Source: Methylocystis echinoides (GTDB lineage: Bacteria > Pseudomonadota > Alphaproteobacteria > Rhizobiales > Beijerinckiaceae). From it: a stretch of 64,000 nucleotides of DNA. The stretch is taken from contig NZ_CP156084.1 of NCBI RefSeq assembly GCF_040687965.1, forward strand, positions 3,100,501 to 3,164,500, read 5' to 3'. The position numbers and the translations under genes were made by a program. Each line of letters opens with the position of its first letter. Position 1 is the first letter of the stretch. The notes below the pieces were generated by a model, which was not told where the DNA came from, made no database searches, and was given only the letters and a program-made list of their open reading frames with translations. Of this stretch, positions 1 to 64,000 are shown piece after piece.

Positions 1-1
1 G

Positions 2-2371
2 CTCTCGACATGGGGGCTCGGTGCGTCGCCGCCGCAGGGCGCGGGCGTTCAGGCCACGGCGGATTCACTTGCGGAACTGCTGCGCCTTGGCGATCCGAAT
101 CTGCGCGACCGCAAGCCCTGGGTTCCGCATCGGCCGGAGCGGCCGGAAAAATCCGAGGGCGGCGTCAGATTCGAGCTTGTCTCCGACTATACGCCCAAGG
201 GCGACCAGCCGGCGGCGATCGACGAGTTGGTGAAGGGGGTCGCGGCGCAGGAGCGCGATCAGGTGCTGCTCGGCGTCACCGGCTCGGGCAAGACCTTCAC
301 AATGGCGAGCGTGATCGCCCATACCCAGCGTCCGGCGCTGATCCTCGCCCCCAACAAGACCCTGGCGGCGCAGCTCTATGGGGAATTCAAAAGCTTCTTC
401 CCGAATAACGCGGTCGAATATTTTGTCTCTTACTATGACTACTATCAGCCCGAGGCCTATGTGCCGCGGTCGGACACCTATATCGAGAAAGAATCCTCGG
501 TAAACGAGCAGATCGACCGCATGCGCCACGCCGCGACGCGCGCGCTCCTGGAACGCGACGACGTCATCATCGTCGCTTCGGTCTCCTGCATCTACGGCAT
601 CGGCTCGGTCGAGACCTATACGGCCATGACCTTTTCGGTGCAGCTCGGCGAGAAGCTCGAACAGCGACAGCTCGTCACCGATCTCGTCGCCTTGCATTAC
701 AAGCGGGTCAGCGCCGATTTTACGCGCGGAACGTTCCGGGTGCGCGGGGATACGGTGGACGTGTTTCCGGCTCACTATGAAGATCGCGCCTGGCGAATCT
801 CCTTCTTCGGCGACGAGGTGGAGTCGATTTCCGAATTCGATCCGCTCACCGGGAGGAAGACGGTCGACCTCGAATTCGTGAAGATCTACGCCAATTCGCA
901 CTATGTCACCCCGCGCCCGACGCTCCTGCAATCGATCAAGGCGATCAAGGAAGAGTTGAAGCAGAGATTGGACGAACTCCACCGCGCGGGCCGCCTGTTG
1001 GAGGCGCAGCGACTCGAACAGCGCACGCGTTTCGATCTGGAAATGATGGAGGCGACGGGCGCTTGCGCCGGTATTGAGAATTACTCGCGCTATCTAACCG
1101 GCCGCAAGCCGGGCGAGCCGCCGCCCACGCTGTTCGAATATCTTCCCGACAATGCGCTCGTCTTCGCAGATGAAAGCCATGTTTCGATCCCGCAGATCGG
1201 CGGCATGTATCGCGGCGACTTCCGCCGCAAGGCGACGCTCGCCGAATACGGCTTCCGTCTGCCGTCCTGCATGGATAACCGCCCGCTGCGTTTCGAGGAA
1301 TGGGACGCCATGCGGCCCCAGACGATCAGCGTCTCCGCGACGCCGGGCAACTGGGAACTGGAGCAGACGGGCGGCGTCTTCGTCGAACAGGTCATTCGTC
1401 CGACGGGGCTCATCGATCCGCCCGTCGAAGTGCGTCCGGCGCGCTCGCAGGTCGACGATCTTCTCGATGAAGTGCGCGCCACTTCACAGATCGGCTATCG
1501 AACGCTCATCACTGTGCTGACCAAGCGCATGGCTGAGGACTTGACCGAATATCTGCACGAGAATGGCGTGCGCGTGCGCTACATGCATTCGGACATCGAC
1601 ACGCTGGAGCGCATCGAGATCATCCGCGACTTGCGGCTCGGGGCCTTCGACGCGCTCGTCGGCATCAACCTCCTGCGCGAGGGCCTCGATATTCCCGAAT
1701 GCGGCCTCGTCGCCATTCTCGACGCCGACAAGGAGGGCTTTTTGCGCTCCGAGACGTCGCTGGTGCAGACCATCGGCCGCGCCGCGCGCAATGTCGACGG
1801 GCGTGTGATCCTTTACGCCGATCACATCACCGGCTCGATGAAGCGGGCCATGGACGAGACCGAACGCCGTCGCGCCAAGCAGCAGGCGTATAATGTCGAA
1901 CACAACATCACGCCCGCGTCGATCAAGCGCGGCATCGCCGACATTCTCGGCAGCGTCGCCGAGCAGGATCATGTCACGGTCGACACGGGCTACGACATCG
2001 CGCCGGGGCATAATCTCGCGGCGACGATCGCCGATCTCGAGAAGCGCATGAAGGAGGCCGCCGCCGATCTCGCCTTCGAAGAGGCGGCGCGGCTGCGCGA
2101 TGAAATCCAGCGCCTGCAAAAGGCGGAGCTGCTGGCGGAGGCGAGCCCGGTGCTGCGAATTACCCTTTCCAGCAAGACGGGGGAGAGGCGGGCTGGGGGC
2201 GGCGGCGCAAGTCTGTCGACTCGCGCGCGTAAACCAACCGACGCAGATATGGGGCCGCACAATTTCGGCGGCGGCGAGGCCCGGCCCCTTGGCCGCGTCC
2301 CGCCGCGTCCCGTCGGCCGCTCATCCGGCGGCAGGCCCGGCACCCGCACGGTGAAGGGCAAACCGAAGTAG
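2..2371 (+). CDS. uvrB: UvrABC system protein B (5' end outside window)
   Basis: Helicase-like damage-recognition subunit of UvrABC nucleotide excision repair; it receives DNA from UvrA and recruits UvrC. The open frame is uninterrupted from the first bases, so the true start lies upstream of the window. An internal ATG at 227 would cut off the conserved N-terminal [17 protein letters not shown] stretch. Visible motifs are Walker A GVTGSGKT (near nt 270-295), the [12 protein letters not shown] beta-hairpin region, the DESH box, helicase motif VI (QTIGRAARN) and a C-terminal UVR motif ([20 protein letters not shown]) that contacts UvrC. The C-terminus ends in a Gly/Arg-rich tail. About 70 residues precede the conserved core, an extension I recall as usual in alphaproteobacteria. 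uvrA lies about 38 kb away on the same strand. Confidence 0.97.
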
Positions 2372-2443
2372 GCCGCTGCGAAGCGAAGCGCTCCATGGTC
2401 GCGATGCGCGCCCTCGTCGTTTGCGGGAGCGAGGGCGGCGCGC

Positions 2444-3298
2444 TCAGTATTTCGTCACCAGCGGCGGCGGCGGGGGCGGCGGCGGGACGAGCGTCGGGAT
2501 GACGTAGCGGAAGCCCACGCGCACGTCGTTCGAGGCGAGGTTGAAACGCTGCACCTCGCCGGGGCAAACGACGACGCCCATGCAGACGATCCTGTTGGTG
2601 TTGAAATTACCCATGTCGAGGTAGCGGTAGGCGACTTCGAGCTTCAGATTGGGCGTGACGTTGAAGGCGAGGCCCGCGCCGACTTGCCAGGCGAAATTGG
2701 TCTGCGTTCGATTGCTCGCATAGCCGAAGCCGCCTGCCGGCTGGGCGGAAATGTCGTAGAAGTTTTCGAGGAAGTTGCTCGCGAAGCCAATGCCGCCGCC
2801 GATGAACGGCGTGATGCCGTACCAGGTGCCGAGATCGAAATAAGCGTTGCCAAGGAAGACGGCGGCGCTCTGCTGGGCGTGATAGAGATCGTGGCAGCGG
2901 GCGTTGACGCCGCAGGGGGAGGCGCCCCACGCGCTCCAGATGTCGCTGTAACTCTGGATGGCGCTGTATTGCGCGGCCGTGCGGTATTCGCCCGTGACGT
3001 CGAAGCGGAACCAGCTGTTGAATTGATACCCGACGCCAGCGCCCGCGAAAGCCGCGTCGCCGATCGAATAGGCGTTGAACATCGGCGCGGGCACATGGAC
3101 CGTCGGGTTGAGGAAGGTCGAGGAGACGCCGCTGATCTGATTGGCGCCGACGCCGACGTCGCCGCGCAGATACCAGCCGCTGAAATCCGGAGGCGGCGGT
3201 GGGGGCGGTGGGGGCGGCGGCAGAAGATCGGCCGCCTGCGCGCTGGCGCCGAGGCCAGCGACGACTGCGGCCGCTATGAGAAGGGCGGTTCGGCCCAT
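2444..3298 (-). CDS. Outer-membrane beta-barrel protein with poly-proline stretches
   Basis: 284 residues. A signal peptide (about 1-22, ending AQA) is followed by an unbroken run of 11 prolines (27-37). A barrel of alternating glycine/aromatic strands of the Omp25/LomR-like porin-family type comes next (for example GWYLRGDVGVG, VGYQFNSWFRFDVTGEYR, LEVAYRYLDMGN). The end is unusual: a second run of eight prolines precedes the terminal LVTKY. The ATG at 3298 has a plausible upstream purine stretch. It is convergent with uvrB and divergent from the 3545 gene. The general class is clear; the specific role (structural barrel or pore) is unknown. It is related in plan, not closely in sequence, to the two barrels at 25.5-27.7 kb. 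Confidence 0.85.
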   Translation of the reverse strand: MGRTALLIAAAVVAGLGASAQAADLLPPPPPPPPPPPDFSGWYLRGDVGVGANQISGVSSTFLNPTVHVPAPMFNAYSIGDAAFAGAGVGYQFNSWFRFDVTGEYRTAAQYSAIQSYSDIWSAWGASPCGVNARCHDLYHAQQSAAVFLGNAYFDLGTWYGITPFIGGGIGFASNFLENFYDISAQPAGGFGYASNRTQTNFAWQVGAGLAFNVTPNLKLEVAYRYLDMGNFNTNRIVCMGVVVCPGEVQRFNLASNDVRVGFRYVIPTLVPPPPPPPPLVTKY

Positions 3299-3544
3299 GG
3301 TCAGTTCCCCTTTGCAAAACGGGCCGCGGTGCGGTCCCAGCTTATGGCCAAGCTAAAGATTGGCGGGGAAGGCTTAAGGCTGAGTTAACCTTACCGATTG
3401 AAGGACAAGCGTTTACCAAGTTTTTTTCGCCGGAGCTGACCAGGCCGTCTTCCGCCCGTGGCGTCTCTGCTTCTGCGCGCTTGCTGCAGCAGTCAAGTTC
3501 AAGAATAATCGTCGACGGAGCGTTTCAAAGCCGAGAAGACGCCA

Positions 3545-5836
3545 ATGGCAAACTCAAGCGCCTATTTCTCCGCGATCCCCGTCCGGGTGATCGACGCAAG
3601 CTATGCGCCGCAATTCATGTTCAATCCCGAGACCGCCGACCTCAACGGCGACGGCCATCAGGATCTGCTCGTCCTTGGCGCCTCTTACCCGGTCGCGGGC
3701 GCGACGTCCCCAACGCCTCAGCCCGCGGCCGTATTTTTCGGCGATGGAAACGGCGGCTTTACACGCGTCGCGGAGAGGGTCTTTCCGGCGAGTTCGCTCC
3801 TTACCGTTCACCCGCGGAAGGTCCTTTTCGCGGATTTCAACGGCGACGGTCGTTTGGATGTCTTCGTTTCAAGCCACGGATGGGACGCCTCGCCCTTTCC
3901 GGGAGAACAAAACCGCCTGGTTCTGTCGCAGCCGAACGGGACATGGGTCGACGCGACGCCGTCGCTTCCCCAATTGAGCGACTTTTCCCATTCTTCGGCG
4001 GCCGGGGACATCAATCGCGACGGGCGCGCCGACATTTTCGTCGGAAATGGCTACGCCGGGCAAAATCACATTCTGCCTTATGTGCTGCTGAATAAGGGGC
4101 TGGGCCAGTTCTCCTTGACGAGGAGCGACATCCCGACCTCGCCGGGAAACGTTCTCGACTTCGATACTTTCCATATGTTTCCAGCAAGCACGCTGGCCGA
4201 TCTAAACAACGATGGCTATCCGGATCTGATCATTGGGGCTGACGCCAGCTCCGCCTATAATGGAAACACACAGTCCACGATCCTCTGGAACCGCGGTGGA
4301 GCCTTCAGTCAGGCGGATATTTCGCCGCTGCCGGCGACAAAGAGTTTCCCAACGCATATCGATCTCGATATCCAGCCGATCGACATCGATGCGGACGGGT
4401 TAAAAGATCTCATTATCGTCGGGACTCAGGGCCAGCCGTTTTACGACGGCTGGTTTGTGCAGTTGCTGCTGAACAAGGGCGGCAAAACCTTTGTCGACGC
4501 GACGTCGAGCCTAGTCTCGCCGACCGACGCGATGGGCGGCGTGGCCGGAAAGACCACGGGGACGCCCTGGGCGACGTGGGCGAGAGTAGGGGATTACAAC
4601 AACGATGGATTTCAGGACTTCGCCCTCGAGCTTAACGGGCGGATCACGCAGTCGACGCCGCTCATTTGGCTGAACGACGGCGCCGGGCGTTTTCATACGA
4701 TTAAAGTCGGCGATCTCGTCGCGCCGGGAGACGAATGGATGCTGGGCGGCGGGCATCTCATGCAAACCAAGAACGGCTACAGCTTCCTTACGTTGCAAGA
4801 ATATCCAGGAAGCGGCGGGCTGATCGAGACCGGTTTGCTCGCGACAAAGCCTTTGCCCGGGGCGCCGCGCGAGACCGACGACGCCTATGTCACGGCCAAA
4901 AACACCGCGCTTCATGTCAACGCGGCGCAGGGCGTGCTCGCCAACGACACGAATGGGACGGCGAACAAACTCACGGCCTCGCTGGTTTCAGGCCCGTCTC
5001 ACGGGACGGTGACCCTCGCCCCGGACGGCTCCTTCGTCTACACGCCCGAGACCGGCTTCGTGGGTTCGGACGCTTTCGCCTACACGGCGCAAGATTGGGT
5101 GGTCAGGGGGCGCGACGCGACTGTCGAGGTCGTCGTCGGGGCTCGCCCGGCGACGAGCGTGCAACAGGAAGTCCTCGGTCTCTATGCCGCGCTTTACAAT
5201 CGCGCCGCCGACTTTCCCGGTCTCTCTTACTGGATCGGCCTCGTCGGCCAGCAGCCGGACGCGGCGGGCGTCACCATCGCCAATGCGGCGCTCAAACCCG
5301 TAACGACGGCCGACGCCCAGCTGCTTGGCAAGCTCTTCGTCACGACGCAAAGCGCCTACTTCGACCAGACTTACGGCAGCCTCAGCGACAGCCAATTCAT
5401 CAACGCGCTGTATCAGAATATTGGCGGCAACGCGGGCGAGTCCGCGGGCGTCCAATACTGGTCCGGGCAACTCGCGACGCTCGAGGCGCAGGGGCTTTCT
5501 GTGCAGAACGCCCGCGCGCAGATCGTCGGCCAATTCGTGCAGGGCTTTATTGGTTACGATCTCACGAGCCAGCCGGCGTTCCTTACGACGGCGGAGTATC
5601 AGGCCGCCATTCAGCGCCAGACGATTTTTGACAACAAAATCGCCGTCTCGCAAAGTTACGCCAATGCGTCGAAGCAATATGGCGGGCATCTATTGGACGC
5701 ACAGTCCGTCGCCGACGCGGCGTACCAAGCTGCGACGCGCGCGATTGCACATGTGACGCTGGACGGCGCGACGGTGACGACGGCGATCGGCCATATCCGC
5801 TCCGCGGTGGCGGAGCACAATCTGGCGTTAATCTGA
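3545..5836 (+). CDS. FG-GAP/VCBS-repeat, Ig-like and DUF4214 surface protein
   Basis: 763 residues, no N-terminal signal peptide. The first ~400 residues carry repeated calcium-loop motifs (DLNGDGHQD, DFNGDGRLD, DINRDGRAD, DLNNDGYPD, DIDADGLKD, DYNNDGFQD) typical of FG-GAP/VCBS beta-propellers. Residues about 440-520 form a cadherin/Ig-like domain with the GVLANDTNG and DGSFVYTPETGFVGSDAFAY signatures. Residues about 535-680 match DUF4214 (LYAALYNRAADFPGLSYW, FINALYQNIGGNAGESAGVQYW). Such proteins are usually exported by type I secretion and act at the cell surface, but no transporter genes are in the window, so export is inference. It stands alone, divergent from the barrel gene at 2444. Confidence 0.85.
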   Translation: MANSSAYFSAIPVRVIDASYAPQFMFNPETADLNGDGHQDLLVLGASYPVAGATSPTPQPAAVFFGDGNGGFTRVAERVFPASSLLTVHPRKVLFADFNGDGRLDVFVSSHGWDASPFPGEQNRLVLSQPNGTWVDATPSLPQLSDFSHSSAAGDINRDGRADIFVGNGYAGQNHILPYVLLNKGLGQFSLTRSDIPTSPGNVLDFDTFHMFPASTLADLNNDGYPDLIIGADASSAYNGNTQSTILWNRGGAFSQADISPLPATKSFPTHIDLDIQPIDIDADGLKDLIIVGTQGQPFYDGWFVQLLLNKGGKTFVDATSSLVSPTDAMGGVAGKTTGTPWATWARVGDYNNDGFQDFALELNGRITQSTPLIWLNDGAGRFHTIKVGDLVAPGDEWMLGGGHLMQTKNGYSFLTLQEYPGSGGLIETGLLATKPLPGAPRETDDAYVTAKNTALHVNAAQGVLANDTNGTANKLTASLVSGPSHGTVTLAPDGSFVYTPETGFVGSDAFAYTAQDWVVRGRDATVEVVVGARPATSVQQEVLGLYAALYNRAADFPGLSYWIGLVGQQPDAAGVTIANAALKPVTTADAQLLGKLFVTTQSAYFDQTYGSLSDSQFINALYQNIGGNAGESAGVQYWSGQLATLEAQGLSVQNARAQIVGQFVQGFIGYDLTSQPAFLTTAEYQAAIQRQTIFDNKIAVSQSYANASKQYGGHLLDAQSVADAAYQAATRAIAHVTLDGATVTTAIGHIRSAVAEHNLALI

Positions 5837-5858
5837 GCGACGCGACTCGCCAGCGCGT

Positions 5859-7205
5859 TCAGGCCGCCTCCGCAGAGTCCTTCAACGCGCTGCAAACCTG
5901 CGCAACCAGCGTCTCGACCAGATCGGGGTCGTCGCCTTCGGCCATCACGCGGATCACCGGCTCTGTGCCGGAAGGACGCACGATCAGCCTTCCGCCGGCG
6001 CCGAGCCGCTCGCGGGCCGAGTCGATGGCGACGACGACTGAATCCTTTTCCAGCATCTGCTTTTGGGCGCGCACGCTTTTGAGCACCTGCGGCAGCGGCT
6101 CGAAACAGTGGCAGACCTCGCTCACCCGGCGATTTCGGCGCTTCACCTCGGCGAGCACTTGCATGGCCGTGACGAGGCCGTCGCCGGTGGTCGAATAATC
6201 CGACAGGATCACATGGCCCGATTGCTCGCCGCCGACGTTATAGCCCGCCTCGCGCATGCGCTCGATGACATAACGGTCGCCGACGGCCGTCCGCTCCAGC
6301 GTCAGTCCCAGCCCGTTCAAGTGCCGCTCGAGGCCGAGATTGGACATGATGGTCGCGACGAGGCCCGGCTTGGCGAGAAGCCCCTGGTCGCGCCAGCTCT
6401 GGGCGACCACCGCCATGACCTGATCGCCGTCGATGATGGCGCCGGTTTCGTCGACCAGGATGACGCGGTCGGCGTCGCCGTCCAGCGCAATGCCGACGTC
6501 GGCGCGTAATTCACGGACCTTGGCGCGCAGCGCCTGCGGCGAGGTGGAGCCAACGTCGCGGTTGATGTTGAAGCCGTCGGGCTCGACGCCCATGGCGATG
6601 ACCTCGGCGCCGAGCTCCCAGAGCGCTTCCGGCGCGACCTTGTAGGCGGCGCCATTGGCGCAGTCGATGACGACGCGCAGCCCCTCGAAGCTCAGATTGC
6701 GCGGCAGGGTGTGCTTGGCGAATTCGATATAGCGCGCACGCACGTCGTCGATGCGGCGCGCGCGGCCGAGTTGGGTCGCGCCTGCGAGCTTGCGCGTCAA
6801 GTCACTGTCGAGAAGCTTCTCGATTTCGGCCTCGATCTCGTCCGAGAGCTTGTGGCCGTCGGGTCCGAAGAGCTTGATGCCATTGTCTTCGAAGGAGTTG
6901 TGCGAGGCGGAGATCATCACGCCGACATCCGCCCGCATGGACCGGGTCAGCATGGCGACGGCGGGAGTGGGCATGGGGCCGAGCAGAAGCGTGTCCATGC
7001 CGACCGAGGCGAAGCCCGCGACCAGCGCATATTCGATCATATAGCCGGACAGCCGCGTGTCCTTGCCGATCACCACGCGATGGCGGCCTTCGCCGCGCTG
7101 GAACGTCAGCCCCGCCGCTTGACCAACCTTGAGAGCAAGCTCCGGCGTGATCTTTACATTCGCCAAACCGCGAATGCCGTCGGTGCCGAAATAGTGACGG
7201 GCCAT
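5859..7205 (-). CDS. glmM: Phosphoglucosamine mutase
   Basis: Converts glucosamine-6-phosphate to glucosamine-1-phosphate for UDP-GlcNAc, peptidoglycan and LPS synthesis (cytoplasm). At 448 residues it has the family's normal length. The phosphoserine loop ISASHN places the catalytic serine at residue 101; the metal site DGDADR, the sugar loop GGEQSGH and the phosphate loop [12 protein letters not shown] are all present. The ATG at 7205 begins [13 protein letters not shown], the usual N-terminus. glmM commonly lies directly after ftsH in alphaproteobacteria; here an ArsC-like gene and a repeat cluster separate the two. Confidence 0.97.
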
Positions 7206-7341
7206 CTGCTATCCTTCTCGAGGGTCAGCCAGACTCCCGGGCGCGACGTCATGAAAAACGTGTCCCGGCGCTGGCCGCAGTTTACATGGTCAGGCAATCA
7301 TTTCATCTGTTGGAGAGAATCCTCGTTAAAAGGGCAAAAGA

Positions 7342-7692
7342 ATGGAAGTCGTCATTTACCACAACCCGGCGTGTGGCACCTCCCGAAAGGTTCTGGCGGC
7401 GTTGCAGGAGGCGGGCCATGCGCCGCGGGTCGTTGAATATTTGAAGACCCCGCCGGACCGCAAAACGCTGCAGGCGGTGCTGAAGAAGATGGGGAAAAAT
7501 GTCCGCGACATTCTGCGCAAGCGCGGAACGCCCTATGAGGAGCTTGGCCTCGACAATCCGGCGCTGACCGACGATCAGATCTTCGACGCCATCGAGAAGC
7601 ACCCGATCCTCATCGAGCGGCCCATCGTCGTGTTTGGGGAGAAGGCGGCGCTGTGCCGGCCGGCGGAGACGGTCGAGGCCCTGATGGGGTGA
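7342..7692 (+). CDS. arsC: ArsC-family reductase (arsenate reductase-like)
   Basis: 116 residues with a thioredoxin-like fold. The N-terminal NPACGTSRK places the catalytic cysteine at residue 11, and arginines at 93 and 106 (IERPIVVFG, LCRP) match the substrate-binding arginines of glutaredoxin-coupled arsenate reductases. It would reduce arsenate to arsenite. No arsenite efflux gene, arsR or other ars gene is nearby, so a detoxification role is not supported by context; some ArsC-like proteins have other or unknown roles (Spx/YffB-like). It is transcribed against glmM and ftsH and interrupts their usual adjacency. Confidence 0.88.
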   Translation: MEVVIYHNPACGTSRKVLAALQEAGHAPRVVEYLKTPPDRKTLQAVLKKMGKNVRDILRKRGTPYEELGLDNPALTDDQIFDAIEKHPILIERPIVVFGEKAALCRPAETVEALMG

Positions 7693-7724
7693 AAGCCGCG
7701 GCGAGAGCAGCGTCGCCCCTCTTG

Positions 7725-7894
7725 CTTCGAGACGCCGCCTTCGGCGGCTCCTCAGCATGATCCCAATACGAACAGGCCTCATCCTGAGGAGCCCGCGAAG
7801 CGGGCGTCTTGGAGGGGCCTCATCCTGAGGAGCCCGCGAAGCGGGCGTCTCGAAGGCCTCATCCTGAGGAGCCCGCGAAGCGGGCGTCTCGAAG
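7725..7894. repeat. REP-like extragenic repeat cluster (four units)
   Basis: One unit (7725-7760, CTTCGAGACGCCGCC... then GGCTCCTCAGCATGA) is followed by three tandem copies in opposite orientation (7776-7813, 7817-7855, 7856-7894). Each opposite-orientation copy reads CCTCATCCTGAGGAGCCCGC followed by GAAGCGGGCGTCTCGAAG. Each unit can form an internal hairpin (GCCCGC-GAA-GCGGGC). A diverged pair of the same family lies at 59825-59953. No spacers, so this is not CRISPR. Confidence 0.85.
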
Positions 7895-7923
7895 GATCGA
7901 GGCCGCCTTGGAGATTGTTGACG

Positions 7924-7955
7924 AAAAAAAAAGCCCGGCGGAACCGCCGGGCTTT
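7924..7955 (-). terminator. Rho-independent terminator of ftsH copy 1
   Basis: Stem GCCCGGCGG/CCGCCGGGC (7933-7941 with 7944-7952). On the minus strand it is followed by a run of nine T residues. It sits just downstream of the ftsH stop codon. Confidence 0.9.
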
Positions 7956-7962
7956 GATTTCT

Positions 7963-9894
7963 TTACACCGGGTTTGGCGACAACCCGCCGACATCCGGCT
8001 CTGGCTTGTGTCCGGTGGTCGGCACCGCGGAGCCGCGCGGCGGCTGCGGGGTCGTGGCGCTGGTGTCCTCGCGCACGGGGCGCTTGCCCTGCAGCAGCCC
8101 GCGCATCTCCTCGCCGGTCAGGGTCTCGAACTCCAGCAGGCCATTGGCCAGCGTGTCGAGCTGCGCCCGCTTCTCGGTCAGGATCTGCCTGGCCTTGTCA
8201 TAGGCCTCCTGAACCAGACGCCGCACCTCCGCGTCGATCGTCTGCTGCGTCGCCTCCGAGAGGGTCTGCTGGCGGCCGAGCGAATAGCCGAGGAACTGCT
8301 CCTGCTGCGGCTCGGCGTAGGCCACGGTCCCGAGCTTGTCCGAGAAGCCAAGCTGCGTGATCATCGCCCGCGCCACCCGCGTGCACTGCTGGATGTCGGA
8401 GGCCGCCCCAGACGTCACCTTGTCGTGGCCGAAGATCAGCTCCTCCGCCACGCGGCCGCCCATGGCGATCGCCAGCATCGCGGTGAGCTGCTCATAGGTC
8501 TGCGACACCTGATCGCGCTCCGGAAGGCCCTGCACCATGCCCAGCGCGCGGCCGCGCGGGATGATCGTCGCCTTGTGGATCGGCATCGCCCCCGGCACCG
8601 TGAGCTGCACCAGCGCGTGGCCGCCCTCGTGATAGGCCGTGAGCTTCTTCTCCTCCTCGGTCATGCTGAGCGTGCGGCGTTCCGCGCCCATCATGATCTT
8701 GTCGCGGGCGTCCTCGAACTCCTGGTTCGTCACGATCCGCTTCGAGCGCCGCGCCGCCAGCAGCGCCGCCTCGTTGACGAGGTTCATCAGATCCGCGCCC
8801 GAGAAGCCCGGCGTGCCGCGCGCCACGACCTTCAAGTCCACGTCCGGCGCCAGCGGCACCTTGCGGGCGTGCACCTTCAGGATCTTCTCGCGGCCGATGA
8901 AGTCCGGGTTCGGCACCTGGATCTGGCGGTCGAAGCGGCCCGGACGCATCAGCGCCGGATCGAGCACGTCCGGACGGTTGGTCGCGGCGATGAGGATGAT
9001 GCCTTCATTCGCCTCGAAGCCATCCATCTCGACGAGCAGCTGGTTCAAGGTCTGCTCGCGCTCGTCGTTGCCGCCGCCGAGCCCGGCGCCGCGGTGACGG
9101 CCCACCGCGTCGATCTCGTCGACGAAGATGATGCAGGGCGCGTTCTTCTTGGCCTGGTCGAACATGTCGCGCACGCGGCTCGCGCCGACGCCCACGAACA
9201 TTTCCACGAAGTCCGAACCCGAAATCGAGAAGAACGGCACGCCCGCTTCGCCGGCGATGGCGCGGGCCAGCAGCGTCTTACCCGTGCCGGGCGGGCCGAC
9301 CAGCAGCACGCCGCGCGGAATCCGACCGCCCAAACGCTGGAACTTGCCAGGATCGCGCAAAAACTCCACGATCTCCTGCAAATCCTCCTTGGCCTCGTCA
9401 ACCCCCGCAACGTCCTCGAAAGTGACGCGGCCTTGGGTCTCTGTGAGGAGTTTGGCCTTGGATTTGCCGAAGCCCATGGCCCGGCCGGCCCCTCCCTGCA
9501 TCTGGCGCGACAGGAAGATCCACACGCCAAGGAAGGCGACGAGCGGCAAGGCGTTGAGCAGCAGCGTCATCAGCCAGCTCGAGCCGTCGCTGAGCGGCTT
9601 CGCGCTGATCGAGACGTTGTGGGCCTGCAGACGCGGGATGAGGTTCGCGTCATTCGGGATGTAGGTCGTAAACGGGCGATTGTCATTGAAGTGGCCCACG
9701 ACCTCATTGCCCGCGATGGTCACGTCATGAACGCGCCCCTGGTCAATCTGCGTGAGCAGCTCGCTGAACGAAATGTCCCGGATCGGCGTCCGCTGGCCCG
9801 GTTGCTGGAACAGCATGACAAGCGCCACCACCAGCAGGCCAATAATGGCCCACAGGGCGAGGTTCCTGAAGTTTGCGTTCATTGCATAATCCAT
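7963..9894 (-). CDS. ftsH: ATP-dependent zinc metalloprotease FtsH, copy 1
   Basis: Membrane-anchored AAA+ protease that degrades misassembled membrane proteins and regulatory proteins such as RpoH and LpxC. 643 residues: two N-terminal membrane segments (about 10-30 and 105-125) flank a periplasmic domain; then Walker A GPPGTGKT, Walker B IIFVDEID, the SRH ([20 protein letters not shown]) and the zinc motif HEGGH. An internal ATG at 9882 giving MNANFRN, the usual FtsH N-terminus, is an alternative start; neither has a strong Shine-Dalgarno. Downstream of tilS in the conserved cpoB-tilS-ftsH order, so this is the ancestral copy. From VTFEDVAG to the last few residues it is identical in protein to the copy at 31782. 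Confidence 0.97.
7986..9420 (-). repeat. Inverted long repeat, copy A (within ftsH 1)
   Basis: 1,435-bp tract nearly identical, without length change, to 32247-33681 in opposite orientation. It begins at TTCGAGGACGTTGCGG and ends at GATGTCGGCG. The encoded residues are identical across it; the differences I saw on partial comparison are scattered silent ones. Outside the tract the two genes diverge clearly. Confidence 0.92.
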
Positions 9895-9994
9895 GAAGGA
9901 GCATGGCGCGCGGGACGATTCCCCCGCGACGGCTCCTGGTTGGAATTAATCTAGGCGCGCCCTGCTTCCTTGCCAAGAGAGACGAGGCTCAAGG

Positions 9995-10999
9995 TCAAGA
10001 CCCTTCCGCCGCTTCGGGGGCGGGAATGCGCCGCGGCGGGGCCGGCCGCAGGGCCACGGCCGCGGGGCCCGCGTCCAGCACCAGACCTGCAAGCGTTATC
10101 CGAAGGTTACGACCGTCGGCCAAGGCCTCCGAGAGGCGCAGCGCCGCGCGCTCGAGACGCTCGAGCCGCAGCTGCGCTCCGGGCGCAAGCCGGGCGATCT
10201 CGACGGCGAGCAGTCTTTGCACAAGCTCCAGCGGCGCCTCGCGCAGCGCCGCGGCGTCGAAACGCGTCGCTTCCGATCCAGCCTCGAGAACAGCGCGGGC
10301 GCGCAGGGTCGCGGCGCAGGCGTCGAGCGCCTCGCTCGCGCGGGCGGCGCGGGCGCCAAGCCGCAGCAGCGCATCGGCGTCCAGGCCGAGCCGTTCCAGC
10401 GCCGGAGCCAATTTCCGCAGACGGACGCGGGCATAGGCGTCATCGGCGTTCGACGGGTCGGTAACGTAAGGGCGCCCGGCCGCCTCGCAGATTTCGATAA
10501 GCGCCGACTTGCGCAAGCCGAGCAGCGGCCGCAGCAAGTCGATATCGCCGCAGCGCGCGCGCGCCGCCATGCCGGCGAGGCCCGAGACGCCCGAGCCGCG
10601 CGTCAGTCGGAAAAGAATGGTTTCGGCCTGGTCGTCGGCATGGTGCGCCGTGACGATGGCGTCGGCGCCGATGCGTTTTGCACAATCGGCGAGCAGGGCG
10701 TAGCGCGCCGCCCGCGCCCGCTCCTGTATGCGAGTCGTGGGCTTCTCGCCTTCCCATTTCAGCAGATGATGACGAAAGCCGAGCGCGCCCGCCCAGCCGC
10801 CGACCTGCTCGGCCTCCGCCGCCGACCCCTGCCGCAGGCCGTGGTCCACGGTGGCGACGGCGATCTCATGGTGGGCGCGCGCAGGCCAGTGCGCGAGAAG
10901 CAGCATGAGCGCGACCGAGTCCGGACCGCCCGACACGGCAAGCAGCAGGCTGCCATGCGAGGCGAGCAGATCGAGGGCGGGCAGGGCGCGATCAATCAA
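9995..10999 (-). CDS. tilS: tRNA(Ile)-lysidine synthase
   Basis: ATP-dependent ligation of lysine onto C34 of tRNA-Ile(CAU), converting its anticodon to read AUA; essential for decoding. 334 residues with the PP-loop SGGPDS at 23-28 and the family TAHHADDQAETILFRLTRGSG stretch around residues 115-135. The C-terminal part is alanine/arginine-rich and less conserved, as usual in this family. It begins 21 bp after the cpoB stop and precedes ftsH by 100 bp, so co-transcription is likely. Confidence 0.95.
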   Translation of the reverse strand: MIDRALPALDLLASHGSLLLAVSGGPDSVALMLLLAHWPARAHHEIAVATVDHGLRQGSAAEAEQVGGWAGALGFRHHLLKWEGEKPTTRIQERARAARYALLADCAKRIGADAIVTAHHADDQAETILFRLTRGSGVSGLAGMAARARCGDIDLLRPLLGLRKSALIEICEAAGRPYVTDPSNADDAYARVRLRKLAPALERLGLDADALLRLGARAARASEALDACAATLRARAVLEAGSEATRFDAAALREAPLELVQRLLAVEIARLAPGAQLRLERLERAALRLSEALADGRNLRITLAGLVLDAGPAAVALRPAPPRRIPAPEAAEGS

Positions 11000-11020
11000 G
11001 CGTCGGCCCGCCTGGCGACG

Positions 11021-12058
11021 TCAGCATTGCAGCTTTTTTCGCTCGCGCTGTGCAGCCTCGCGGATCCGCGCCGCGGAGCCGGGATATTTGACGCCGATCT
11101 CATTGAAGGAGGCGCAGGCCTGCTCCCTGGCGCCCATGGCGCCGAGTGACTGGCCGAGCCGCAGCAGGGCGTCCGGCGCCTGCGCCGAGTGCGCGAATTT
11201 TTGCGAAATCTCGAGGTATCTCTCGGCGGCCTCCCGGTACCTCTCGCGCAGGAAGAAGCTTTCGCCGAGATTAAAGGTCGCGGCGGGGGCGAACTTGCTC
11301 TTCGGATTCTTGGCGAGAAAGGATGCGAGCGACTTTTCGGCGGCCTCGAACTTGCCCGCCTTGAGCGTCGTGACCGCCTCCTCATATTCCTCCTTTGGGC
11401 CCGCGGGCGCGGCGGCCGGGGCCAGTGCGATCTCCGGCGCGGCGGCGGCGGCCTGGTCGCCGACAAGCCGGCCATGGGCGATGTCGAGCGGCTGGCCCAC
11501 CTCGCGCACGGGTGGCGCCGTCGTCACCGATCCGGCGGCGGTCTTCGGCGTGGTCGTCAGCGGCGCCGAGGGCGTTGTCGTGCCGATGGGCTTTGGCGCG
11601 CCGGGAGCGGTTGGGTCAGTCGCCGGATCGAAGGCGTCGCCGCGCCGCAACGAAGAAGGCGGAGCCGCGGGCGCCGGGGCCGGTGTAGGGACGGGGGCGG
11701 CGGTGGGCGCGGGCGTGGCGGCGTGGCCCGCAACTCCGGCGTCGACGGGCCGGCCTCCGCCGTCCTTGACGGCGCGAAGCTGCTCCTCCAGCACCTGCAC
11801 CTTGTGCTGCAACTCCTCGTTCTGGCCGGTCAGGCGACGAATTTCCCGCTCCAGCCGGTCGATGCGGGTCATCTGGGCGGCCGGGTCCGCCGAACCGCCG
11901 TCCGGCTCGCCGGGGGGGCCGTCGTAATCGGCCGGCCGGTTGTAGATCTGGCCCATGGATCTGCCGGCCTCTGGCCTGGGGCCGTCGTAGGGATCATAGG
12001 CCAGCGCCGCCCCCGAGCTGAGCAGGAGGGCGGCGGTAAGGGCGATGCGAGAGCTCAT
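11021..12058 (-). CDS. cpoB: Tol-Pal system/cell-division coordinator CpoB (YbgF)
   Basis: Periplasmic Tol-Pal accessory protein that coordinates peptidoglycan synthesis with outer-membrane constriction. 345 residues from the ATG at 12058, which starts a clear signal peptide (MSSRIALTAALLLSSGAALA); a longer frame back to 12214 lacks one. Order: signal peptide, coiled coil (about 65-95: RIDRLEREIRRLTGQNEELQ), a Pro/Ala/Thr-rich linker (~100-205), and C-terminal TPR repeats of the YbgF type (KEEYEEAVTTLKAGKFEAAE, FNLGESFFLRERYREAAERY). tolB and pal, its usual partners, are not in the window. It is divergent from the nuclease-like gene at 12196. Confidence 0.9.
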   Translation of the reverse strand: MSSRIALTAALLLSSGAALAYDPYDGPRPEAGRSMGQIYNRPADYDGPPGEPDGGSADPAAQMTRIDRLEREIRRLTGQNEELQHKVQVLEEQLRAVKDGGGRPVDAGVAGHAATPAPTAAPVPTPAPAPAAPPSSLRRGDAFDPATDPTAPGAPKPIGTTTPSAPLTTTPKTAAGSVTTAPPVREVGQPLDIAHGRLVGDQAAAAAPEIALAPAAAPAGPKEEYEEAVTTLKAGKFEAAEKSLASFLAKNPKSKFAPAATFNLGESFFLRERYREAAERYLEISQKFAHSAQAPDALLRLGQSLGAMGAREQACASFNEIGVKYPGSAARIREAAQRERKKLQC

Positions 12059-12195
12059 GGACGTGGATATGGGGATCGGACGGCCGCGCCGGAAGCCAGG
12101 CCGAATTAGCTCGTAAGTTGCATGATAGGCGCGCTTGGGGCCGAAATTGGGCGCGCCGCGTTGCCATGTCATAGACGCAAGCTTAACATTGAAAG

Positions 12196-13059
12196 ATGCG
12201 GGGCGCGATTTCACTCGGAGGCCGGGTCGTTCAAAGCGCGGCCTTGCATGTTGCGATCTTCAGCCTCCTCGCATCCCCGGCTGTCGCTCTCCCCCCGGCG
12301 GCCGAGTCGGGGCCGTGCTCTCTCGACGCTGCGGCGCCGGCGACAGTCGCCGCCGTCGACGAGGATTTCGAGCTGCTGCTCGACGATGGACGGCGCGCGG
12401 CGATCAGTGGCCTCGAATTCCCGCCGCCCGCCGTGGCGCCGCAGCGGGATCTGCGCGCGGCCGCCCATAAACGCCTCTCCAGCTGGATCGTGGGGCGGGA
12501 TGTTTTCGTCGCCGCCTTCGGCGGCGCGACCGACCGCTGGGGGCGCATGCCGGCGCGGGCCTATGCTCCGACGGGGGACGGCGCGGCTTCGCCGATCGTC
12601 TCGGTCGGCGCGGCGCTTCTCGAAGAGGGGCTCGCCCGCTTCCGACCCGATCCTTCCGCGGCTCCCTGCGCGGCCGATTATCGCATGGCGGAGGCGACGG
12701 CCCGGGAGGCGGCGCGAGGCCTTTGGGCCGAGCCGGCGGCGCGCCCTGTCTTGGCCGGAGAGGGCGCCGCGGCGGCGCTGCAGGGCCGCAAGGGCATGAC
12801 GCTTTTGGAAGGAAGAATAACCTCGGTTGGCGAAACCAAGGCGACGGTCTACCTGAATTTTGGCCAAAAGCGCGCCGATAACGCGTCAGTCGTGGTGTTG
12901 CGCCGCAATTTGGCTATTTTGCAAGCGTCGGGAATCGATCCCAGGACGCTCGTGGGGCGGTTGGTGCGCGTACGAGGACTTGTTGAGGCAGCTTTTGGAC
13001 CGCGCATCGAGATTTCGTCGCCCGCCGAGATTGAGATTCTTGAGCCTGCCGCGCCTTGA
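12196..13059 (+). CDS. Thermonuclease-like (SNase-fold) secreted protein
   Basis: 287 residues with a predicted N-terminal signal/anchor (about 10-32). Residues about 45-180 look like a staphylococcal-nuclease OB domain: DGRRAAISGLEFPPPA resembles the usual RLxGIDAPE loop, followed by AAHKRLSSWIVGRDV and DRWGRMPARAY. A C-terminal segment (TLLEGRITSVGETKATVYLNFG) resembles a second OB-like domain found after SNase domains. The nuclease signature is weak (the aspartate of the IDAPE loop is not seen), so catalytic activity is uncertain. Its 3' end overlaps the proposed TTG start of the M48 protease gene. Confidence 0.6.
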   Translation: MRGAISLGGRVVQSAALHVAIFSLLASPAVALPPAAESGPCSLDAAAPATVAAVDEDFELLLDDGRRAAISGLEFPPPAVAPQRDLRAAAHKRLSSWIVGRDVFVAAFGGATDRWGRMPARAYAPTGDGAASPIVSVGAALLEEGLARFRPDPSAAPCAADYRMAEATAREAARGLWAEPAARPVLAGEGAAAALQGRKGMTLLEGRITSVGETKATVYLNFGQKRADNASVVVLRRNLAILQASGIDPRTLVGRLVRVRGLVEAAFGPRIEISSPAEIEILEPAAP

Positions 13060-14518
13060 GCGTCTGCCGCGGGCGGGCTTGACGCTCGCCTGCGTGTTCG
13101 CGCTCGCCAATTGCGCAGAATTGGAGCGGCAGGGACGCCTCTTTTCCCCGACCCCGACGCCGTCGCCGGAGAAAGCCGCAGCGCCCAAGACCGACAATCG
13201 CGCCTCTGTCCAGCACAAGGAGCTGGTGGCGCAGTTTGGAGGCGAATATCAGGCGCCGACCGCCGAGCGCTACCTCGACGCCATTCTCGCCAAGCTCGCC
13301 CAGGCCAGCGACACGCCGGGTCAGGCCGCCTATAAGGTCACGATCCTGAACACGCCGGTGGTCAACGCCTTCGCGCTGCCCTCCGGCAATCTCTATGTGA
13401 CCCGCGGGCTGTTGGCGCTCGCCTCCGACGCCTCGGAGGCGGCGGCGGTGATGGCCCATGAAATCGCCCATGTCACGCTGCGCCACAGCGCGTTGCGCGC
13501 CGAGAAGGAGCGCGAGGCGGCGGTGATCTCTCAGGCCGCCACCGTCATTCAGAACCGGCAGAAAGGCGAAGAGGAGCGCTCCAAGCAGCGGCTTTCAGTG
13601 GCGAGCTTCTCGCGGCAGCAGGAGCTCGACGCCGACGAGGCGGGCGTCAAGGTGATTGCACGGGCGGGCTACGACCCTTATGGCGCGGCGCGCTTTCTTA
13701 CCGCCCTCGGCCGCTCCTCCGAGCTGCGCCAGTCGCTTTACGGCAAGCGCAAGGACTCGATGGGTTTCGACATCATGTCCACCCATCCTTCGACGCCGGA
13801 GCGCGTCGCCCGCGCCGTCGCCGTGGCAAGGCAGATCGGCGCGCCCGGCATCGGCCAGCGCGACCGCAACGGCTATCTGGCGGCGATCAACGGCCTGGCC
13901 TTCGGCGACGATCCGATGGAGGGCTACGTCCGCGATCGCAAATTCACCCATCCGCGGATGCGTTTCACCTTCGTCGCGCCGGAAGGGTTCCTGCTGGAGA
14001 ATTCGAGCGAAGCTGTTTTCGGCGTGCGGCAGGCCGACAATGAAGCCCTGCGTCTCGACACGGTGCGCAGCCCCAATTTCGAGAGCCTCGAAGCCTATCT
14101 GAGCTCTGGCTGGGTCGACGGGCTGCTTGCGTCCACAGTCAGAAAGCTCGAGATCAACGGCCTTCCCGCCGTCACGGCGGTCGCGCGCGCCGGCGAGTGG
14201 AATTTCCGCATCGCCGTCATCCAGTCCGGGGAGTATCTCTATCGACTGATTTTCGCGGCGCGGTCGCTGACCGAAGAGGCGGAGAAACGCTTCGACGACT
14301 CCATCCTGTCGTTTCGCCGAATCACGCCGGAAGAGGCGCGCGAGGCCCATACGCTCAAGATAACCGTTGTCTCGGCAGGCCTCGGGGACACGGCCGAAAG
14401 CCTCGCCGCGCAGATGACGACGCCCAATCGACCGCTGGAATATTTCCGGCTTCTCAATGGCTTAGATCAAAATGAGTCGGTTAGTCCGGCTGAACGTTAC
14501 AAAATCGTAACGGAGTGA
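13031..14518 (+). CDS. M48-family metalloprotease lipoprotein with C-terminal LysM-like region
   Basis: Likely periplasmic, lipid-anchored zinc protease of the BepA/YfgC type involved in outer-membrane protein quality control. The HEIAH zinc motif is at about residue 143, with QQELDADEAG supplying the third ligand. There is no ATG near the conserved start; TTG at 13031 (or 13040) gives a short lipoprotein signal ending in the lipobox LANC. The open frame extends to 12860, but that part reads through the nuclease gene in another frame and is unlikely coding. The C-terminus (ITVVSAGLGDTAESLAAQM ... YKIVTE) resembles a divergent LysM fold. The 29-bp overlap with the upstream gene suggests translational coupling. 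Confidence 0.85.
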   Translation: MRFLSLPRLERLPRAGLTLACVFALANCAELERQGRLFSPTPTPSPEKAAAPKTDNRASVQHKELVAQFGGEYQAPTAERYLDAILAKLAQASDTPGQAAYKVTILNTPVVNAFALPSGNLYVTRGLLALASDASEAAAVMAHEIAHVTLRHSALRAEKEREAAVISQAATVIQNRQKGEEERSKQRLSVASFSRQQELDADEAGVKVIARAGYDPYGAARFLTALGRSSELRQSLYGKRKDSMGFDIMSTHPSTPERVARAVAVARQIGAPGIGQRDRNGYLAAINGLAFGDDPMEGYVRDRKFTHPRMRFTFVAPEGFLLENSSEAVFGVRQADNEALRLDTVRSPNFESLEAYLSSGWVDGLLASTVRKLEINGLPAVTAVARAGEWNFRIAVIQSGEYLYRLIFAARSLTEEAEKRFDDSILSFRRITPEEAREAHTLKITVVSAGLGDTAESLAAQMTTPNRPLEYFRLLNGLDQNESVSPAERYKIVTE

Positions 14519-14555
14519 CGCCGGGGCGTCTCGGAACATGACGCGCACCCGCGGG

Positions 14556-14577
14556 TTGAACGCTTAGACTCGTTCAA
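14556..14577. promoter_or_regulatory. Inverted repeat upstream of rpoH
   Basis: TTGAACG-N8-CGTTCAA, perfect 7-bp arms, 56 bp before the rpoH start codon and after the M48 stop. It could be an operator or part of a promoter for rpoH; no regulator can be assigned. Confidence 0.4.
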
Positions 14578-14632
14578 ATGCGCGGATATCTCTCGATGCC
14601 ATTTTGAGATAGCGCGCTATGGAGATTGGGCC

Positions 14633-15517
14633 ATGGCGTATCTTCCGGGACTCGGCAGGGAGCTGATGAAGGCGGCGGCGGACGCTCCTTTCCTCGAACG
14701 AGACGAGGAAAAGGTTCTGGCGATCGCTTGGCGCGAACACGGCGATCGACATGCGCTTCACAAGCTGACGGCCGCCCATATGCGGCTGGTCATCGCCATC
14801 TCCGCCAAGTTCCGCCACTATGGCCTGCCGATCGCCGATCTGGTGCAGGAAGGCCATGTGGGCCTGCTCGAGGCCGCGGCCCGCTTCGCCCCCGAGCGGG
14901 ACGTGCGCTTCTCGACTTACGCCACCTGGTGGATCCGCGCCTCGATTCAGGACTACGTGCTGCGCAACTGGTCGATCGTGCGCGGCGGCACCAGCTCGAC
15001 GCAGAAGGCGCTGTTCTTCAACCTGCGTCGCCTGCGCGCCCGTCTATCGCGGGAGCCCGGCGCCGTCAGCGCCGCCGAGGCTTATGAGAGCATCGCACAG
15101 ACCTTGGGCGTCTCGCGCGCGGACGTCGAGATGATGGATTCCCGTCTTTCCGGCTCCGACGTTTCGCTCAACGCCCAGCTCGTGGACGACGAGGCGGCGG
15201 GATCGGCGCAGCGCATGGATTTCCTCGTCGACGACGCGCCCCTGCCGGACGAGGTCGTGGAGCAAAATTTGGACTCGGACCGCCGCGCCAAATGGCTGAA
15301 GGACGCCCTCGCCATTCTCTCCGAACGCGAATTGCGCATCGTGCAGGAGCGCCGGCTCACGGAGAATCTGGTCACCCTGGAAACGCTCGGGGACAAGCTC
15401 GGAATCTCGAAGGAGCGCGTGCGCCAGATCGAAAGCCGCGCCCTGACCAAGTTGCGCAAGGCGCTTTCCCGTCTCAAGGACGACGAACGGCCCGAGGAGG
15501 CGTCGCCGACGCCGTGA
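14633..15517 (+). CDS. rpoH: RNA polymerase heat-shock sigma factor RpoH
   Basis: Sigma-32 type factor, 294 residues. Region 2 is clear (HMRLVIAISAKFRHYGLPIADLVQEG, then the melting/-10 region RFSTYATWWIRASIQDYVLRN). The RpoH box-like stretch follows (STQKALFFNLRRLRARL), and region 4.2 has the helix-turn-helix ETLGDKLGISKERVRQIESR. It directs heat-shock genes including proteases; FtsH, of which the window has two copies, degrades RpoH in E. coli. Alphaproteobacteria often carry two RpoH paralogues; which one this is cannot be decided here. A strong bidirectional terminator follows. Confidence 0.93.
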   Translation: MAYLPGLGRELMKAAADAPFLERDEEKVLAIAWREHGDRHALHKLTAAHMRLVIAISAKFRHYGLPIADLVQEGHVGLLEAAARFAPERDVRFSTYATWWIRASIQDYVLRNWSIVRGGTSSTQKALFFNLRRLRARLSREPGAVSAAEAYESIAQTLGVSRADVEMMDSRLSGSDVSLNAQLVDDEAAGSAQRMDFLVDDAPLPDEVVEQNLDSDRRAKWLKDALAILSERELRIVQERRLTENLVTLETLGDKLGISKERVRQIESRALTKLRKALSRLKDDERPEEASPTP

Positions 15518-15541
15518 GGGCGGCGAACCGATGATGAAACA

Positions 15542-15577
15542 AAAAGCGCCTCGTGCCGGGAAGCACGAGGCGCTTTT
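15542..15577. terminator. Bidirectional terminator between rpoH and carD
   Basis: Perfect stem AAAAGCGCCTCGTG ... CACGAGGCGCTTTT with an 8-nt loop. The A and T runs on both sides let it serve both convergent genes. Confidence 0.92.
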
Positions 15578-15596
15578 CTTATCGGCTCACTTAGAG

Positions 15597-17027
15597 TCAA
15601 GCGGCGCGGTCGACGTCCTCTTCATCCGCTTCGTCGGCGACCTCCGCGTCGGTCTTCTGACCGCGGCGCGGACCCTTCTGGAGGAAAGACTCGATCAGCT
15701 TCAACGCTTCCGAGTCGATCAGCTTGCGCACCGCCGCAACCTCGCGCGCCATACGGTCGAGCGCCGCCTCGTAGAGCTGGCGCTCGGAGTAGGACTGCTC
15801 CGGCTGCGTGTCCGAGCGGTAGAGGTCGCGCACCACTTCCGCGATGGTGACGAGATCGCCGGAGTTGATCTTGGCCTCATATTCCTGCGCGCGGCGCGAC
15901 CACATGGTGCGCTTGACGCGCGCGCGGCCGCTCAACGTCGCCAAAGCCTTTTCCACCACATTGGTCTCGGCGAGCTTGCGCATGCCGACGTTCGCGACTT
16001 TGCTGGTCGGCACCTTGAGGATCATCTTGTCCTTGATGAAGGACACGACGAAAAGCTCAAGGCTGAAGCCCGCGACTTCCTGGGTCTCCATGCCGACGAT
16101 CTGGCCGACGCCATGCGCCGGGTAGACAATGAACTCGTTAAGTTTGAACCCATGTTTCGGGCCGGCTGGCTTGGCCTTCGCCGGCGCGGGCGCCGGTTTG
16201 GCGACGGCCTTGGTTTCAGTCACAGTCTTTTCGGCGGCGACGGGCGCCGTCATAACGGAGGGCTCGTTTCTTTTTGCCAATTTTTTATCTTCGCCGGCTG
16301 TCGGGGTTGAGGAGGTCTTTCCTGCCGCCGCAGGGGCGGCTGGGAAGCGGGGAGCGCCGTTGCGCGCGGCCGTCGCCGCGGCGGAGGCAGGAGCCGTGGG
16401 AGCGACTCTCGCAGCGGGCGCGTCCACCAACTTGACGGGCTTCGGCGCAGACTGCTGAACGGCGGGCTGGGGCCTGGCGACGGTGGTCGTCGCTGTCGGC
16501 TTTACCGGCGAAGCGGTCTTTGCCGCCGTCGCGACGGCGGCAGGCGTGACCGGACTTGCGGCGGGCGCATCCTTGTCCGAACGCGCCGGGCTCGCCGGGC
16601 TCTTTGCCGGCTTGGCGACGGCCTTCACGGGGGCTGCTGTTTCGACGGTCTTGTCAGCCGCCGCCCGGATGCCCGCCTTCGGCTTTGAAGACGCGCGTGC
16701 GCTCGCAGACCCCGCTGGGACGGTCGCCGCCGCGCTGGTCTTTGCGGCGGTCTTCGCTGTCTTGGCGGCTGATTTCTTGGGCGCCGCTGCAGCCGTCGCC
16801 CGCGCCTTCGCCGCGGCTTCGTCCGCCACTCCGGATGCGCTCTTGGTCACGGAAACCTTTGACGGGGAAGTCTTCGTCGCCGCAGTTTTCGTCGCTAGAG
16901 TCTTGGTCGCCGCGCTTCTCGCCGGGGAGGTTCTGGACGCGGCCTGGGTCGCCTGGCCGCTTGAACGCCGGGACGCCGCAACTGCGCTCGTCCCTTTTGA
17001 TTTTTCGTTCTTTTTGGCGGACGGCAT
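15597..17027 (-). CDS. carD: CarD/CdnL-type transcription regulator with ~290-residue Lys/Ala-rich N-terminal tail
   Basis: The C-terminal ~186 residues form a complete CarD protein: RNA-polymerase-interacting domain (FIVYPAHGVGQIVGMETQEV, KVPTSKVANVGMRKL) and a helical DNA-contacting domain (RRAQEYEAKINSGDLVTIAE, YEAALDRMAREVAAVRKL). CarD stabilises the promoter open complex. Ordinary CarD proteins are about 160-190 residues; this one has some 290 extra N-terminal residues made almost wholly of Ala, Lys, Thr, Pro, Ser and Val, like histone H1 tails. The ATG at 17027 is chosen because AAGGAG lies 10-13 nt upstream; an ATG at 17087 would add 20 residues. The tail frame is open throughout with no sign of a frameshift. 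Confidence 0.9.
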   Translation of the reverse strand: MPSAKKNEKSKGTSAVAASRRSSGQATQAASRTSPARSAATKTLATKTAATKTSPSKVSVTKSASGVADEAAAKARATAAAAPKKSAAKTAKTAAKTSAAATVPAGSASARASSKPKAGIRAAADKTVETAAPVKAVAKPAKSPASPARSDKDAPAASPVTPAAVATAAKTASPVKPTATTTVARPQPAVQQSAPKPVKLVDAPAARVAPTAPASAAATAARNGAPRFPAAPAAAGKTSSTPTAGEDKKLAKRNEPSVMTAPVAAEKTVTETKAVAKPAPAPAKAKPAGPKHGFKLNEFIVYPAHGVGQIVGMETQEVAGFSLELFVVSFIKDKMILKVPTSKVANVGMRKLAETNVVEKALATLSGRARVKRTMWSRRAQEYEAKINSGDLVTIAEVVRDLYRSDTQPEQSYSERQLYEAALDRMAREVAAVRKLIDSEALKLIESFLQKGPRRGQKTDAEVADEADEEDVDRAA

Positions 17028-17253
17028 ACGCGGGGCACTCCTTCTGCGTCCCGCTGTGGAGACGGGACGAATTACAGACCGACCCACCCCAGGATCATTC
17101 CGATCCCGCCAGGCAGGTTTATGGTTCTGACACCTTAGCTAGAGGCGCGGCCGATGTTGGGCTGAGGAAGCTGAAGCCAAGCGCGCGCTTTCTCCTGCTG
17201 TGAGCAACTGGTGGTTTGGCCGCACGTCGATGCTGCGGCGCCTCCTGCCACAC

Positions 17254-17282
17254 TGTATACCACGCAAGACAGCGAAAATCAA
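17254..17282 (-). promoter_or_regulatory. Probable housekeeping promoter for carD
   Basis: On the minus strand TTGATT (17277-17282), exactly 17 bp, then TATACA (17254-17259). Transcription would begin near 17247, giving a ~220-nt leader before the carD ATG. Confidence 0.45.
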
Positions 17283-17422
17283 AGAGATTGACCCGCAAGG
17301 CCCAGCATAATGGCTTTGGCCGCGGTCGCCAACTCACTAAAAACACACGCGTTTCGCGTAAATTAATGTTGTGGAAAGCCTCAGGCGCCCAACGCAGGCG
17401 CCTATCGAACAGGCCGAAGCGA

Positions 17423-17449
17423 TTCGGCGCCCTGAAACCGGGCGCCGAA
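17423..17449 (-). terminator. Hairpin after fdxA (possible terminator)
   Basis: TTCGGCGCC ... GGCGCCGAA dyad starting 6 bp beyond the fdxA stop on the minus strand. It lacks a strong T run, so it may be a stability hairpin. Confidence 0.45.
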
Positions 17450-17454
17450 CCCCG

Positions 17455-17793
17455 TCAGTCGCCCTGGCCAGGCTCGGGTGAGAAATGGGCCTCGAACTTC
17501 CCCGGCTTGCCGTCCCATTCCTTGGCGTCGGCCGGCGGCTCGCGCTTGATGGTGATATTGGGCCAGTTCTGCGCCATCTCGGCGTTGAGCTGCAGCCACT
17601 TCTCCAGGTTCTCCTCCGTGTCCGGCTTGATCGCCTCAGCCGGGCACTCTGGCTCGCAGACGCCGCAGTCGATACATTCGTCCGGATGGATCACCAGCAT
17701 ATTTTCGCCTTCGTAGAAGCAGTCCACCGGACAAACTTCCACGCAATCCATATACTTGCACTTGATGCAGTTTTCCGTGACGACATAGGTCAT
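17455..17793 (-). CDS. fdxA: Seven-iron ferredoxin FdxA
   Basis: 112 residues beginning [17 protein letters not shown], the classic [3Fe-4S][4Fe-4S] ferredoxin start. The cysteine motifs [17 protein letters not shown] and [12 protein letters not shown] supply the cluster ligands. Cytoplasmic one-electron carrier; its physiological partner cannot be told from sequence. The ATG at 17793 is chosen over a longer frame (to 17973) because the extra residues are unlike the family and a purine-rich AAGAGA precedes this ATG. FdxA commonly neighbours carD in Rhizobiales. Confidence 0.95.
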
Positions 17794-17927
17794 GTGAACA
17801 TCTCTTGAGGGTCCTGCGCGGATTGCTGCGCTAGCTAGCGTTTTTGCCGCCGTCACGCAAGGCGTGCATGATGCCGCAATCGGCGCCGGCGCCAAACGTT
17901 CAGGATCGACCTTTCGACGGGTAGCAT

Positions 17928-18812
17928 ATGACAGAAATTGGACTGGGAGCGACCGTGCCGCATGTGCAGACAATGACGGCGCGCGCGCTTCTCCTTGGCG
18001 AACGCATCGACACCGCCGGGCTGGAGCGCGCCGACCTCGTGTCGACGGCGCCGCTCGCCTTTCACGCCGGGCAGGCGGGATTCGCCGTACTCTACCGGTT
18101 CGGCGTCGCCGTGCTCTTCGGCCTCTCGCCGCTCGAAGAGGACGAGATCGTCACGCGAATCGGCGCGCGGGTCGCCGGCGCCTCGCGCGGCGACGACGAG
18201 ACCCTGGTGATCGAAACGACGCACGAGGGCGAGGACAAGGCGTTGCCCAACGGGCGCCTTGCGGTGAAGGACGTCTCCGAGCCGCGGCTGCTGGTTATCG
18301 CCGACGCTTTGGCTAAGAGCGTGGCGCTCGCCCGCGACGAGCGACGCGTCAACGCCGTCTTCGACACGGTCGAGCCCTTCGCCGCCGAACTCGCCAGCAA
18401 GGGCCGCCCGCCATGGCGCCGCAAGGCGATGTTGGAGCTCATCGGCCAGACGCTGCTCGTGCGCCATCGCGTGTCCGGCCGCGTCGCCGTCGAGGACAAA
18501 CCGGACGTCCTGTGGGACCGGCCCGATCTCGAGCGCCTCTATGCGCGTCTCGAAGACGAATATGAACTCGAGGCGCGCGGCCGCACGTTGAACGCCAAGA
18601 TCGACGTCATCGGCGAGACGGCGCGCGCGTTGACCGATCTGATCGACGCCGACCGGTCCGTGCGGCTGGAATGGATCATCATCGTGCTGATCGCGATGGA
18701 GATCGTTCTTTCCTTTTTCGAGATGTCGCTCGGGCAGCGTCACCGTACGATGCAGCCACCGAGCGCAGTCCACGGGTCCGCGCCTGAAAGCCATGTGAAG
18801 CCCGGAAGTTGA
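17928..18812 (+). CDS. RMD1-family (DUF155) protein
   Basis: 294 residues resembling the RMD1/YagE family (known from yeast and bacteria; biochemical function not established). Visible features: a central ILTED-like block ([28 protein letters not shown]), [23 protein letters not shown], a helical coiled-coil stretch ([24 protein letters not shown]), and one membrane helix near the C-terminus (about 248-268, [20 protein letters not shown]). The C-terminal 24 codons overlap the 3' end of miaA on the other strand, an unusual 73-bp tail-to-tail overlap. Confidence 0.8.
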
Positions 18813-19651
18813 TGCCGTGCAAACGTGTATTGCCGCTTGGCGTAGTGACGCGTGTCGAGCTTGCCCCGCATAACGGCCTCCTCCCGCGACATGCGCCCGT
18901 CGAGAAAGGCGATGAGGTGCGGCACGCCATGGGCGCGCATGGCGGGCAGCGTCGCATCGAGTCCGCGCGCGCGCAAGGCTGCGACTTCCTCGAGCGCGCC
19001 ACAGGCCATCATCTTCTCGAAGCGGGCGTCGATGCGTTCATAGAGCGTCTCGCGCGCGGGGGCCAGAAAGAAAGCAGGGCTCGCGGCGTCGATGAGCGGC
19101 GCGCTCCGCGGCCCCTGGAAGGAGGCGAGCGGCTTGCCGGTGGCGGCGAAGACTTCGAGCGCGCGCAGGATGCGCTGCGGATCGGTGGGACGCAGGCGCG
19201 CGGCCGTTTCGGGATCGCAGGCGGCGAGCTCCGCATGCAACAGCTGCGGGCTTTTGCCTTGCGCCGCCTCGCGCACGCTGGCGCGCACGTCGTCGGGCAC
19301 CGCCGGAATGTCGGAAAGGCCGTAAAGCGCCGCCTTGAAATACATGCCGGTGCCGCCGGCGATGACCGGCGGCGCGCCGCGCGCCGCAAGCTCCGCAAGC
19401 GTCATTTGGAGATCGGCGAGATAGCGGCCCACCGAATAATTCACAGCGGCGTCGACATGGCCGAAAAGACGATGCGGGACCTCGCTCTCTTCCTGGGGCG
19501 TCGGCCGCGCCGTGATGATGCGCAGGTCGCGATAGACTTGCATCGAGTCGGCGTTGACCACGGCGCCGCCGATCCGCTTCGCCACATCCATGGCGAGCGC
19601 AGACTTGCCCGAGGCGGTCGGACCTGCAATGAGAATGGCGCGTGCGGACAT
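18740..19651 (-). CDS. miaA: tRNA dimethylallyltransferase
   Basis: Adds a dimethylallyl group to A37 of tRNAs reading UNN codons. 303 residues with the P-loop GPTASGKS at 10-17, the substrate loop NADSMQVYRDL, the PVIAGGTGMYFKAALYGL block, and the DPQRILRALEV segment. The ATG at 19651 is only 18 bp from the divergent serB start, so the two promoters must overlap each other or the neighbouring coding sequence. The 3' end overlaps the RMD1-family gene. Confidence 0.95.
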   Translation of the reverse strand: MSARAILIAGPTASGKSALAMDVAKRIGGAVVNADSMQVYRDLRIITARPTPQEESEVPHRLFGHVDAAVNYSVGRYLADLQMTLAELAARGAPPVIAGGTGMYFKAALYGLSDIPAVPDDVRASVREAAQGKSPQLLHAELAACDPETAARLRPTDPQRILRALEVFAATGKPLASFQGPRSAPLIDAASPAFFLAPARETLYERIDARFEKMMACGALEEVAALRARGLDATLPAMRAHGVPHLIAFLDGRMSREEAVMRGKLDTRHYAKRQYTFARHQLPGFTWLSGADPWTALGGCIVR

Positions 19652-19669
19652 GGCGCTATTGCGGCGTAA

Positions 19670-20578
19670 ATGAGCGAGATGTCAAACGTTGATGCAATCG
19701 TCGCGACCTTTGTCGCGGGGCAGGGCGCGGCGCTCGACGAGGCGACCGTGCGGCGCGCGCTCAAAGAGGCGGGCGTCGGCGGCGCGGCGCTCGACTGGCT
19801 CGCGCCCGGCCTCGCAGCGGACGCGGTCTTCGACAGCGTCGATCTCGCCGGCCTGCGCACGCATCTGCCGTCGGCGCTTTCGGGCGAGCCGGTCGACGTC
19901 GTCGTGCAAGCGCTGGCGACGCGACGCAAACTCCTGCTCGTCGCCGATATGGATTCGACGATGATCGAGCAGGAGTGTCTCGACGAGCTCGCCGATTTCG
20001 CCGGGATGCGCGCGCGCATTTCGAAGATTACGGCGCGCGCCATGGCGGGCGAACTCGATTTCGAAGCGGCGCTCAGGGAGCGCGTGGCGCTTCTCGCGGG
20101 GGTGACGCTCGACGAGATCGAGACGCTTCTTACGCGTCTCACGCTCACGGCGGGAGCGCGGGCGCTCGTCTCCACCATGCGCGCGCATGGCGCGCATACG
20201 GCGCTCGTCTCTGGCGGTTTCACCCAATTCACGCAGCCGGTCGCGGAGCGTCTCGGGTTCCACGAGGCGCGCGCCAACCGACTCGACATCGTCGATCGCG
20301 CGCTCACGGGCGACGTGCTGGCGCCGGTGCAGGGGCGCGAGGGCAAACGCGCAGCGCTCGTTGAGTTGCGCGCCCGGCTCGGCCTGCCGAGGGCCGCAAC
20401 GCTCGCCGTGGGCGACGGCGCGAACGATCTCGATATGCTTCGCGAGGCGGGACTGGGCGTCGCCTACCACGCCAAGCCCAAAGTGGCGGAAGCCGCGCAT
20501 GCGCGAGTCGACTCCGCCGACCTCACCGCGCTGCTTTATGCGCAGGGTTACCGAAAGGCGGACATTGTCGAACAGTAG
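19670..20578 (+). CDS. serB: Phosphoserine phosphatase
   Basis: Last step of serine biosynthesis; also relevant to the serine cycle of type II methanotrophs, which consumes and regenerates serine. 302 residues: an N-terminal regulatory-like portion, then the HAD core with nucleophile motif DMDST (D93), the second motif SGGFTQF, and the metal motif GDGANDLDML. The first ATG (19670) or the one at 19679 could start translation. Divergent from miaA with an 18-bp gap. Confidence 0.95.
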   Translation: MSEMSNVDAIVATFVAGQGAALDEATVRRALKEAGVGGAALDWLAPGLAADAVFDSVDLAGLRTHLPSALSGEPVDVVVQALATRRKLLLVADMDSTMIEQECLDELADFAGMRARISKITARAMAGELDFEAALRERVALLAGVTLDEIETLLTRLTLTAGARALVSTMRAHGAHTALVSGGFTQFTQPVAERLGFHEARANRLDIVDRALTGDVLAPVQGREGKRAALVELRARLGLPRAATLAVGDGANDLDMLREAGLGVAYHAKPKVAEAAHARVDSADLTALLYAQGYRKADIVEQ

Positions 20579-20683
20579 ATCGGCGCTGACCGCTTCGTCG
20601 CTCCGCCAACGCCGGCGCTAACCGGAAGGAGCAATCGAGGCCGTGACGTGGCGCTCGATCGCTCCGTTCCTTGCCTCGGGGCC

Positions 20684-22165
20684 TCAGTCGACCGGCAGCG
20701 CGACGAAATGCGCGTCGCCCTGGCCGTTGGCTACGATCAGCAGCGCGGTCTTCTTGCCCGACTCCTTCAGCGCCTTGATCTTCTTGACCGCGTCGGCAGG
20801 GTCGTTGACCGGCTCCTGATTGACTTCGAGAAGTATCTCGCCCGGTTGCAGCCGCTTCTCGGCGGCGCTGGAGGAGGGGTCGACCGAGGTGATCAGCACG
20901 CCGGTCTTGACCGCGTCCTTGATCTGATAGCGCGCCCGCAGCTCGTCGGTGAGGCGCGAGAGCTCGAGACCCAAAGCGCTCTGCGCCGCCGGCCCGGTCG
21001 GCTCGGATTTCTCCTTGCCTTCGTCGCGCGAGGCGACCTTCTCGCCGTCCTCGAGGCGGCCGAGCTTCACCTTTTTCGTCTCTTCCTTGCCGCTGCGCAT
21101 GATCACGAGTTCGACGTCCTTGCCGACCGGCGTCGCGGCGACGAGCTTCGGCAGATCGCGCGACTCCTTGATCGGCTTGCCGTCGAACCGGACGATGACG
21201 TCGCCTGCTTTGATGCCGGCGGGCTTCGACGGTCCCTTGTCGTCGACTCCGGCGACGAGCGCCCCGCGCACCGAGCCGAGGCTGAGCGTCTCGGCGATGG
21301 CGTCGTCGACGTTCTGGATGCGCACGCCGAGCCAGCCGCGGCGGGTCTCGCCATATTGCTGGAGCTGCTCGATCACGGGCAGAACGGTGTTGGCGGGCGT
21401 CGCGAAGCCGATGCCGACCGAGCCGCCGGACGGCGACAGGATCGCGGTGTTGATGCCGATGACCTCGCCATCCAGGTTGAACAGCGGGCCGCCGGAATTG
21501 CCCTTGTTAATCGAGGCGTCGGTCTGGATGTAATTGTCGTAGGGGCCGCTGTCGATGTTGCGGTTGCGCGCCGAGACGATGCCGGCCGTCACCGAACCGC
21601 CGAGCCCGAAGGGATTGCCGACCGCAAGCACCCAGTCGCCGACGCGCGCCTTGTCGCTGTCGCCGAATTTCACCGCCTTGAGCGGCTTCTCGGGCTTCAC
21701 TTTCAGAACCGCGACGTCGACTTTCTGGTCCTTGCCGAGAACCTCCGCCTTCAGCTTCTGCCCGTCGTTGAAGATGACCGTCACCTCATTGGCGTCGGAG
21801 ATGACGTGGTTGTTGGTGATGATGACGCCGGACGGATCGATCACGAATCCCGAGCCGAGCGAAGAGGACTTCCGCTGGCGCGGCAGGTCGGGCATGCCCT
21901 GGCCCTGGCGGCGGCGAAAGAATTCCTCGAAGAGATCGTCGAAGGGCGCGCCCGGACCCATCCCCGGCGGCAGGCCCGGCATGTCGCCGCCCCCCTTGCG
22001 CTTGGTCTCGACCGTCTGAGTCGCGGAGATATTGACGACGGCGTCGGACACCTGGTTGGAGAGATCGGCGAGGGAATCTGGGCCCTTAGCCGACGCCGGA
22101 CCAGCGAGCCAGAGGGAAGTCGCCGTCGCGAGAGCCATGGCGGCGCGACGAAATGCGGATGTCAT
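20684..22165 (-). CDS. degP: Do-like periplasmic serine protease DegP/HtrA
   Basis: 493 residues. Signal peptide 1-26; trypsin-like domain with catalytic triad His120 (TNNHVI), Asp150 (KVDVAVLKV) and Ser224 (GNSGGP); then two PDZ domains (GWLGVRIQNVDDAIAETL and LGLELSRLTDELRARYQI). It degrades or refolds damaged periplasmic and outer-membrane proteins. Directly downstream of hflK-hflC, the usual arrangement in alphaproteobacteria, with a 148-bp gap that may carry its own promoter. Confidence 0.96.
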   Translation of the reverse strand: MTSAFRRAAMALATATSLWLAGPASAKGPDSLADLSNQVSDAVVNISATQTVETKRKGGGDMPGLPPGMGPGAPFDDLFEEFFRRRQGQGMPDLPRQRKSSSLGSGFVIDPSGVIITNNHVISDANEVTVIFNDGQKLKAEVLGKDQKVDVAVLKVKPEKPLKAVKFGDSDKARVGDWVLAVGNPFGLGGSVTAGIVSARNRNIDSGPYDNYIQTDASINKGNSGGPLFNLDGEVIGINTAILSPSGGSVGIGFATPANTVLPVIEQLQQYGETRRGWLGVRIQNVDDAIAETLSLGSVRGALVAGVDDKGPSKPAGIKAGDVIVRFDGKPIKESRDLPKLVAATPVGKDVELVIMRSGKEETKKVKLGRLEDGEKVASRDEGKEKSEPTGPAAQSALGLELSRLTDELRARYQIKDAVKTGVLITSVDPSSSAAEKRLQPGEILLEVNQEPVNDPADAVKKIKALKESGKKTALLIVANGQGDAHFVALPVD

Positions 22166-22313
22166 GCGGGCTGTCTCCTAGTGGGACGCTGGACCTTTAG
22201 CGCGCTTTGCGGTTGCAGGGAAGCGTCCAACCGGCAAGAAGGCGCGCCAATTCAACAATATGGAAGAATTCCGACCAAACCTGCCGTCGGGTGCGGTCCG
22301 AATTCCGCGGCGC

Positions 22314-23240
22314 CTATCGCTTTCGCGGGGGCTCCGGAGTCGCTGGCGCGCTCGTCGCCTCGGCGGGGCTCTCCGGGGCCGAGAAGAAACGGAAGAAGTC
22401 GGAACGCGGACTGACCAGGAAGCGCGTTTCGCCCGGCTTGAAAGCCGCCTCATAGGCCTGCATCGAGCGATAAAAGGCGAAGAAGTCCGGGTCCTTGCCA
22501 AAGGCTTCGGCGAAAATGCGGTTGCGCGCCGCATCGCCGTCGCCCTTGATCTGGTCGGCCTGTTGCTGGGCTTCCGCCTTGAGCACGATCACGTCGCGGT
22601 CGGCCTTGGCCGTGATCTTCTGCGCCTGTTCGGAACCCTGCGCGCGATATTCCGCCGCTTCGCGCTGACGCTCGGTCTGCATGCGGCCATAGACCTTCTC
22701 AGAGATTTGCTGAGGCAGGTCGACGCGGCGGATGCGGGCGTCGACCACCTGCACGCCGAAGCGCCGCGCTTCCGCGTCGGCCTGCTCCTTGATCCGCGCC
22801 ATCAAAGCGGCCCGCTCGTCGCGCACGATCTGCTGCTGATTGGCCTCGGAGAGAACGCGTCGCACGGCGGAATTCAGCACCGAACCGAGCTGGTTGTTGG
22901 CGCCCAGCACGCTGTTGACGGACTGGTAGAATTTCAACGCGTCGACGATGCGGTAGCGGATGAAGCTGTCGACCTCGAGCCTCTGATTGTCGGCGGCGAG
23001 CACTTCCAGATTCGGGCTTTCGACGTCGAGAATGCGATTGTCGAAACTCACGACGTTCTCGATCAGCGGGATCTTGAAGTGCAGGCCGGGCTCGGTGATC
23101 AGGCCGCGGCCGGCGACCGGTTCGCCGAAGCGCAGAACCAGCGCTTGCTCGGTCTGCTCGACGGTGAAGAGCGCGCCGCCGACGGCGGCGAGACCGATCA
23201 GCGCGAGTATGGCGAAGACGAAGAGAAGGCCGTTTTTCAC
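22314..23240 (-). CDS. hflC: FtsH modulator HflC
   Basis: 308 residues: one N-terminal membrane anchor (about 4-24) followed by an SPFH/Band-7 domain (FTVEQTEQALVLRFGEPV, DVESPNLEVLAADNQRLEVD) and a long helical region rich in Ala/Glu. With HflK it forms a large periplasm-facing cage around FtsH and modulates its proteolysis. Its ATG overlaps the hflK stop by 4 bp (translational coupling). The C-terminal tail is Ala/Pro-rich. Confidence 0.96.
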   Translation of the reverse strand: MKNGLLFVFAILALIGLAAVGGALFTVEQTEQALVLRFGEPVAGRGLITEPGLHFKIPLIENVVSFDNRILDVESPNLEVLAADNQRLEVDSFIRYRIVDALKFYQSVNSVLGANNQLGSVLNSAVRRVLSEANQQQIVRDERAALMARIKEQADAEARRFGVQVVDARIRRVDLPQQISEKVYGRMQTERQREAAEYRAQGSEQAQKITAKADRDVIVLKAEAQQQADQIKGDGDAARNRIFAEAFGKDPDFFAFYRSMQAYEAAFKPGETRFLVSPRSDFFRFFSAPESPAEATSAPATPEPPRKR

Positions 23241-24376
23241 TTCTGGCCTCCACGGAAAGGCGCGAAAGAGGGCAGGGGCATGAAGGGCGCGACGCTGGCG
23301 CCGCCCTTGGCGGGATCGTCGAGAATCACTTTCTCCGCGCCGCCGAGCACCCGCTCCATCGTTTCGATGTAGAGACGCTCGCGAGTCAGCGCCGGGGCGT
23401 TCTTGTACTGCTCGTAAATCTTCTCGAAGCGGCCGGCCTGACCCCGCGCCTCGGCGACAGTCTGTTCGCGATAGGCTTCAGCTTCCTGAAGGATGCGGGC
23501 CGCGGCTCCGCGAGCCTCCGGCACGACGCGATTGGCGTAGGCTTCCGCCTCATTGCCGAGGCGCTGCAAATCCTGCTGCGCCGCGGTGACGTCGCGGAAC
23601 GCGGCGATGACCTGCTGGGGCGGATCGACCGAGAGCAGCAGCACCTGCAGCACCAGCACGCCGCTGTGATAATCGTCGAGCACCTTCTGCATCAGCGACT
23701 GGCAGGCCGGTTCGATCAGCTTGCGGTCGGCGGTGAGGATTTTCTGAATCTGCGACTGGCCGACGATCTCGCGCATCGCGCTTTCGGCCACGGCTTTCAC
23801 CGTCGTCTGAGGGTTGGCGACGTTGAAGGCGTAATCCTCGGGCTTCGAAGGATCGATCTGCCAGATCACCCGAAACTTGACGTCGGCGATGTTCTCGTCG
23901 CCCGTCAGCATCAGGCTTTCCTCCGGCGCCTCGGGGCCCAGACGCGGGCTCTGCGGGCCACGCCGCCGCCCCTCGGCTGGCGCAGCGTCTTCGCGGAAGC
24001 CGACGTCGGTGACATTGCGGTCGGTAACGGCGAGCTTGATCACCGAGCCGACAGGGGCGGGCAGATTGTAGTTGAGGCCCGCCTGGGTCTTTCCGCGATA
24101 TTTGCCGAAGATCAGGTTGAGGCCGATCTCGTTGGGCCCGACCGTGTAGAAGCCCGACAGCAGCCAGGCGAGCAGGGTGAGGAGGACGAGGATCGCGATT
24201 CCGCTGCCGCCAAAGCCCGACGGCAGCAATTGCTTGAGCCCTTCCTGGCTGCGGCGAAGGATTTCCTCAAGGTCTGGCGGCTGGCCGCCGCCGGAGCCTT
24301 GCCCCCACGGCCCGCCAGGCTGTCCCCATGGATCATTGTTTTGATTGCGCGGCCCGCCGTGATCGCTCCAGGGCAT
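23237..24376 (-). CDS. hflK: FtsH modulator HflK
   Basis: 379 residues. A Gly/Pro/Gln/Asn-rich cytoplasmic N-terminus (MPWSDHGGPRNQNNDPWGQP) precedes a membrane helix (about 55-76) and the SPFH domain (YTVGPNEIGLNLIFGKYRG, ADVKFRVIWQIDPSKPEDY). Partner of HflC. First gene of the hflK-hflC-degP series, divergent from the DUF202 gene. Two ftsH genes are in the same window, so HflKC may serve either protease or mixed hexamers. Confidence 0.96.
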   Translation of the reverse strand: MPWSDHGGPRNQNNDPWGQPGGPWGQGSGGGQPPDLEEILRRSQEGLKQLLPSGFGGSGIAILVLLTLLAWLLSGFYTVGPNEIGLNLIFGKYRGKTQAGLNYNLPAPVGSVIKLAVTDRNVTDVGFREDAAPAEGRRRGPQSPRLGPEAPEESLMLTGDENIADVKFRVIWQIDPSKPEDYAFNVANPQTTVKAVAESAMREIVGQSQIQKILTADRKLIEPACQSLMQKVLDDYHSGVLVLQVLLLSVDPPQQVIAAFRDVTAAQQDLQRLGNEAEAYANRVVPEARGAAARILQEAEAYREQTVAEARGQAGRFEKIYEQYKNAPALTRERLYIETMERVLGGAEKVILDDPAKGGASVAPFMPLPSFAPFRGGQK

Positions 24377-24503
24377 TTCGTCTCGCGAGAAAAGAGGAAT
24401 GTGGCCTCAGGCGCGGCTTCGCCACGCCTCCGATGTTATAGGCATTCGGCGCGGTGGCGGCAATGACGGGCGACCTACATGCAACAGGGTGGAGGGTCGA
24501 TCG

Positions 24504-24884
24504 ATGATTCGCGACTACGTCAATATCGCCGCTAATGAACGGACTTTTCTGGCTTGGATTCGGACCGGCGTCGCCGTCATCGCGCTGGGATTCGTCATCG
24601 AACGGTTCAATCTGTTCCTGCTCGCCATGGCCGGAGAGGCCGGAGAGTCGGCCCTGTTCAGGCTGCACCGCCTCGCGAGCCCGACCGGCCGCTACGGCGG
24701 CATGGCGCTGGTCGGCGCCGGCGTCGTGCTGATCATGGTGGCGACGATCCGCTTTCTCCACACGGCCCGTCTGCTCGAGGACGATGGCGCGCATACGCCG
24801 GGGGCGACGCGCGTCACGCTCATCGCGCTGTCGGCGCTGGTGCTCGGCGTCGCGGGGTTCAGCGCCTATCTCGCGGTCGGCTGA
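24504..24884 (+). CDS. DUF202 (YidH-like) inner-membrane protein
   Basis: 126 residues. It begins MIRDYVNIAANERTFLAWIR, the hallmark DUF202 N-terminus, with three membrane helices (about 21-42, 65-88 and 100-122). Function unknown. The ATG at 24504 is chosen because GGAGGG lies 7 nt upstream and the conserved domain starts here; a frame open back to 24399 has no support. Its stop codon abuts the stop of the 30-residue gene on the other strand. Confidence 0.9.
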   Translation: MIRDYVNIAANERTFLAWIRTGVAVIALGFVIERFNLFLLAMAGEAGESALFRLHRLASPTGRYGGMALVGAGVVLIMVATIRFLHTARLLEDDGAHTPGATRVTLIALSALVLGVAGFSAYLAVG

Positions 24885-24977
24885 TCAGCCGAACCAGACG
24901 AAGGCGAAGGAAATGAGCAGCGCCAGGGCGAAACCGATCAGGGCGTTGATCAGAAAGCTGTTTCCAAATTCGTTCAC
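24885..24977 (-). CDS. 30-residue single-helix membrane protein
   Basis: A GTG start preceded by a very strong GGGGAGGAAGG ribosome site (7-nt spacer) opens a 30-codon frame that begins MNEFGNSFLINALIGF. After a polar N-terminus it is one hydrophobic helix ending VWFG. It lies between DUF202 and tRNA-Ser, reading toward DUF202, with the two stop codons adjoining. I do not recognise the family. The ribosome site and clean hydrophobic pattern make it a credible gene. Confidence 0.65.
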   Translation of the reverse strand: MNEFGNSFLINALIGFALALLISFAFVWFG

Positions 24978-25011
24978 GGCCAGACCTTCCTCCCCGCGAC
25001 GGCGAGGGGGC

Positions 25012-25101
25012 TGGCGGAGACGGTGGGATTCGAACCCACGATAGGGTTTCCCCTATAACGATTTAGCAAACCGTCGCCTTCAGCCTCTCGGCCACGTCTC
25101 C
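25012..25101 (-). tRNA. tRNA-Ser (GCU)
   Basis: 90-nt class II tRNA. Acceptor stem GGAGACG/CGTCTCC with encoded CCA end, anticodon loop TTGCTAA giving anticodon GCU (reads AGC/AGU), long variable arm, and the T-loop GTTCGAATC. It marks the left edge of the accessory stretch. Confidence 0.95.
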
Positions 25102-25523
25102 ATCCGCGCGACGCGCGGTCAGCGACATATGCCAAAGCGCCATTCTCTTGGCAAGCAGCGGCCGCCGCGCCGGCAAAATTCTTCGCTACGACACTGTCAA
25201 AGCAGTCATCGCCCTCCTGTGACTGGCGAGCTACACGATTTCGGCTCGTGCAGGCTAGGAATAAATTGTCAAGCTAACGCTCGTTAACCAAATTAATACT
25301 TAAGCTTAGCTGTAATCCCGTGACTTTTACGCAACAGCACAATCCCAATGTGTGGTTAAGCTTACGCCTGATCGATGGATTCCGTTGACTGTGCAGGGGG
25401 CGTGCTGATGGATAGGGCCATGGCTGAGCGGGGAAAGAATCGTTTCTCCGGCCAGGCCTGGCCAAGAAGTTGGGAGCGTGCGCTTGGGCGCGGTTCCAAC
25501 AATATTTGTTCAAAGAGGCTGGA
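25102..25523. other. 422-bp intergenic region before the tandem omp genes
   Basis: Noticeably AT-richer than its surroundings around 25255-25345 (for example TTAACCAAATTAATACTTAAGC). It presumably holds the promoter of the 25524 barrel gene. A 79-codon minus frame (25274-25513) looks like chance. No copy of the tRNA 3' end was found here. Confidence 0.5.
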
Positions 25524-26498
25524 ATGAAGAAAATCGCTCTTTCCGTCGCCGCGCTCGCGCTGTCCGCTGGGGCCGCGCTTGCCGCCGATCTTCCCTACCG
25601 CAAGGGCCCGCCGGTCCTGCCGCCGCCGCCGCCGCCGCCGCCCATGTGGACCGGCTTCTACGTCGGTCTGAACGCTGGCGGCACCTGGGCCAACAGCAAC
25701 CAGCAGGTCGTGGCCGTCGGCCCGGTCGGCGCCGGTCCGTTCTGGTCGCCCGGCATCCTGAACCTCGAGCAGGCCAACTATCTCGGCGCCTTCACCCTGG
25801 CGGCCTCCGGCTCCGGCTTCAACTCCGGCAACAACGGCGGCTTCATCGGCGGCGGCCAGATCGGCTACAACTGGCAGTTCTACAACAGCTTCGTTGTGGG
25901 CCTCGAGGCCGACATCCAGGGCATCGCCGGCACCAACGCCTCGCGCACCTTCGCGACCGGCGCCGCGGTTCCTGGCGTGGTCGGCACGGCCCTCGGCGAC
26001 AGCTTCGCGGGCATTCACTCGGTGCGCGGCAGCCTCGACTATCTGGGCACGGTGCGCGGCCGCCTCGGCTGGCTGTTCACGCCCACCCTGCTGGTCTACG
26101 GCACGGGCGGTCTCGCTTACGGCGGCGTGACGCTGAACTATGCGTCGTCGGTCGTTCCGGGCGGCATCACCGGCCTGTTCATGGGCCCGAGCTTCGGCGG
26201 CGTGAACTTCTCCAATACGCAGGTCGGCTGGACGGCCGGCGGCGGTCTCGAGTGGATGTTCTGGCCGAACTGGTCCGCCAAGGTCGAGTATCTGTATTAT
26301 GACCTCGGCACCGTGCGCCAGAACTTCGCGCTGGGCTCGACCGACAGCACGCTGCAGGCTCTCGGCTTCGCCGTTCCCGCCGACTCGGCGATCTTCGGCG
26401 GCCAGGTTCGCGCCCGCATCAACGGCAATATCGTTCGCGCCGGCGTGAACTATCACTTCAACTGGGGCGCTCCCGCTCCGGTCGTCGCGAAGTATTGA
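25524..26498 (+). CDS. Outer-membrane beta-barrel protein, tandem copy 1
   Basis: 324 residues: signal peptide MKKIALSVAALALSAGAALA, a short RKGPPVLP linker with a run of eight prolines, then a porin-family barrel (WTGFYVGLNAGG, IGYNWQFYNSFVVGLEADI, VRGRLGWLFTPTLLVYGTGG, GGGLEWMFWPNWSAKVEYLYYDLG) ending in the aromatic-rich YHFNWGAPAPVVAKY. The ATG at 25524 starts the signal peptide; the frame open to 25470 is not used. Heavily biased, optimised codons suggest high expression. A strong terminator follows. Paralogue immediately downstream. Confidence 0.92.
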   Translation: MKKIALSVAALALSAGAALAADLPYRKGPPVLPPPPPPPPMWTGFYVGLNAGGTWANSNQQVVAVGPVGAGPFWSPGILNLEQANYLGAFTLAASGSGFNSGNNGGFIGGGQIGYNWQFYNSFVVGLEADIQGIAGTNASRTFATGAAVPGVVGTALGDSFAGIHSVRGSLDYLGTVRGRLGWLFTPTLLVYGTGGLAYGGVTLNYASSVVPGGITGLFMGPSFGGVNFSNTQVGWTAGGGLEWMFWPNWSAKVEYLYYDLGTVRQNFALGSTDSTLQALGFAVPADSAIFGGQVRARINGNIVRAGVNYHFNWGAPAPVVAKY

Positions 26499-26527
26499 TC
26501 TAACCTTTCACTTCAAGGCAAGCACAG

Positions 26528-26558
26528 GAGCCCGGCCGCAAGGCCGGGCTCTTTTTTT
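26528..26558 (+). terminator. Rho-independent terminator after omp copy 1
   Basis: GAGCCCGGCC-GCAA-GGCCGGGCTC followed by seven T residues. Confidence 0.95.
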
Positions 26559-26749
26559 GTGTCCTTCGCGCCACAGTCGACCGAAAAGCGGCGGCGGTAA
26601 ATGGCAAAGGTCAAGATAGTCTTTGACTGAAACGGCCAAGGTCGAGCAAAAAGAGGGGGAGGCGCACGGAGCGATTGTCGCGACTGGGCCGAGGCTACTT
26701 CAGAGCGCGGCGCGATTGGTTGCGTCGTCTAGCCGACGAAGAGGATGAA

Positions 26750-27700
26750 ATGAAAAAGATTGCGCTTTCTTTTGCCGCTTTGGCGCTGACGGCGGGCTCC
26801 GCCCTCGCCGCTGATCTTCCTTCGCGCAAGGGCCCGCCGGTCCTTCCTCCGCCGCCCCCGCCGCCCCCGCTGTGGACCGGCTTCTACGTCGGTCTGAACG
26901 CTGGCGGCACCTGGGCCAATAGCAACGGCCAGTATCTGGCGGTGGCCCCGGTCGGCGCGGATGCGACATGGGGGAACGCCGGCGCCCAGCAGAGCCAGTA
27001 TCTGGCCGCTTTCTCCTCCGCGGCCTCCGCCTCGGTCGTCAACTCCGGCGCCAACGGCGGCTTCATCGGCGGTGGTCAGATCGGCTACAACTGGCAGTTC
27101 TACAACAGCTTCGTTGTGGGTCTCGAAGCCGACATCCAGGGCCTCGCCGGCAACAGCGGAGCCCGCTCGGTGACCAACGCCGTTTCGGTTGGCTCCTTCT
27201 TGCAGCGGCGCACCGACGACGGCTTCGCCTCGATCACCAGCGGGCGCGCCAGCCTCGATTACCTCGGCACGGTCCGCGGTCGCCTCGGTTGGCTCTTTAC
27301 GCCGACCCTGCTTGTCTACGGCACGGGCGGTCTCGCCTATGGCGGCGTCAATCTCAACACGGCCACGACCGTTTCGGCAATTGGCTCCAGCCCTTGGGCC
27401 GTGGCTCAGCCGGTTTCGTTCGGGGGCGTGAACTTCTCGAATACGCAGGTCGGCTGGGCGGCTGGCGGCGGCCTCGAGTGGCTGTTCTGGCCGAACTGGT
27501 CCGCGAAGGTCGAATATCTTTATTACGATCTCGGCACGGTGACGCAGAACTTCGCCATCGCGACGTCGGATCCGGCCACCGGCGGCAGCGCCGTCTTCGG
27601 CGGCCAGGTTCGTGGCCGCATCAACGGCAATATCGTCCGCGCCGGCCTGAACTATCACTTCAACTGGGGCGCCCCGGCCCCGGTCGTCGCGAAATACTGA
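26750..27700 (+). CDS. Outer-membrane beta-barrel protein, tandem copy 2
   Basis: 316 residues, paralogue of the preceding gene. Same signal peptide plan (MKKIALSFAALALTAGSALA), same proline linker, and long blocks identical at DNA level (the region coding GFYVGLNAGGTWANS and the block coding GYNWQFYNSFVVGLE). The middle loops differ (for example ATWGNAGAQQSQYLAAFSSA versus FWSPGILNLEQANYLGAFTL), as expected for surface-exposed loops. The ATG at 26750 starts the signal peptide. It has its own terminator, so the two genes are probably separate transcription units. Confidence 0.92.
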   Translation: MKKIALSFAALALTAGSALAADLPSRKGPPVLPPPPPPPPLWTGFYVGLNAGGTWANSNGQYLAVAPVGADATWGNAGAQQSQYLAAFSSAASASVVNSGANGGFIGGGQIGYNWQFYNSFVVGLEADIQGLAGNSGARSVTNAVSVGSFLQRRTDDGFASITSGRASLDYLGTVRGRLGWLFTPTLLVYGTGGLAYGGVNLNTATTVSAIGSSPWAVAQPVSFGGVNFSNTQVGWAAGGGLEWLFWPNWSAKVEYLYYDLGTVTQNFAIATSDPATGGSAVFGGQVRGRINGNIVRAGLNYHFNWGAPAPVVAKY

Positions 27701-27723
27701 TCGACCTCGATCTCGACGATAGA

Positions 27724-27750
27724 AAGCCTGGCTGTGAAGCCAGGCTTTTT
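27724..27750 (+). terminator. Rho-independent terminator after omp copy 2
   Basis: AAGCCTGGCT-GTGA-AGCCAGGCTT followed by T residues. Confidence 0.93.
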
Positions 27751-27889
27751 GCATTCCGGACCGCTGGCGCGATTGACTCGGCGGAGGGGCAGGGGAAACG
27801 CCCGAGCTTTGACAGCTCGTGTCTTTCGCGGTCCAGTCGGTTGTGCGTCGGCTCGGAGGGGACTAGCGTGAGCGAGAGTATTCCTGACG

Positions 27890-28666
27890 ATGGAAAGTTC
27901 CGTGCACCGCGATGATTTTTTCGACCTGATCGATCGCCTCGCCGCTGCGGACCGGATCGAGGCTGCGTCCGAGATCATCCGAGATTTTACCGGAGCGTGG
28001 GGCTTGCATAACGTGGCCTATGCTGCGCTCAACCTGCCGGCTCCTGGCGCGCCGCGTCCGCTGTTGTCGGTGACCTATTCGGCGGAGTGGCAGAAACACT
28101 ATGCCCAGAGCGGCTATGTCGACCTCGACCCGATCGTCCGCTCCGGACTGGGCGGGATCCTGCCGATCGACTGGGCGCAGATCGACCGCAGCGACCCGAT
28201 CATCCGCAAATTCTTCGGCGAGGCCCAGGAACTCGATGTCGGCGCGAATGGCCTCTCCATTCCGGTGCGTGGCCGCCTGGGCGAATTTGCGCTTTTTTCC
28301 GTCACCAGCAACGAACCGGATCCCGAATGGCGCGCCATGAAGGACGAATTAATGCGGGACCTGATGATTCTCGCATTCAATTTCCACGCGGCGACCTTGC
28401 GCGCGTGCGGCGTCGCGGATGAGACAGGCGTCCATCTTCCCCCCCGCGAGGCCAGTTGCCTGCGATGGAAAGCGCTGGGCAAGACGGACGACGACATCGG
28501 TCGGATTCTCGGAATCAGCTCGCACACTGTCCGATTCCACCTGGAATCCGCGCGTTCGAGGTTGAACACCGCCAATACGACGCACACGGTCGCCAAGGCT
28601 CTCGCGCTCGGCTTGATCAACATGTCCTACGAGCCGACGCATCTCTTCCCCAAAAAACGCCAGTAA
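27890..28666 (+). CDS. LuxR-type quorum-sensing transcription regulator
   Basis: 258 residues. The N-terminal autoinducer-binding domain (about 10-165) keeps the acyl-homoserine-lactone pocket residues seen in LuxR/TraR: W67 and Y71 (EWQKHY), D80-P81 (DLDP), W95 (DW). The C-terminal LuxR helix-turn-helix spans about 183-245 (LPPREASCLRWKALGKTDDD, IGRILGISSHTVRFHLESAR). On binding its signal it would dimerise and bind lux-box palindromes; two such palindromes begin at its own stop codon, between it and luxI. A TTGACA at 27809-27814 may be part of its promoter, but I see no good -10. Confidence 0.93.
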   Translation: MESSVHRDDFFDLIDRLAAADRIEAASEIIRDFTGAWGLHNVAYAALNLPAPGAPRPLLSVTYSAEWQKHYAQSGYVDLDPIVRSGLGGILPIDWAQIDRSDPIIRKFFGEAQELDVGANGLSIPVRGRLGEFALFSVTSNEPDPEWRAMKDELMRDLMILAFNFHAATLRACGVADETGVHLPPREASCLRWKALGKTDDDIGRILGISSHTVRFHLESARSRLNTANTTHTVAKALALGLINMSYEPTHLFPKKRQ

Positions 28667-28685
28667 CCTCCTATTTTTGGGAGGT
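28666..28685. promoter_or_regulatory. lux-box-like palindrome 1
   Basis: 20 bp, ACCTCCTATTTTTGGGAGGT, with perfect ACCTCC/GGAGGT arms. It matches the length and the ACCT...AGGT ends of classical lux boxes. It starts on the last base of the luxR stop codon. Confidence 0.75.
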
Positions 28686-28708
28686 CGAATTGCCTCCCGC
28701 AAGGGCAC

Positions 28709-28728
28709 ACCTCCCATTTTCGGGAGGT
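28709..28728. promoter_or_regulatory. lux-box-like palindrome 2
   Basis: 20 bp, ACCTCCCATTTTCGGGAGGT, with perfect 7-bp arms. It is identical to palindrome 1 at 18 of 20 positions, centred 43 bp (about four helical turns) from it, and ends 64 bp before the luxI ATG. A possible -10 (CATAAT, 28758-28763) follows. Confidence 0.8.
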
Positions 28729-28792
28729 GATAACCCACTGACATTGCTTCAATTTCTCATAATCGTAAAGCTTACGATGAGGGGATTAAGCA

Positions 28793-29443
28793 ATGATTAA
28801 AATGATACCGGGCGAATGGCGCGACCGCTATCCGAGGCTCATCGACGAAATGCACCGGCTGCGCCGCAGCGTATTCCACGAGCGGTTGAAATGGCAGGTG
28901 AGCGTCATCAACCGGTGGGAGATCGACGGCTATGACGCGCTCGATCCGCTCTATGTCCTGTCGCTCGACGAACAGGAGCATGTGATTGGCGGACTTCGGC
29001 TGCTGCCGACCACTGGCTTCAACATGCTCAACGACACGTTTCCGGAGCTTTTGCCGGACGGCGCGCGAATCGCGAGCCCGCTGATCTGGGAATCGAGCCG
29101 TTTCACGGTGCGCATGACGGGCGACACGCGGGTGGATGTCCCGACGATCAGCCGCGCCACGGCCGAACTGGGGCTGGCGCTCAACGAAATCGGCAAGGCC
29201 GCGTCGCTTTCGCATATCGTCACGGTTTATGACCGCGTCATGCACCGGATGCTGATGCGTTGCGGTTGCGCGGGCGATCCGCTCGGTCCGCCGCAGATGA
29301 TCGGCGGCGTCGAAACCTATGCCGTTCTTTATGAAGTTGGCCCTGGGTGGGACGCGCGCGTGCGCAACCTCGCCGGAGTAGCGAATGTCGCGCTGGAGCC
29401 GGACGCCATCGGCGCGATGCGGGCGCGGCTGCTGGCCTCGTGA
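28793..29443 (+). CDS. LuxI-type acyl-homoserine-lactone synthase
   Basis: 216 residues. Makes an N-acyl-homoserine lactone from S-adenosylmethionine and an acyl donor. Family-invariant residues are present at canonical numbers: R24, F28, W34, D45, D48, R69, F83, E100, R103 (RRSVFHERLKW, EIDGYDALDP, GGLRLLP, WESSRF). Starts at the ATG 28793, 8 nt after AGGGG. Controlled presumably by the two upstream lux boxes, giving a positive feedback loop with the adjacent LuxR. The acyl chain made cannot be read from sequence. Confidence 0.95.
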   Translation: MIKMIPGEWRDRYPRLIDEMHRLRRSVFHERLKWQVSVINRWEIDGYDALDPLYVLSLDEQEHVIGGLRLLPTTGFNMLNDTFPELLPDGARIASPLIWESSRFTVRMTGDTRVDVPTISRATAELGLALNEIGKAASLSHIVTVYDRVMHRMLMRCGCAGDPLGPPQMIGGVETYAVLYEVGPGWDARVRNLAGVANVALEPDAIGAMRARLLAS

Positions 29444-29485
29444 CACCGACACAATCGCAGCAAGAAACAAAGGAAAGGGCAGATC

Positions 29486-29782
29486 ATGATCCGAGTTGTG
29501 ACCTACAGAAACTTCCCAATGCTCGACCTGCAAATAGAAGAAGCGTATCGGCGCCGCCGAGACGCAAGGTCAGTGGCCGTCGTCGCGGACATTGAAGACG
29601 TCGCCATTGTCTCGCTTCGCAACCGCAAGGCGCGCGCAAAATTGAGCCGCGATTGGTTGCGCAGGCTGGTCTGGGACGTCGAGGCGCTTGCCAAGGCGCC
29701 GAACAGGACTCGCCCTCGACGGGATCCGTGCTGTCTATCGCGAACGCGACGCAGACCCGCGAGACACGTCGAGGAGGGCTAA
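29486..29782 (+). CDS. Uncharacterised 98-residue protein downstream of luxI
   Basis: Starts 42 bp after luxI with a purine-rich leader (AAGGAAAGGGCAG), so probably co-transcribed. The N-terminal ~70 residues look like a real folded domain (VVTYRNFPMLDLQIEEAYRR, ARSVAVVADIEDVAIVSLRN). The last ~25 are Arg/Pro-rich and low-complexity, which may reflect a shifted or eroded C-terminus. I recognise no family. The operon position suggests a link to quorum sensing, such as a modulator or output protein, but that is inference only. A terminator hairpin follows 20 bp later. Confidence 0.6.
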   Translation: MIRVVTYRNFPMLDLQIEEAYRRRRDARSVAVVADIEDVAIVSLRNRKARAKLSRDWLRRLVWDVEALAKAPNRTRPRRDPCCLSRTRRRPARHVEEG

Positions 29783-29801
29783 GTCGCCAAAAAACATCCT
29801 T

Positions 29802-29827
29802 GCCGGGCGCGCGTCGTCGCGCCCGGC
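29802..29827. terminator. Terminator hairpin between the luxI operon and a 26-residue gene
   Basis: GCCGGGCGCG-CGTCGT-CGCGCCCGGC perfect 10-bp stem. An A6 stretch on the left (29788-29795 area) gives a T run on the minus strand, so it may terminate both convergent units. Confidence 0.75.
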
Positions 29828-29835
29828 GCATGTTC

Positions 29836-29916
29836 TTAGTTGACGTAGGCCGTGATCGCGAAAGTGACGGCGGCGGCGGCGGCGAGTATCGAGACAATGG
29901 CGGTGAACGAGCTCAT
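29836..29916 (-). CDS. 26-residue single-helix membrane peptide
   Basis: ATG at 29916 with GAGGG 7 nt upstream; the frame begins MSSFTAIVSILAAAAAV and ends in YVN. One hydrophobic helix, no cysteines, very short polar ends. Convergent with the luxI operon and sharing its hairpin terminator. Family not recognised. Existence is supported by the ribosome site and terminator placement, not by homology. Confidence 0.5.
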   Translation of the reverse strand: MSSFTAIVSILAAAAAVTFAITAYVN

Positions 29917-30144
29917 GACTTTTCCCTCTGCCTCTAGCGGCGACGCCGTCACCGGCTCTTTCCGGGCGATTAACGGCGGCGCGACATATTAACGCACCCT
30001 GTTTGGGGGAGGCGCAAGCGGGAAAAGTTGTGCGGCGCACGATAGTCGTCCGCGTCGCATCCCGCCGTGCTGAGATAAGCCCTATCGATTCCCGCGCAAA
30101 AGGGACCCCCGCATCGCAGCGACGATCCCAGCCAGGGTCAGGCC

Positions 30145-31599
30145 TCAGGCAATCGCCTGCAGCCGTTCGCGTAAATCGCCAATTTCCCTTTCCGCCGTGA
30201 CTTGCTTGGTCACGTCATACTGGACGCCGAGAAAGTAAATCAGCGCTCCCTGCTCGTCGAACAGCGGCGTGATGTTGAGTTTGTTGTAGAACAACTCGCC
30301 GCTCTTGCGATAATTGCGCAGAATGACCTCGACCGGCTGGCGGTTGCGAATCGCTTCGCGCAGACGCTGCAGGCCTTCCTGGTCTCGATCCTCGCCCTGC
30401 AGGAACCGACAGTTCCGGCCGAGAATTTCATTTGGCGCGTAGCCGGTGATCTCCTGAAACGGCTTGTTGGCGTAGACGATCGGGGCGTCCTCGAGATCGG
30501 GGTCGGTCAGCGTGACGCCATTGACGCAGGTGTCGAAGATGGTCGTCAGGATTTCGGGAATAAGCTCCGATTCCTTGCGGACCGAGAAAATCTGGGCCTT
30601 GTCTTGCGCTTTGGCCCGCGCCCAGACGCGATAGGCGGAGGGCGCCATGCCGGCGTAGCGACGGAAGGCGCGGCGAAAGCTCGCCTCGTCGATAAACCCC
30701 GCGCTGGCCGCCAATTCTTTCACCGGCTTGGCGCTGGTCTCGAGCAGCGTGCGCGCTGTTTCGACGCGAACGCGATCGATGAAGCTCTTCGGCGATTCGC
30801 CACAGGCGAGCTTGAGCCTGCGATGCAGGGTGCGTTCGGAGGTGGAAAGCGCGCGCGCCAGACCCTGAGCGTTGAAGTCCGCGTCCGCCTGCCGGACGAT
30901 CCGCTCCGCCTCCGCCAAAAAGGCGTCCGCGCTTCCGGAAACCGCGGCAGGGCCATAGGCGCCGCCGTGGCCGCCCTTGGCGGGCGTCGTGTCGCCGAGC
31001 GTGAAATCGGCGGCGATGCGCCCCGCCTCCGCGCCGCAGAGCGCCTTGAGGGCGTAGAGGCCGACGTCGATCCAGGACATCGGCCCGGCCGCAGTGACGA
31101 CGCGACGGTCGTCGATCAATCGCGCGCCCCAGGCCAGGTCGGCGCGGGGGTAGCGTTTCTTGAGGTCCTCATTGTGCCACCAGCTGGTCGTGCAACGGCG
31201 TCCGTCGAGCAGGCCCGCTTCGCCGAGGAGGAACACGCCGGAGCCGCATCCGCCGACCAGCGCGCCGCGGGAATGATGTCGGCGAAGCCACGCCGCCGCG
31301 CCGGCCAAGGGCGCCATGTCCGGTACCTCGCCTTCCGGGCCCGGCGCGAAACTTGGAATAATAATGGCGTCGCAGACGGCGATTTCCTCGAAAGAGGTCT
31401 CCACCTCGTGACGCGCTCCCGCGCCGTCCTGAATCGGGCGGCCCCCGACGCCGGCGGTCACCGTGCAAAAATCGGCGCCCGGGGAATCGTCCGGCAAAGC
31501 GGCGCTAATCCTGCGCTGGGCCAGCGAAAACAAGTCGGATAGGCCTATGAAAGCGGAGCCGAGACAGCCGTCCAGGCCCGCAATGACGATCTTGAGCAT
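30145..31599 (-). CDS. DJ-1/PfpI-AraC-LOV fusion transcription regulator (predicted blue-light sensor)
   Basis: 484 residues with three modules. About 1-190 is a GlxA-like class-I glutamine-amidotransferase/DJ-1 domain, cysteine 118 at the nucleophile elbow (LVGGCGSG). About 230-335 is an AraC double helix-turn-helix (ALSTSERTLHRRLKLACGES, AASAGFIDEASFRRAFRRYA). About 345-470 is a PAS domain with the LOV photoactive motif GRNCRFLQ (Cys397), flavin contacts N429/N439 (NYRKSGELFYN), and the signalling glutamine Q460 (GVQYDVT), so it should bind flavin and form a light-driven cysteinyl adduct. GlxA-type AraC regulators normally lack a LOV domain. Divergent from ftsH copy 2 across 182 bp. The 5' SD is weak (GGTGGGA). 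Confidence 0.92.
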   Translation of the reverse strand: MLKIVIAGLDGCLGSAFIGLSDLFSLAQRRISAALPDDSPGADFCTVTAGVGGRPIQDGAGARHEVETSFEEIAVCDAIIIPSFAPGPEGEVPDMAPLAGAAAWLRRHHSRGALVGGCGSGVFLLGEAGLLDGRRCTTSWWHNEDLKKRYPRADLAWGARLIDDRRVVTAAGPMSWIDVGLYALKALCGAEAGRIAADFTLGDTTPAKGGHGGAYGPAAVSGSADAFLAEAERIVRQADADFNAQGLARALSTSERTLHRRLKLACGESPKSFIDRVRVETARTLLETSAKPVKELAASAGFIDEASFRRAFRRYAGMAPSAYRVWARAKAQDKAQIFSVRKESELIPEILTTIFDTCVNGVTLTDPDLEDAPIVYANKPFQEITGYAPNEILGRNCRFLQGEDRDQEGLQRLREAIRNRQPVEVILRNYRKSGELFYNKLNITPLFDEQGALIYFLGVQYDVTKQVTAEREIGDLRERLQAIA

Positions 31600-31621
31600 G
31601 CCATCCCACCGATTTTGTTTT

Positions 31622-31698
31622 TGGCGAATTATGGACTGGATTTGGCTATTTCGCCATCCTGACCTAGGATGTCGCCAACCTCATGTTGAGTATGGCGA
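31622..31698. promoter_or_regulatory. Phased TGGCGA sites in the araC-lov/ftsH divergent region
   Basis: Four copies of TGGCGA or its complement at 31622-31627 (+), 31651-31656 (-), 31672-31677 (-) and 31693-31698 (+). The last three are centred exactly 21 bp apart (two helical turns). They lie between the divergent regulator and ftsH copy 2, and would suit AraC-type tandem binding. A possible ftsH -10 (TTATAC, 31726-31731) lies downstream without a good -35, consistent with an activated promoter. Confidence 0.4.
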
Positions 31699-31781
31699 GG
31701 GCGTCCGTCCTCCGTCATGATGCTGTTATACGGGCTGCTTCGACCCCGCGGAGTCGGCGGGGCGCGCCCAGGGAGGTGCAA

Positions 31782-33707
31782 ATGAAGGCGAATTGGAAGA
31801 AATATTTGCCTTGGGTCGTCTTCGTCGCCGTCGCGGTGGTTCTGTTTGCGATGTTCCAGCATCAGCAGTCCCGCACGCCAGCGCGCGAAATCACCTTCAG
31901 CGAGCTGCTGGTGCAGATCGATGAAGGCCGCGTGCATGACGTCACGATCGCGGGCAATGAAATCACCGGACACTTCAACGACAACCGCTCGTTCACGACC
32001 TATGCGCCCAACGATCCGTCGCTGGTGCAGAAGCTCGAGGCGAAGAAGGTGCAGATCAGCGCGCGGCCGGGCGGCGAGAATCCGGGCTGGCTGTCGACTC
32101 TGCTCGTGAACGGTCTGCCGCTGCTGCTGTTCATCGGCGTCTGGATCTATATGGCGCGTCAAATGCAGGGCGGGGCCGGCGGCCGCGCCATGGGCTTTGG
32201 CAAGTCGAAGGCGAAGCTTCTCACCGAAATGGCGGGGAAGGTCACCTTCGAGGACGTTGCGGGGGTTGACGAGGCGAAGGAGGATTTGCAGGAGATCGTG
32301 GAGTTTTTGCGCGATCCGGGCAAGTTCCAGCGTTTGGGCGGTCGGATTCCGCGCGGCGTGCTGCTGGTCGGCCCGCCCGGCACGGGTAAGACGCTGCTGG
32401 CGCGCGCCATCGCCGGCGAAGCGGGCGTGCCGTTCTTCTCGATCTCGGGTTCGGACTTCGTGGAAATGTTCGTGGGCGTCGGCGCGAGCCGCGTGCGCGA
32501 CATGTTCGACCAGGCCAAGAAGAACGCGCCCTGCATCATCTTCGTCGACGAGATCGACGCGGTGGGCCGTCACCGCGGCGCCGGTCTCGGCGGCGGCAAC
32601 GACGAGCGCGAGCAGACCTTGAACCAGCTGCTCGTCGAGATGGACGGCTTCGAGGCGAATGAAGGCATCATCCTCATCGCCGCGACCAACCGTCCGGACG
32701 TGCTCGATCCGGCGCTGATGCGGCCGGGCCGCTTCGACCGCCAGATCCAGGTGCCGAACCCGGACTTCATCGGCCGCGAGAAGATCCTGAAGGTGCACGC
32801 CCGCAAGGTGCCGCTGGCGCCGGACGTGGACTTGAAGGTCGTGGCGCGCGGCACGCCGGGCTTCTCGGGCGCGGATCTGATGAACCTCGTCAACGAGGCG
32901 GCGCTGCTGGCGGCGCGGCGCTCGAAGCGGATCGTGACGAACCAGGAGTTCGAGGACGCCCGCGACAAGATCATGATGGGCGCGGAACGCCGCACGCTCA
33001 GCATGACCGAGGAGGAGAAGAAGCTCACGGCCTATCACGAGGGCGGGCACGCGCTGGTGCAGCTCACCGTGCCGGGGGCGATGCCGATCCACAAGGCGAC
33101 GATCATCCCGCGCGGCCGCGCGCTGGGCATGGTGCAGGGCCTTCCGGAGCGCGATCAGGTGTCGCAGACCTATGAGCAGCTCACCGCGATGCTGGCGATC
33201 GCCATGGGCGGCCGCGTGGCGGAGGAGCTGATCTTCGGCCACGACAAGGTGACGTCTGGGGCGGCCTCCGACATCCAGCAGTGCACGCGGGTGGCGCGGG
33301 CGATGATCACGCAGCTTGGCTTCTCGGACAAGCTCGGGACCGTGGCCTACGCCGAACCGCAGCAGGAGCAGTTCCTCGGCTATTCGCTCGGCCGCCAGCA
33401 GACCCTCTCGGAGGCGACGCAGCAGACGATCGACGCGGAGGTGCGGCGTCTGGTTCAGGAGGCCTATGACAAGGCCAGGCAAATCCTGACCGAGAAGCGG
33501 GCGCAGCTCGACACGCTGGCCAATGGCCTGCTGGAGTTCGAGACCCTGACCGGCGAGGAGATGCGCGGGCTGCTGCAGGGCAAGCGCCCCGTGCGCGAGG
33601 ACACCAGCGCCACGACCCCGCAGCCGCCGCGCGGCTCCGCGGTGCCGACCACCGGACACAAGCCAGAGCCCGATGTCGGCGACGGGGTCGCGCCCCAGCC
33701 CGTCTAA
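31782..33707 (+). CDS. ftsH: ATP-dependent zinc metalloprotease FtsH, copy 2
   Basis: 641 residues. The ATG at 31782 has GGGAGG 5 nt upstream; the open frame to 31683 is not needed. N-terminal helix ([15 protein letters not shown]), a periplasmic domain clearly different from copy 1, and a second helix ([17 protein letters not shown]) precede the AAA+ and zinc-protease parts ([13 protein letters not shown]), which are residue-for-residue identical to copy 1 from VTFEDVAG up to EPDVG. So the two proteases differ only in the membrane/periplasmic part and the last few residues. Divergent from the LOV regulator, upstream of pmoC but separated from it by a terminator. Confidence 0.96.
32247..33681 (+). 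repeat. Inverted long repeat, copy B (within ftsH 2)
   Basis: 1,435 bp matching 7986-9420 without gaps in the opposite orientation. The sharp left boundary falls inside the linker before the AAA+ domain; the right boundary lies 26 bp before the gene's end. Confidence 0.92.
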
Positions 33708-33730
33708 AGCGGCGCGCCGCTAACCGAAAA

Positions 33731-33756
33731 GGCCCGGTTCACGCCGGGCCTTTTTT
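33731..33756 (+). terminator. Rho-independent terminator after ftsH copy 2
   Basis: GGCCCGG-TTCACG-CCGGGCC followed by six T residues. It separates ftsH from pmoC. Confidence 0.93.
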
Positions 33757-33952
33757 ATTTGCATTCAACTGTCTCACCCCCGAGCCCGGGTTGATGTTGC
33801 GTCGCAAAATCAATCGATTGCGGCGGCCAGGGCATGGCGGTTTTTGGCATAAGATTGGCGACAAAGTCACTGTTGTCCTGCACAGCAGAAAGCAAGATGA
33901 GCCAGCTTCGAGGGAATAGCCTCGAGAGCTTCCAATAGGAGGAATTTGGAAC

Positions 33953-34720
33953 ATGGCTTCGACGACGAGCGCAGCTGCTGGCGCAGCTGCTGAGGTACAA
34001 ATAGTCGATCTTCGCGGAATGTGGATCGGCCTTGCGGTCCTCAACATCTTCTATCTGATCGTGCGCATTTACGAGCAGGTCTACGGCTGGCGCGCTGGCC
34101 TGGATTCGTTCGCGCCGGAGTTCCAGACCTACTGGATGTCGATCCTTTGGACCGAGATCCCGCTGGAGCTGGTCTCTGGTCTGGGCCTTGCGGGCTATCT
34201 CTGGAAGACCCGCGACCGCAACGTCGACGCGGTGACGCCGCGCGAAGAGATGCGCCGCCTGGTGGTTCTGGTTCAGTGGCTTGTCGTTTACGGCATCGCC
34301 ATTTACTGGGGCGCGTCGTTCTTCACGGAGCAGGACGGCACCTGGCACATGACGGTGATTCGCGACACGGACTTCACGCCGTCGCACATCATCGAGTTCT
34401 ACATGAGCTATCCGATCTATTCGGTGATCGCGGTTGGCGCGTTCTTCTATGCGAAGACCCGCATTCCGTATTTTGCTCATGGCTACTCGCTGGCGTTCCT
34501 GATCGTCGCCATCGGCCCGTTCATGATCATCCCGAACGTTGGCCTGAACGAGTGGGGCCACACCTTCTGGTTCATGGAAGAGCTGTTCGTCGCTCCGCTG
34601 CACTGGGGCTTCGTGTTCTTCGGCTGGATGGCTCTCGGCGTCTTCGGCGTCGTGCTGCAGATCCTGATGCGCGTTCATGCGCTGCTCGGCAAGGAAGGCG
34701 TCGCCCTTCTGACCGAGTAA
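33953..34720 (+). CDS. pmoC: Particulate methane monooxygenase subunit C, stand-alone copy
   Basis: 255 residues, full length for a type II methanotroph PmoC. Integral membrane subunit holding the copper sites now thought important for methane oxidation. D128/H132/H145 (spacing 4 and 13) match the Asp-His-His site of the crystal structures. N199/H203/H217 match the CuD Asn-His-His site. So it is not a decayed copy. pmoA and pmoB are absent on both sides; orphan pmoC genes are known in Methylocystis and Methylosinus in addition to pmoCAB operons. Strong AGGAGG 10 nt before the ATG. The ftsH terminator upstream implies its own promoter in 33757-33952; I find no convincing one. Confidence 0.97.
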   Translation: MASTTSAAAGAAAEVQIVDLRGMWIGLAVLNIFYLIVRIYEQVYGWRAGLDSFAPEFQTYWMSILWTEIPLELVSGLGLAGYLWKTRDRNVDAVTPREEMRRLVVLVQWLVVYGIAIYWGASFFTEQDGTWHMTVIRDTDFTPSHIIEFYMSYPIYSVIAVGAFFYAKTRIPYFAHGYSLAFLIVAIGPFMIIPNVGLNEWGHTFWFMEELFVAPLHWGFVFFGWMALGVFGVVLQILMRVHALLGKEGVALLTE

Positions 34721-34786
34721 TCGGACAAGCAATCCGCTCGCGTCTTCGGGCGCGGGCGGTCCCCAAAGAGAGTGGGAGGCAAACAG

Positions 34787-34909
34787 ATGATCGCAACTAT
34801 TCTGATCGTTGCGTCCTTATTTTCGCCCCTTGCCTTTTGGTTGGCTGCGCCGCGCCGGGTCCCCGTCCCGGTGAAGCAGCGCACGAGGGCGCGAGACAGA
34901 AGCTTCTAA
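34787..34909 (+). CDS. 40-residue membrane ORF directly behind pmoC
   Basis: ATG 34787 is preceded by GGGAGG with a 7-nt spacer, 66 bp after the pmoC stop. The peptide begins MIATILIVASLFSPLAFWLA, one hydrophobic helix, followed by a basic tail rich in Arg/Pro/Lys (APRRVPVPVKQRTRARDRSF), so positive-inside topology would leave the tail in the cytoplasm. No terminator is seen between it and pmoC, so it is probably on the same transcript. Family not recognised; a PmoC-associated small subunit or assembly peptide is possible but unproven. Confidence 0.6.
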   Translation: MIATILIVASLFSPLAFWLAAPRRVPVPVKQRTRARDRSF

Positions 34910-35089
34910 AGACACGCCCGGACTCCCAGCCGGACTGTCCTACCCGCCGATGCCGCAGATGCGGCGCCGCGCGGGTAAGCTTTTTCAAGCGTCGCGCTTT
35001 CGCTCTTCTGATTGCAATTTCCCTCCAGGCGACTAGATCGTTTCTTTAGCGCGCGAGCCCATGATCGAGCGCCTATCCGGAGAGCTTCC

Positions 35090-35587
35090 ATGAATGATCT
35101 TCTCGTCATCGCCTTTTCCTCGGAGCAAAAGGCCGAGGAAGTGCGGCAGAAACTGTTTCAGATGCAGAAGGAATATTTGATCGAACTGGGCGACGCGGTG
35201 GTCGCGGTCAAAGACCCCGAGGGTCACATCAAGCTCAATCAGCTCTTCAATACGACCGCCATCGGCGGCGTCTCCGGCATGTTCTGGGGCGCTTTGATCG
35301 GCCTGATCTTCATGATGCCGCTCGCAGGCGCGGCGCTGGGCGCGGCCTCGGGGGCCGTCTCCGGTGCGCTGACAGATTTCGGCATCGACGACAAATTCAT
35401 GAAGGACGTCGCCGAAGCCGTGCCGCCGGGCGGCGCCGCGCTCTTCGTGCTCGTGCGCAAGATGACGACAGACAAGGTGCTCGAAGGCCTGCGCGGCGTC
35501 GGCGGCACGGTTCTGCGCACCTCCTTCGACAAATCCAAGGACGAAGCCATTCGCGCGGCGCTCGCGGCCCAAACGCCGACGAGCTGA
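35090..35587 (+). CDS. DUF1269 membrane-associated protein
   Basis: 165 residues: N-terminal alpha/beta part (MNDLLVIAFSSEQKAEEVRQ), glycine-rich hydrophobic hairpin (about 62-100, GGVSGMFWGALIGLIFMMPL, AGAALGAASGAVSGAL), and a C-terminal part (ALFVLVRKMTTDKVLEGLRG). This matches the DUF1269 family, whose function is unknown; members are often stress-linked. The ATG at 35090 has GGAGAG just upstream; a longer open frame from 35012 is rejected. Convergent with the membrane protein at 35648, sharing a bidirectional terminator. Confidence 0.85.
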   Translation: MNDLLVIAFSSEQKAEEVRQKLFQMQKEYLIELGDAVVAVKDPEGHIKLNQLFNTTAIGGVSGMFWGALIGLIFMMPLAGAALGAASGAVSGALTDFGIDDKFMKDVAEAVPPGGAALFVLVRKMTTDKVLEGLRGVGGTVLRTSFDKSKDEAIRAALAAQTPTS

Positions 35588-35591
35588 GTTT

Positions 35592-35638
35592 AAAAAAAAG
35601 CGCGCCGAATCCAAAGGCGACTCGGCGCGCTATTGTTT
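35592..35638. terminator. Bidirectional terminator
   Basis: Stem GCGCGCCGA ... TCGGCGCGC (35600-35608 and 35622-35630) flanked by A8 on the left and T-rich sequence on the right. It serves the convergent DUF1269 and 35648 genes. Confidence 0.85.
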
Positions 35639-35647
35639 CTTGATCGC

Positions 35648-36307
35648 TTAGACCGTTTCTTGTTCGTTCAATTCACGCCGATGCGTGTGGAAGGTCATAT
35701 AGAGGCTCACGCCGATGAAGATCACGCCGAGCAGCGCGACAATGATGAAAAGCGACGAGCGTTGCACGATGGCGATCGCGGGCACAAAGAGCGCCAGGAT
35801 CAGGCCCACGACGCAGATTTGCCACGCCTCCGCGTGCACGCCGGCGACGAAGGTGCCGAGCGCCAGCAGCACCATGAGATTGAGGCCCGTGGCGTTCACA
35901 TCCACCAGCGCCCGCATGGTCGGCGTGTAGATGAGCCACATGGCGGCGAGGAAGGCCGCCCAATGCAGCACCTGAGTCCAGACGAGCTTCACGCGTTCGG
36001 GGCGAGTCGGCGCATGGCGCCAGCCGACGTAGATGCACAAAACGCAATAGACGAGTGTGAGCAATTCCCAGTACATGCCGATCGGCTGGCCCGTGAAGGT
36101 GACGAGCCCGATGCCGAACAACGCCATGGACAGCATGATGATGTAGGGAAGATCAATCTTCAGGACGTCGAGAAAAAGCACCTCCGCCGGCTGGGTCTTG
36201 ATTTCCTCGATGCCTTCTTCGAGCGCGGTCACCCAGGACGACTCCTGATGCGGCTTTTCCGCGTGCGGGTCGGTCGGTTCGCCGGCCGTATCGGGGGGGT
36301 TGGACAT
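35648..36307 (-). CDS. Uncharacterised multi-pass membrane protein
   Basis: 219 residues from ATG 36307 (AGGA about 9 nt upstream); a frame open to 36391 adds an unconvincing leader. An acidic, proline-rich N-terminus (~1-50) precedes about six membrane helices (for example YIIMLSMALFGIGLVTF, LLTLVYCVLCIYVGW, WAAFLAAMWLIYT, LNLMVLLALGTFVAGV, ICVVGLILALFVPAIAIV, LFIIVALLGVIFIGVSLYM). The C-terminus is hydrophilic (HTHRRELNEQ). No family recognised and no conserved catalytic motif seen. Confidence 0.75.
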   Translation of the reverse strand: MSNPPDTAGEPTDPHAEKPHQESSWVTALEEGIEEIKTQPAEVLFLDVLKIDLPYIIMLSMALFGIGLVTFTGQPIGMYWELLTLVYCVLCIYVGWRHAPTRPERVKLVWTQVLHWAAFLAAMWLIYTPTMRALVDVNATGLNLMVLLALGTFVAGVHAEAWQICVVGLILALFVPAIAIVQRSSLFIIVALLGVIFIGVSLYMTFHTHRRELNEQETV

Positions 36308-36475
36308 CGTTGAGATCCTCGGAAGCTTTGTTTGCGGAATGGAAGCCGTTTGAAGCCCGGGGAGGATAGTGCGCGCCCCCGAAGTCGGCAACCGCCGGAG
36401 TCTGTCCGCTTTTCCGGCTTGGCGAGGGCGCCCCTCTAGAGCTAGCGCCGCTGTCAGTCGTTCAATCGCGAGGAC

Positions 36476-36649
36476 ATGATGAAGATAACGCTGCTTCTCG
36501 CCGCCGGCGTTTTGATGGTCGGCTTTGGAGTCTGGTCGCTTTACGTCGGCAGCCGGTATCAGGCTCTTTGCGAGCTCTCCTACTGGTCGGCGAGCTCAGC
36601 CGAACTGAAGCATTGCGATGACAGGGCCGGGGAGCTCAGTGGAAGGTGA
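36476..36649 (+). CDS. 57-residue small membrane/secreted protein
   Basis: Tandem ATGs at 36476 and 36479 follow a GAGGA ribosome site. The frame begins MMKITLLLAAGVLMVGFGVW, a membrane helix or uncleaved signal. A polar ~30-residue C-terminal part with two cysteines follows (ALCEL, KHCDD) that could form a disulfide in the periplasm. Family unknown. Confidence 0.55.
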   Translation: MMKITLLLAAGVLMVGFGVWSLYVGSRYQALCELSYWSASSAELKHCDDRAGELSGR

Positions 36650-36663
36650 CGCGCCAAGCGCGC

Positions 36664-36753
36664 TCAGCTGACGAAAAATACGGCGGCGCCGGCGATGGCT
36701 GCGAAGAGCACCGAGGCGATGACGGCGTTGGCGATGGCGGGGCGAATGATCAT
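36664..36753 (-). CDS. Possible 29-residue membrane peptide
   Basis: ATG 36753 opens a 29-codon frame beginning MIIRPAIANAVIASVLF and ending in a hydrophobic helix (FFVS). No ribosome site is visible (the upstream sequence is CTCC-rich), so this is weaker than the 26- and 30-residue genes it resembles in size and design. Confidence 0.35.
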   Translation of the reverse strand: MIIRPAIANAVIASVLFAAIAGAAVFFVS

Positions 36754-36894
36754 GCGCGGGGAGAATGGTGAGGCGCCCCAGCCCTTTCAACCCGACAAAT
36801 CCGCGCGCGGCCATCCGCCGCGGGCCGCGCTCCACTTTGTGGCCCGTTTCTGGTTGCTTAAACTGCCAGCGGGAAAAACGGAGCGAACTGATTC

Positions 36895-37269
36895 ATGAAG
36901 AAACTCATTCTCGCCGCTGCGCTGCTGGCGATGACCACGGGGGCCGCGGCGGCGCGCGGCGGGCAGCAGACCTGGATTTTGGTTTGCCCCAAGAGCATGC
37001 CGAAAAGCGACTGCAATCTGACGACCGCTGCGCGATGGTATCACCTGCCGTCGCCACAGGCGTCCGCCGCCACGCCGCAAATCAGGAGCGCGCAAGCGAC
37101 GGTCGGGGCCAGTCTCGAGCCCGGCTTTTATGTTTCGCTGGAGCAGTTCCCGGCAGGCGTCTCCATGGGCGAACGCGCGAGAGTCTTCAAGGCATGCGAC
37201 GCGCAGGCCGCTGCCCCTTCGGATGCGCAGGAAGCCGCATGGGCCGAGCGGGGCCAGTGCCTGCGCTGA
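36895..37269 (+). CDS. Uncharacterised secreted protein with cysteines
   Basis: 124 residues with a clean signal peptide (MKKLILAAALLAMTTGAAAA). The mature part has four cysteines (LVCPK, SDCNL, KACDA, GQCLR), suggesting two periplasmic disulfides. No recognised domain. Stands alone on the plus strand; the next gene is convergent. Confidence 0.7.
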   Translation: MKKLILAAALLAMTTGAAAARGGQQTWILVCPKSMPKSDCNLTTAARWYHLPSPQASAATPQIRSAQATVGASLEPGFYVSLEQFPAGVSMGERARVFKACDAQAAAPSDAQEAAWAERGQCLR

Positions 37270-37320
37270 CTGGTCGGGTTCAAGGCGCGCGGTTCGTGAG
37301 GGCCGCGTCGCCCGCGCCCG

Positions 37321-38586
37321 TCAACGCGTCAGGCCTTGGCCCCATCGCTTGACCGCGGTCACGAAACGGTCGAGCAGGCCGGGCGCCGGACGCGGCTCGC
37401 TTCTCGCCCCGGGCTTCGGCTTCTTTTCGGCGGCGGCCGCTTTTGGCTTCGCCGGCGCCAGCCGCGGCGTTTCCGCCTGTGGCGGGGTGGTCCTGCCCGA
37501 CACAGCCGGCGATCGTTGCGGCTCCGTCTCGAGCTTCTTCGAGGCCGCGGCGGGCGCTGGCGACGCGACTGGGGCTTGCGGCGGCGCCGTCGCCGCGGCC
37601 GGGACCGGGGCGGGAGCCGGCTGGCTTTCGGCTGAAGCCGGCGACGCCGGCGGCTTGACCGGGACAGGCGTCGCGCCTGCCGGCTCCGTCGACATCGGTT
37701 GCGGCGTAGCGGGCGCAGCGGGCGGCGCGGCGGGTTGCGAGGCCTGCTCGACGGGCGCGGCCGAGGATGGTTTGTGCAGGGCGTCCGGCTTGTGCGCCAA
37801 AGATCTCGCGGGCGGGCTCGGCGGCGAGGGCGCGCGCAACAGGAAGACCCCTGCCTGAATCGTGCAGAGCGCGCCAATCCCGATGGCGATACGTCGCACC
37901 GGGAACGCCTTTCGGCGAGGCGTCCCGACGCCGGTCGCCACGTCCCGCGAGGGCCTGATATCGAGCCGGATCTCCGGCGCCTGGACAAGCGGCGCCGGCG
38001 CGGGCTGGGCCGGGAGGACAGGCTTTGCTCCCGCGTCATGGGCGATGGGGACGGGCGGCGGGGTCGGCGCCAGCGCGGGCTCGGTCGACCGGCGTTTCTC
38101 TTCCCGCAATCTGAAGGCGTCGAGCGTCCAGTCGCTGACGAGGATCGGCTGCGCCGTCGCTTCCACGAACTCCGGCGCTGACCGCGCGGCGGAGCTCGCA
38201 GCCTCCAACCGCTCCTGCCTGCGCCGTTCGGCCTCCCGCGCCTGATAGGCGCTCAGCGTCCAATCGCTAAGCCCATGGGAGCGGGCGTGCGTCGCCGGGA
38301 CGATCGGTCTTTCCAGAAGGCGGCGGCGCTCTTCCCGTCTCTTGTAGGCGGCGGGCGTCCATTCGCTTTCCATAATGGCGTTTTGCCTAGGGGCAGGGGG
38401 CGCGGGACGCTCCTCTCTGCGCCGTTGCGATTCGCGCGCCTGATAGGCGGGGAGCGTCCAGTCGCTGATAAGAATTTCGGCGTCGCTCCGCTCTTCCGAG
38501 CGCTCGTTCGCTTCGGCGCGCCGCCGCTGCTCTTCCCGCGCTCGATAGGCCGCCGGCGTCCATTGGCTGGTCAGGCTCTCCTCCAT
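37321..38586 (-). CDS. Membrane protein with five S-x-W-T-x-x-A-Y-x-x-R-E repeats
   Basis: 421 residues from ATG 38586, which has GGGGAG 7 nt upstream; the frame continues to 38667 without support. Five copies of a ~17-residue motif lie in the N-terminal half at about 7-23, 41-57, 74-89, 107-123 and 151-166 (SQWTPAAYRAREEQRRR, SDWTLPAYQARESQRRR, SEWTPAAYKRREERRR, SDWTLSAYQAREAERRR, SDWTLDAFRLREEKRR). Spacing is 33-44 residues. One membrane helix follows (about 207-235, VRRIAIGIGALCTIQAGVFL), then a ~150-residue Pro/Ala-rich stretch and a basic end. By orientation the Arg-rich repeats would sit in the cytoplasm and the Pro/Ala part outside. Not a family I recognise. Confidence 0.8.
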   Translation of the reverse strand: MEESLTSQWTPAAYRAREEQRRRAEANERSEERSDAEILISDWTLPAYQARESQRRREERPAPPAPRQNAIMESEWTPAAYKRREERRRLLERPIVPATHARSHGLSDWTLSAYQAREAERRRQERLEAASSAARSAPEFVEATAQPILVSDWTLDAFRLREEKRRSTEPALAPTPPPVPIAHDAGAKPVLPAQPAPAPLVQAPEIRLDIRPSRDVATGVGTPRRKAFPVRRIAIGIGALCTIQAGVFLLRAPSPPSPPARSLAHKPDALHKPSSAAPVEQASQPAAPPAAPATPQPMSTEPAGATPVPVKPPASPASAESQPAPAPVPAAATAPPQAPVASPAPAAASKKLETEPQRSPAVSGRTTPPQAETPRLAPAKPKAAAAEKKPKPGARSEPRPAPGLLDRFVTAVKRWGQGLTR

Positions 38587-38915
38587 GATGCGTCTCCCCG
38601 TGTATGTTCGTTTGAGGGCGGGGCGCCGCTTCCCGCGTTTCTTCCGCAGATGGAGAGCCATTCGCAAACGCTTTCGTGAGCTCGATTTTTTTTGAAACTA
38701 ACAAAGCTTCCGGCGAGGCGCAAAAGCACGCCGACGAAAACGGCGAAGCCGTCCGCATCCGGCCTCCCAGGCGCTGGGCTTGGCGCGTTCTCAGGGTCCG
38801 CCCGAGCGTCGCTCTAGCGCGCGCCAGCCGCCACAAGCTAAGCGCTATATTGCTGTTTTTATTGCTTTTTATATCGGCGAGTTCCATCCTCCCGGTTTTC
38901 CGAAGGAGGAAGCAA
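38587..38915. other. Intergenic region between divergent genes
   Basis: 329 bp between the repeat protein (minus) and the His-rich protein (plus). An open frame on the plus strand (38676-38915) precedes the His-rich gene but lacks a ribosome site and coding character, so it is treated as leader. No clear operator seen. Confidence 0.5.
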
Positions 38916-39122
38916 ATGCTCAAGGCTCTTCTCGTTCCTGCAGCGGTCCTGGCGTTCCTGCTGCCGGCGGCGGCGCGAGGCGGAGATGACGCGCAAACCC
39001 ACGGGATGACCCCGGGAGGTCATGGCAGACACATGCACCGGGATTGGAGCACGCCCGGGCAGCACAGGCATAGCGTCTGCTGGCATAATCATTACGGGCG
39101 CTGGGTGTGGGTCTGCCGTTGA
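38916..39122 (+). CDS. Small secreted histidine-rich protein
   Basis: 68 residues from ATG 38916 with AGGAGG 6 nt upstream. Signal peptide MLKALLVPAAVLAFLLPAAA, then a short mature part with many histidines (GMTPGGHGRHMHRD, GQHRHSVCWHNHYG) ending in WVWVCR. The two cysteines could pair. The His/Met content suggests metal (copper) binding in the periplasm, plausible in a methanotroph, but this is inference from composition only. Confidence 0.7.
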   Translation: MLKALLVPAAVLAFLLPAAARGGDDAQTHGMTPGGHGRHMHRDWSTPGQHRHSVCWHNHYGRWVWVCR

Positions 39123-39150
39123 GTTGGAGGCGGACGCGGCGCCGGTCGCC

Positions 39151-40461
39151 TCAGTCGGCCGGCGCCGCGCTTTCGACTGGCGCGGTCGCCTGCGTCGCAG
39201 GACCGGAGAGACCGGCTCTGAGCTTATCCCTGTCGAGCTCGCCCTCCCAGGCGGAGACGACGATGGTGGCGACGCCATTGCCGATGAAGTTGGTCAGCGC
39301 CCGGCACTCGCTCATGAATTTGTCGATGCCGAGCACGAAGGACATGCCGGGCGCGAGCGCGGGGTCGACCGCCGTGAGCGTCGCCGCCAAGGTGATGAAC
39401 CCCGCGCCGGAGACGCCGCTCGCGCCTTTCGACGTCAGCATCGCCACGACGAGGATCGTCGCCTGATGGGCGTAGTCCAGCTCCGAGCCCATGGCGCGGG
39501 CGATGAAGAGCGTCGTGAGGGTCATGTAGATGTTGGTGCCGTCGAGATTGAAGGAATAGCCGGTCGGCACCACGAGCCCGACAACGGGTTTCGAGCAGCC
39601 GAGCTTTTGGAGCTTTTCCATGAGCGCGGGTAAGGCGCTTTCGGACGAGGAGGTTCCGAGCACGATCAGCAACTCGTCCTTCAAATAAGCGAGATACCGG
39701 AAAATGCTGAAGCCCGTCGCCGCCGCGATGGCGCCGAGCACGAAAACGACAAAGAGCGCCGAGGTGAGGTAAAAGGCGCCGATGAGCCCGCCGAGCGAGA
39801 GCAAAGCCGCGGAGCCATATTTCCCCACTGTATAGGCCATCGCTCCAAAAGCGCCGATCGGCGCGGCCTTCATCACGATGCCGATCAAGGCGAACATGGC
39901 GTGGCCGGCGTCGTCCACCCATTGCCGGATCGGCCGGCCCTTCTCGCCGAGCGAAAGCAAAGCGAAGCCGAACAGCAGCGAAAACAGCAGCACCTGCAGG
40001 ATGTCGCCTTTGGCGAAGGCGCCGAGCGCGCTGTCGGGGATGATGTCGAGCAGGAACTCGACCCCGCTCCGCTTCGCGGCGGCTTCCGTATATTTGGCGA
40101 TGGCCGACGCGTCGGCCTTGCCCGCAAAATCGCCGCCCGGCGCGAGAATATTGCCGACGAGGAGGCCGAGGATGAGCGCGAAAGTGGAGACGACCTCGAA
40201 ATAGACGAGCGCCTTGACGCCCACGCGCCCGACCTTGCGCGCATCCTCGATATGGGCGACGCCAGAGACGACCGTGCAGAAAATAATGGGCGCGATCGCC
40301 ATTTTGATCAGCTTCACGAAGCCGTCGCCCAAGGCCTTGACCCAGTCGGCCGCCGCCACATGTGGCGCGAGCCAGCCGAACAAGGCGCCGAGCGCGATGG
40401 CCGCGAGCACCTGCACATAGAGCAGGCGGTGGAGAGGCTGTCTCGTCTGGACGGTCGTCAT
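39151..40461 (-). CDS. dctA: C4-dicarboxylate:cation symporter
   Basis: 436 residues, inner-membrane sodium:dicarboxylate symporter family (DctA/GltP). Visible hallmarks: the serine-rich hairpin [16 protein letters not shown], the [18 protein letters not shown] motif, and [19 protein letters not shown]. It takes up succinate, malate or fumarate. The ATG at 40461 gives the usual short N-terminus; 12 further upstream codons are open but unlikely. DctA fits the exact motif pattern; glutamate or aspartate as substrate cannot be excluded. Confidence 0.9.
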
Positions 40462-40592
40462 GCGAACGCTGATAATCCGGCCGGACGCCGCGGGCAATAA
40501 GCGGGATTTGCGGCTCCAGGCCGTGCAGGGCTATACAGGGGCTCAACGAAGCCGGTGCGGACGCCGGCGCCGATCATGCAAGTTTTCTCGAC

Positions 40593-43591
<2,999 letters not shown>

Positions 43592-43595
<4 letters not shown>

Positions 43596-44893
43596 AAGTC
43601 ACGCAGCCTTGGTTCGCCCTGAACGTGAGCCTCGACCGGTCGCGATTGGCGTTCGACCCCGCGCTGGCGCGCCGCTTCGAGGCCCCAGACGGCGCCGAGC
43701 AGCAGATAGAAATGGCGCCAGTGATCGATATCGATCTGGAACCCTTGCAGAAAAAATGCGAACAGCGACGGGAAGACAACCTGAGCATGGCGACGGAACG
43801 GCGAAGCGCGCATCATGAGACGAAAGCCGACGAAACAGGTGATCGCCGCAAGCAATATGAACAGAAATCCGCCGATCCAGCCATTGTTGGCGAATGACCC
43901 GATATAGGTGTTGTGCGGCACGAGGCCGAACACCATCTCGAACTGGCGCGGTCCGAAGCCCCAGAATCGTTCGACGAGCATGGGAAGCGATCGGGCCTGA
44001 TTGCCGAACCGGCCGGTGGCGCCTTCGTCATAATCCTGAGTCACGGACGCGCGCTGCAGAAAAAAAGCGCGCGTTTCCTCAAGCGACAGCAGCACCGCAA
44101 GCGCTACGGCGATGACGATCACGGCGACCAGCGCGCCCATGGCCACGCGCCTTTTCATCCTCCGATTATCCATTGTGAAGAAGCCGAAGACAGCCATCAA
44201 CGTCATGGCGACGACGGTCGCGCCCCAGGAGCCGCGCGAGAAGGAGAGAAACACACCGGAGACGATAGAAACGAGGGCGATGGCCGACGCAATCGGATGG
44301 CGCGTGCGTCCGAGCGTGAGGTTCTGCGCAAGATAGACGGCCCCGACAAAGGCGAAGGAGCCGTAAACATTGGGATCCTTGAAAGGACCCGTCGCGCGGG
44401 CGTTGCGCGTGAAGAGTTCGCCCAGCCCGCCGATGTCGAAATAGCCGGCGATGGCGCACAGGGAGGCGATGAAGGCGCCGACCATATACGCCTTGAGACA
44501 CAGTTCAGTCCGGCGCTCGGTCTCGTTTGCGAAAAACACCGCGAAGAACAGCGCCGTAAACGACAGAAAAGCGGAGACGTATTGGAAGACCGACGAGTCG
44601 GCGTTGTCCCAATAGGGAATGAGCGCCAGAAACCCCGCGACGGTATAGCCGAACAGGATCGACGCCGGCACGAAGAAGGTGCGATGGACGCTGAAGCCGC
44701 CGACAAACCATATTGGCAGCGTGATAAAAAAAAGCAGATCGTAAGGCGATGGCTCCACGATGACCACGGCGCCCGACGCGATGAAAACCACGAAGGTCGC
44801 GTTGACGATCTTCTGATAGTCTGTATGCAGGCCCGGCGCGCGCGAAACGCTGGACGCCGGCGCGAGGCGCGTCCCAGAAGCGTTCGTCAACAC
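43592..44893 (-). CDS. O-antigen ligase/polymerase (Wzy/WaaL-like) membrane protein
   Basis: 433 residues, about ten to twelve membrane helices with a larger hydrophilic loop near residues 275-330 ([20 protein letters not shown]), where Wzy_C-type proteins hold their functional loop. SFSRGSWGA and [10 protein letters not shown] are typical of the family. Starts at GTG 44893 with GGAGG 4-5 nt upstream. It would polymerise or ligate surface polysaccharide. Last gene of a four-gene polysaccharide cluster (48654 down to 43592). Confidence 0.85.
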
Positions 44894-45034
44894 TCGCCTC
44901 CCGGCTCCGATCCGCGTGCTCCTGCCGCCGTGCGACGGAGCGGATCCTTCGGCGCGAGTTTATCTGTTGCTCGGTTAAGGACACGTGATCCAACGAGAGT
45001 CCAAACCGGAAAACCAGCGCCGTGGAAGTTCACG

Positions 45035-46306
45035 CTAGTGATGCTCAAATGACTTGAGAGTCCGCGTCCAGCCATGTTCGCCGATCCAGCGCCAGCGCCA
45101 GCCCAACAGGAAGGCGGCGGACAGGCAGGCCGCGACGCCGGCGCCCGGCAAACCGGCGAGTGGAACGAGAAGCGCGTTGCCGCCGATCGCGGGAACCAGC
45201 GACAGGAGATTGCCCAGCCAGATGGCGCGATCCTGATGGCGAGCATACAAAACATTGTTGAACGCCTCGGCGATCAGCCGCATCCAGACGCCGAACAGCA
45301 TGAGCCACAGGGTCGGGGCGTTGTCGGAGAGCGCCGCGCGCCCGACCATGACGCCAAGGAGCGGAACGGCGACCGCGAGAATGAGCGCCATGACGCCGGC
45401 GAGCAGCGCAACCTGCCGCGTGGCTCTGTTCGCCTCCCGCCAAAAGGCGTCGCGGTCGGCGTCCCGATGGAGGGCGATCACACGCGGCAGTGAGAAGGCA
45501 AAGACTCCGCTCTGCAGCAAATTCATGAGCGCGTTGACGAAGGAATAATAGAAGGTGAGCACGCCGACGTCGTCGAGCGTGAGAAAATGTTCGACGACGA
45601 AACGGTCGATGACCAGGCTTGCGGTGAACCCCATGCCGCCGAACCAAATCGGCAGGCATTTCGCAACCCCGCGCGAAAGCCAGCGCCAGTCAATGGGCGC
45701 CAGCAAGACCTTGCGCCATGGCATGTCCCGCCAAAACCACAAATTGGCCCCGACGGACAGCGCCGACCCGATCGCCCAGGAACTGAGCGCGACTTCTGCG
45801 GAGCGCCACTGTGGCGAGAAGAGGCCCAAAATGACGGGCGGTAATGCCGCGACCGCGACGCGCATGGAGAAGAAAAAATTGGCGGCGAGCTGTTGATTGA
45901 GCGAATTCGCGTTGCTGTATAAAGTGGTCGCGCATCCTTCGAGAGCCGTCAGCGCGACGATGAGCCAGACGATCACCGGGGCGATCGGCAAAATATCGTT
46001 CGAGATCAGCAGAGCGGCGGCAAGCCCCATCACGACGTAATTCGCCGCGAGCAGGACGGCTTGATCGCGCATCTTGTGTAGCGCCACAAAAGGCGACACG
46101 CCGACGATGTCGCGCGCCACCAGATAGCCGAACCCCTGGCCCTGCACGGTCAGCAAAACAGTGACCGCGCCGAAGGCCAGACCGTAAACGCCCATTTCGG
46201 CGAGCGAGAGATAGCGGCCCATGTAGAGCGTCAAAAGAAGCTTCGCCGCCATCGGCAGCGCGCGCAGGAACGCGTTCAGCGCCTGGGTTTTCGGGGAGAC
46301 GCTCAT
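45035..46306 (-). CDS. Polysaccharide flippase (Wzx/MATE-like)
   Basis: 423 residues, 12 or so hydrophobic helices, of the polysaccharide transporter (PST) superfamily that flips lipid-linked oligosaccharides across the inner membrane. Features: ALPMAAKLLLTLYMGRYLSL at the start, LPIWFGGMGFTASLVIDRFV in the middle, and several Arg/Asp in helices. Assignment rests on topology and general resemblance; no short diagnostic motif. Between the Wzy-like gene and the methyltransferase. Confidence 0.8.
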   Translation of the reverse strand: MSVSPKTQALNAFLRALPMAAKLLLTLYMGRYLSLAEMGVYGLAFGAVTVLLTVQGQGFGYLVARDIVGVSPFVALHKMRDQAVLLAANYVVMGLAAALLISNDILPIAPVIVWLIVALTALEGCATTLYSNANSLNQQLAANFFFSMRVAVAALPPVILGLFSPQWRSAEVALSSWAIGSALSVGANLWFWRDMPWRKVLLAPIDWRWLSRGVAKCLPIWFGGMGFTASLVIDRFVVEHFLTLDDVGVLTFYYSFVNALMNLLQSGVFAFSLPRVIALHRDADRDAFWREANRATRQVALLAGVMALILAVAVPLLGVMVGRAALSDNAPTLWLMLFGVWMRLIAEAFNNVLYARHQDRAIWLGNLLSLVPAIGGNALLVPLAGLPGAGVAACLSAAFLLGWRWRWIGEHGWTRTLKSFEHH

Positions 46307-46460
46307 GGGGTCGACTGTCGGCGCGTGACGTCTGCCGGCGAAGCGGCCGTTTCCTTCGCGCGCAGGCGTGTTTCCAACTCCATTTTCCGTCGGTAGAGAC
46401 GCCGATGAGCATCATTACTAGGGGACGGGCCAACGCCAGCGCAGGCGTTCGCGGGGGCGC

Positions 46461-47366
46461 TCACTTCCTGGCGAGCAGGATCGGCTGATGCTGGGCGCCG
46501 CCGGGCATGTGCACGATCTCGCAATCCTTGAAGCCTGCTTCCGTGCACACTTTGAACAGATAAGCGGTACGAAAGGCGACAGCGGCCTCGGGCTGCTCGA
46601 GCGACTCCACCTGGGCGTGGCCGATCGTATGCCGGAACGTATGGCGCGTTCCGTAAGTGGCCGGCGGATGGTCGAGATTGAAGTGCGAATGCATGATCGC
46701 GCCGCCGCTGCGCAGCAGACGGTAGCTCTCGCGGATGTAGTTTTCCAGATCCGCTTCGAGCACATGGGTCAATAAGGAGTTGGAAAAAACGAGATCGACC
46801 GCGCCATCCGCCTCGGGTATGCGATAAGGCGTCGTCGCGCCGCCGTTTCGATGGTAGGAGACGCTCGAATCCGTGGAATGATGGAATCGGAAGCGCGCGG
46901 CGTCGTAATTTTGTTCGCACCAGGCGATCGCCTCTGCGTCGATATCGACGCCGATATAGGTTCCGCTGAAGCGGCGTCCGCGAAAATTGTAGTCGCGCAG
47001 CCAATGCGCCCAACGTCCGCAGCCGGAGCCAATGTCGAGGATCGTCGAATCCGGCTTCGCCAGACCCTCGCTGAAGGCGAACATCCAGAAATCCCGAGCG
47101 TGGACGAGAAAGTGGGTCTGGTTGTTGAGAATGCGGTTGCCGACGCCGATGCGCACGCGCAGATGGTTGGGCGGCAGGTTGCGGAATTCCGGATAGATCC
47201 AGCGCGGCGCAATGTCGAAGGCGTTGATCACCGCCTTGAACAACGGATTGAAGGTCAGCAGCGATGTCGACGGAAACAGCCTGCGCGCCAGGCGATCGAG
47301 ACTCAAACGGTTACTGGCGGGATTGGGCGCGGAAGAAGCGGAAACCGAAGACATGCGGCGCTCCAT
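46461..47366 (-). CDS. Class I SAM-dependent methyltransferase
   Basis: 301 residues. Motif I ILDIGSGCGRWAHW, acidic loop GVDIDAEAIAWC, and the downstream DLVFSNSLLTHVLEADLENY and LLRSGGAIMHSHF motifs define the Rossmann-type methyltransferase fold. The substrate is unknown; in this cluster a sugar or polysaccharide-end modification is a reasonable inference. The first ~80 residues are not part of the core fold. Confidence 0.85.
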   Translation of the reverse strand: MERRMSSVSASSAPNPASNRLSLDRLARRLFPSTSLLTFNPLFKAVINAFDIAPRWIYPEFRNLPPNHLRVRIGVGNRILNNQTHFLVHARDFWMFAFSEGLAKPDSTILDIGSGCGRWAHWLRDYNFRGRRFSGTYIGVDIDAEAIAWCEQNYDAARFRFHHSTDSSVSYHRNGGATTPYRIPEADGAVDLVFSNSLLTHVLEADLENYIRESYRLLRSGGAIMHSHFNLDHPPATYGTRHTFRHTIGHAQVESLEQPEAAVAFRTAYLFKVCTEAGFKDCEIVHMPGGAQHQPILLARK

Positions 47367-47418
47367 GCGGCGGCGCGGACAATCAACGCCTTTTGCACAC
47401 TTGCTTAAGCTCGAGTGT

Positions 47419-48654
47419 TTAATCTCGCGTTACGCCTGCCGCAAAGGGGCGCGCGCGGCTTTTGCGCGCCGCTTCACCCGACGGCGTGGCGGCTAACCGC
47501 TTGGCGCGCGCCGCGAGCGCGTCGCGATAGCCCTGGAGAATGTCATTGACCATTCTGTCGACGGTGAAGCGTGAGGCGACAAAATCATGCAGCGCCGCCG
47601 CCTTCGCGCGCCGCCCCTCGGTCTCGGCGAGCGCGGCGCGCAACGTGGCCGCAAGAATTTGCGGATTGTCGCAAGCGATCAGGCGATCGGCGTAGGGCCC
47701 GTAAATCTCCGGCATGCCGCCGACATCGGTTGCTACGAGCGGCAGCATGGCCCCCGCCGCTTCCAGCGCAATATAGGGCAGGGACTCGAACCGGCTCGGG
47801 AGGACCATTGTCCTCCCCAGCGCGAAGGCGTCGCGGGCCGGCATGCGGGCGTGCAAAGTGAGCTGGCCGCCGACCCCGGCCTGCTCCGCACGCGCGACGA
47901 GAATTTCCGCTTCCGGGCCGTCGCCGACCATCAGGAGGCTCGGCCGGATATTGTCGCGCGCAAGCAGGCTCAGAGCGTCGATCAGCGTGTCGACGCCCTT
48001 GGCGCGGCGAAATTCGCCGACATAAAGCAGATCCGCTGCGTCGGGCCGCGGCTCGACGGGGATGAATTCGGCCGGCGAAACGCCATTCGGGATGGTCCGC
48101 GCAAGCCCTTTGGGCTTGCCAACGAAGGTCTCGAAGCGACCCGCGATGAAGGCGCTCTCGAAAAGCAACGCGTCCGTGCGCGCCGCCAGCACACGCTCGA
48201 TCGCCATGAAGACGCGGTGTCGGCGTGAACCGGGCTCGAAATTCAGGCTGCCCCCGTGGGGCGTATAGACACGGACCGGACTTCTGTTTCCGGAGAGCAG
48301 GCCGGTCAGACGCGCATAAACGCCGCCCTTCGATCCGTGGCCGTGGACGATGTCCGGCCGTAGCGACGCCACGCGCCGGGCGATGACGATCGCCGCCACA
48401 AGGTCCGACGGGTGAGGGAGGCGGCGAATGGGAACCCGCAGAAGGCCGAGCGCGAGATGCGGGAAGAGCTCGGCCAATTGCCGTTCCGCCATCTCGCCGC
48501 CCGTCAATGAGTCGGCGACGATCCCGACCTTGTGGCCGCGTGCGATCTGCTCGCGCGTGAGATCCTGTACGTGACGGAAAAGACCGCCGACGGGCGCCCG
48601 CAACACATGCAAGATGCGCAGCGGCGCGTCAGCTTCCTCTGCGGAATGCAGCAC
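47419..48654 (-). CDS. Family 4 glycosyltransferase
   Basis: 411 residues, GT-B fold. N-terminal HVLRAPVGGLFRHVQDL and DIVHGHGSKGG motifs; C-terminal nucleotide-sugar domain with LYVGEFRRAKGVDTLIDALS, LLMVGDGPE and the E-x7-E signature ESLPYIALE. GTG start at 48654 preceded by AAGGG at normal spacing. Probably adds a sugar to a lipid-linked polysaccharide repeat. First gene of the four-gene cluster. Confidence 0.9.
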   Translation of the reverse strand: MLHSAEEADAPLRILHVLRAPVGGLFRHVQDLTREQIARGHKVGIVADSLTGGEMAERQLAELFPHLALGLLRVPIRRLPHPSDLVAAIVIARRVASLRPDIVHGHGSKGGVYARLTGLLSGNRSPVRVYTPHGGSLNFEPGSRRHRVFMAIERVLAARTDALLFESAFIAGRFETFVGKPKGLARTIPNGVSPAEFIPVEPRPDAADLLYVGEFRRAKGVDTLIDALSLLARDNIRPSLLMVGDGPEAEILVARAEQAGVGGQLTLHARMPARDAFALGRTMVLPSRFESLPYIALEAAGAMLPLVATDVGGMPEIYGPYADRLIACDNPQILAATLRAALAETEGRRAKAAALHDFVASRFTVDRMVNDILQGYRDALAARAKRLAATPSGEAARKSRARPFAAGVTRD

Positions 48655-48733
48655 AGCAACGCCCTTCTCGCCCGGCTGGTCCGCCGAACGTAATCTTGAC
48701 CATTCTCCTTGAGCTTGAGTACTGCGGAGGGGT

Positions 48734-48774
48734 TTAAAAAGAATGAGCGGCGCTCGCCGGGCGAGCGCCGCTCT
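48734..48774 (-). terminator. Rho-independent terminator between clpA and the polysaccharide cluster
   Basis: GAGCGGCGCTCGCC/GGGCGAGCGCCGCTC stem (48745-48773); on the minus strand ATTC plus five T residues follow. It ends the clpS-clpA transcript. Confidence 0.9.
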
Positions 48775-48800
48775 CTCAATTCACGGTCGGATCATGCGCG

Positions 48801-51242
48801 TCAGTTGCGCATGGAGGCCGGATTGGCGTCTGGCTCGGGCGCTTCCGGCGTCCCGGGCTCGCGGCTGTCGGGGTCATGGTCCTCGGCGCTGGCGCGCTTC
48901 TTTCCCGCCTCGATGATGTCGCGTTCGGGACGCGGCAGCACGGGGCCTTCAGGGAAGACGAAGCCGAGCTTTTTCGCGCCCTTGTCGTCCCCGACCACCA
49001 CGACGCGCACTGCGCCGCCATTCTTCAGCCGGCCGAACAGCACCTCGTCGGCGAGCGGGGTCTTGATCGCCTGATGGATGACGCGCGACATCGGGCGGGC
49101 GCCCATCGCCTCGTCATAGCCGTGCTCGACGAGCCAGCCGCGCGCCTCGTCGGTCAACTCGATCGTCACATTGCGGTCGGCCAGCTGCGCCTCGAGCTGC
49201 ATGATGAACTTGTCGACGACGCGCTTGATGACCTCGACCGGCAGATGGCCGAAAGGCACGATCGCGTCGAGGCGGTTGCGGAACTCCGGCGCGAACAGGC
49301 GGTTGATCGCCTCGCTGTCGTCGAGATCGGCGCGGGTGCGAGTAAAGCCGATCGGCGTGCGGGCGAGGTCCTGAGCCCCCGCATTCGTCGTCATGATGAG
49401 GATGACGTTGCGGAAGTCGATCGTCTTGCCGTTGTGGTCGGTGAGCTTCCCGTGGTCCATCACCTGCAGCAGGATGTTGTAGAGGTCGGGGTGCGCCTTC
49501 TCGATCTCGTCGAGCAGCAGGACGCAGTGCGGATGCTGGTCGATGGCGTCGGTCAAGAGACCGCCCTGGTCGAAGCCGACATAGCCGGGAGGCGCGCCGA
49601 TCAGCCGGCTGACGGTGTGGCGCTCCATATATTCGGACATGTCGAAGCGGACGAGCTCGATGCCGAGCGAGGTGGCGAGCTGGCGGGCGGCCTCGGTCTT
49701 GCCGACGCCCGTCGGGCCGGAGAAGAGATAGCAGCCGATCGGCTTCTCCTGATCGCGCAGCCCCGCGCGGGCGAGCTTGATCGCCGAGGTGAGCGCGGAG
49801 ATCGCTTTGTCCTGGCCGTAGACCACACGCCGCAGCGTCTCGTCGAGATGGGCGAGCACTTCGGCGTCGTCCTTCGAGACGGTCTTCGGCGGGACGCGCG
49901 CCATCGTCGCGATCGTCGCCTCGATCTCCTTGATGCCGATGGTCTTCTTGCGCTTGTTCTCGGTGAGCAGCATTTGCGCCGCGCCGGTCTCGTCGATCAC
50001 GTCGATCGCCTTGTCCGGCAGCTTGCGGTCGTGGATGTAACGGGCCGAGAGCTCCACGGCCGCCTTCAGCGCGTCATTGGTGTAACGGATCTTGTGAAAC
50101 TCTTCGAAGTAAGGCTTCAGCCCCTTGATGATCTCCACCGCATCCGGGATCGACGGCTCGTTCACGTCGATCTTCTGGAAGCGGCGCACCAGCGCGCGAT
50201 CCTTTTCGAAATATTGACGATATTCCTTGTAGGTGGTCGAGCCGATGCAGCGCAGAACGCCCTGGGCGAGCGCGGGCTTCAGCAGGTTCGAGGCGTCCAT
50301 CGCGCCGCCGGACGTGGCGCCGGCGCCAATCACCGTATGGATCTCGTCGATGAACAGGATCGCGTTCTTGTGGTTCTCGATTTCCTTGACCACCTGCTTC
50401 AGGCGCTCTTCGAAATCGCCGCGATAACGCGTGCCGGCGAGCAGCGAGCCCATATCGAGCGCGAAGACCGTGGCGCCCGCGAGCACGTCCGGCACCTCGC
50501 CTTGGGTGATCTTGCGGGCGAGCCCTTCGGCGATCGCCGTCTTGCCGACGCCGGGATCGCCGACGAGCAGCGGGTTGTTCTTGTGACGGCGGCAGAGCAC
50601 CTGAATCGTGCGCAGCACTTCGGCTTCGCGGCCAATCAGAGGATCGATGCGGCCGTCGCGCGCCTTCCTGTTGAGATTGACGCAATAAGCTTCCAGCGCG
50701 CCTTCCTTCTTGCGGCTGTCCCCGTCACGGCTGTCCCGGCCATCCGCGCGGTCGCTCTCGTCCTCGACGCCGCGCGGCGTGCGCGTCTGGTCCGAAAGAC
50801 CAGGGCGCTTGGCGATGCCGTGGCTGATGTAATTGACCGCGTCGTAGCGCGTCATATCCTGCTCCTGCAGGAAATAGACGGCGTGGCTTTCGCGCTCTGC
50901 AAAGAGGGCGACGAGAACATTCGCCCCGCTCACGTCCTCGCGGCCGGACGACTGCACGCTGATAATGGCCCGCTGCACGACGCGTTGAAAGCCGGCGGTC
51001 GGCTTGCACTCGTCCGCGTCTTCGTTGACCAGATTGTCGAGCTCGCGATCGATGTAGTCGCGCAAATTCTTGGCGAGAAGGTCGAGGTCGACCGAGCAGG
51101 CGCGCAGCACGGCCGAGGCGTCGGCGTCCTCGATCAGGCTGAGCAGCAGATGCTCGAGCGTGGCGTATTCGTGATGACGCTCCCGCGCGGAGGCGAGGGC
51201 GCGGTCCAGTGTCTGTTTAAGATTGCGCGAGAACGTCGGCAT
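48801..51242 (-). CDS. clpA: ATP-dependent Clp protease ATP-binding subunit ClpA
   Basis: 813 residues. N-domain (MPTFSRNLKQTLDRALASAR), two AAA+ modules with Walker A GDPGVGKTA and GPTGVGKTE, sensor and arginine-finger regions. It unfolds substrates, including N-end-rule substrates delivered by ClpS, and feeds them to ClpP (not in window). The C-terminus carries an extra acidic, Pro-rich tail. Thirteen bp after clpS, so co-transcribed. Confidence 0.97.
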   Translation of the reverse strand: MPTFSRNLKQTLDRALASARERHHEYATLEHLLLSLIEDADASAVLRACSVDLDLLAKNLRDYIDRELDNLVNEDADECKPTAGFQRVVQRAIISVQSSGREDVSGANVLVALFAERESHAVYFLQEQDMTRYDAVNYISHGIAKRPGLSDQTRTPRGVEDESDRADGRDSRDGDSRKKEGALEAYCVNLNRKARDGRIDPLIGREAEVLRTIQVLCRRHKNNPLLVGDPGVGKTAIAEGLARKITQGEVPDVLAGATVFALDMGSLLAGTRYRGDFEERLKQVVKEIENHKNAILFIDEIHTVIGAGATSGGAMDASNLLKPALAQGVLRCIGSTTYKEYRQYFEKDRALVRRFQKIDVNEPSIPDAVEIIKGLKPYFEEFHKIRYTNDALKAAVELSARYIHDRKLPDKAIDVIDETGAAQMLLTENKRKKTIGIKEIEATIATMARVPPKTVSKDDAEVLAHLDETLRRVVYGQDKAISALTSAIKLARAGLRDQEKPIGCYLFSGPTGVGKTEAARQLATSLGIELVRFDMSEYMERHTVSRLIGAPPGYVGFDQGGLLTDAIDQHPHCVLLLDEIEKAHPDLYNILLQVMDHGKLTDHNGKTIDFRNVILIMTTNAGAQDLARTPIGFTRTRADLDDSEAINRLFAPEFRNRLDAIVPFGHLPVEVIKRVVDKFIMQLEAQLADRNVTIELTDEARGWLVEHGYDEAMGARPMSRVIHQAIKTPLADEVLFGRLKNGGAVRVVVVGDDKGAKKLGFVFPEGPVLPRPERDIIEAGKKRASAEDHDPDSREPGTPEAPEPDANPASMRN

Positions 51243-51255
51243 TCGCTGCGAGCCC

Positions 51256-51594
51256 CTATTTCTTCTCCATGATGCACTGCAAGGGATGCTGGTGCTTCCT
51301 TGCGAAATCCATCACTTGGGTGACCTTGGTTTCGGCGACTTCGTACGTGTACACGCCACACTCGCCGACGCCATGATTGTGGACATGCAGCATGATGCGG
51401 GTGGCTTCCTCGACCGACTTGTTGAAATATTTGCGCAAGACGATCACGACGAATTCCTGCGTCGTGTAGTCGTCGTTGAGCAACAGCACGCGATACATGT
51501 TCGGGCGACGGGTCTGCTGGCGCGTGCGCGTAATCAGCGCGGTGCCGGTCCCTTGACCGTCGCCGGCTTTCTTCGGCTCCTTGCCCGCTCGCAT
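51256..51594 (-). CDS. clpS: ClpA adaptor ClpS
   Basis: 112 residues from ATG 51594. Core ClpS motifs: [18 protein letters not shown] (N-degron binding), [19 protein letters not shown], and the C-terminal [10 protein letters not shown]. The frame remains open to a TTG at 51735, which would add 47 unusual residues; I prefer the ATG though its ribosome site is poor. It delivers proteins with N-terminal bulky hydrophobic residues to ClpAP. Confidence 0.92.
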
Positions 51595-51912
51595 GGGTGC
51601 GCGCGCCGGGTCGCGGCCCGTCTGCGAAAACGCTTGCTGGGATTTGATGGATATCAAGTCCGGCACGTCCGTCTCGTCCTTCAGTCCTTTCCATGTAGTT
51701 CCCGTGGAAAGTTCTTTCACGGGCGCATGGAGCAATTTCTTTGCCGCAGCCGCTGGGGGCCGAAAAGCTTGTCCGTCGGCGACTCGCGTAGTCTTCTGCG
51801 TCAGGGCCGCCTTGGCAAGAGGCCAGGAGCCGGCTGGCGCGGCAATTCAGCCATGAACCAGATATTTACGATAATCTCCTAGAAAAGGGTCGTTGGTTAA
51901 AAGGTTGCGAAG
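51595..51912. other. Intergenic region before the 51913 gene
   Basis: 318 bp between divergent clpS and the small membrane gene. It may include clpS leader or promoter; if the TTG at 51735 were used, part would be coding. No clear hairpin or operator. Confidence 0.5.
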
Positions 51913-52242
51913 ATGTCCGGTTACGAACACAACGACCGTCACCCACGCCATAACGGCGCCGGCAGCGTTTGGAGCCTTGCCGCCTTTTCCGCCGCTGTTT
52001 TTCTTTGCAGCCTGCTTGTGGCCAAGGTCTTGTCCGAATTCGTCGAGAGCGAACGTCTGGCGCGGGCGGGCTATGACAAAGTGGCGCGCGACTCTGGGGT
52101 GAAGGCGGAGCCATCGACTCGTCGATTTTTTACGCACAGTTTCGGCGTCGACGCCGTCGTCACGGGCGCGATCTCCTCCCAGAGGCCGGCGACCCTGTCG
52201 CCCTGTGGCGAGGCCAGCAAGGCCGACAAGTCCGCCAAATAG
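51913..52242 (+). CDS. Small single-pass membrane protein of unknown function
   Basis: 109 residues: a His/Asn-rich N-terminus, one membrane helix (about 19-40, SVWSLAAFSAAVFLCSLLVA), and a hydrophilic remainder without recognisable domain. Weakly supported start at ATG 51913 (TTGCGAAG upstream). A minus-strand frame covers the same bases, but the hydrophobic helix plus polar ends favour this one. Confidence 0.5.
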   Translation: MSGYEHNDRHPRHNGAGSVWSLAAFSAAVFLCSLLVAKVLSEFVESERLARAGYDKVARDSGVKAEPSTRRFFTHSFGVDAVVTGAISSQRPATLSPCGEASKADKSAK

Positions 52243-52518
52243 CGCGTCGCGGGCGTGCGGCGGCGGGTTTCGGGAGGCTGGGCCTTTGAAAACTTCCCGA
52301 AAAACCGCCCGGGGGGCTCGCATTTCCATTGACATTTGCCCATTTGTTCTTCAAGCATGCGGCGTGGCTTTGGCCCCCGCTTCTTGCGGCGACGGTTAGG
52401 CGAGCCAGTCCGTCCTCGCGGCGATGACGGCGCCTTCTCTCCTGACATCTTGCGCGCTTTACAAACGGCTGGCGCGCAGCGGTCTTCCCGCCCAGGCAAG
52501 CCGTAACCAGGATAATTG

Positions 52519-54003
52519 ATGACATTCGACGAATTGGGCCTTTCGGACAAAGTGCGCGCGGCCGTGCAGGCTGCGGGCTACGCCACTCCGACGCCCATCC
52601 AGGCGCAGGCCATTCCGCCCGCGCTCCAAGGCCGGGACATTCTCGGCATCGCCCAGACCGGAACGGGCAAGACGGCCGCCTTCACGCTGCCGATGCTGAG
52701 CCGCCTCGAACAAGGCCGCGCCCGCGCGCGCATGCCGCGCACGCTGATTCTCGAGCCCACCCGCGAACTCGCGGCGCAGGTCGAAGAGAGCTTCGCCAAA
52801 TATGGCGCCAACCATCGCTTGAACGTCGCCCTGCTGATCGGCGGGGTCTCCTTCGGCGATCAGGAAGCCAAGATCATGCGCGGCGCGGACGTGCTGATCG
52901 CCACGCCGGGACGGCTGCTCGACTTCTTCGATCGCGGCAAGCTGCTGTTGACCGGCATCGAGATCCTCGTCATCGACGAGGCCGACCGTATGCTGGACAT
53001 GGGTTTCATTCCCGACATCGAGCGCGTCTGCAAGCTCGTGCCCTTCACGCGCCAGACGCTCTTCTTCTCCGCGACGATGCCGCCGGAGATCACGCGCCTC
53101 ACCGAGGCTTTCCTGCACAATCCGGTTCGCGTGGAAGTCTCCCGCGCGGCCACGACGGCCACGACCATCCGTCAGGCGCTCGTCGCCTCACATGGCCACG
53201 CCGACAAGCGCGAGACGCTGCGCAGCCTGATCCGCGGCGCTGAAAACCTCAAGAACGCGATCATCTTCTGCAATCGCAAGCGCGACGTCGCGATCTTGCA
53301 CCGCTCCCTGGTCAAGCACGGTTTTCCGGCGGGCGCGCTGCATGGCGACATGGACCAGCTTGCCCGCATGGCCTCGCTCGACGCGTTCAAGACCGGCGAC
53401 GTGTCGCTTCTCGTCTGCTCCGACGTCGCGGCGCGCGGCCTCGACATCCCGGACGTCAGCCACGTCTTCAATTTCGACGTGCCGACGCATAGCGAAGACT
53501 ATGTCCACCGTATCGGCCGCACCGGCCGCGCCGGGCGCTCGGGCGTCGCGCTGACCATCGTCACCGAAGACGACGCCAAATATGTGGATCAGATTCAGAA
53601 TCTGATCGGCAAGCCAATCGAGTGGGAGGGGCCGGGCTTCGACGCTTTGCCGCCGCCCATGGAGACGACCCGTCCGCATGACCATCGCCGTGGCGGACGC
53701 GGCGAGCGCGGCGGCCGTCGCGAACGGAGTGAGCGGAGCCGCAGGACAACCGAGCGGGTCGAGCGCGTGGAGAGAGTCGAGCGCGTGGAGCGGGTCGCAG
53801 CGGAGGGGCCTGTCGCCATGGGGCGTCCCGCCCATGCGCCGCGCCGACCGGAAAGCGAGCCCGTCCGTCCGCGGACGACGGAGCGTCGCGGGCGCCGCCA
53901 TCACGAGGACGATGGGCCGCCTGTCATCGGTCTCGGCGACCACGTCCCGTCCTTCCTGTTGCGCCCGGTGACCCTGCGCCCCGCGAAAGTGGCGGAAGAG
54001 TAG
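52519..54003 (+). CDS. DEAD-box RNA helicase, RhlE-like
   Basis: 494 residues. Q-motif TPTPIQAQAIPPAL, Walker A AQTGTGKT, PTRELAAQ, TPGRLLD, DEAD (VIDEADRMLDMGF), SAT, and HRIGRTGRAGRSG. The last ~115 residues are Arg/Glu-rich with a tandem RVE repeat, a likely RNA-binding tail. The ATG at 52519 is chosen over a TTG three bases upstream. It remodels structured RNA in ribosome assembly or RNA decay; resemblance is closest to RhlE proteins. Confidence 0.93.
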   Translation: MTFDELGLSDKVRAAVQAAGYATPTPIQAQAIPPALQGRDILGIAQTGTGKTAAFTLPMLSRLEQGRARARMPRTLILEPTRELAAQVEESFAKYGANHRLNVALLIGGVSFGDQEAKIMRGADVLIATPGRLLDFFDRGKLLLTGIEILVIDEADRMLDMGFIPDIERVCKLVPFTRQTLFFSATMPPEITRLTEAFLHNPVRVEVSRAATTATTIRQALVASHGHADKRETLRSLIRGAENLKNAIIFCNRKRDVAILHRSLVKHGFPAGALHGDMDQLARMASLDAFKTGDVSLLVCSDVAARGLDIPDVSHVFNFDVPTHSEDYVHRIGRTGRAGRSGVALTIVTEDDAKYVDQIQNLIGKPIEWEGPGFDALPPPMETTRPHDHRRGGRGERGGRRERSERSRRTTERVERVERVERVERVAAEGPVAMGRPAHAPRRPESEPVRPRTTERRGRRHHEDDGPPVIGLGDHVPSFLLRPVTLRPAKVAEE

Positions 54004-54039
54004 GGGAAGCCGCCTTCCTGACCCCTGCCGAGGCGGGGG

Positions 54040-54070
54040 CCTCCTTCTCCCGCAAGGGAGAAGGGGAGGC
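54040..54070. repeat. REP-like palindrome
   Basis: CTTCTCCC-GCAA-GGGAGAAG hairpin in GC-rich flanks, in the gap between the helicase and hinT genes. A common alphaproteobacterial extragenic palindrome type; it may double as a transcription stop. Confidence 0.55.
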
Positions 54071-54159
54071 GCGACCAAGATCATGACATAAAGCCAGGCG
54101 AGCAACGGTTGCGCCGTTCCGCTCGCAGAAAAAGGCGTCGCGCCGACGGAAAGGGGGGC

Positions 54160-54594
54160 CTATCCCTCGAACGGCGTCAGCGCCGCCTTAATCTTCCCCG
54201 CCTGTTCGGCAAGCCTCTCATTATCGGCCATGGTTCCCGGCGGGCGCAGGGCGACGCCGTCCCAGCGGGGCAAAAGGTGGAAATGCAGGTGATAGATCAC
54301 CTGGCCGCCGGCGCTCTCGTTGAATTGATGCAGCGTCAGGCCGTCTGCTTGAAAAGCCGCCTGAACCGCCCTGGCGACATGCTGCACGCGCTTCATGAGT
54401 TCGCCGAGGGTCGCGGGCGAGACGTCGAGAAGCCCGCGCGCGCCTTCCTTCGGAATCACCAGGACGTGGCCTTCTGCGCGCGGCATGATGTCCATGAAAG
54501 CGAGCGCCACGTCGTCTTCATAGACTTTGTGCGCCGGAATCTCGCCGCGAAGGATTTTGCCAAAAATATTGTTGGGATCATAGGCGGCGGACAT
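54160..54594 (-). CDS. HIT-family hydrolase (HinT-like)
   Basis: 144 residues from ATG 54594 with AGGGGA upstream. It carries the histidine triad VIYHLHFHLLPRW and the N-terminal NIFGKILRGEIPAHKVYEDD typical of HinT purine-nucleoside phosphoramidases. A longer frame from 54753 runs through the pheA end and is not used. Last gene of the 56630-to-54160 operon. Confidence 0.92.
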   Translation of the reverse strand: MSAAYDPNNIFGKILRGEIPAHKVYEDDVALAFMDIMPRAEGHVLVIPKEGARGLLDVSPATLGELMKRVQHVARAVQAAFQADGLTLHQFNESAGGQVIYHLHFHLLPRWDGVALRPPGTMADNERLAEQAGKIKAALTPFEG

Positions 54595-54613
54595 GTCGTT
54601 TCCCCTGTTCAGC

Positions 54614-55477
54614 TCAATCGCCAAATTCGAAGCCGCGGATATTTGTGACGCGAAATTCCGACGCCGGATAGACGCCCAGAATTTCCACTTCCTTCGAGAA
54701 GAAACGCAGTTCCTCCAGCGCGCGCGCCAGCGGCGGCTGCTCGGGATGGCCATCGACGTCGACGAGGAAGCGCGTCGCGGCGAATTCGCCGTCGACCATG
54801 TAGCTTTCGAGCTTCGTCATATTGACGCCGTTGGTGGCGAAGCCGCCGAGTGATTTGTAGAGCGCCGCGGGCACGTTGCGCACGCGGAAGACGAAAGTCG
54901 TCATGGTCGGGCCGCAATCGACGGTCGCCCATTGGCTGGTGCGCGAGAGAACGATGAAGCGCGTGGTGTTGTGCGCCTCGTCTTCCACGTTCTCGGCAAG
55001 GATCTCGAGCCCGTAGATCTCGGCCGCGAGGCGCGGGGCCAGCGCCGCCTTGGTCGGGTCGTTCCATTCGGCGACTTCGCGCGCGGCGCCGGCGGTATCG
55101 CCGGCGGTATGCGCCACGAGTCCCAGATCACGAATGATGCGGCGGCATTGGCCGAGCGCATGGACATGGCTGTAGACCGCGCGCAGACCGTCGCGCGTCG
55201 CGCCTCTGGGCGCCATGAGGTGAAAATGGATGGGCAGAAAATGCTCGCCGATAATGTGCAGGCCCGAATGCGGCAGAAAATGATGAATGTCAGCGACGCG
55301 TCCCGCGATCGAATTTTCGATGGGAATCATGCCGAGCGCCGCCCGGCCTTCGCTGATCGCGGCGAAGGCGTCCTCGAAACTCGCGCAAGGGAGGGGCGTC
55401 ATGTCGGGATAGGCGTGCCGGCAGACGAAGTCGGAGTTCGCGCCGGGCTCTCCCTGATAGGCGATATACTGGTTCAC
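54614..55477 (-). CDS. pheA: Prephenate dehydratase
   Basis: 287 residues. Converts prephenate to phenylpyruvate (phenylalanine synthesis). Catalytic domain from YQGEPGANSD through the conserved NTTRFIVLSR motif (Thr-Arg-Phe); C-terminal ACT domain (FVFRVRNVPAALYKSLGGFA, KLESYMV), which binds phenylalanine for feedback. Stand-alone dehydratase without a chorismate-mutase part, as in other alphaproteobacteria. The ATG overlaps the kdsB stop by 4 bp. Confidence 0.95.
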   Translation of the reverse strand: MNQYIAYQGEPGANSDFVCRHAYPDMTPLPCASFEDAFAAISEGRAALGMIPIENSIAGRVADIHHFLPHSGLHIIGEHFLPIHFHLMAPRGATRDGLRAVYSHVHALGQCRRIIRDLGLVAHTAGDTAGAAREVAEWNDPTKAALAPRLAAEIYGLEILAENVEDEAHNTTRFIVLSRTSQWATVDCGPTMTTFVFRVRNVPAALYKSLGGFATNGVNMTKLESYMVDGEFAATRFLVDVDGHPEQPPLARALEELRFFSKEVEILGVYPASEFRVTNIRGFEFGD

Positions 55478-56229
55478 TGGTGATCCTGCCGGCTCGCCGC
55501 GGCGCGCAAGGCCGCGAGGTCGCGCCCGGTATCTACCGATGGACTTGCTTTGTCCAGCACGGCCGCGTCGATGCGCATCCCTGCCTCCAAAGCGCGGAGC
55601 TGCTCGAGATTTTCGCGTCGCTCCAGCGGCGAGGGCGGCGAGGCGGCGAAGCGCTCGAGGCTTTCCCGCCGGAAGGCGTAGACGCCAATATGTTTGTAGA
55701 GCGGACCCTCGCCCCAGGGCGCGCGGGCGCGGGTGAAGTAAAGCGCGCGCAGCCGCGCCGCCGCGATTGGCGTTCCGACGAGCTTTACGGCGTTGGGGTC
55801 GTCGGCCTCTTCAGCGACGGCGGGCGCGGCGAGCGTGCCGATGTCGACCGTCAAATCGGCAAGAAGCGCCAGAGCCGCGGCGAGCGCGCCGTCGGGTAGA
55901 AAGGGGTTGTCGCCCTGAAGGTTCACGACAGCGTCATGGCGGCGTTCTGGATCGAGAGTCGCGAGGGCGGCGGCGATGCGGTCGCTGCCGCAGCGAAAGT
56001 CGCCCGGCTGAAACAGGGCGGCGCCGCCGGCGGCGTGAATGACGCCGGCGATCTCATCCGAGTCGGTTACGACCGCGACAGGCGCGACGCCGGCGGCGCA
56101 GGCGCGCGTCCAGACATGCTCGATCATCGGGCGCCCGCCGATATCGGCGAGCGCCTTGCGCGGCAGCCGGGTCGAGCCGAGCCGCGCCGGAATCAGAATG
56201 ATCGGCGCGCGCGGAGACTGAGGGCTCAA
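55474..56229 (-). CDS. kdsB: 3-deoxy-manno-octulosonate cytidylyltransferase
   Basis: 251 residues. Activates Kdo as CMP-Kdo for lipopolysaccharide inner core. Family motifs PARLGSTRLPRKALADIGG near the start, VVTDSDEIA, FRCGSDRIA, VVNLQGDNPFLPD, and KHIGVYAFRRESLERF. Most likely starts at TTG 56229, which overlaps the stop codon of the lipoprotein gene (TTGA), implying coupled translation. The frame stays open to 56634, but that part is the shadow of the lipoprotein gene. CMP-Kdo synthetase next to pheA is a known Rhizobiales order. Confidence 0.93.
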   Translation of the reverse strand: MSPQSPRAPIILIPARLGSTRLPRKALADIGGRPMIEHVWTRACAAGVAPVAVVTDSDEIAGVIHAAGGAALFQPGDFRCGSDRIAAALATLDPERRHDAVVNLQGDNPFLPDGALAAALALLADLTVDIGTLAAPAVAEEADDPNAVKLVGTPIAAARLRALYFTRARAPWGEGPLYKHIGVYAFRRESLERFAASPPSPLERRENLEQLRALEAGMRIDAAVLDKASPSVDTGRDLAALRAAASRQDHQ

Positions 56230-56630
56230 TAGGCGTTGTTGTCCTCGGCCATCCAGCCTTTTTCTGTCTTCACGAAGTGCAGCGTGCCTTCGCTGGTGTG
56301 CACTTCGCTCTTGGCGAAGGTGCGATCGTCGTCGATGCCGAGGAAAGCGCATTTGCCGCGTTCGCGCTCGTCCCGGCACTTGGCCTCGAAGCCCTCCGGG
56401 AACTGCACTTCCGCCTCGTACATCAGTTCGAAGGCGTCGACATTGTCGCGCTTCACCTCGCGAGCGTTGACCTTTTTGAAAGAGACGATTTTGGCGTCGA
56501 CGCCGTTCTTCTCCAAAATATTGCGCAACACTTTCGCGCCCGTTGCGTCGCCGGGCTGATGGCTCCCGCAGCCGGCCAGCGAGATTGCGGCGGCGAGGCC
56601 CAGCAACAGGCGCAGATGACGTATGATCAT
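56226..56630 (-). CDS. Small lipoprotein of unknown function
   Basis: 134 residues with a lipoprotein signal peptide (LLLGLAAAISLAGCG, lipobox LAGC, lipidated Cys21). The mature part is charged and has two further cysteines (AKCRDERERGKCAF). No known family recognised. It heads the kdsB-pheA-hinT operon with an overlapping stop/start, so it is probably made together with these envelope and amino-acid genes. Confidence 0.75.
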   Translation of the reverse strand: MIIRHLRLLLGLAAAISLAGCGSHQPGDATGAKVLRNILEKNGVDAKIVSFKKVNAREVKRDNVDAFELMYEAEVQFPEGFEAKCRDERERGKCAFLGIDDDRTFAKSEVHTSEGTLHFVKTEKGWMAEDNNAY

Positions 56631-57134
56631 TCATTTCCTCCGAAGCGGCGCGCAGAAAGCGCGCATTTTTTTGTTGTTTTTAGCGGAAAATATCCCGCGC
56701 GTCGCCGGCGTTTTGATTTTTCGATGACCCGATTGTGAAAAAACATATCAGAGAGTTGCAATTTTGTGCAGCCGGGGTAACTTGTCTCCGCCGAACGAGT
56801 TGCGTGTCTGGCGACGCCGCGAAGGAGCTGAAAAAAGCGCCCACGGCGTAATCAAGCGTTCGATGCGTAACGGCAAGAACTCGAATACCCTACGGAGTGC
56901 TCAGGTCCGCCGCATCTCCTGGGTCCGTGGGGTTGGCCGGCTGATGATGGTTGGAGTGGCCTCCTTGAAGCCATTGTCAGTCGGCCGCCTTCATTCGAGA
57001 CGGCAAGCACTCTTCCTAGCATAAATCTGACAGAAACGGCCCCGCAAGAGGCGGAGCCGTGTCGTCTCGCGTTTTTCGCGAAGTTTTGCCCGGATTCGCC
57101 TCGAGCTGCTCGGCGCGCGCCGACTCGGCGGGCG
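56631..57134. other. 504-bp region without an assigned gene
   Basis: AT-rich left part (GTGAAAAAACATATCAG area) that likely holds the promoter of the lipoprotein operon. The remaining ~300 bp has no convincing ORF on either strand (an 86-codon plus frame at 56764-57024 has no ribosome site and odd composition). It ends in a terminator-like hairpin for rpmG around 57034-57060. An RNA gene is possible but I cannot identify one. Confidence 0.45.
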
Positions 57135-57302
57135 TTACTTGATCTTGGTTTCCTTGAACTCGACGTGCTTGCGCACGACGGGGTCATATTTCTTGAAGAC
57201 GAGCTTCTCGGTCTTGGTGCGCGCGTTCTTCTTGGTGACGTAGAAATAGCCCGTGTCCGCCGTGGACAGGAGCTTGATCTTGATCATGGCGGACTTGGCC
57301 AT
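57135..57302 (-). CDS. rpmG: 50S ribosomal protein L33
   Basis: 55 residues, start [20 protein letters not shown] and end [10 protein letters not shown], matching bacterial L33 in length and sequence. It contains no CxxC pairs, so it is the zinc-free form. Too short for usual ORF lists. Downstream of rnr and topA, the typical alphaproteobacterial order. Confidence 0.95.
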
Positions 57303-57419
57303 CGCACTCGTTCCAGTCTGATAGAGAACAGAAAAACGCCCCCGCCGCTACGAGAGTCGCGGCGGGCGACGAATTTGCGCGCACCATACGTGCGATGGGC
57401 GGGATGTCAAGGCGAATGG

Positions 57420-59708
57420 CTAACGCCGGCCCTTGACCCGCGCACGCTCGGCCCTTTTCGGGCCTTTCTCCCGCTTTCCGAAGGCGGATGGCGGCGGCGT
57501 CCGCTTTTCGCCGCCGCCGACCACCTCGAATCTCAGCGCCCCGGCGATCGGGGCGGCCTCGACGAGTCGCACCTCGACGACGTCGGCGAGTCGGTAGCTG
57601 ACGCCCGAGCGCGACGTCAGCGAATGGCTCGCTCCGTCGTAGGAATAATATTCACGCCCGAGCGTCGCCGCGGGAACAAAGCCATCGGCGCCGGTTTCGA
57701 TGAGGCGCACGAACAGGCCTGATTTGGTGACGCCGGAGATGCGCGCCCCGAAACGCGCGCCGATCTGGTCGGCAAGATAATGCGCGATCAGCCGGTCGAC
57801 CGTTTCACGCTCGGCCGCCATGGCCCGGCGTTCCGCGGCGGAGATCTTGGCGGCGACTTCGGCCAGTTCGCCCGCCGGCGTGTCGGGCAGGGCGCCCTCG
57901 CCGAGTCTCAGCGCGCGGATCAGCGCGCGATGCACGACGAGGTCGGCGTAGCGGCGGATCGGCGAGGTGAAATGCGCATAGCGCCGCAGGTTCAGGCCGA
58001 AATGGCCGTAGTTCTCATGCGTGTATTCAGCCTGCGCCTGCGTGCGCAGGATGATCTCATTGACGATGTTCTCATGCTCCAGGCCCTTCACGCGTTCGAG
58101 AATCACGTTGAAATTGGCGGGCTTGAGCACCTGTCCCTTGGCGAGTTTGACGCCGATCGTTTGCAGGAACTCGGCGAGCGCTGTGACTTTCTCCTTCGAC
58201 GGCTCGTCATGGGCGCGGTAGATGAGCTGCTGTCGCTGCTCTTCCAGCGTCTCGGCGGCCGCGACATTGGCGAGGATCATGAATTCTTCAATGAGCCGAT
58301 GCGCCTCGAGCCGCGGCGGGATGACGACGCGATCGAAAGAGCCGTCGGGCTTCAAGAGAATCTTGCGTTCGGGCAGATCGAGATCGAGCGGGGCGCGCAA
58401 GTTTCGCGCGTGCTGCAGGGCCTCATGCGCCGCATAAAGCGGGCGCAGCACGCTTTCGAGCAGCGGCGTCGTCTTGTCGTCCGGATTTCCGTCGATCGCC
58501 GCCTGGGCCTGCTGGTAGGAGAGCTTGGCGCGCGAACGCATCATCACGCGATGGAAGCTATGGCCGATCTTGCGCCCCTTGCTGGTCACGCGCATGCGCA
58601 CGGCGAGCGCCGGACGATCTTCGTTCTCGCGCAGCGAGCAGAGATCGTTGGAGATGCGTTCTGGGAGCATCGGCACCACGCGGTCGGGGAAATAGACCGA
58701 ATTGCCGCGCTCCAGCGCGTCTTTGTCGAGAGGCGCGCGAGGCTTTACGTAATAGGCCACGTCAGCGATCGCGACCGTGAGGATGAAGCCGCCGTCATTG
58801 TCCGGAGTCGGGTCGGGCGCGGCGTGCACGGCGTCGTCGTGATCCTTGGCGTCCGGGGGATCAATGGTCACGAGCGGCAGCTCGCGCCAGTCCTCTCGAC
58901 CCTGCAGCGTGGCGGGTTTGGCGCGTTCGGCTTCTGCGACGGCTTCGGCGCGGAAGACGTCGGGGATGTCGTGGGCGCGCAGCGCGATGAGGCTCACGGC
59001 CTTTTCACCGGTCACCGAGCCGAGCGTTTCCCGCACCCGCGCGCGCGGCGCCCCGAAGCGCGTCTTGCCGACGAGATCGACGGAAACGAGATCGCCCTCC
59101 TTGCCCTCGCCGAGATCGGCCGCCGCGACCATGAGTTCGCGGCCGGCCTGTTTCTTGTCGATGGGAACGATGCGGCCATGGCCGTTGGGCTCGACGCGCA
59201 GCACGCCCAGCACGCGATGGCGGGCGCGCGAAAGGAGCTTGACGACGCGGCCGACGTAAGGGGGCTCGTCGGGGCCGGCGTCGGGATCGGGTTCGGCGCG
59301 CACCAGCGCGCGGTCGCCGACGCCGGGCAGGGGCTCGCCGGGCCTCGCGCGGCGCGGGGCGCGGATGAGAATGCGCGGCGGCTCGCCGAGCGCATCCTCG
59401 TCCCATTCGACGGGAACCGCGATCAGTTCGCCTTCCTTGTCGCGTCCGACGACGTCGACGAGAGCGACGGGGGGCAGCGCGCCCTTGCGGTTGAGGCGAC
59501 GGCCGCGCTTTTCGATCGCGCCTTCGTCGGCGAGCGAGGAAATCATGCGCTTGAGCGCGACGCGGTCCTCGCCCTTGAGACCGAAAGCGCGGGCGATCTC
59601 GCGCACGCCGATCTTGCGGGGGCCGCCCGCTTCGCGCTCGCGGGCGATAAAGGCTAGAATATCGTCTCGGGTGGGTTGTTGCGGTGCTTTTTTTGTCGGC
59701 AAGGCCAT
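57420..59708 (-). CDS. rnr: Ribonuclease R
   Basis: 762 residues. 3'-5' exoribonuclease that degrades structured RNA. An N-terminal winged-helix region and cold-shock domains precede the RNB catalytic domain with the aspartate cluster IDPPDAKDHDDAVHA, the block YYVKPRAPLDKDAL, and FTSPIRRYADLVVHRAL. A C-terminal S1 domain (GARFGARISGVTKSGLFVRL) is followed by a Lys/Arg-rich tail. Between topA and rpmG. Confidence 0.96.
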   Translation of the reverse strand: MALPTKKAPQQPTRDDILAFIAREREAGGPRKIGVREIARAFGLKGEDRVALKRMISSLADEGAIEKRGRRLNRKGALPPVALVDVVGRDKEGELIAVPVEWDEDALGEPPRILIRAPRRARPGEPLPGVGDRALVRAEPDPDAGPDEPPYVGRVVKLLSRARHRVLGVLRVEPNGHGRIVPIDKKQAGRELMVAAADLGEGKEGDLVSVDLVGKTRFGAPRARVRETLGSVTGEKAVSLIALRAHDIPDVFRAEAVAEAERAKPATLQGREDWRELPLVTIDPPDAKDHDDAVHAAPDPTPDNDGGFILTVAIADVAYYVKPRAPLDKDALERGNSVYFPDRVVPMLPERISNDLCSLRENEDRPALAVRMRVTSKGRKIGHSFHRVMMRSRAKLSYQQAQAAIDGNPDDKTTPLLESVLRPLYAAHEALQHARNLRAPLDLDLPERKILLKPDGSFDRVVIPPRLEAHRLIEEFMILANVAAAETLEEQRQQLIYRAHDEPSKEKVTALAEFLQTIGVKLAKGQVLKPANFNVILERVKGLEHENIVNEIILRTQAQAEYTHENYGHFGLNLRRYAHFTSPIRRYADLVVHRALIRALRLGEGALPDTPAGELAEVAAKISAAERRAMAAERETVDRLIAHYLADQIGARFGARISGVTKSGLFVRLIETGADGFVPAATLGREYYSYDGASHSLTSRSGVSYRLADVVEVRLVEAAPIAGALRFEVVGGGEKRTPPPSAFGKREKGPKRAERARVKGRR

Positions 59709-59824
59709 GCTCTATCGCCCGGCGGGGCGCCGGACCTGTGAAAATCTTTTTCTCAACATATGGTCTGCAGGGCCGTTACGCCATGGCGGGCGCGTTGTTG
59801 TGACTTAAGCTGTTGTCGGCCCGC

Positions 59825-59953
59825 CCTCGCCCTTCGAGACGCCGACTGCGGCGGCTCCTCAGGATGAGGGCTAGGTTTGAGCTTTACGCTGGCGGGCGGC
59901 AAGACAGGCCGCACCCTGAGGAGCGAGCGCAGCTCGCGTCTCGAAGGGCGAGG
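59825..59953. repeat. Inverted pair of REP-like elements
   Basis: Unit 59825-59870 (CCCTTCGAGACGCCGACTGC then GGCGGCTCCTCAGGATGAGG) and unit 59911-59953 (CACCCTGAGGAGCGAGCGCA then GCTCGCGTCTCGAAGGGCGAGG) are inverted relative to each other. They belong to the same family as 7725-7894. They can pair into a long hairpin in the rnr-topA gap. Confidence 0.8.
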
Positions 59954-59977
59954 CCGCCTCGGCCTTTGATGGCCAGA

Positions 59978-62860
59978 TTACCGCGCCGCCGCCTTTTTCG
60001 TCACCGCCTTCTTCGCTGGCGCCTTCTTCGTGGCCGCGGCCTTCTTCACCGGCTTTGCGTCCTCGAAAGGCGTCTCGTCGCTATCCTCGATAATTTTCTT
60101 CGTCGCCGCCTTTTTCGCGGGGGCCTTCTTGGGGGCCGCCTTCTTCTTCGGCGCGCCGCCCTTCTCCTCGATGAGCTTGATCGCGTCGTCGAGCGTCACA
60201 TCCTCGGCCGAGAGGCTTTTCGGCAGCGTAGCGTTCACCTTGCCGAGATTGACGTAGGGGCCGAAGCGTCCGGCGCGCACGGTGATGGTTCCGCCATCCG
60301 GGTGCTCGCCGAGGACGCGCCCGCCGGTCGTCCCGCCGCCGCCCGCGGCCTTGGCGGCGATCATCTCCAGCGCCTGTTCGAGGGTCAGCGACGCCGGGTC
60401 GACGGCCCGGGGGATTGTCGCGTTGATCTTGCCCCAGTTCACATAAGGGCCGAAACGGCCGGATTTCACCGTCACCGCGCCGCCGTCGGGATGGTCGCCG
60501 AGCGAGCGGCCCGGCTCCGACGCGCGCGAGAAGCGCGAACCGCCGGCGCCCGATTCTTTCTGCACGATCAGGTCGATCGCCCGGTTGGCGCCGATCGTCA
60601 GCACATCGTCCGCGCCGCCGACGTTGGCGTAGGTCTTGCCGTGCTGCACATAGGGGCCGAAACGGCCGATGTTGGCGACGATCGGCTCGCCGGTCGTCGG
60701 GTGCTTCGCGACCTCGCGCGGCAGCGATAGCAGCGCCAGCGCCTGCTGGAGCGTGAGGTCGTCCGGCTTGATGTTTTTCGGCAGCGACGCGCGCTTGGGC
60801 TTTTCGCCGCCGTCCTCCTGCTCGCCCTCCTGCACATAGGCGCCGAAACGTCCGTCGCGCAGCGTGATCTCTGCGCCGGTCTCCGGGTCCTGGCCCAGCA
60901 CTTTCACGCCGGGGCGCGCGTTCTCGGCGGCGTCGCCGGTCGGCGGCGAGAGCGTCCGCGTATAGCGGCACTCGGGATAATTCGAGCAGCCGATGAAGGC
61001 GCCGAATTTGCCGACCTTGAGCGACAATTGTCCGGCGTTGCAAGCCGGGCAGAGGCGGGGATCGGAGCCGTCCTCCTTCGCGGGGAAGATATGCGGGCCC
61101 AGAAGCTCGTTCAAACTGTCGAGCACCTGCGTCGTGCGCAGATCCTTGGTCTCGTTCACCGCTGCGGAAAAATCGCGCCAGAAGTCGCGCAGCACCTCTT
61201 TCCAGTCGATCTCGTTGTTGGAGACGAGATCGAGCTTTTCTTCGAGGTCCGCCGTGAAGTCGAATTCGACGTAGCGCGTGAAGAAGCTTTCCAGAAAGGC
61301 GACGACGAGGCGCCCCTTGTCTTCCGGGATCAGCCGCTTCTTGTCGAGCCGCACATAGTCGCGGTCGCGCAGCGTCGCGAGCGTCGAGGCGTAAGTCGAG
61401 GGGCGGCCGATGCCGAGCTCCTCCATGCGCTTCACCAGCGTCGCCTCGGTGTAGCGCGGGGGCGGCTCGGTGAAATGCTGGGTGGCGTCGATCTTTTCGC
61501 GCGTGCAGGGCTCGCCTTCCTTCATCGGCGGCAGGCGGCCGCTCTCCTCGTCGCCGTCGTCGTCGCGGCCTTCCTGATAAAGCGCCAGGAAGCCGGGAAA
61601 GCGCACGACCTGACCCGTCGCGCGCAGATCGAGCGTGCGGGCGCCGGCCTTCGCCTCGATGTCGACCGTGGTGCGTTCGAGCTCGGCCGACTCCATCTGG
61701 CTCGCGATCGTGCGGGTCCAGATCAACTCGTAGAGCTTGGCCTGGTCGGGCTCCAGATATTTCGCGACGTCCTTCGGCAGGCGGGCGGCGTCGGTCGGGC
61801 GGATCGCCTCATGGGCTTCCTGCGCGTTCTTGGCCTTGGCGGAATATTTTCGCGGGGCGTCGGGGACGAAGCGGTCGCCATATTCCTTGGCGATGACGCG
61901 GCGCGCGCTGGCCACGGCCTCGGGCGCCATGTCGACTCCGTCGGTTCGCATATAAGTAATGAGTCCGACGGTCTCGCCGCCGACGTCGACTCCCTCATAA
62001 AGGCGCTGCGCGATGCGCATGGTGATCGCCGGGGCGAGGCCGAGCTTGCGCGAGGCTTCCTGCTGCAGCGTCGAGGTGGTGAAGGGCGCGTAAGGATGCC
62101 GCTTCACCGGCTTGGCTTCGACCGAGCGCACGGTGAAGCTCGCCGCGAGCAGCGCCTTCTTGAAGTCTTCGGCCTCTTCGCCCTTGCCGATGTCGAGCCG
62201 GGCGATCTTCTTGCCGTCTGCGCCGACGAGCCGGGCGATGAAGGGCTCGCCCGCTTTGGTCTTCAGATGCGCGACGAGCGACCAATATTCCTGCGCGACG
62301 AACTTCTCGATTTCGAGCTCACGGTCGCAGACGAGGCGCAGCGCCACAGACTGGACGCGGCCGGCCGACCGCGCGCCGGGGAGCTTGCGCCACAGCACCG
62401 GCGAGAGGGTGAAGCCGACGAGATAGTCGAGCGCGCGGCGGGCGAGATAGGCGTCGACCAGCGCCTGGTCGATCTGGCGCGGATTCGCCATCGCCTCGCG
62501 CACCGCGTCCTTGGTGATGGCGTTGAAGACGACGCGCTCGATTTTCTTGTCTTTGAGCGCCTTCTTCTTGTTGAGAATCTCGATCAGATGCCAGGAGATG
62601 GCCTCGCCTTCGCGATCCGGGTCGGTGGCGAGAATGACTTTGTCGGCGTCCTTGACGGCCTGGGCGATCTCGGAGACGCGCTTGGCGCCCCTTGCGTCCA
62701 TCTCCCAGACCATGGCGAAGTCGGCGTCCGGATCGACTGAGCCGTCCTTCGGCGGCAGGTCGCGGACATGGCCCATGCTGGCGAGGACGTGGAAATCGCG
62801 GCCCAAATACTTGTTGATGGTCTTGGCCTTGGCCGGCGATTCAACGATGACGACGTTCAT
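59978..62860 (-). CDS. topA: DNA topoisomerase I
   Basis: 960 residues. Relaxes negative supercoils. Toprim domain starting MNVVIVESPAKAKTINKYLG, catalytic tyrosine in LITYMRTDG (near residue 304), one C4 zinc finger (CPACNAG ... CSNYPEC), and three or more C-terminal topo repeats (GRFGPYVQHGK, GRFGPYVNWGK, GRFGPYVNLGK). The last ~60 residues form a Lys/Ala/Pro-rich tail of repeated KKA/KKAP units, similar in composition to the CarD tail at 16 kb. Confidence 0.97.
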   Translation of the reverse strand: MNVVIVESPAKAKTINKYLGRDFHVLASMGHVRDLPPKDGSVDPDADFAMVWEMDARGAKRVSEIAQAVKDADKVILATDPDREGEAISWHLIEILNKKKALKDKKIERVVFNAITKDAVREAMANPRQIDQALVDAYLARRALDYLVGFTLSPVLWRKLPGARSAGRVQSVALRLVCDRELEIEKFVAQEYWSLVAHLKTKAGEPFIARLVGADGKKIARLDIGKGEEAEDFKKALLAASFTVRSVEAKPVKRHPYAPFTTSTLQQEASRKLGLAPAITMRIAQRLYEGVDVGGETVGLITYMRTDGVDMAPEAVASARRVIAKEYGDRFVPDAPRKYSAKAKNAQEAHEAIRPTDAARLPKDVAKYLEPDQAKLYELIWTRTIASQMESAELERTTVDIEAKAGARTLDLRATGQVVRFPGFLALYQEGRDDDGDEESGRLPPMKEGEPCTREKIDATQHFTEPPPRYTEATLVKRMEELGIGRPSTYASTLATLRDRDYVRLDKKRLIPEDKGRLVVAFLESFFTRYVEFDFTADLEEKLDLVSNNEIDWKEVLRDFWRDFSAAVNETKDLRTTQVLDSLNELLGPHIFPAKEDGSDPRLCPACNAGQLSLKVGKFGAFIGCSNYPECRYTRTLSPPTGDAAENARPGVKVLGQDPETGAEITLRDGRFGAYVQEGEQEDGGEKPKRASLPKNIKPDDLTLQQALALLSLPREVAKHPTTGEPIVANIGRFGPYVQHGKTYANVGGADDVLTIGANRAIDLIVQKESGAGGSRFSRASEPGRSLGDHPDGGAVTVKSGRFGPYVNWGKINATIPRAVDPASLTLEQALEMIAAKAAGGGGTTGGRVLGEHPDGGTITVRAGRFGPYVNLGKVNATLPKSLSAEDVTLDDAIKLIEEKGGAPKKKAAPKKAPAKKAATKKIIEDSDETPFEDAKPVKKAAATKKAPAKKAVTKKAAAR

Positions 62861-62964
62861 TCCTGATCAATCCCGGAGCGCGCCGGTCCGGCGCATGGGG
62901 CGCGAAGATGGGCAGAACCGGCGGCGGCTGTCAAATTGGACGCGAATCGGGAAGGGGAAGCCAC

Positions 62965-63456
62965 ATGGCCGGAAATGACGACAAAGAGAGCCGCCCGCGG
63001 GCCGTTCAGGCGGCCGAGGTGGCGCCCCGAAACAGACCGTCGCTGTATCCCGCGCCTTTCGCCGATCGGGTTGCGGGACGCGAAAAACGCGCCCTCGGCG
63101 ACGCCTTCGGGCTCACCAACTTTGGCGTCAATCTCACTCGCCTTGCGCCGGGGGCGTCTTCGGCGCTGCTGCATCGCCACCGCCGGCAGGACGAGTTCGT
63201 CTATATTCTCGAAGGCGCGCCGACGCTGGTGACGGAGGACGGCGAGACGCAGCTTGGGCCGGGAATGTGCGCCGGCTTTCCGGCGGGCGGCGTCGCCCAT
63301 CGGCTCGTCAATCGAACCGACACAGACGCGCTCTATCTCGAGGTTGGCGACCGTACCCCGGAGGACTGCGCGGAATACCCCGCCGACGATCTCGAGGCGC
63401 GCCTCGGCCCGGACGGGCGCTGGCGGTTCTTCCACAAGGACGGACGTCCTTATTAG
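62965..63456 (+). CDS. Cupin-domain protein
   Basis: 163 residues from ATG 62965 (GAAGGGGAAG upstream). Central cupin with the metal-ligand motif LLHRHRRQDEFVYILEG and second motif GGVAHRLVN. An arginine-rich lead (~30 residues) and a C-terminal WRFFHKDG end. Related proteins include sugar isomerases and XRE-associated cupins, but this one has no DNA-binding domain and no assignable substrate. Confidence 0.8.
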   Translation: MAGNDDKESRPRAVQAAEVAPRNRPSLYPAPFADRVAGREKRALGDAFGLTNFGVNLTRLAPGASSALLHRHRRQDEFVYILEGAPTLVTEDGETQLGPGMCAGFPAGGVAHRLVNRTDTDALYLEVGDRTPEDCAEYPADDLEARLGPDGRWRFFHKDGRPY

Positions 63457-63490
63457 ATGGTTAAAGCCCCGCGGGGCAGGGGTCCAATCA

Positions 63491-64000
63491 ATGGCCGGGA
63501 TCATCAGTTTCAACGGCGTCGAATTCTTGAACACCTTCGTCTCGCTCCTAGTGGCGCTCGTGCTCGGCACGCTGATCGGCGCGGAGCGGCAATATCGCCA
63601 GCGCAACGCCGGCCTGCGCACGAATGCCCTTGTCGCGCTGGGCGCCTCCGCCTTCGTCGATCTCGGCATGCGGCTGATGGGCAATCAGGGCGCGACCCAG
63701 GTTCTCGCCTATGTCGCGTCGGGCGTCGGCTTCCTCGGCGCGGGCGTGATTTTGAAGGAGGGTATGAATATCCGCGGCCTCAACACGGCCGCGACAATCT
63801 GGTGCTCGGCGGTGACGGGCGCCTTCGCCGGCGCCGACCATCCGGCCGAAGCGCTGCTCATGTGCGGCTTTGTGTTGGCGGGCAACACCTTCCTGCGGCC
63901 GCTCGTCAATTTCATCGAACGCGCGCCGATCGACGAGAGCCAGACCGAGGCGACCTTCGAATTGCGGGTGAGCACGGACGACGCGAGTCGCGACGCTTTG
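63491..64000 (+). CDS. MgtC/SapB-type membrane protein (3' end outside window)
   Basis: At least 170 residues, running off the window. Start at ATG 63491 with AGGGG about 9 nt upstream. The N-terminal domain has the signature IGAERQYRQRNAGLRTNALV, ALGASAFVDLG and VGFLGAGVILKEG of MgtC-family proteins, with four to five membrane helices. The C-terminal cytoplasmic part starts near 63940 and is cut. Possible roles in magnesium limitation or membrane ATPase control are family knowledge only. Confidence 0.88.
   Translation, partial: MAGIISFNGVEFLNTFVSLLVALVLGTLIGAERQYRQRNAGLRTNALVALGASAFVDLGMRLMGNQGATQVLAYVASGVGFLGAGVILKEGMNIRGLNTAATIWCSAVTGAFAGADHPAEALLMCGFVLAGNTFLRPLVNFIERAPIDESQTEATFELRVSTDDASRDAL

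Follow-up and report, generated by a model that had tools for sequence, protein, structure and literature searches.

LOV photosensors in one-component DNA-binding proteins are represented by EL222, in which an N-terminal LOV domain is joined to a LuxR-type helix–turn–helix (HTH). In the GlxA/FtrA-type AraC regulators, a DJ-1_PfpI domain is followed by an AraC HTH. The two designs meet in the closest described system, that of El-Arab, Pudasaini and Zoltowski (2015, PLoS One, PMC4416707), whose main text describes a Methylocystis LOV transcription factor composed of an amidotransferase domain, an AraC HTH and a LOV domain, along with short LOV proteins. The full-length factor, McLOVn-TF, was insoluble; its LOV part (residues 337–490, from Methylocystis Rockwell) was dimeric and bound flavin, and under blue light its 450-nm band bleached in favour of a 390-nm species, the time constant of recovery being 130 s. 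The terms ftsH, pmoC, methane, operon, promoter and target gene do not occur in the main text of that paper, which gives no target genes for the LOV-AraC factor. Separately, Dam et al. (2013, PMC3794950) noted ftsH paired with a stand-alone pmoC in Methylocystis SC2 and Rockwell, and speculated that the pair screens the insertion of properly folded particulate methane monooxygenase (pMMO); we saw no regulator of the pair named there, and the main text contains neither 'LOV' nor 'blue light'.

The locus that we analyzed brings these systems side by side. It lies in a 64,000-nucleotide stretch of the Methylocystis echinoides genome (the window), and its central gene, here called LOV-TF, is laid out as follows:

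30145..31599, minus strand: LOV-TF, a 484-aa fusion of a DJ-1/PfpI-like domain, an AraC HTH and a LOV domain (Pfam, PDB matches, homologues)
31051..31476, minus strand: DJ-1/PfpI-like domain, residues 42–183, with Gly119 (31243–31245) replacing the elbow Cys
30628..30861, minus strand: AraC-type HTH, residues 247–324 (Pfam, alignment)
30160..30558, minus strand: LOV domain with its N-cap, residues 348–480, including P348, D356, C358, T363, C397, N429, N439 and Q460

The LOV-TF reading frame starts with ATG and runs for 484 codons with zero internal stops. Pfam matches fall along it in the order DJ-1_PfpI (residues 42–183, 7.9e-12), HTH_18 (residues 247–324, 1.8e-23) and PAS_9 (residues 361–465, 2.2e-22), so the three-domain fusion proposed in the first-pass annotation of this DNA stands. 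The frame joining the AraC and LOV parts is also uninterrupted in 20 other genomes of the genus, at 63–86% identity, which marks it as genuine rather than a frameshift artefact. LOV proteins head the list of PDB sequence matches for the C-terminal part (3sw1, 1.3e-32; 2pr5, 6.3e-32), and the NCBIfam YtvA-type LOV model matches with a score under its cut-off. Across the DJ-1_PfpI and HTH parts the best NCBIfam match is FtrA, and within the HTH 49 of 78 residues are invariant among 21 homologues. LOV-TF thus shares the first two domains of the GlxA/FtrA-type regulators and their order, but differs in its added LOV domain, in the Gly at the elbow and in an FtrA score (138) far under the cut-off (425). 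Compared with EL222, it carries its LOV domain at the C-terminal end, behind a DJ-1-like domain and an AraC HTH. A structure model of LOV-TF, built from 4 sequences, was discarded (pLDDT 41, pTM 0.27).

The photoactive Cys within GxNCRFLQ, the two flavin-contact Asn and the signalling Gln are all found in LOV-TF. As the first-pass annotation had it, they are Cys397, Asn429, Asn439 and Gln460, and their invariance in 21/21 homologues (the window protein counted) bears out its claim of a complete LOV domain. McLOVn-TF comes from the same genus and has the same domain order and a similar length (the published construct ends at residue 490, compared with 484 aa here), and the two are likened by the LOV residues that are described rather than by full sequence. 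These residues match at a constant offset of 336: P12, D20, the N-cap Cys, T27, C61 and Q124 of McLOVr correspond to P348, D356, C358, T363, C397 and Q460 of LOV-TF, with the number of the McLOVr N-cap Cys deduced from the published range 21–24 (PMC4416707). We consider the window protein to be of the same kind as McLOVn-TF, and the single LOV-TF group found in the genus (see below) supports orthology. The annotation had also implied that the architecture is novel, and a light-sensing AraC factor new for a methanotroph; both had been reported for Methylocystis in 2015, and the suggested flavin and adduct assay had in effect been performed on the LOV domain of McLOVn-TF (PMC4416707). We regard blue-light sensing and DNA binding by LOV-TF as very probable.

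Searching for the three-domain architecture, as had been suggested, recovered full-length LOV-TF in 21 of 39 genomes of the genus; one further genome, G178, has it split over two contigs and enters the co-occurrence count and the comparisons of LOV parts, but is left out of the 21. Four named records encode it (three Methylocystis and one Hyphomicrobiales bacterium, 72–85% identity). A scan of genome contigs, which reaches close relatives only because its query consisted of six short peptides from a single sequence, returned 22 loci: 4 encode LOV-TF (one cut by a contig end), and the other 18 carry short LOVs (Methylococcaceae, Nitrosomonas, Accumulibacter and others) or LOVs in different multidomain proteins. 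Beyond the genus, no full-length LOV-TF was seen in 149 family genomes (E 1e-30, 10 candidates scored per genome), 397 family genomes (E 1e-45, 4 candidates) or 397 order genomes (E 1e-40, 4 candidates), sets that contain genus members and in which a LOV-TF could have been missed because few candidates per genome were scored. Both domain trees gather the fusions into a single group with an SH-aLRT of 98: all 22 LOV-TF rows among 62 LOV domains, and all 21 among 57 DJ-1/HTH parts, where the group lies beside 31 LOV-less relatives from the genus; both are quick trees without bootstrap, with some forks open. The simplest reading of these groupings is a single fusion event.

The DJ-1/PfpI-like domain has changed along with the fusion. 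At the column that we take to be the nucleophile elbow of the DJ-1/PfpI fold, all 21 LOV fusions have Gly119, whereas all 36 LOV-less relatives have Cys; the elbow Cys of catalytic DJ-1/PfpI proteins is therefore absent from LOV-TF. Cys118, which the first-pass annotation had put forward as the sensor residue, was rejected in that role: it lies one residue before the family Cys and, while kept in 19 of 21 fusions, is Ala in a side branch (L102, L103). The idea of two working sensors converging on one HTH is doubtful, since the elbow Cys is Gly in every fusion examined. A LOV domain that replaced an older sensor would fit better than two working sensors, and it is possible that the DJ-1-like domain binds a ligand despite the missing Cys.

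The genes around LOV-TF, and a hairpin between two of them, are:

31782..33707, plus strand: ftsH2 (AAA and peptidase M41), divergent from LOV-TF (Pfam, context)
33729..33756, plus strand: terminator-like GC-rich hairpin and T-run 3′ of ftsH2 (12/13 aligned intergenic regions, absent from L175)
33953..34720, plus strand: stand-alone pmoC (Pfam AmoC, 5.9e-109)
27890..28666, plus strand: luxR-type regulator (Pfam, context)
28793..29443, plus strand: luxI-type autoinducer synthase (Pfam, context)

Pfam confirmed the four neighbours named in the first-pass annotation, LuxR, LuxI, FtsH and PmoC. The window holds a second ftsH at about 7966–9882, 90% identical. An ftsH2 orthologue is divergent from LOV-TF in 20/20 other loci fetched. 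Eleven of these stop within ftsH2 and are uninformative for pmoC; in all nine that extend far enough pmoC lies downstream of ftsH2, in one (L086) ∼5 kb away. The luxRI pair adjoins LOV-TF in 15 of the 20 loci and is missing in five. The annotation had suggested light control of all these neighbours; conserved context and operator-like repeats make ftsH2 and pmoC likely targets of LOV-TF. What links luxRI to LOV-TF is adjacency.

Several features of the neighbourhood are recorded here in their own right. The luxRI genes (window 27890–29443, L092–L101) fall into two sets within the genus, one ∼81–95% identical and the other 40–51%; in the loci of the latter kind LOV-TF is still ∼66–69% identical and ftsH2 86–94%, and it is possible that a quorum-sensing pair was swapped at one site beside LOV-TF. 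At window 25470–27700, 5′ of luxR, lie two similar tandem ORFs, outer-membrane beta-barrel-like by eye, and ORFs resembling them occur near 16 of 20 other LOV-TF loci. Several genus genomes (L176–L181) have an extra cassette in which a LOV-less GlxA regulator is accompanied by pmoC and by a third ftsH, ∼83% identical to ftsH2; the cassettes of G017, G150 and G152 sit on contigs of 83–121 kb that may be plasmids.

The intergenic regions at ftsH2 and pmoC contain three predicted elements:

31620..31651, plus strand: predicted operator, a 21-bp-spaced direct repeat TTTGGCGAATT / TTTGGCTATTT (TGGC-N17-TGGC in 21/21 loci)
31642..31670, plus strand: possible weak promoter toward ftsH2, TTGGCT-N17-TAGGAT, whose −35 overlaps the second half-site (alignment reading)
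33834..33859, plus strand: second predicted operator, TGGC-N17-TGGC, 5′ of pmoC and 3′ of the terminator-like hairpin (9/9 aligned LOV-TF loci)

The LOV-TF/ftsH2 intergenic region is 182 bp long in the window, and both TTTGGCGAATT and TTTGGCTATTT, spaced 21 bp, fall within a conserved block with a mean column identity of 0.88 over 51 positions, compared with 0.62 for the remaining 137 positions of the alignment. A count by script found TGGC-N17-TGGC at ftsH2 in 21/21 LOV-TF loci, which come from one genus and, being kin, are not 21 independent observations. A longer form of this pattern occurs once in the window where none is expected; the short form occurs 8 times against 3.1 expected, with 3 of the 8 falling in the ftsH2 and pmoC intergenic regions, one of these on the minus strand. 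That minus-strand match (window 31653–31677) overlaps the ftsH2 promoter region and is absent from the other 20 LOV-TF loci. At pmoC, the TGGC-N17-TGGC itself spans 33835–33859; the alignment there leaves out L086, where pmoC is distant.

In the araI1–I2 sites of AraC, direct half-sites are likewise spaced 21 bp, with one overlapping the target −35. The repeat and its spacing are present here in 21/21 loci; the possible promoter is too weak for a consensus scan: a strict sigma-70 scan found no promoter in this region, with TTGGCT-N17-TAGGAT scoring under the cut-off. Such a sub-threshold sequence resembles what an activator-dependent promoter might look like. On the opposite strand, CATAAT at 31628–31633, by the core of the first half-site, could be the −10 of LOV-TF itself.

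The LOV-less relatives provide a comparison for the repeat. Upstream regions were taken from 33 of 36 of them (the outgroup rows L163–L165 were left out), and 17 of the 33 contain the repeat when read on the strand that does not encode the regulator; 1000 mononucleotide shuffles gave a mean of 0.145 such regions and at most 2. In one clade it is present in 15/16 regions, and all 16 regulators are divergent from pmoC; in another it is present in 0/15, where six regulators are followed on their own strand by pmoC and nine have no pmoC within ∼500 bp. Since two outgroup regulators (L012, L162) carry the repeat facing an unrelated ABM-family ORF, it appears to track the regulator rather than pmoC, and it therefore looks like the regulator's operator. 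Repeat-bearing outgroup GlxA regulators facing an ABM-domain ORF (L012:941–1369, L104:1009–1326) also hint at an older target. Similarity of the HTH helices to LOV-TF does not discriminate, being nearly equal in the repeat-lacking and repeat-bearing clades. Prediction of a regulon by genome scan was abandoned as insufficiently specific because the repeat is too short: it gave 26 loose matches against 3 for a reversed-pattern control, and 14 of the 26 were scored within ORFs, one of which (between a LOV-less relative and pmoC) counted as inside only through an upstream GTG start.

Taken together, we regard it as moderately probable that LOV-TF is a one-component, blue-light-dependent regulator of the GlxA/AraC type that controls the FtsH–PmoC cassette through the 21-bp repeats. 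Blue light would form the Cys397–flavin adduct, by analogy with the adduct shown for the McLOVn-TF LOV domain, and the LOV dimer would pass the signal to the HTH immediately N-terminal to it. Conservation suggests that the HTH binds the 21-bp-spaced TGGC direct repeats; binding at the second half-site, which overlaps the ftsH2 −35, would activate ftsH2, while binding at the first, which overlaps the LOV-TF start region, would cause autorepression as in AraC, and the second repeat is placed where it could act on pmoC. The output would be a membrane protease and a spare PmoC subunit, both supplied under the control of light, for quality control or repair of pMMO. That light inhibition of methanotrophs is disputed in the literature counts against this reading. 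As to its history, a LOV-less GlxA regulator would have acquired a short-LOV domain once, and the DJ-1-like domain would have lost the family elbow Cys in the LOV-TF line.

A bolder form of this proposal can be drawn by analogy with the FtsH-based repair of photosystem II. It holds that blue light runs a dedicated pMMO repair cassette as the methanotroph counterpart of that process, with the LOV-AraC factor switching on the second FtsH and the stand-alone PmoC through the 21-bp repeats, and that the light sensor was fused to an older type of regulator, which elsewhere in the genus faces pmoC and which in the fusion subsequently lost the conserved Cys of its original sensor domain. We offer it tentatively and, in its full extent, consider it rather unlikely.

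Among the alternatives, the one that survives best is that LOV-TF works mainly by competition, with light-dependent heterodimers between LOV-TF and short LOV proteins setting its activity, which is quite conceivable without being probable. El-Arab et al. propose competitive LOV dimers on the model of fungal VVD and White Collar, and report that both LOV types, that of McLOVn-TF and the short one, are dimeric in vitro, though we saw no heterodimer reported there (PMC4416707). A short LOV, 61% identical, is present in the window's own genome, and within the genus short LOVs occur in 17 of 22 LOV-TF genomes compared with 5 of the 17 that do not have LOV-TF (Fisher p 0.004, a value that ignores kinship and completeness). 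However, the remaining 5 of the 22 show none at E 1e-40, so a short LOV may not be obligatory, and competition of this kind is compatible with control through the operators rather than opposed to it. The short LOV of the window's genome (L184:4942–7494, ∼2.81 Mb) adjoins ORFs with a molybdopterin oxidoreductase domain and a cytochrome b561 domain, which we take to be an MsrPQ-like pair.

A second alternative, which we judge unlikely, is that the 21-bp repeats serve the LOV-less relatives or another regulator and that the targets of LOV-TF lie elsewhere, luxRI being one example. In its favour, and against our main reading, the repeat is intact in three genomes that lack an intact LOV-TF: at ftsH2 in G151, which has a LOV-TF fragment only and keeps the pmoC repeat as well, at ftsH2 in G175, and in G089, which has no LOV-TF genome-wide and carries the repeat at one ftsH (L172, 85% identical), beside which we found no regulator of the LOV-TF/GlxA family. 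A LOV-less relative is present in G175 and G089, which keep the repeat without LOV-TF, so these relatives may share the repeat sites; none was found in G151 at E 1e-40. The adjacency of luxRI in 15/20 loci also points this way, and its absence from the other five points against. Against this alternative, the ftsH2 repeat stands next to LOV-TF in all 21 LOV-TF loci, and among 12 other ftsH upstream regions 11 are without it, the exception being that of G089. Furthermore, G135, G152 and G166 have lost LOV-TF from the locus, in what may be a single event; their ftsH2 repeat is broken although a LOV-less relative is retained, and the pmoC repeat is broken too in the two of these loci that can be read there (L169, L170). 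The ftsH and pmoC regions of G149, a genome that at E 1e-40 shows no LOV-TF and no LOV-less relative, have no repeat.

Least likely, and in our view quite improbable, is that the LOV domain reports oxidation state or oxygen through its flavin and the N-cap Cys358 rather than light: Cys358 belongs to an N-cap class for which El-Arab et al. draw a link to oxidative-stress sensing, it does not vary among 22 LOV fusions and 40 short LOVs, and oxidative damage would suit FtsH, but Cys397 and Gln460 are equally invariant in the same set and a Methylocystis LOV domain forms the blue-light adduct (PMC4416707).

We therefore return to LOV-TF as a probable light-dependent regulator of ftsH2 and pmoC. 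As far as the literature searched goes, what is new here is a LOV-AraC factor apparently tied to an FtsH–PmoC cassette by an operator-like repeat, together with its likely single fusion origin and the lost elbow Cys. Where the LOV domain was gained, the older domain is without the Cys conserved in its family, which looks like the replacement of one sensor by another. Part of the literature reports that light suppresses methane oxidation in lakes, a disputed observation; for that question, and for that of which genes a LOV-AraC factor targets, the predicted operators and the cassette supply exact DNA sites and genes.
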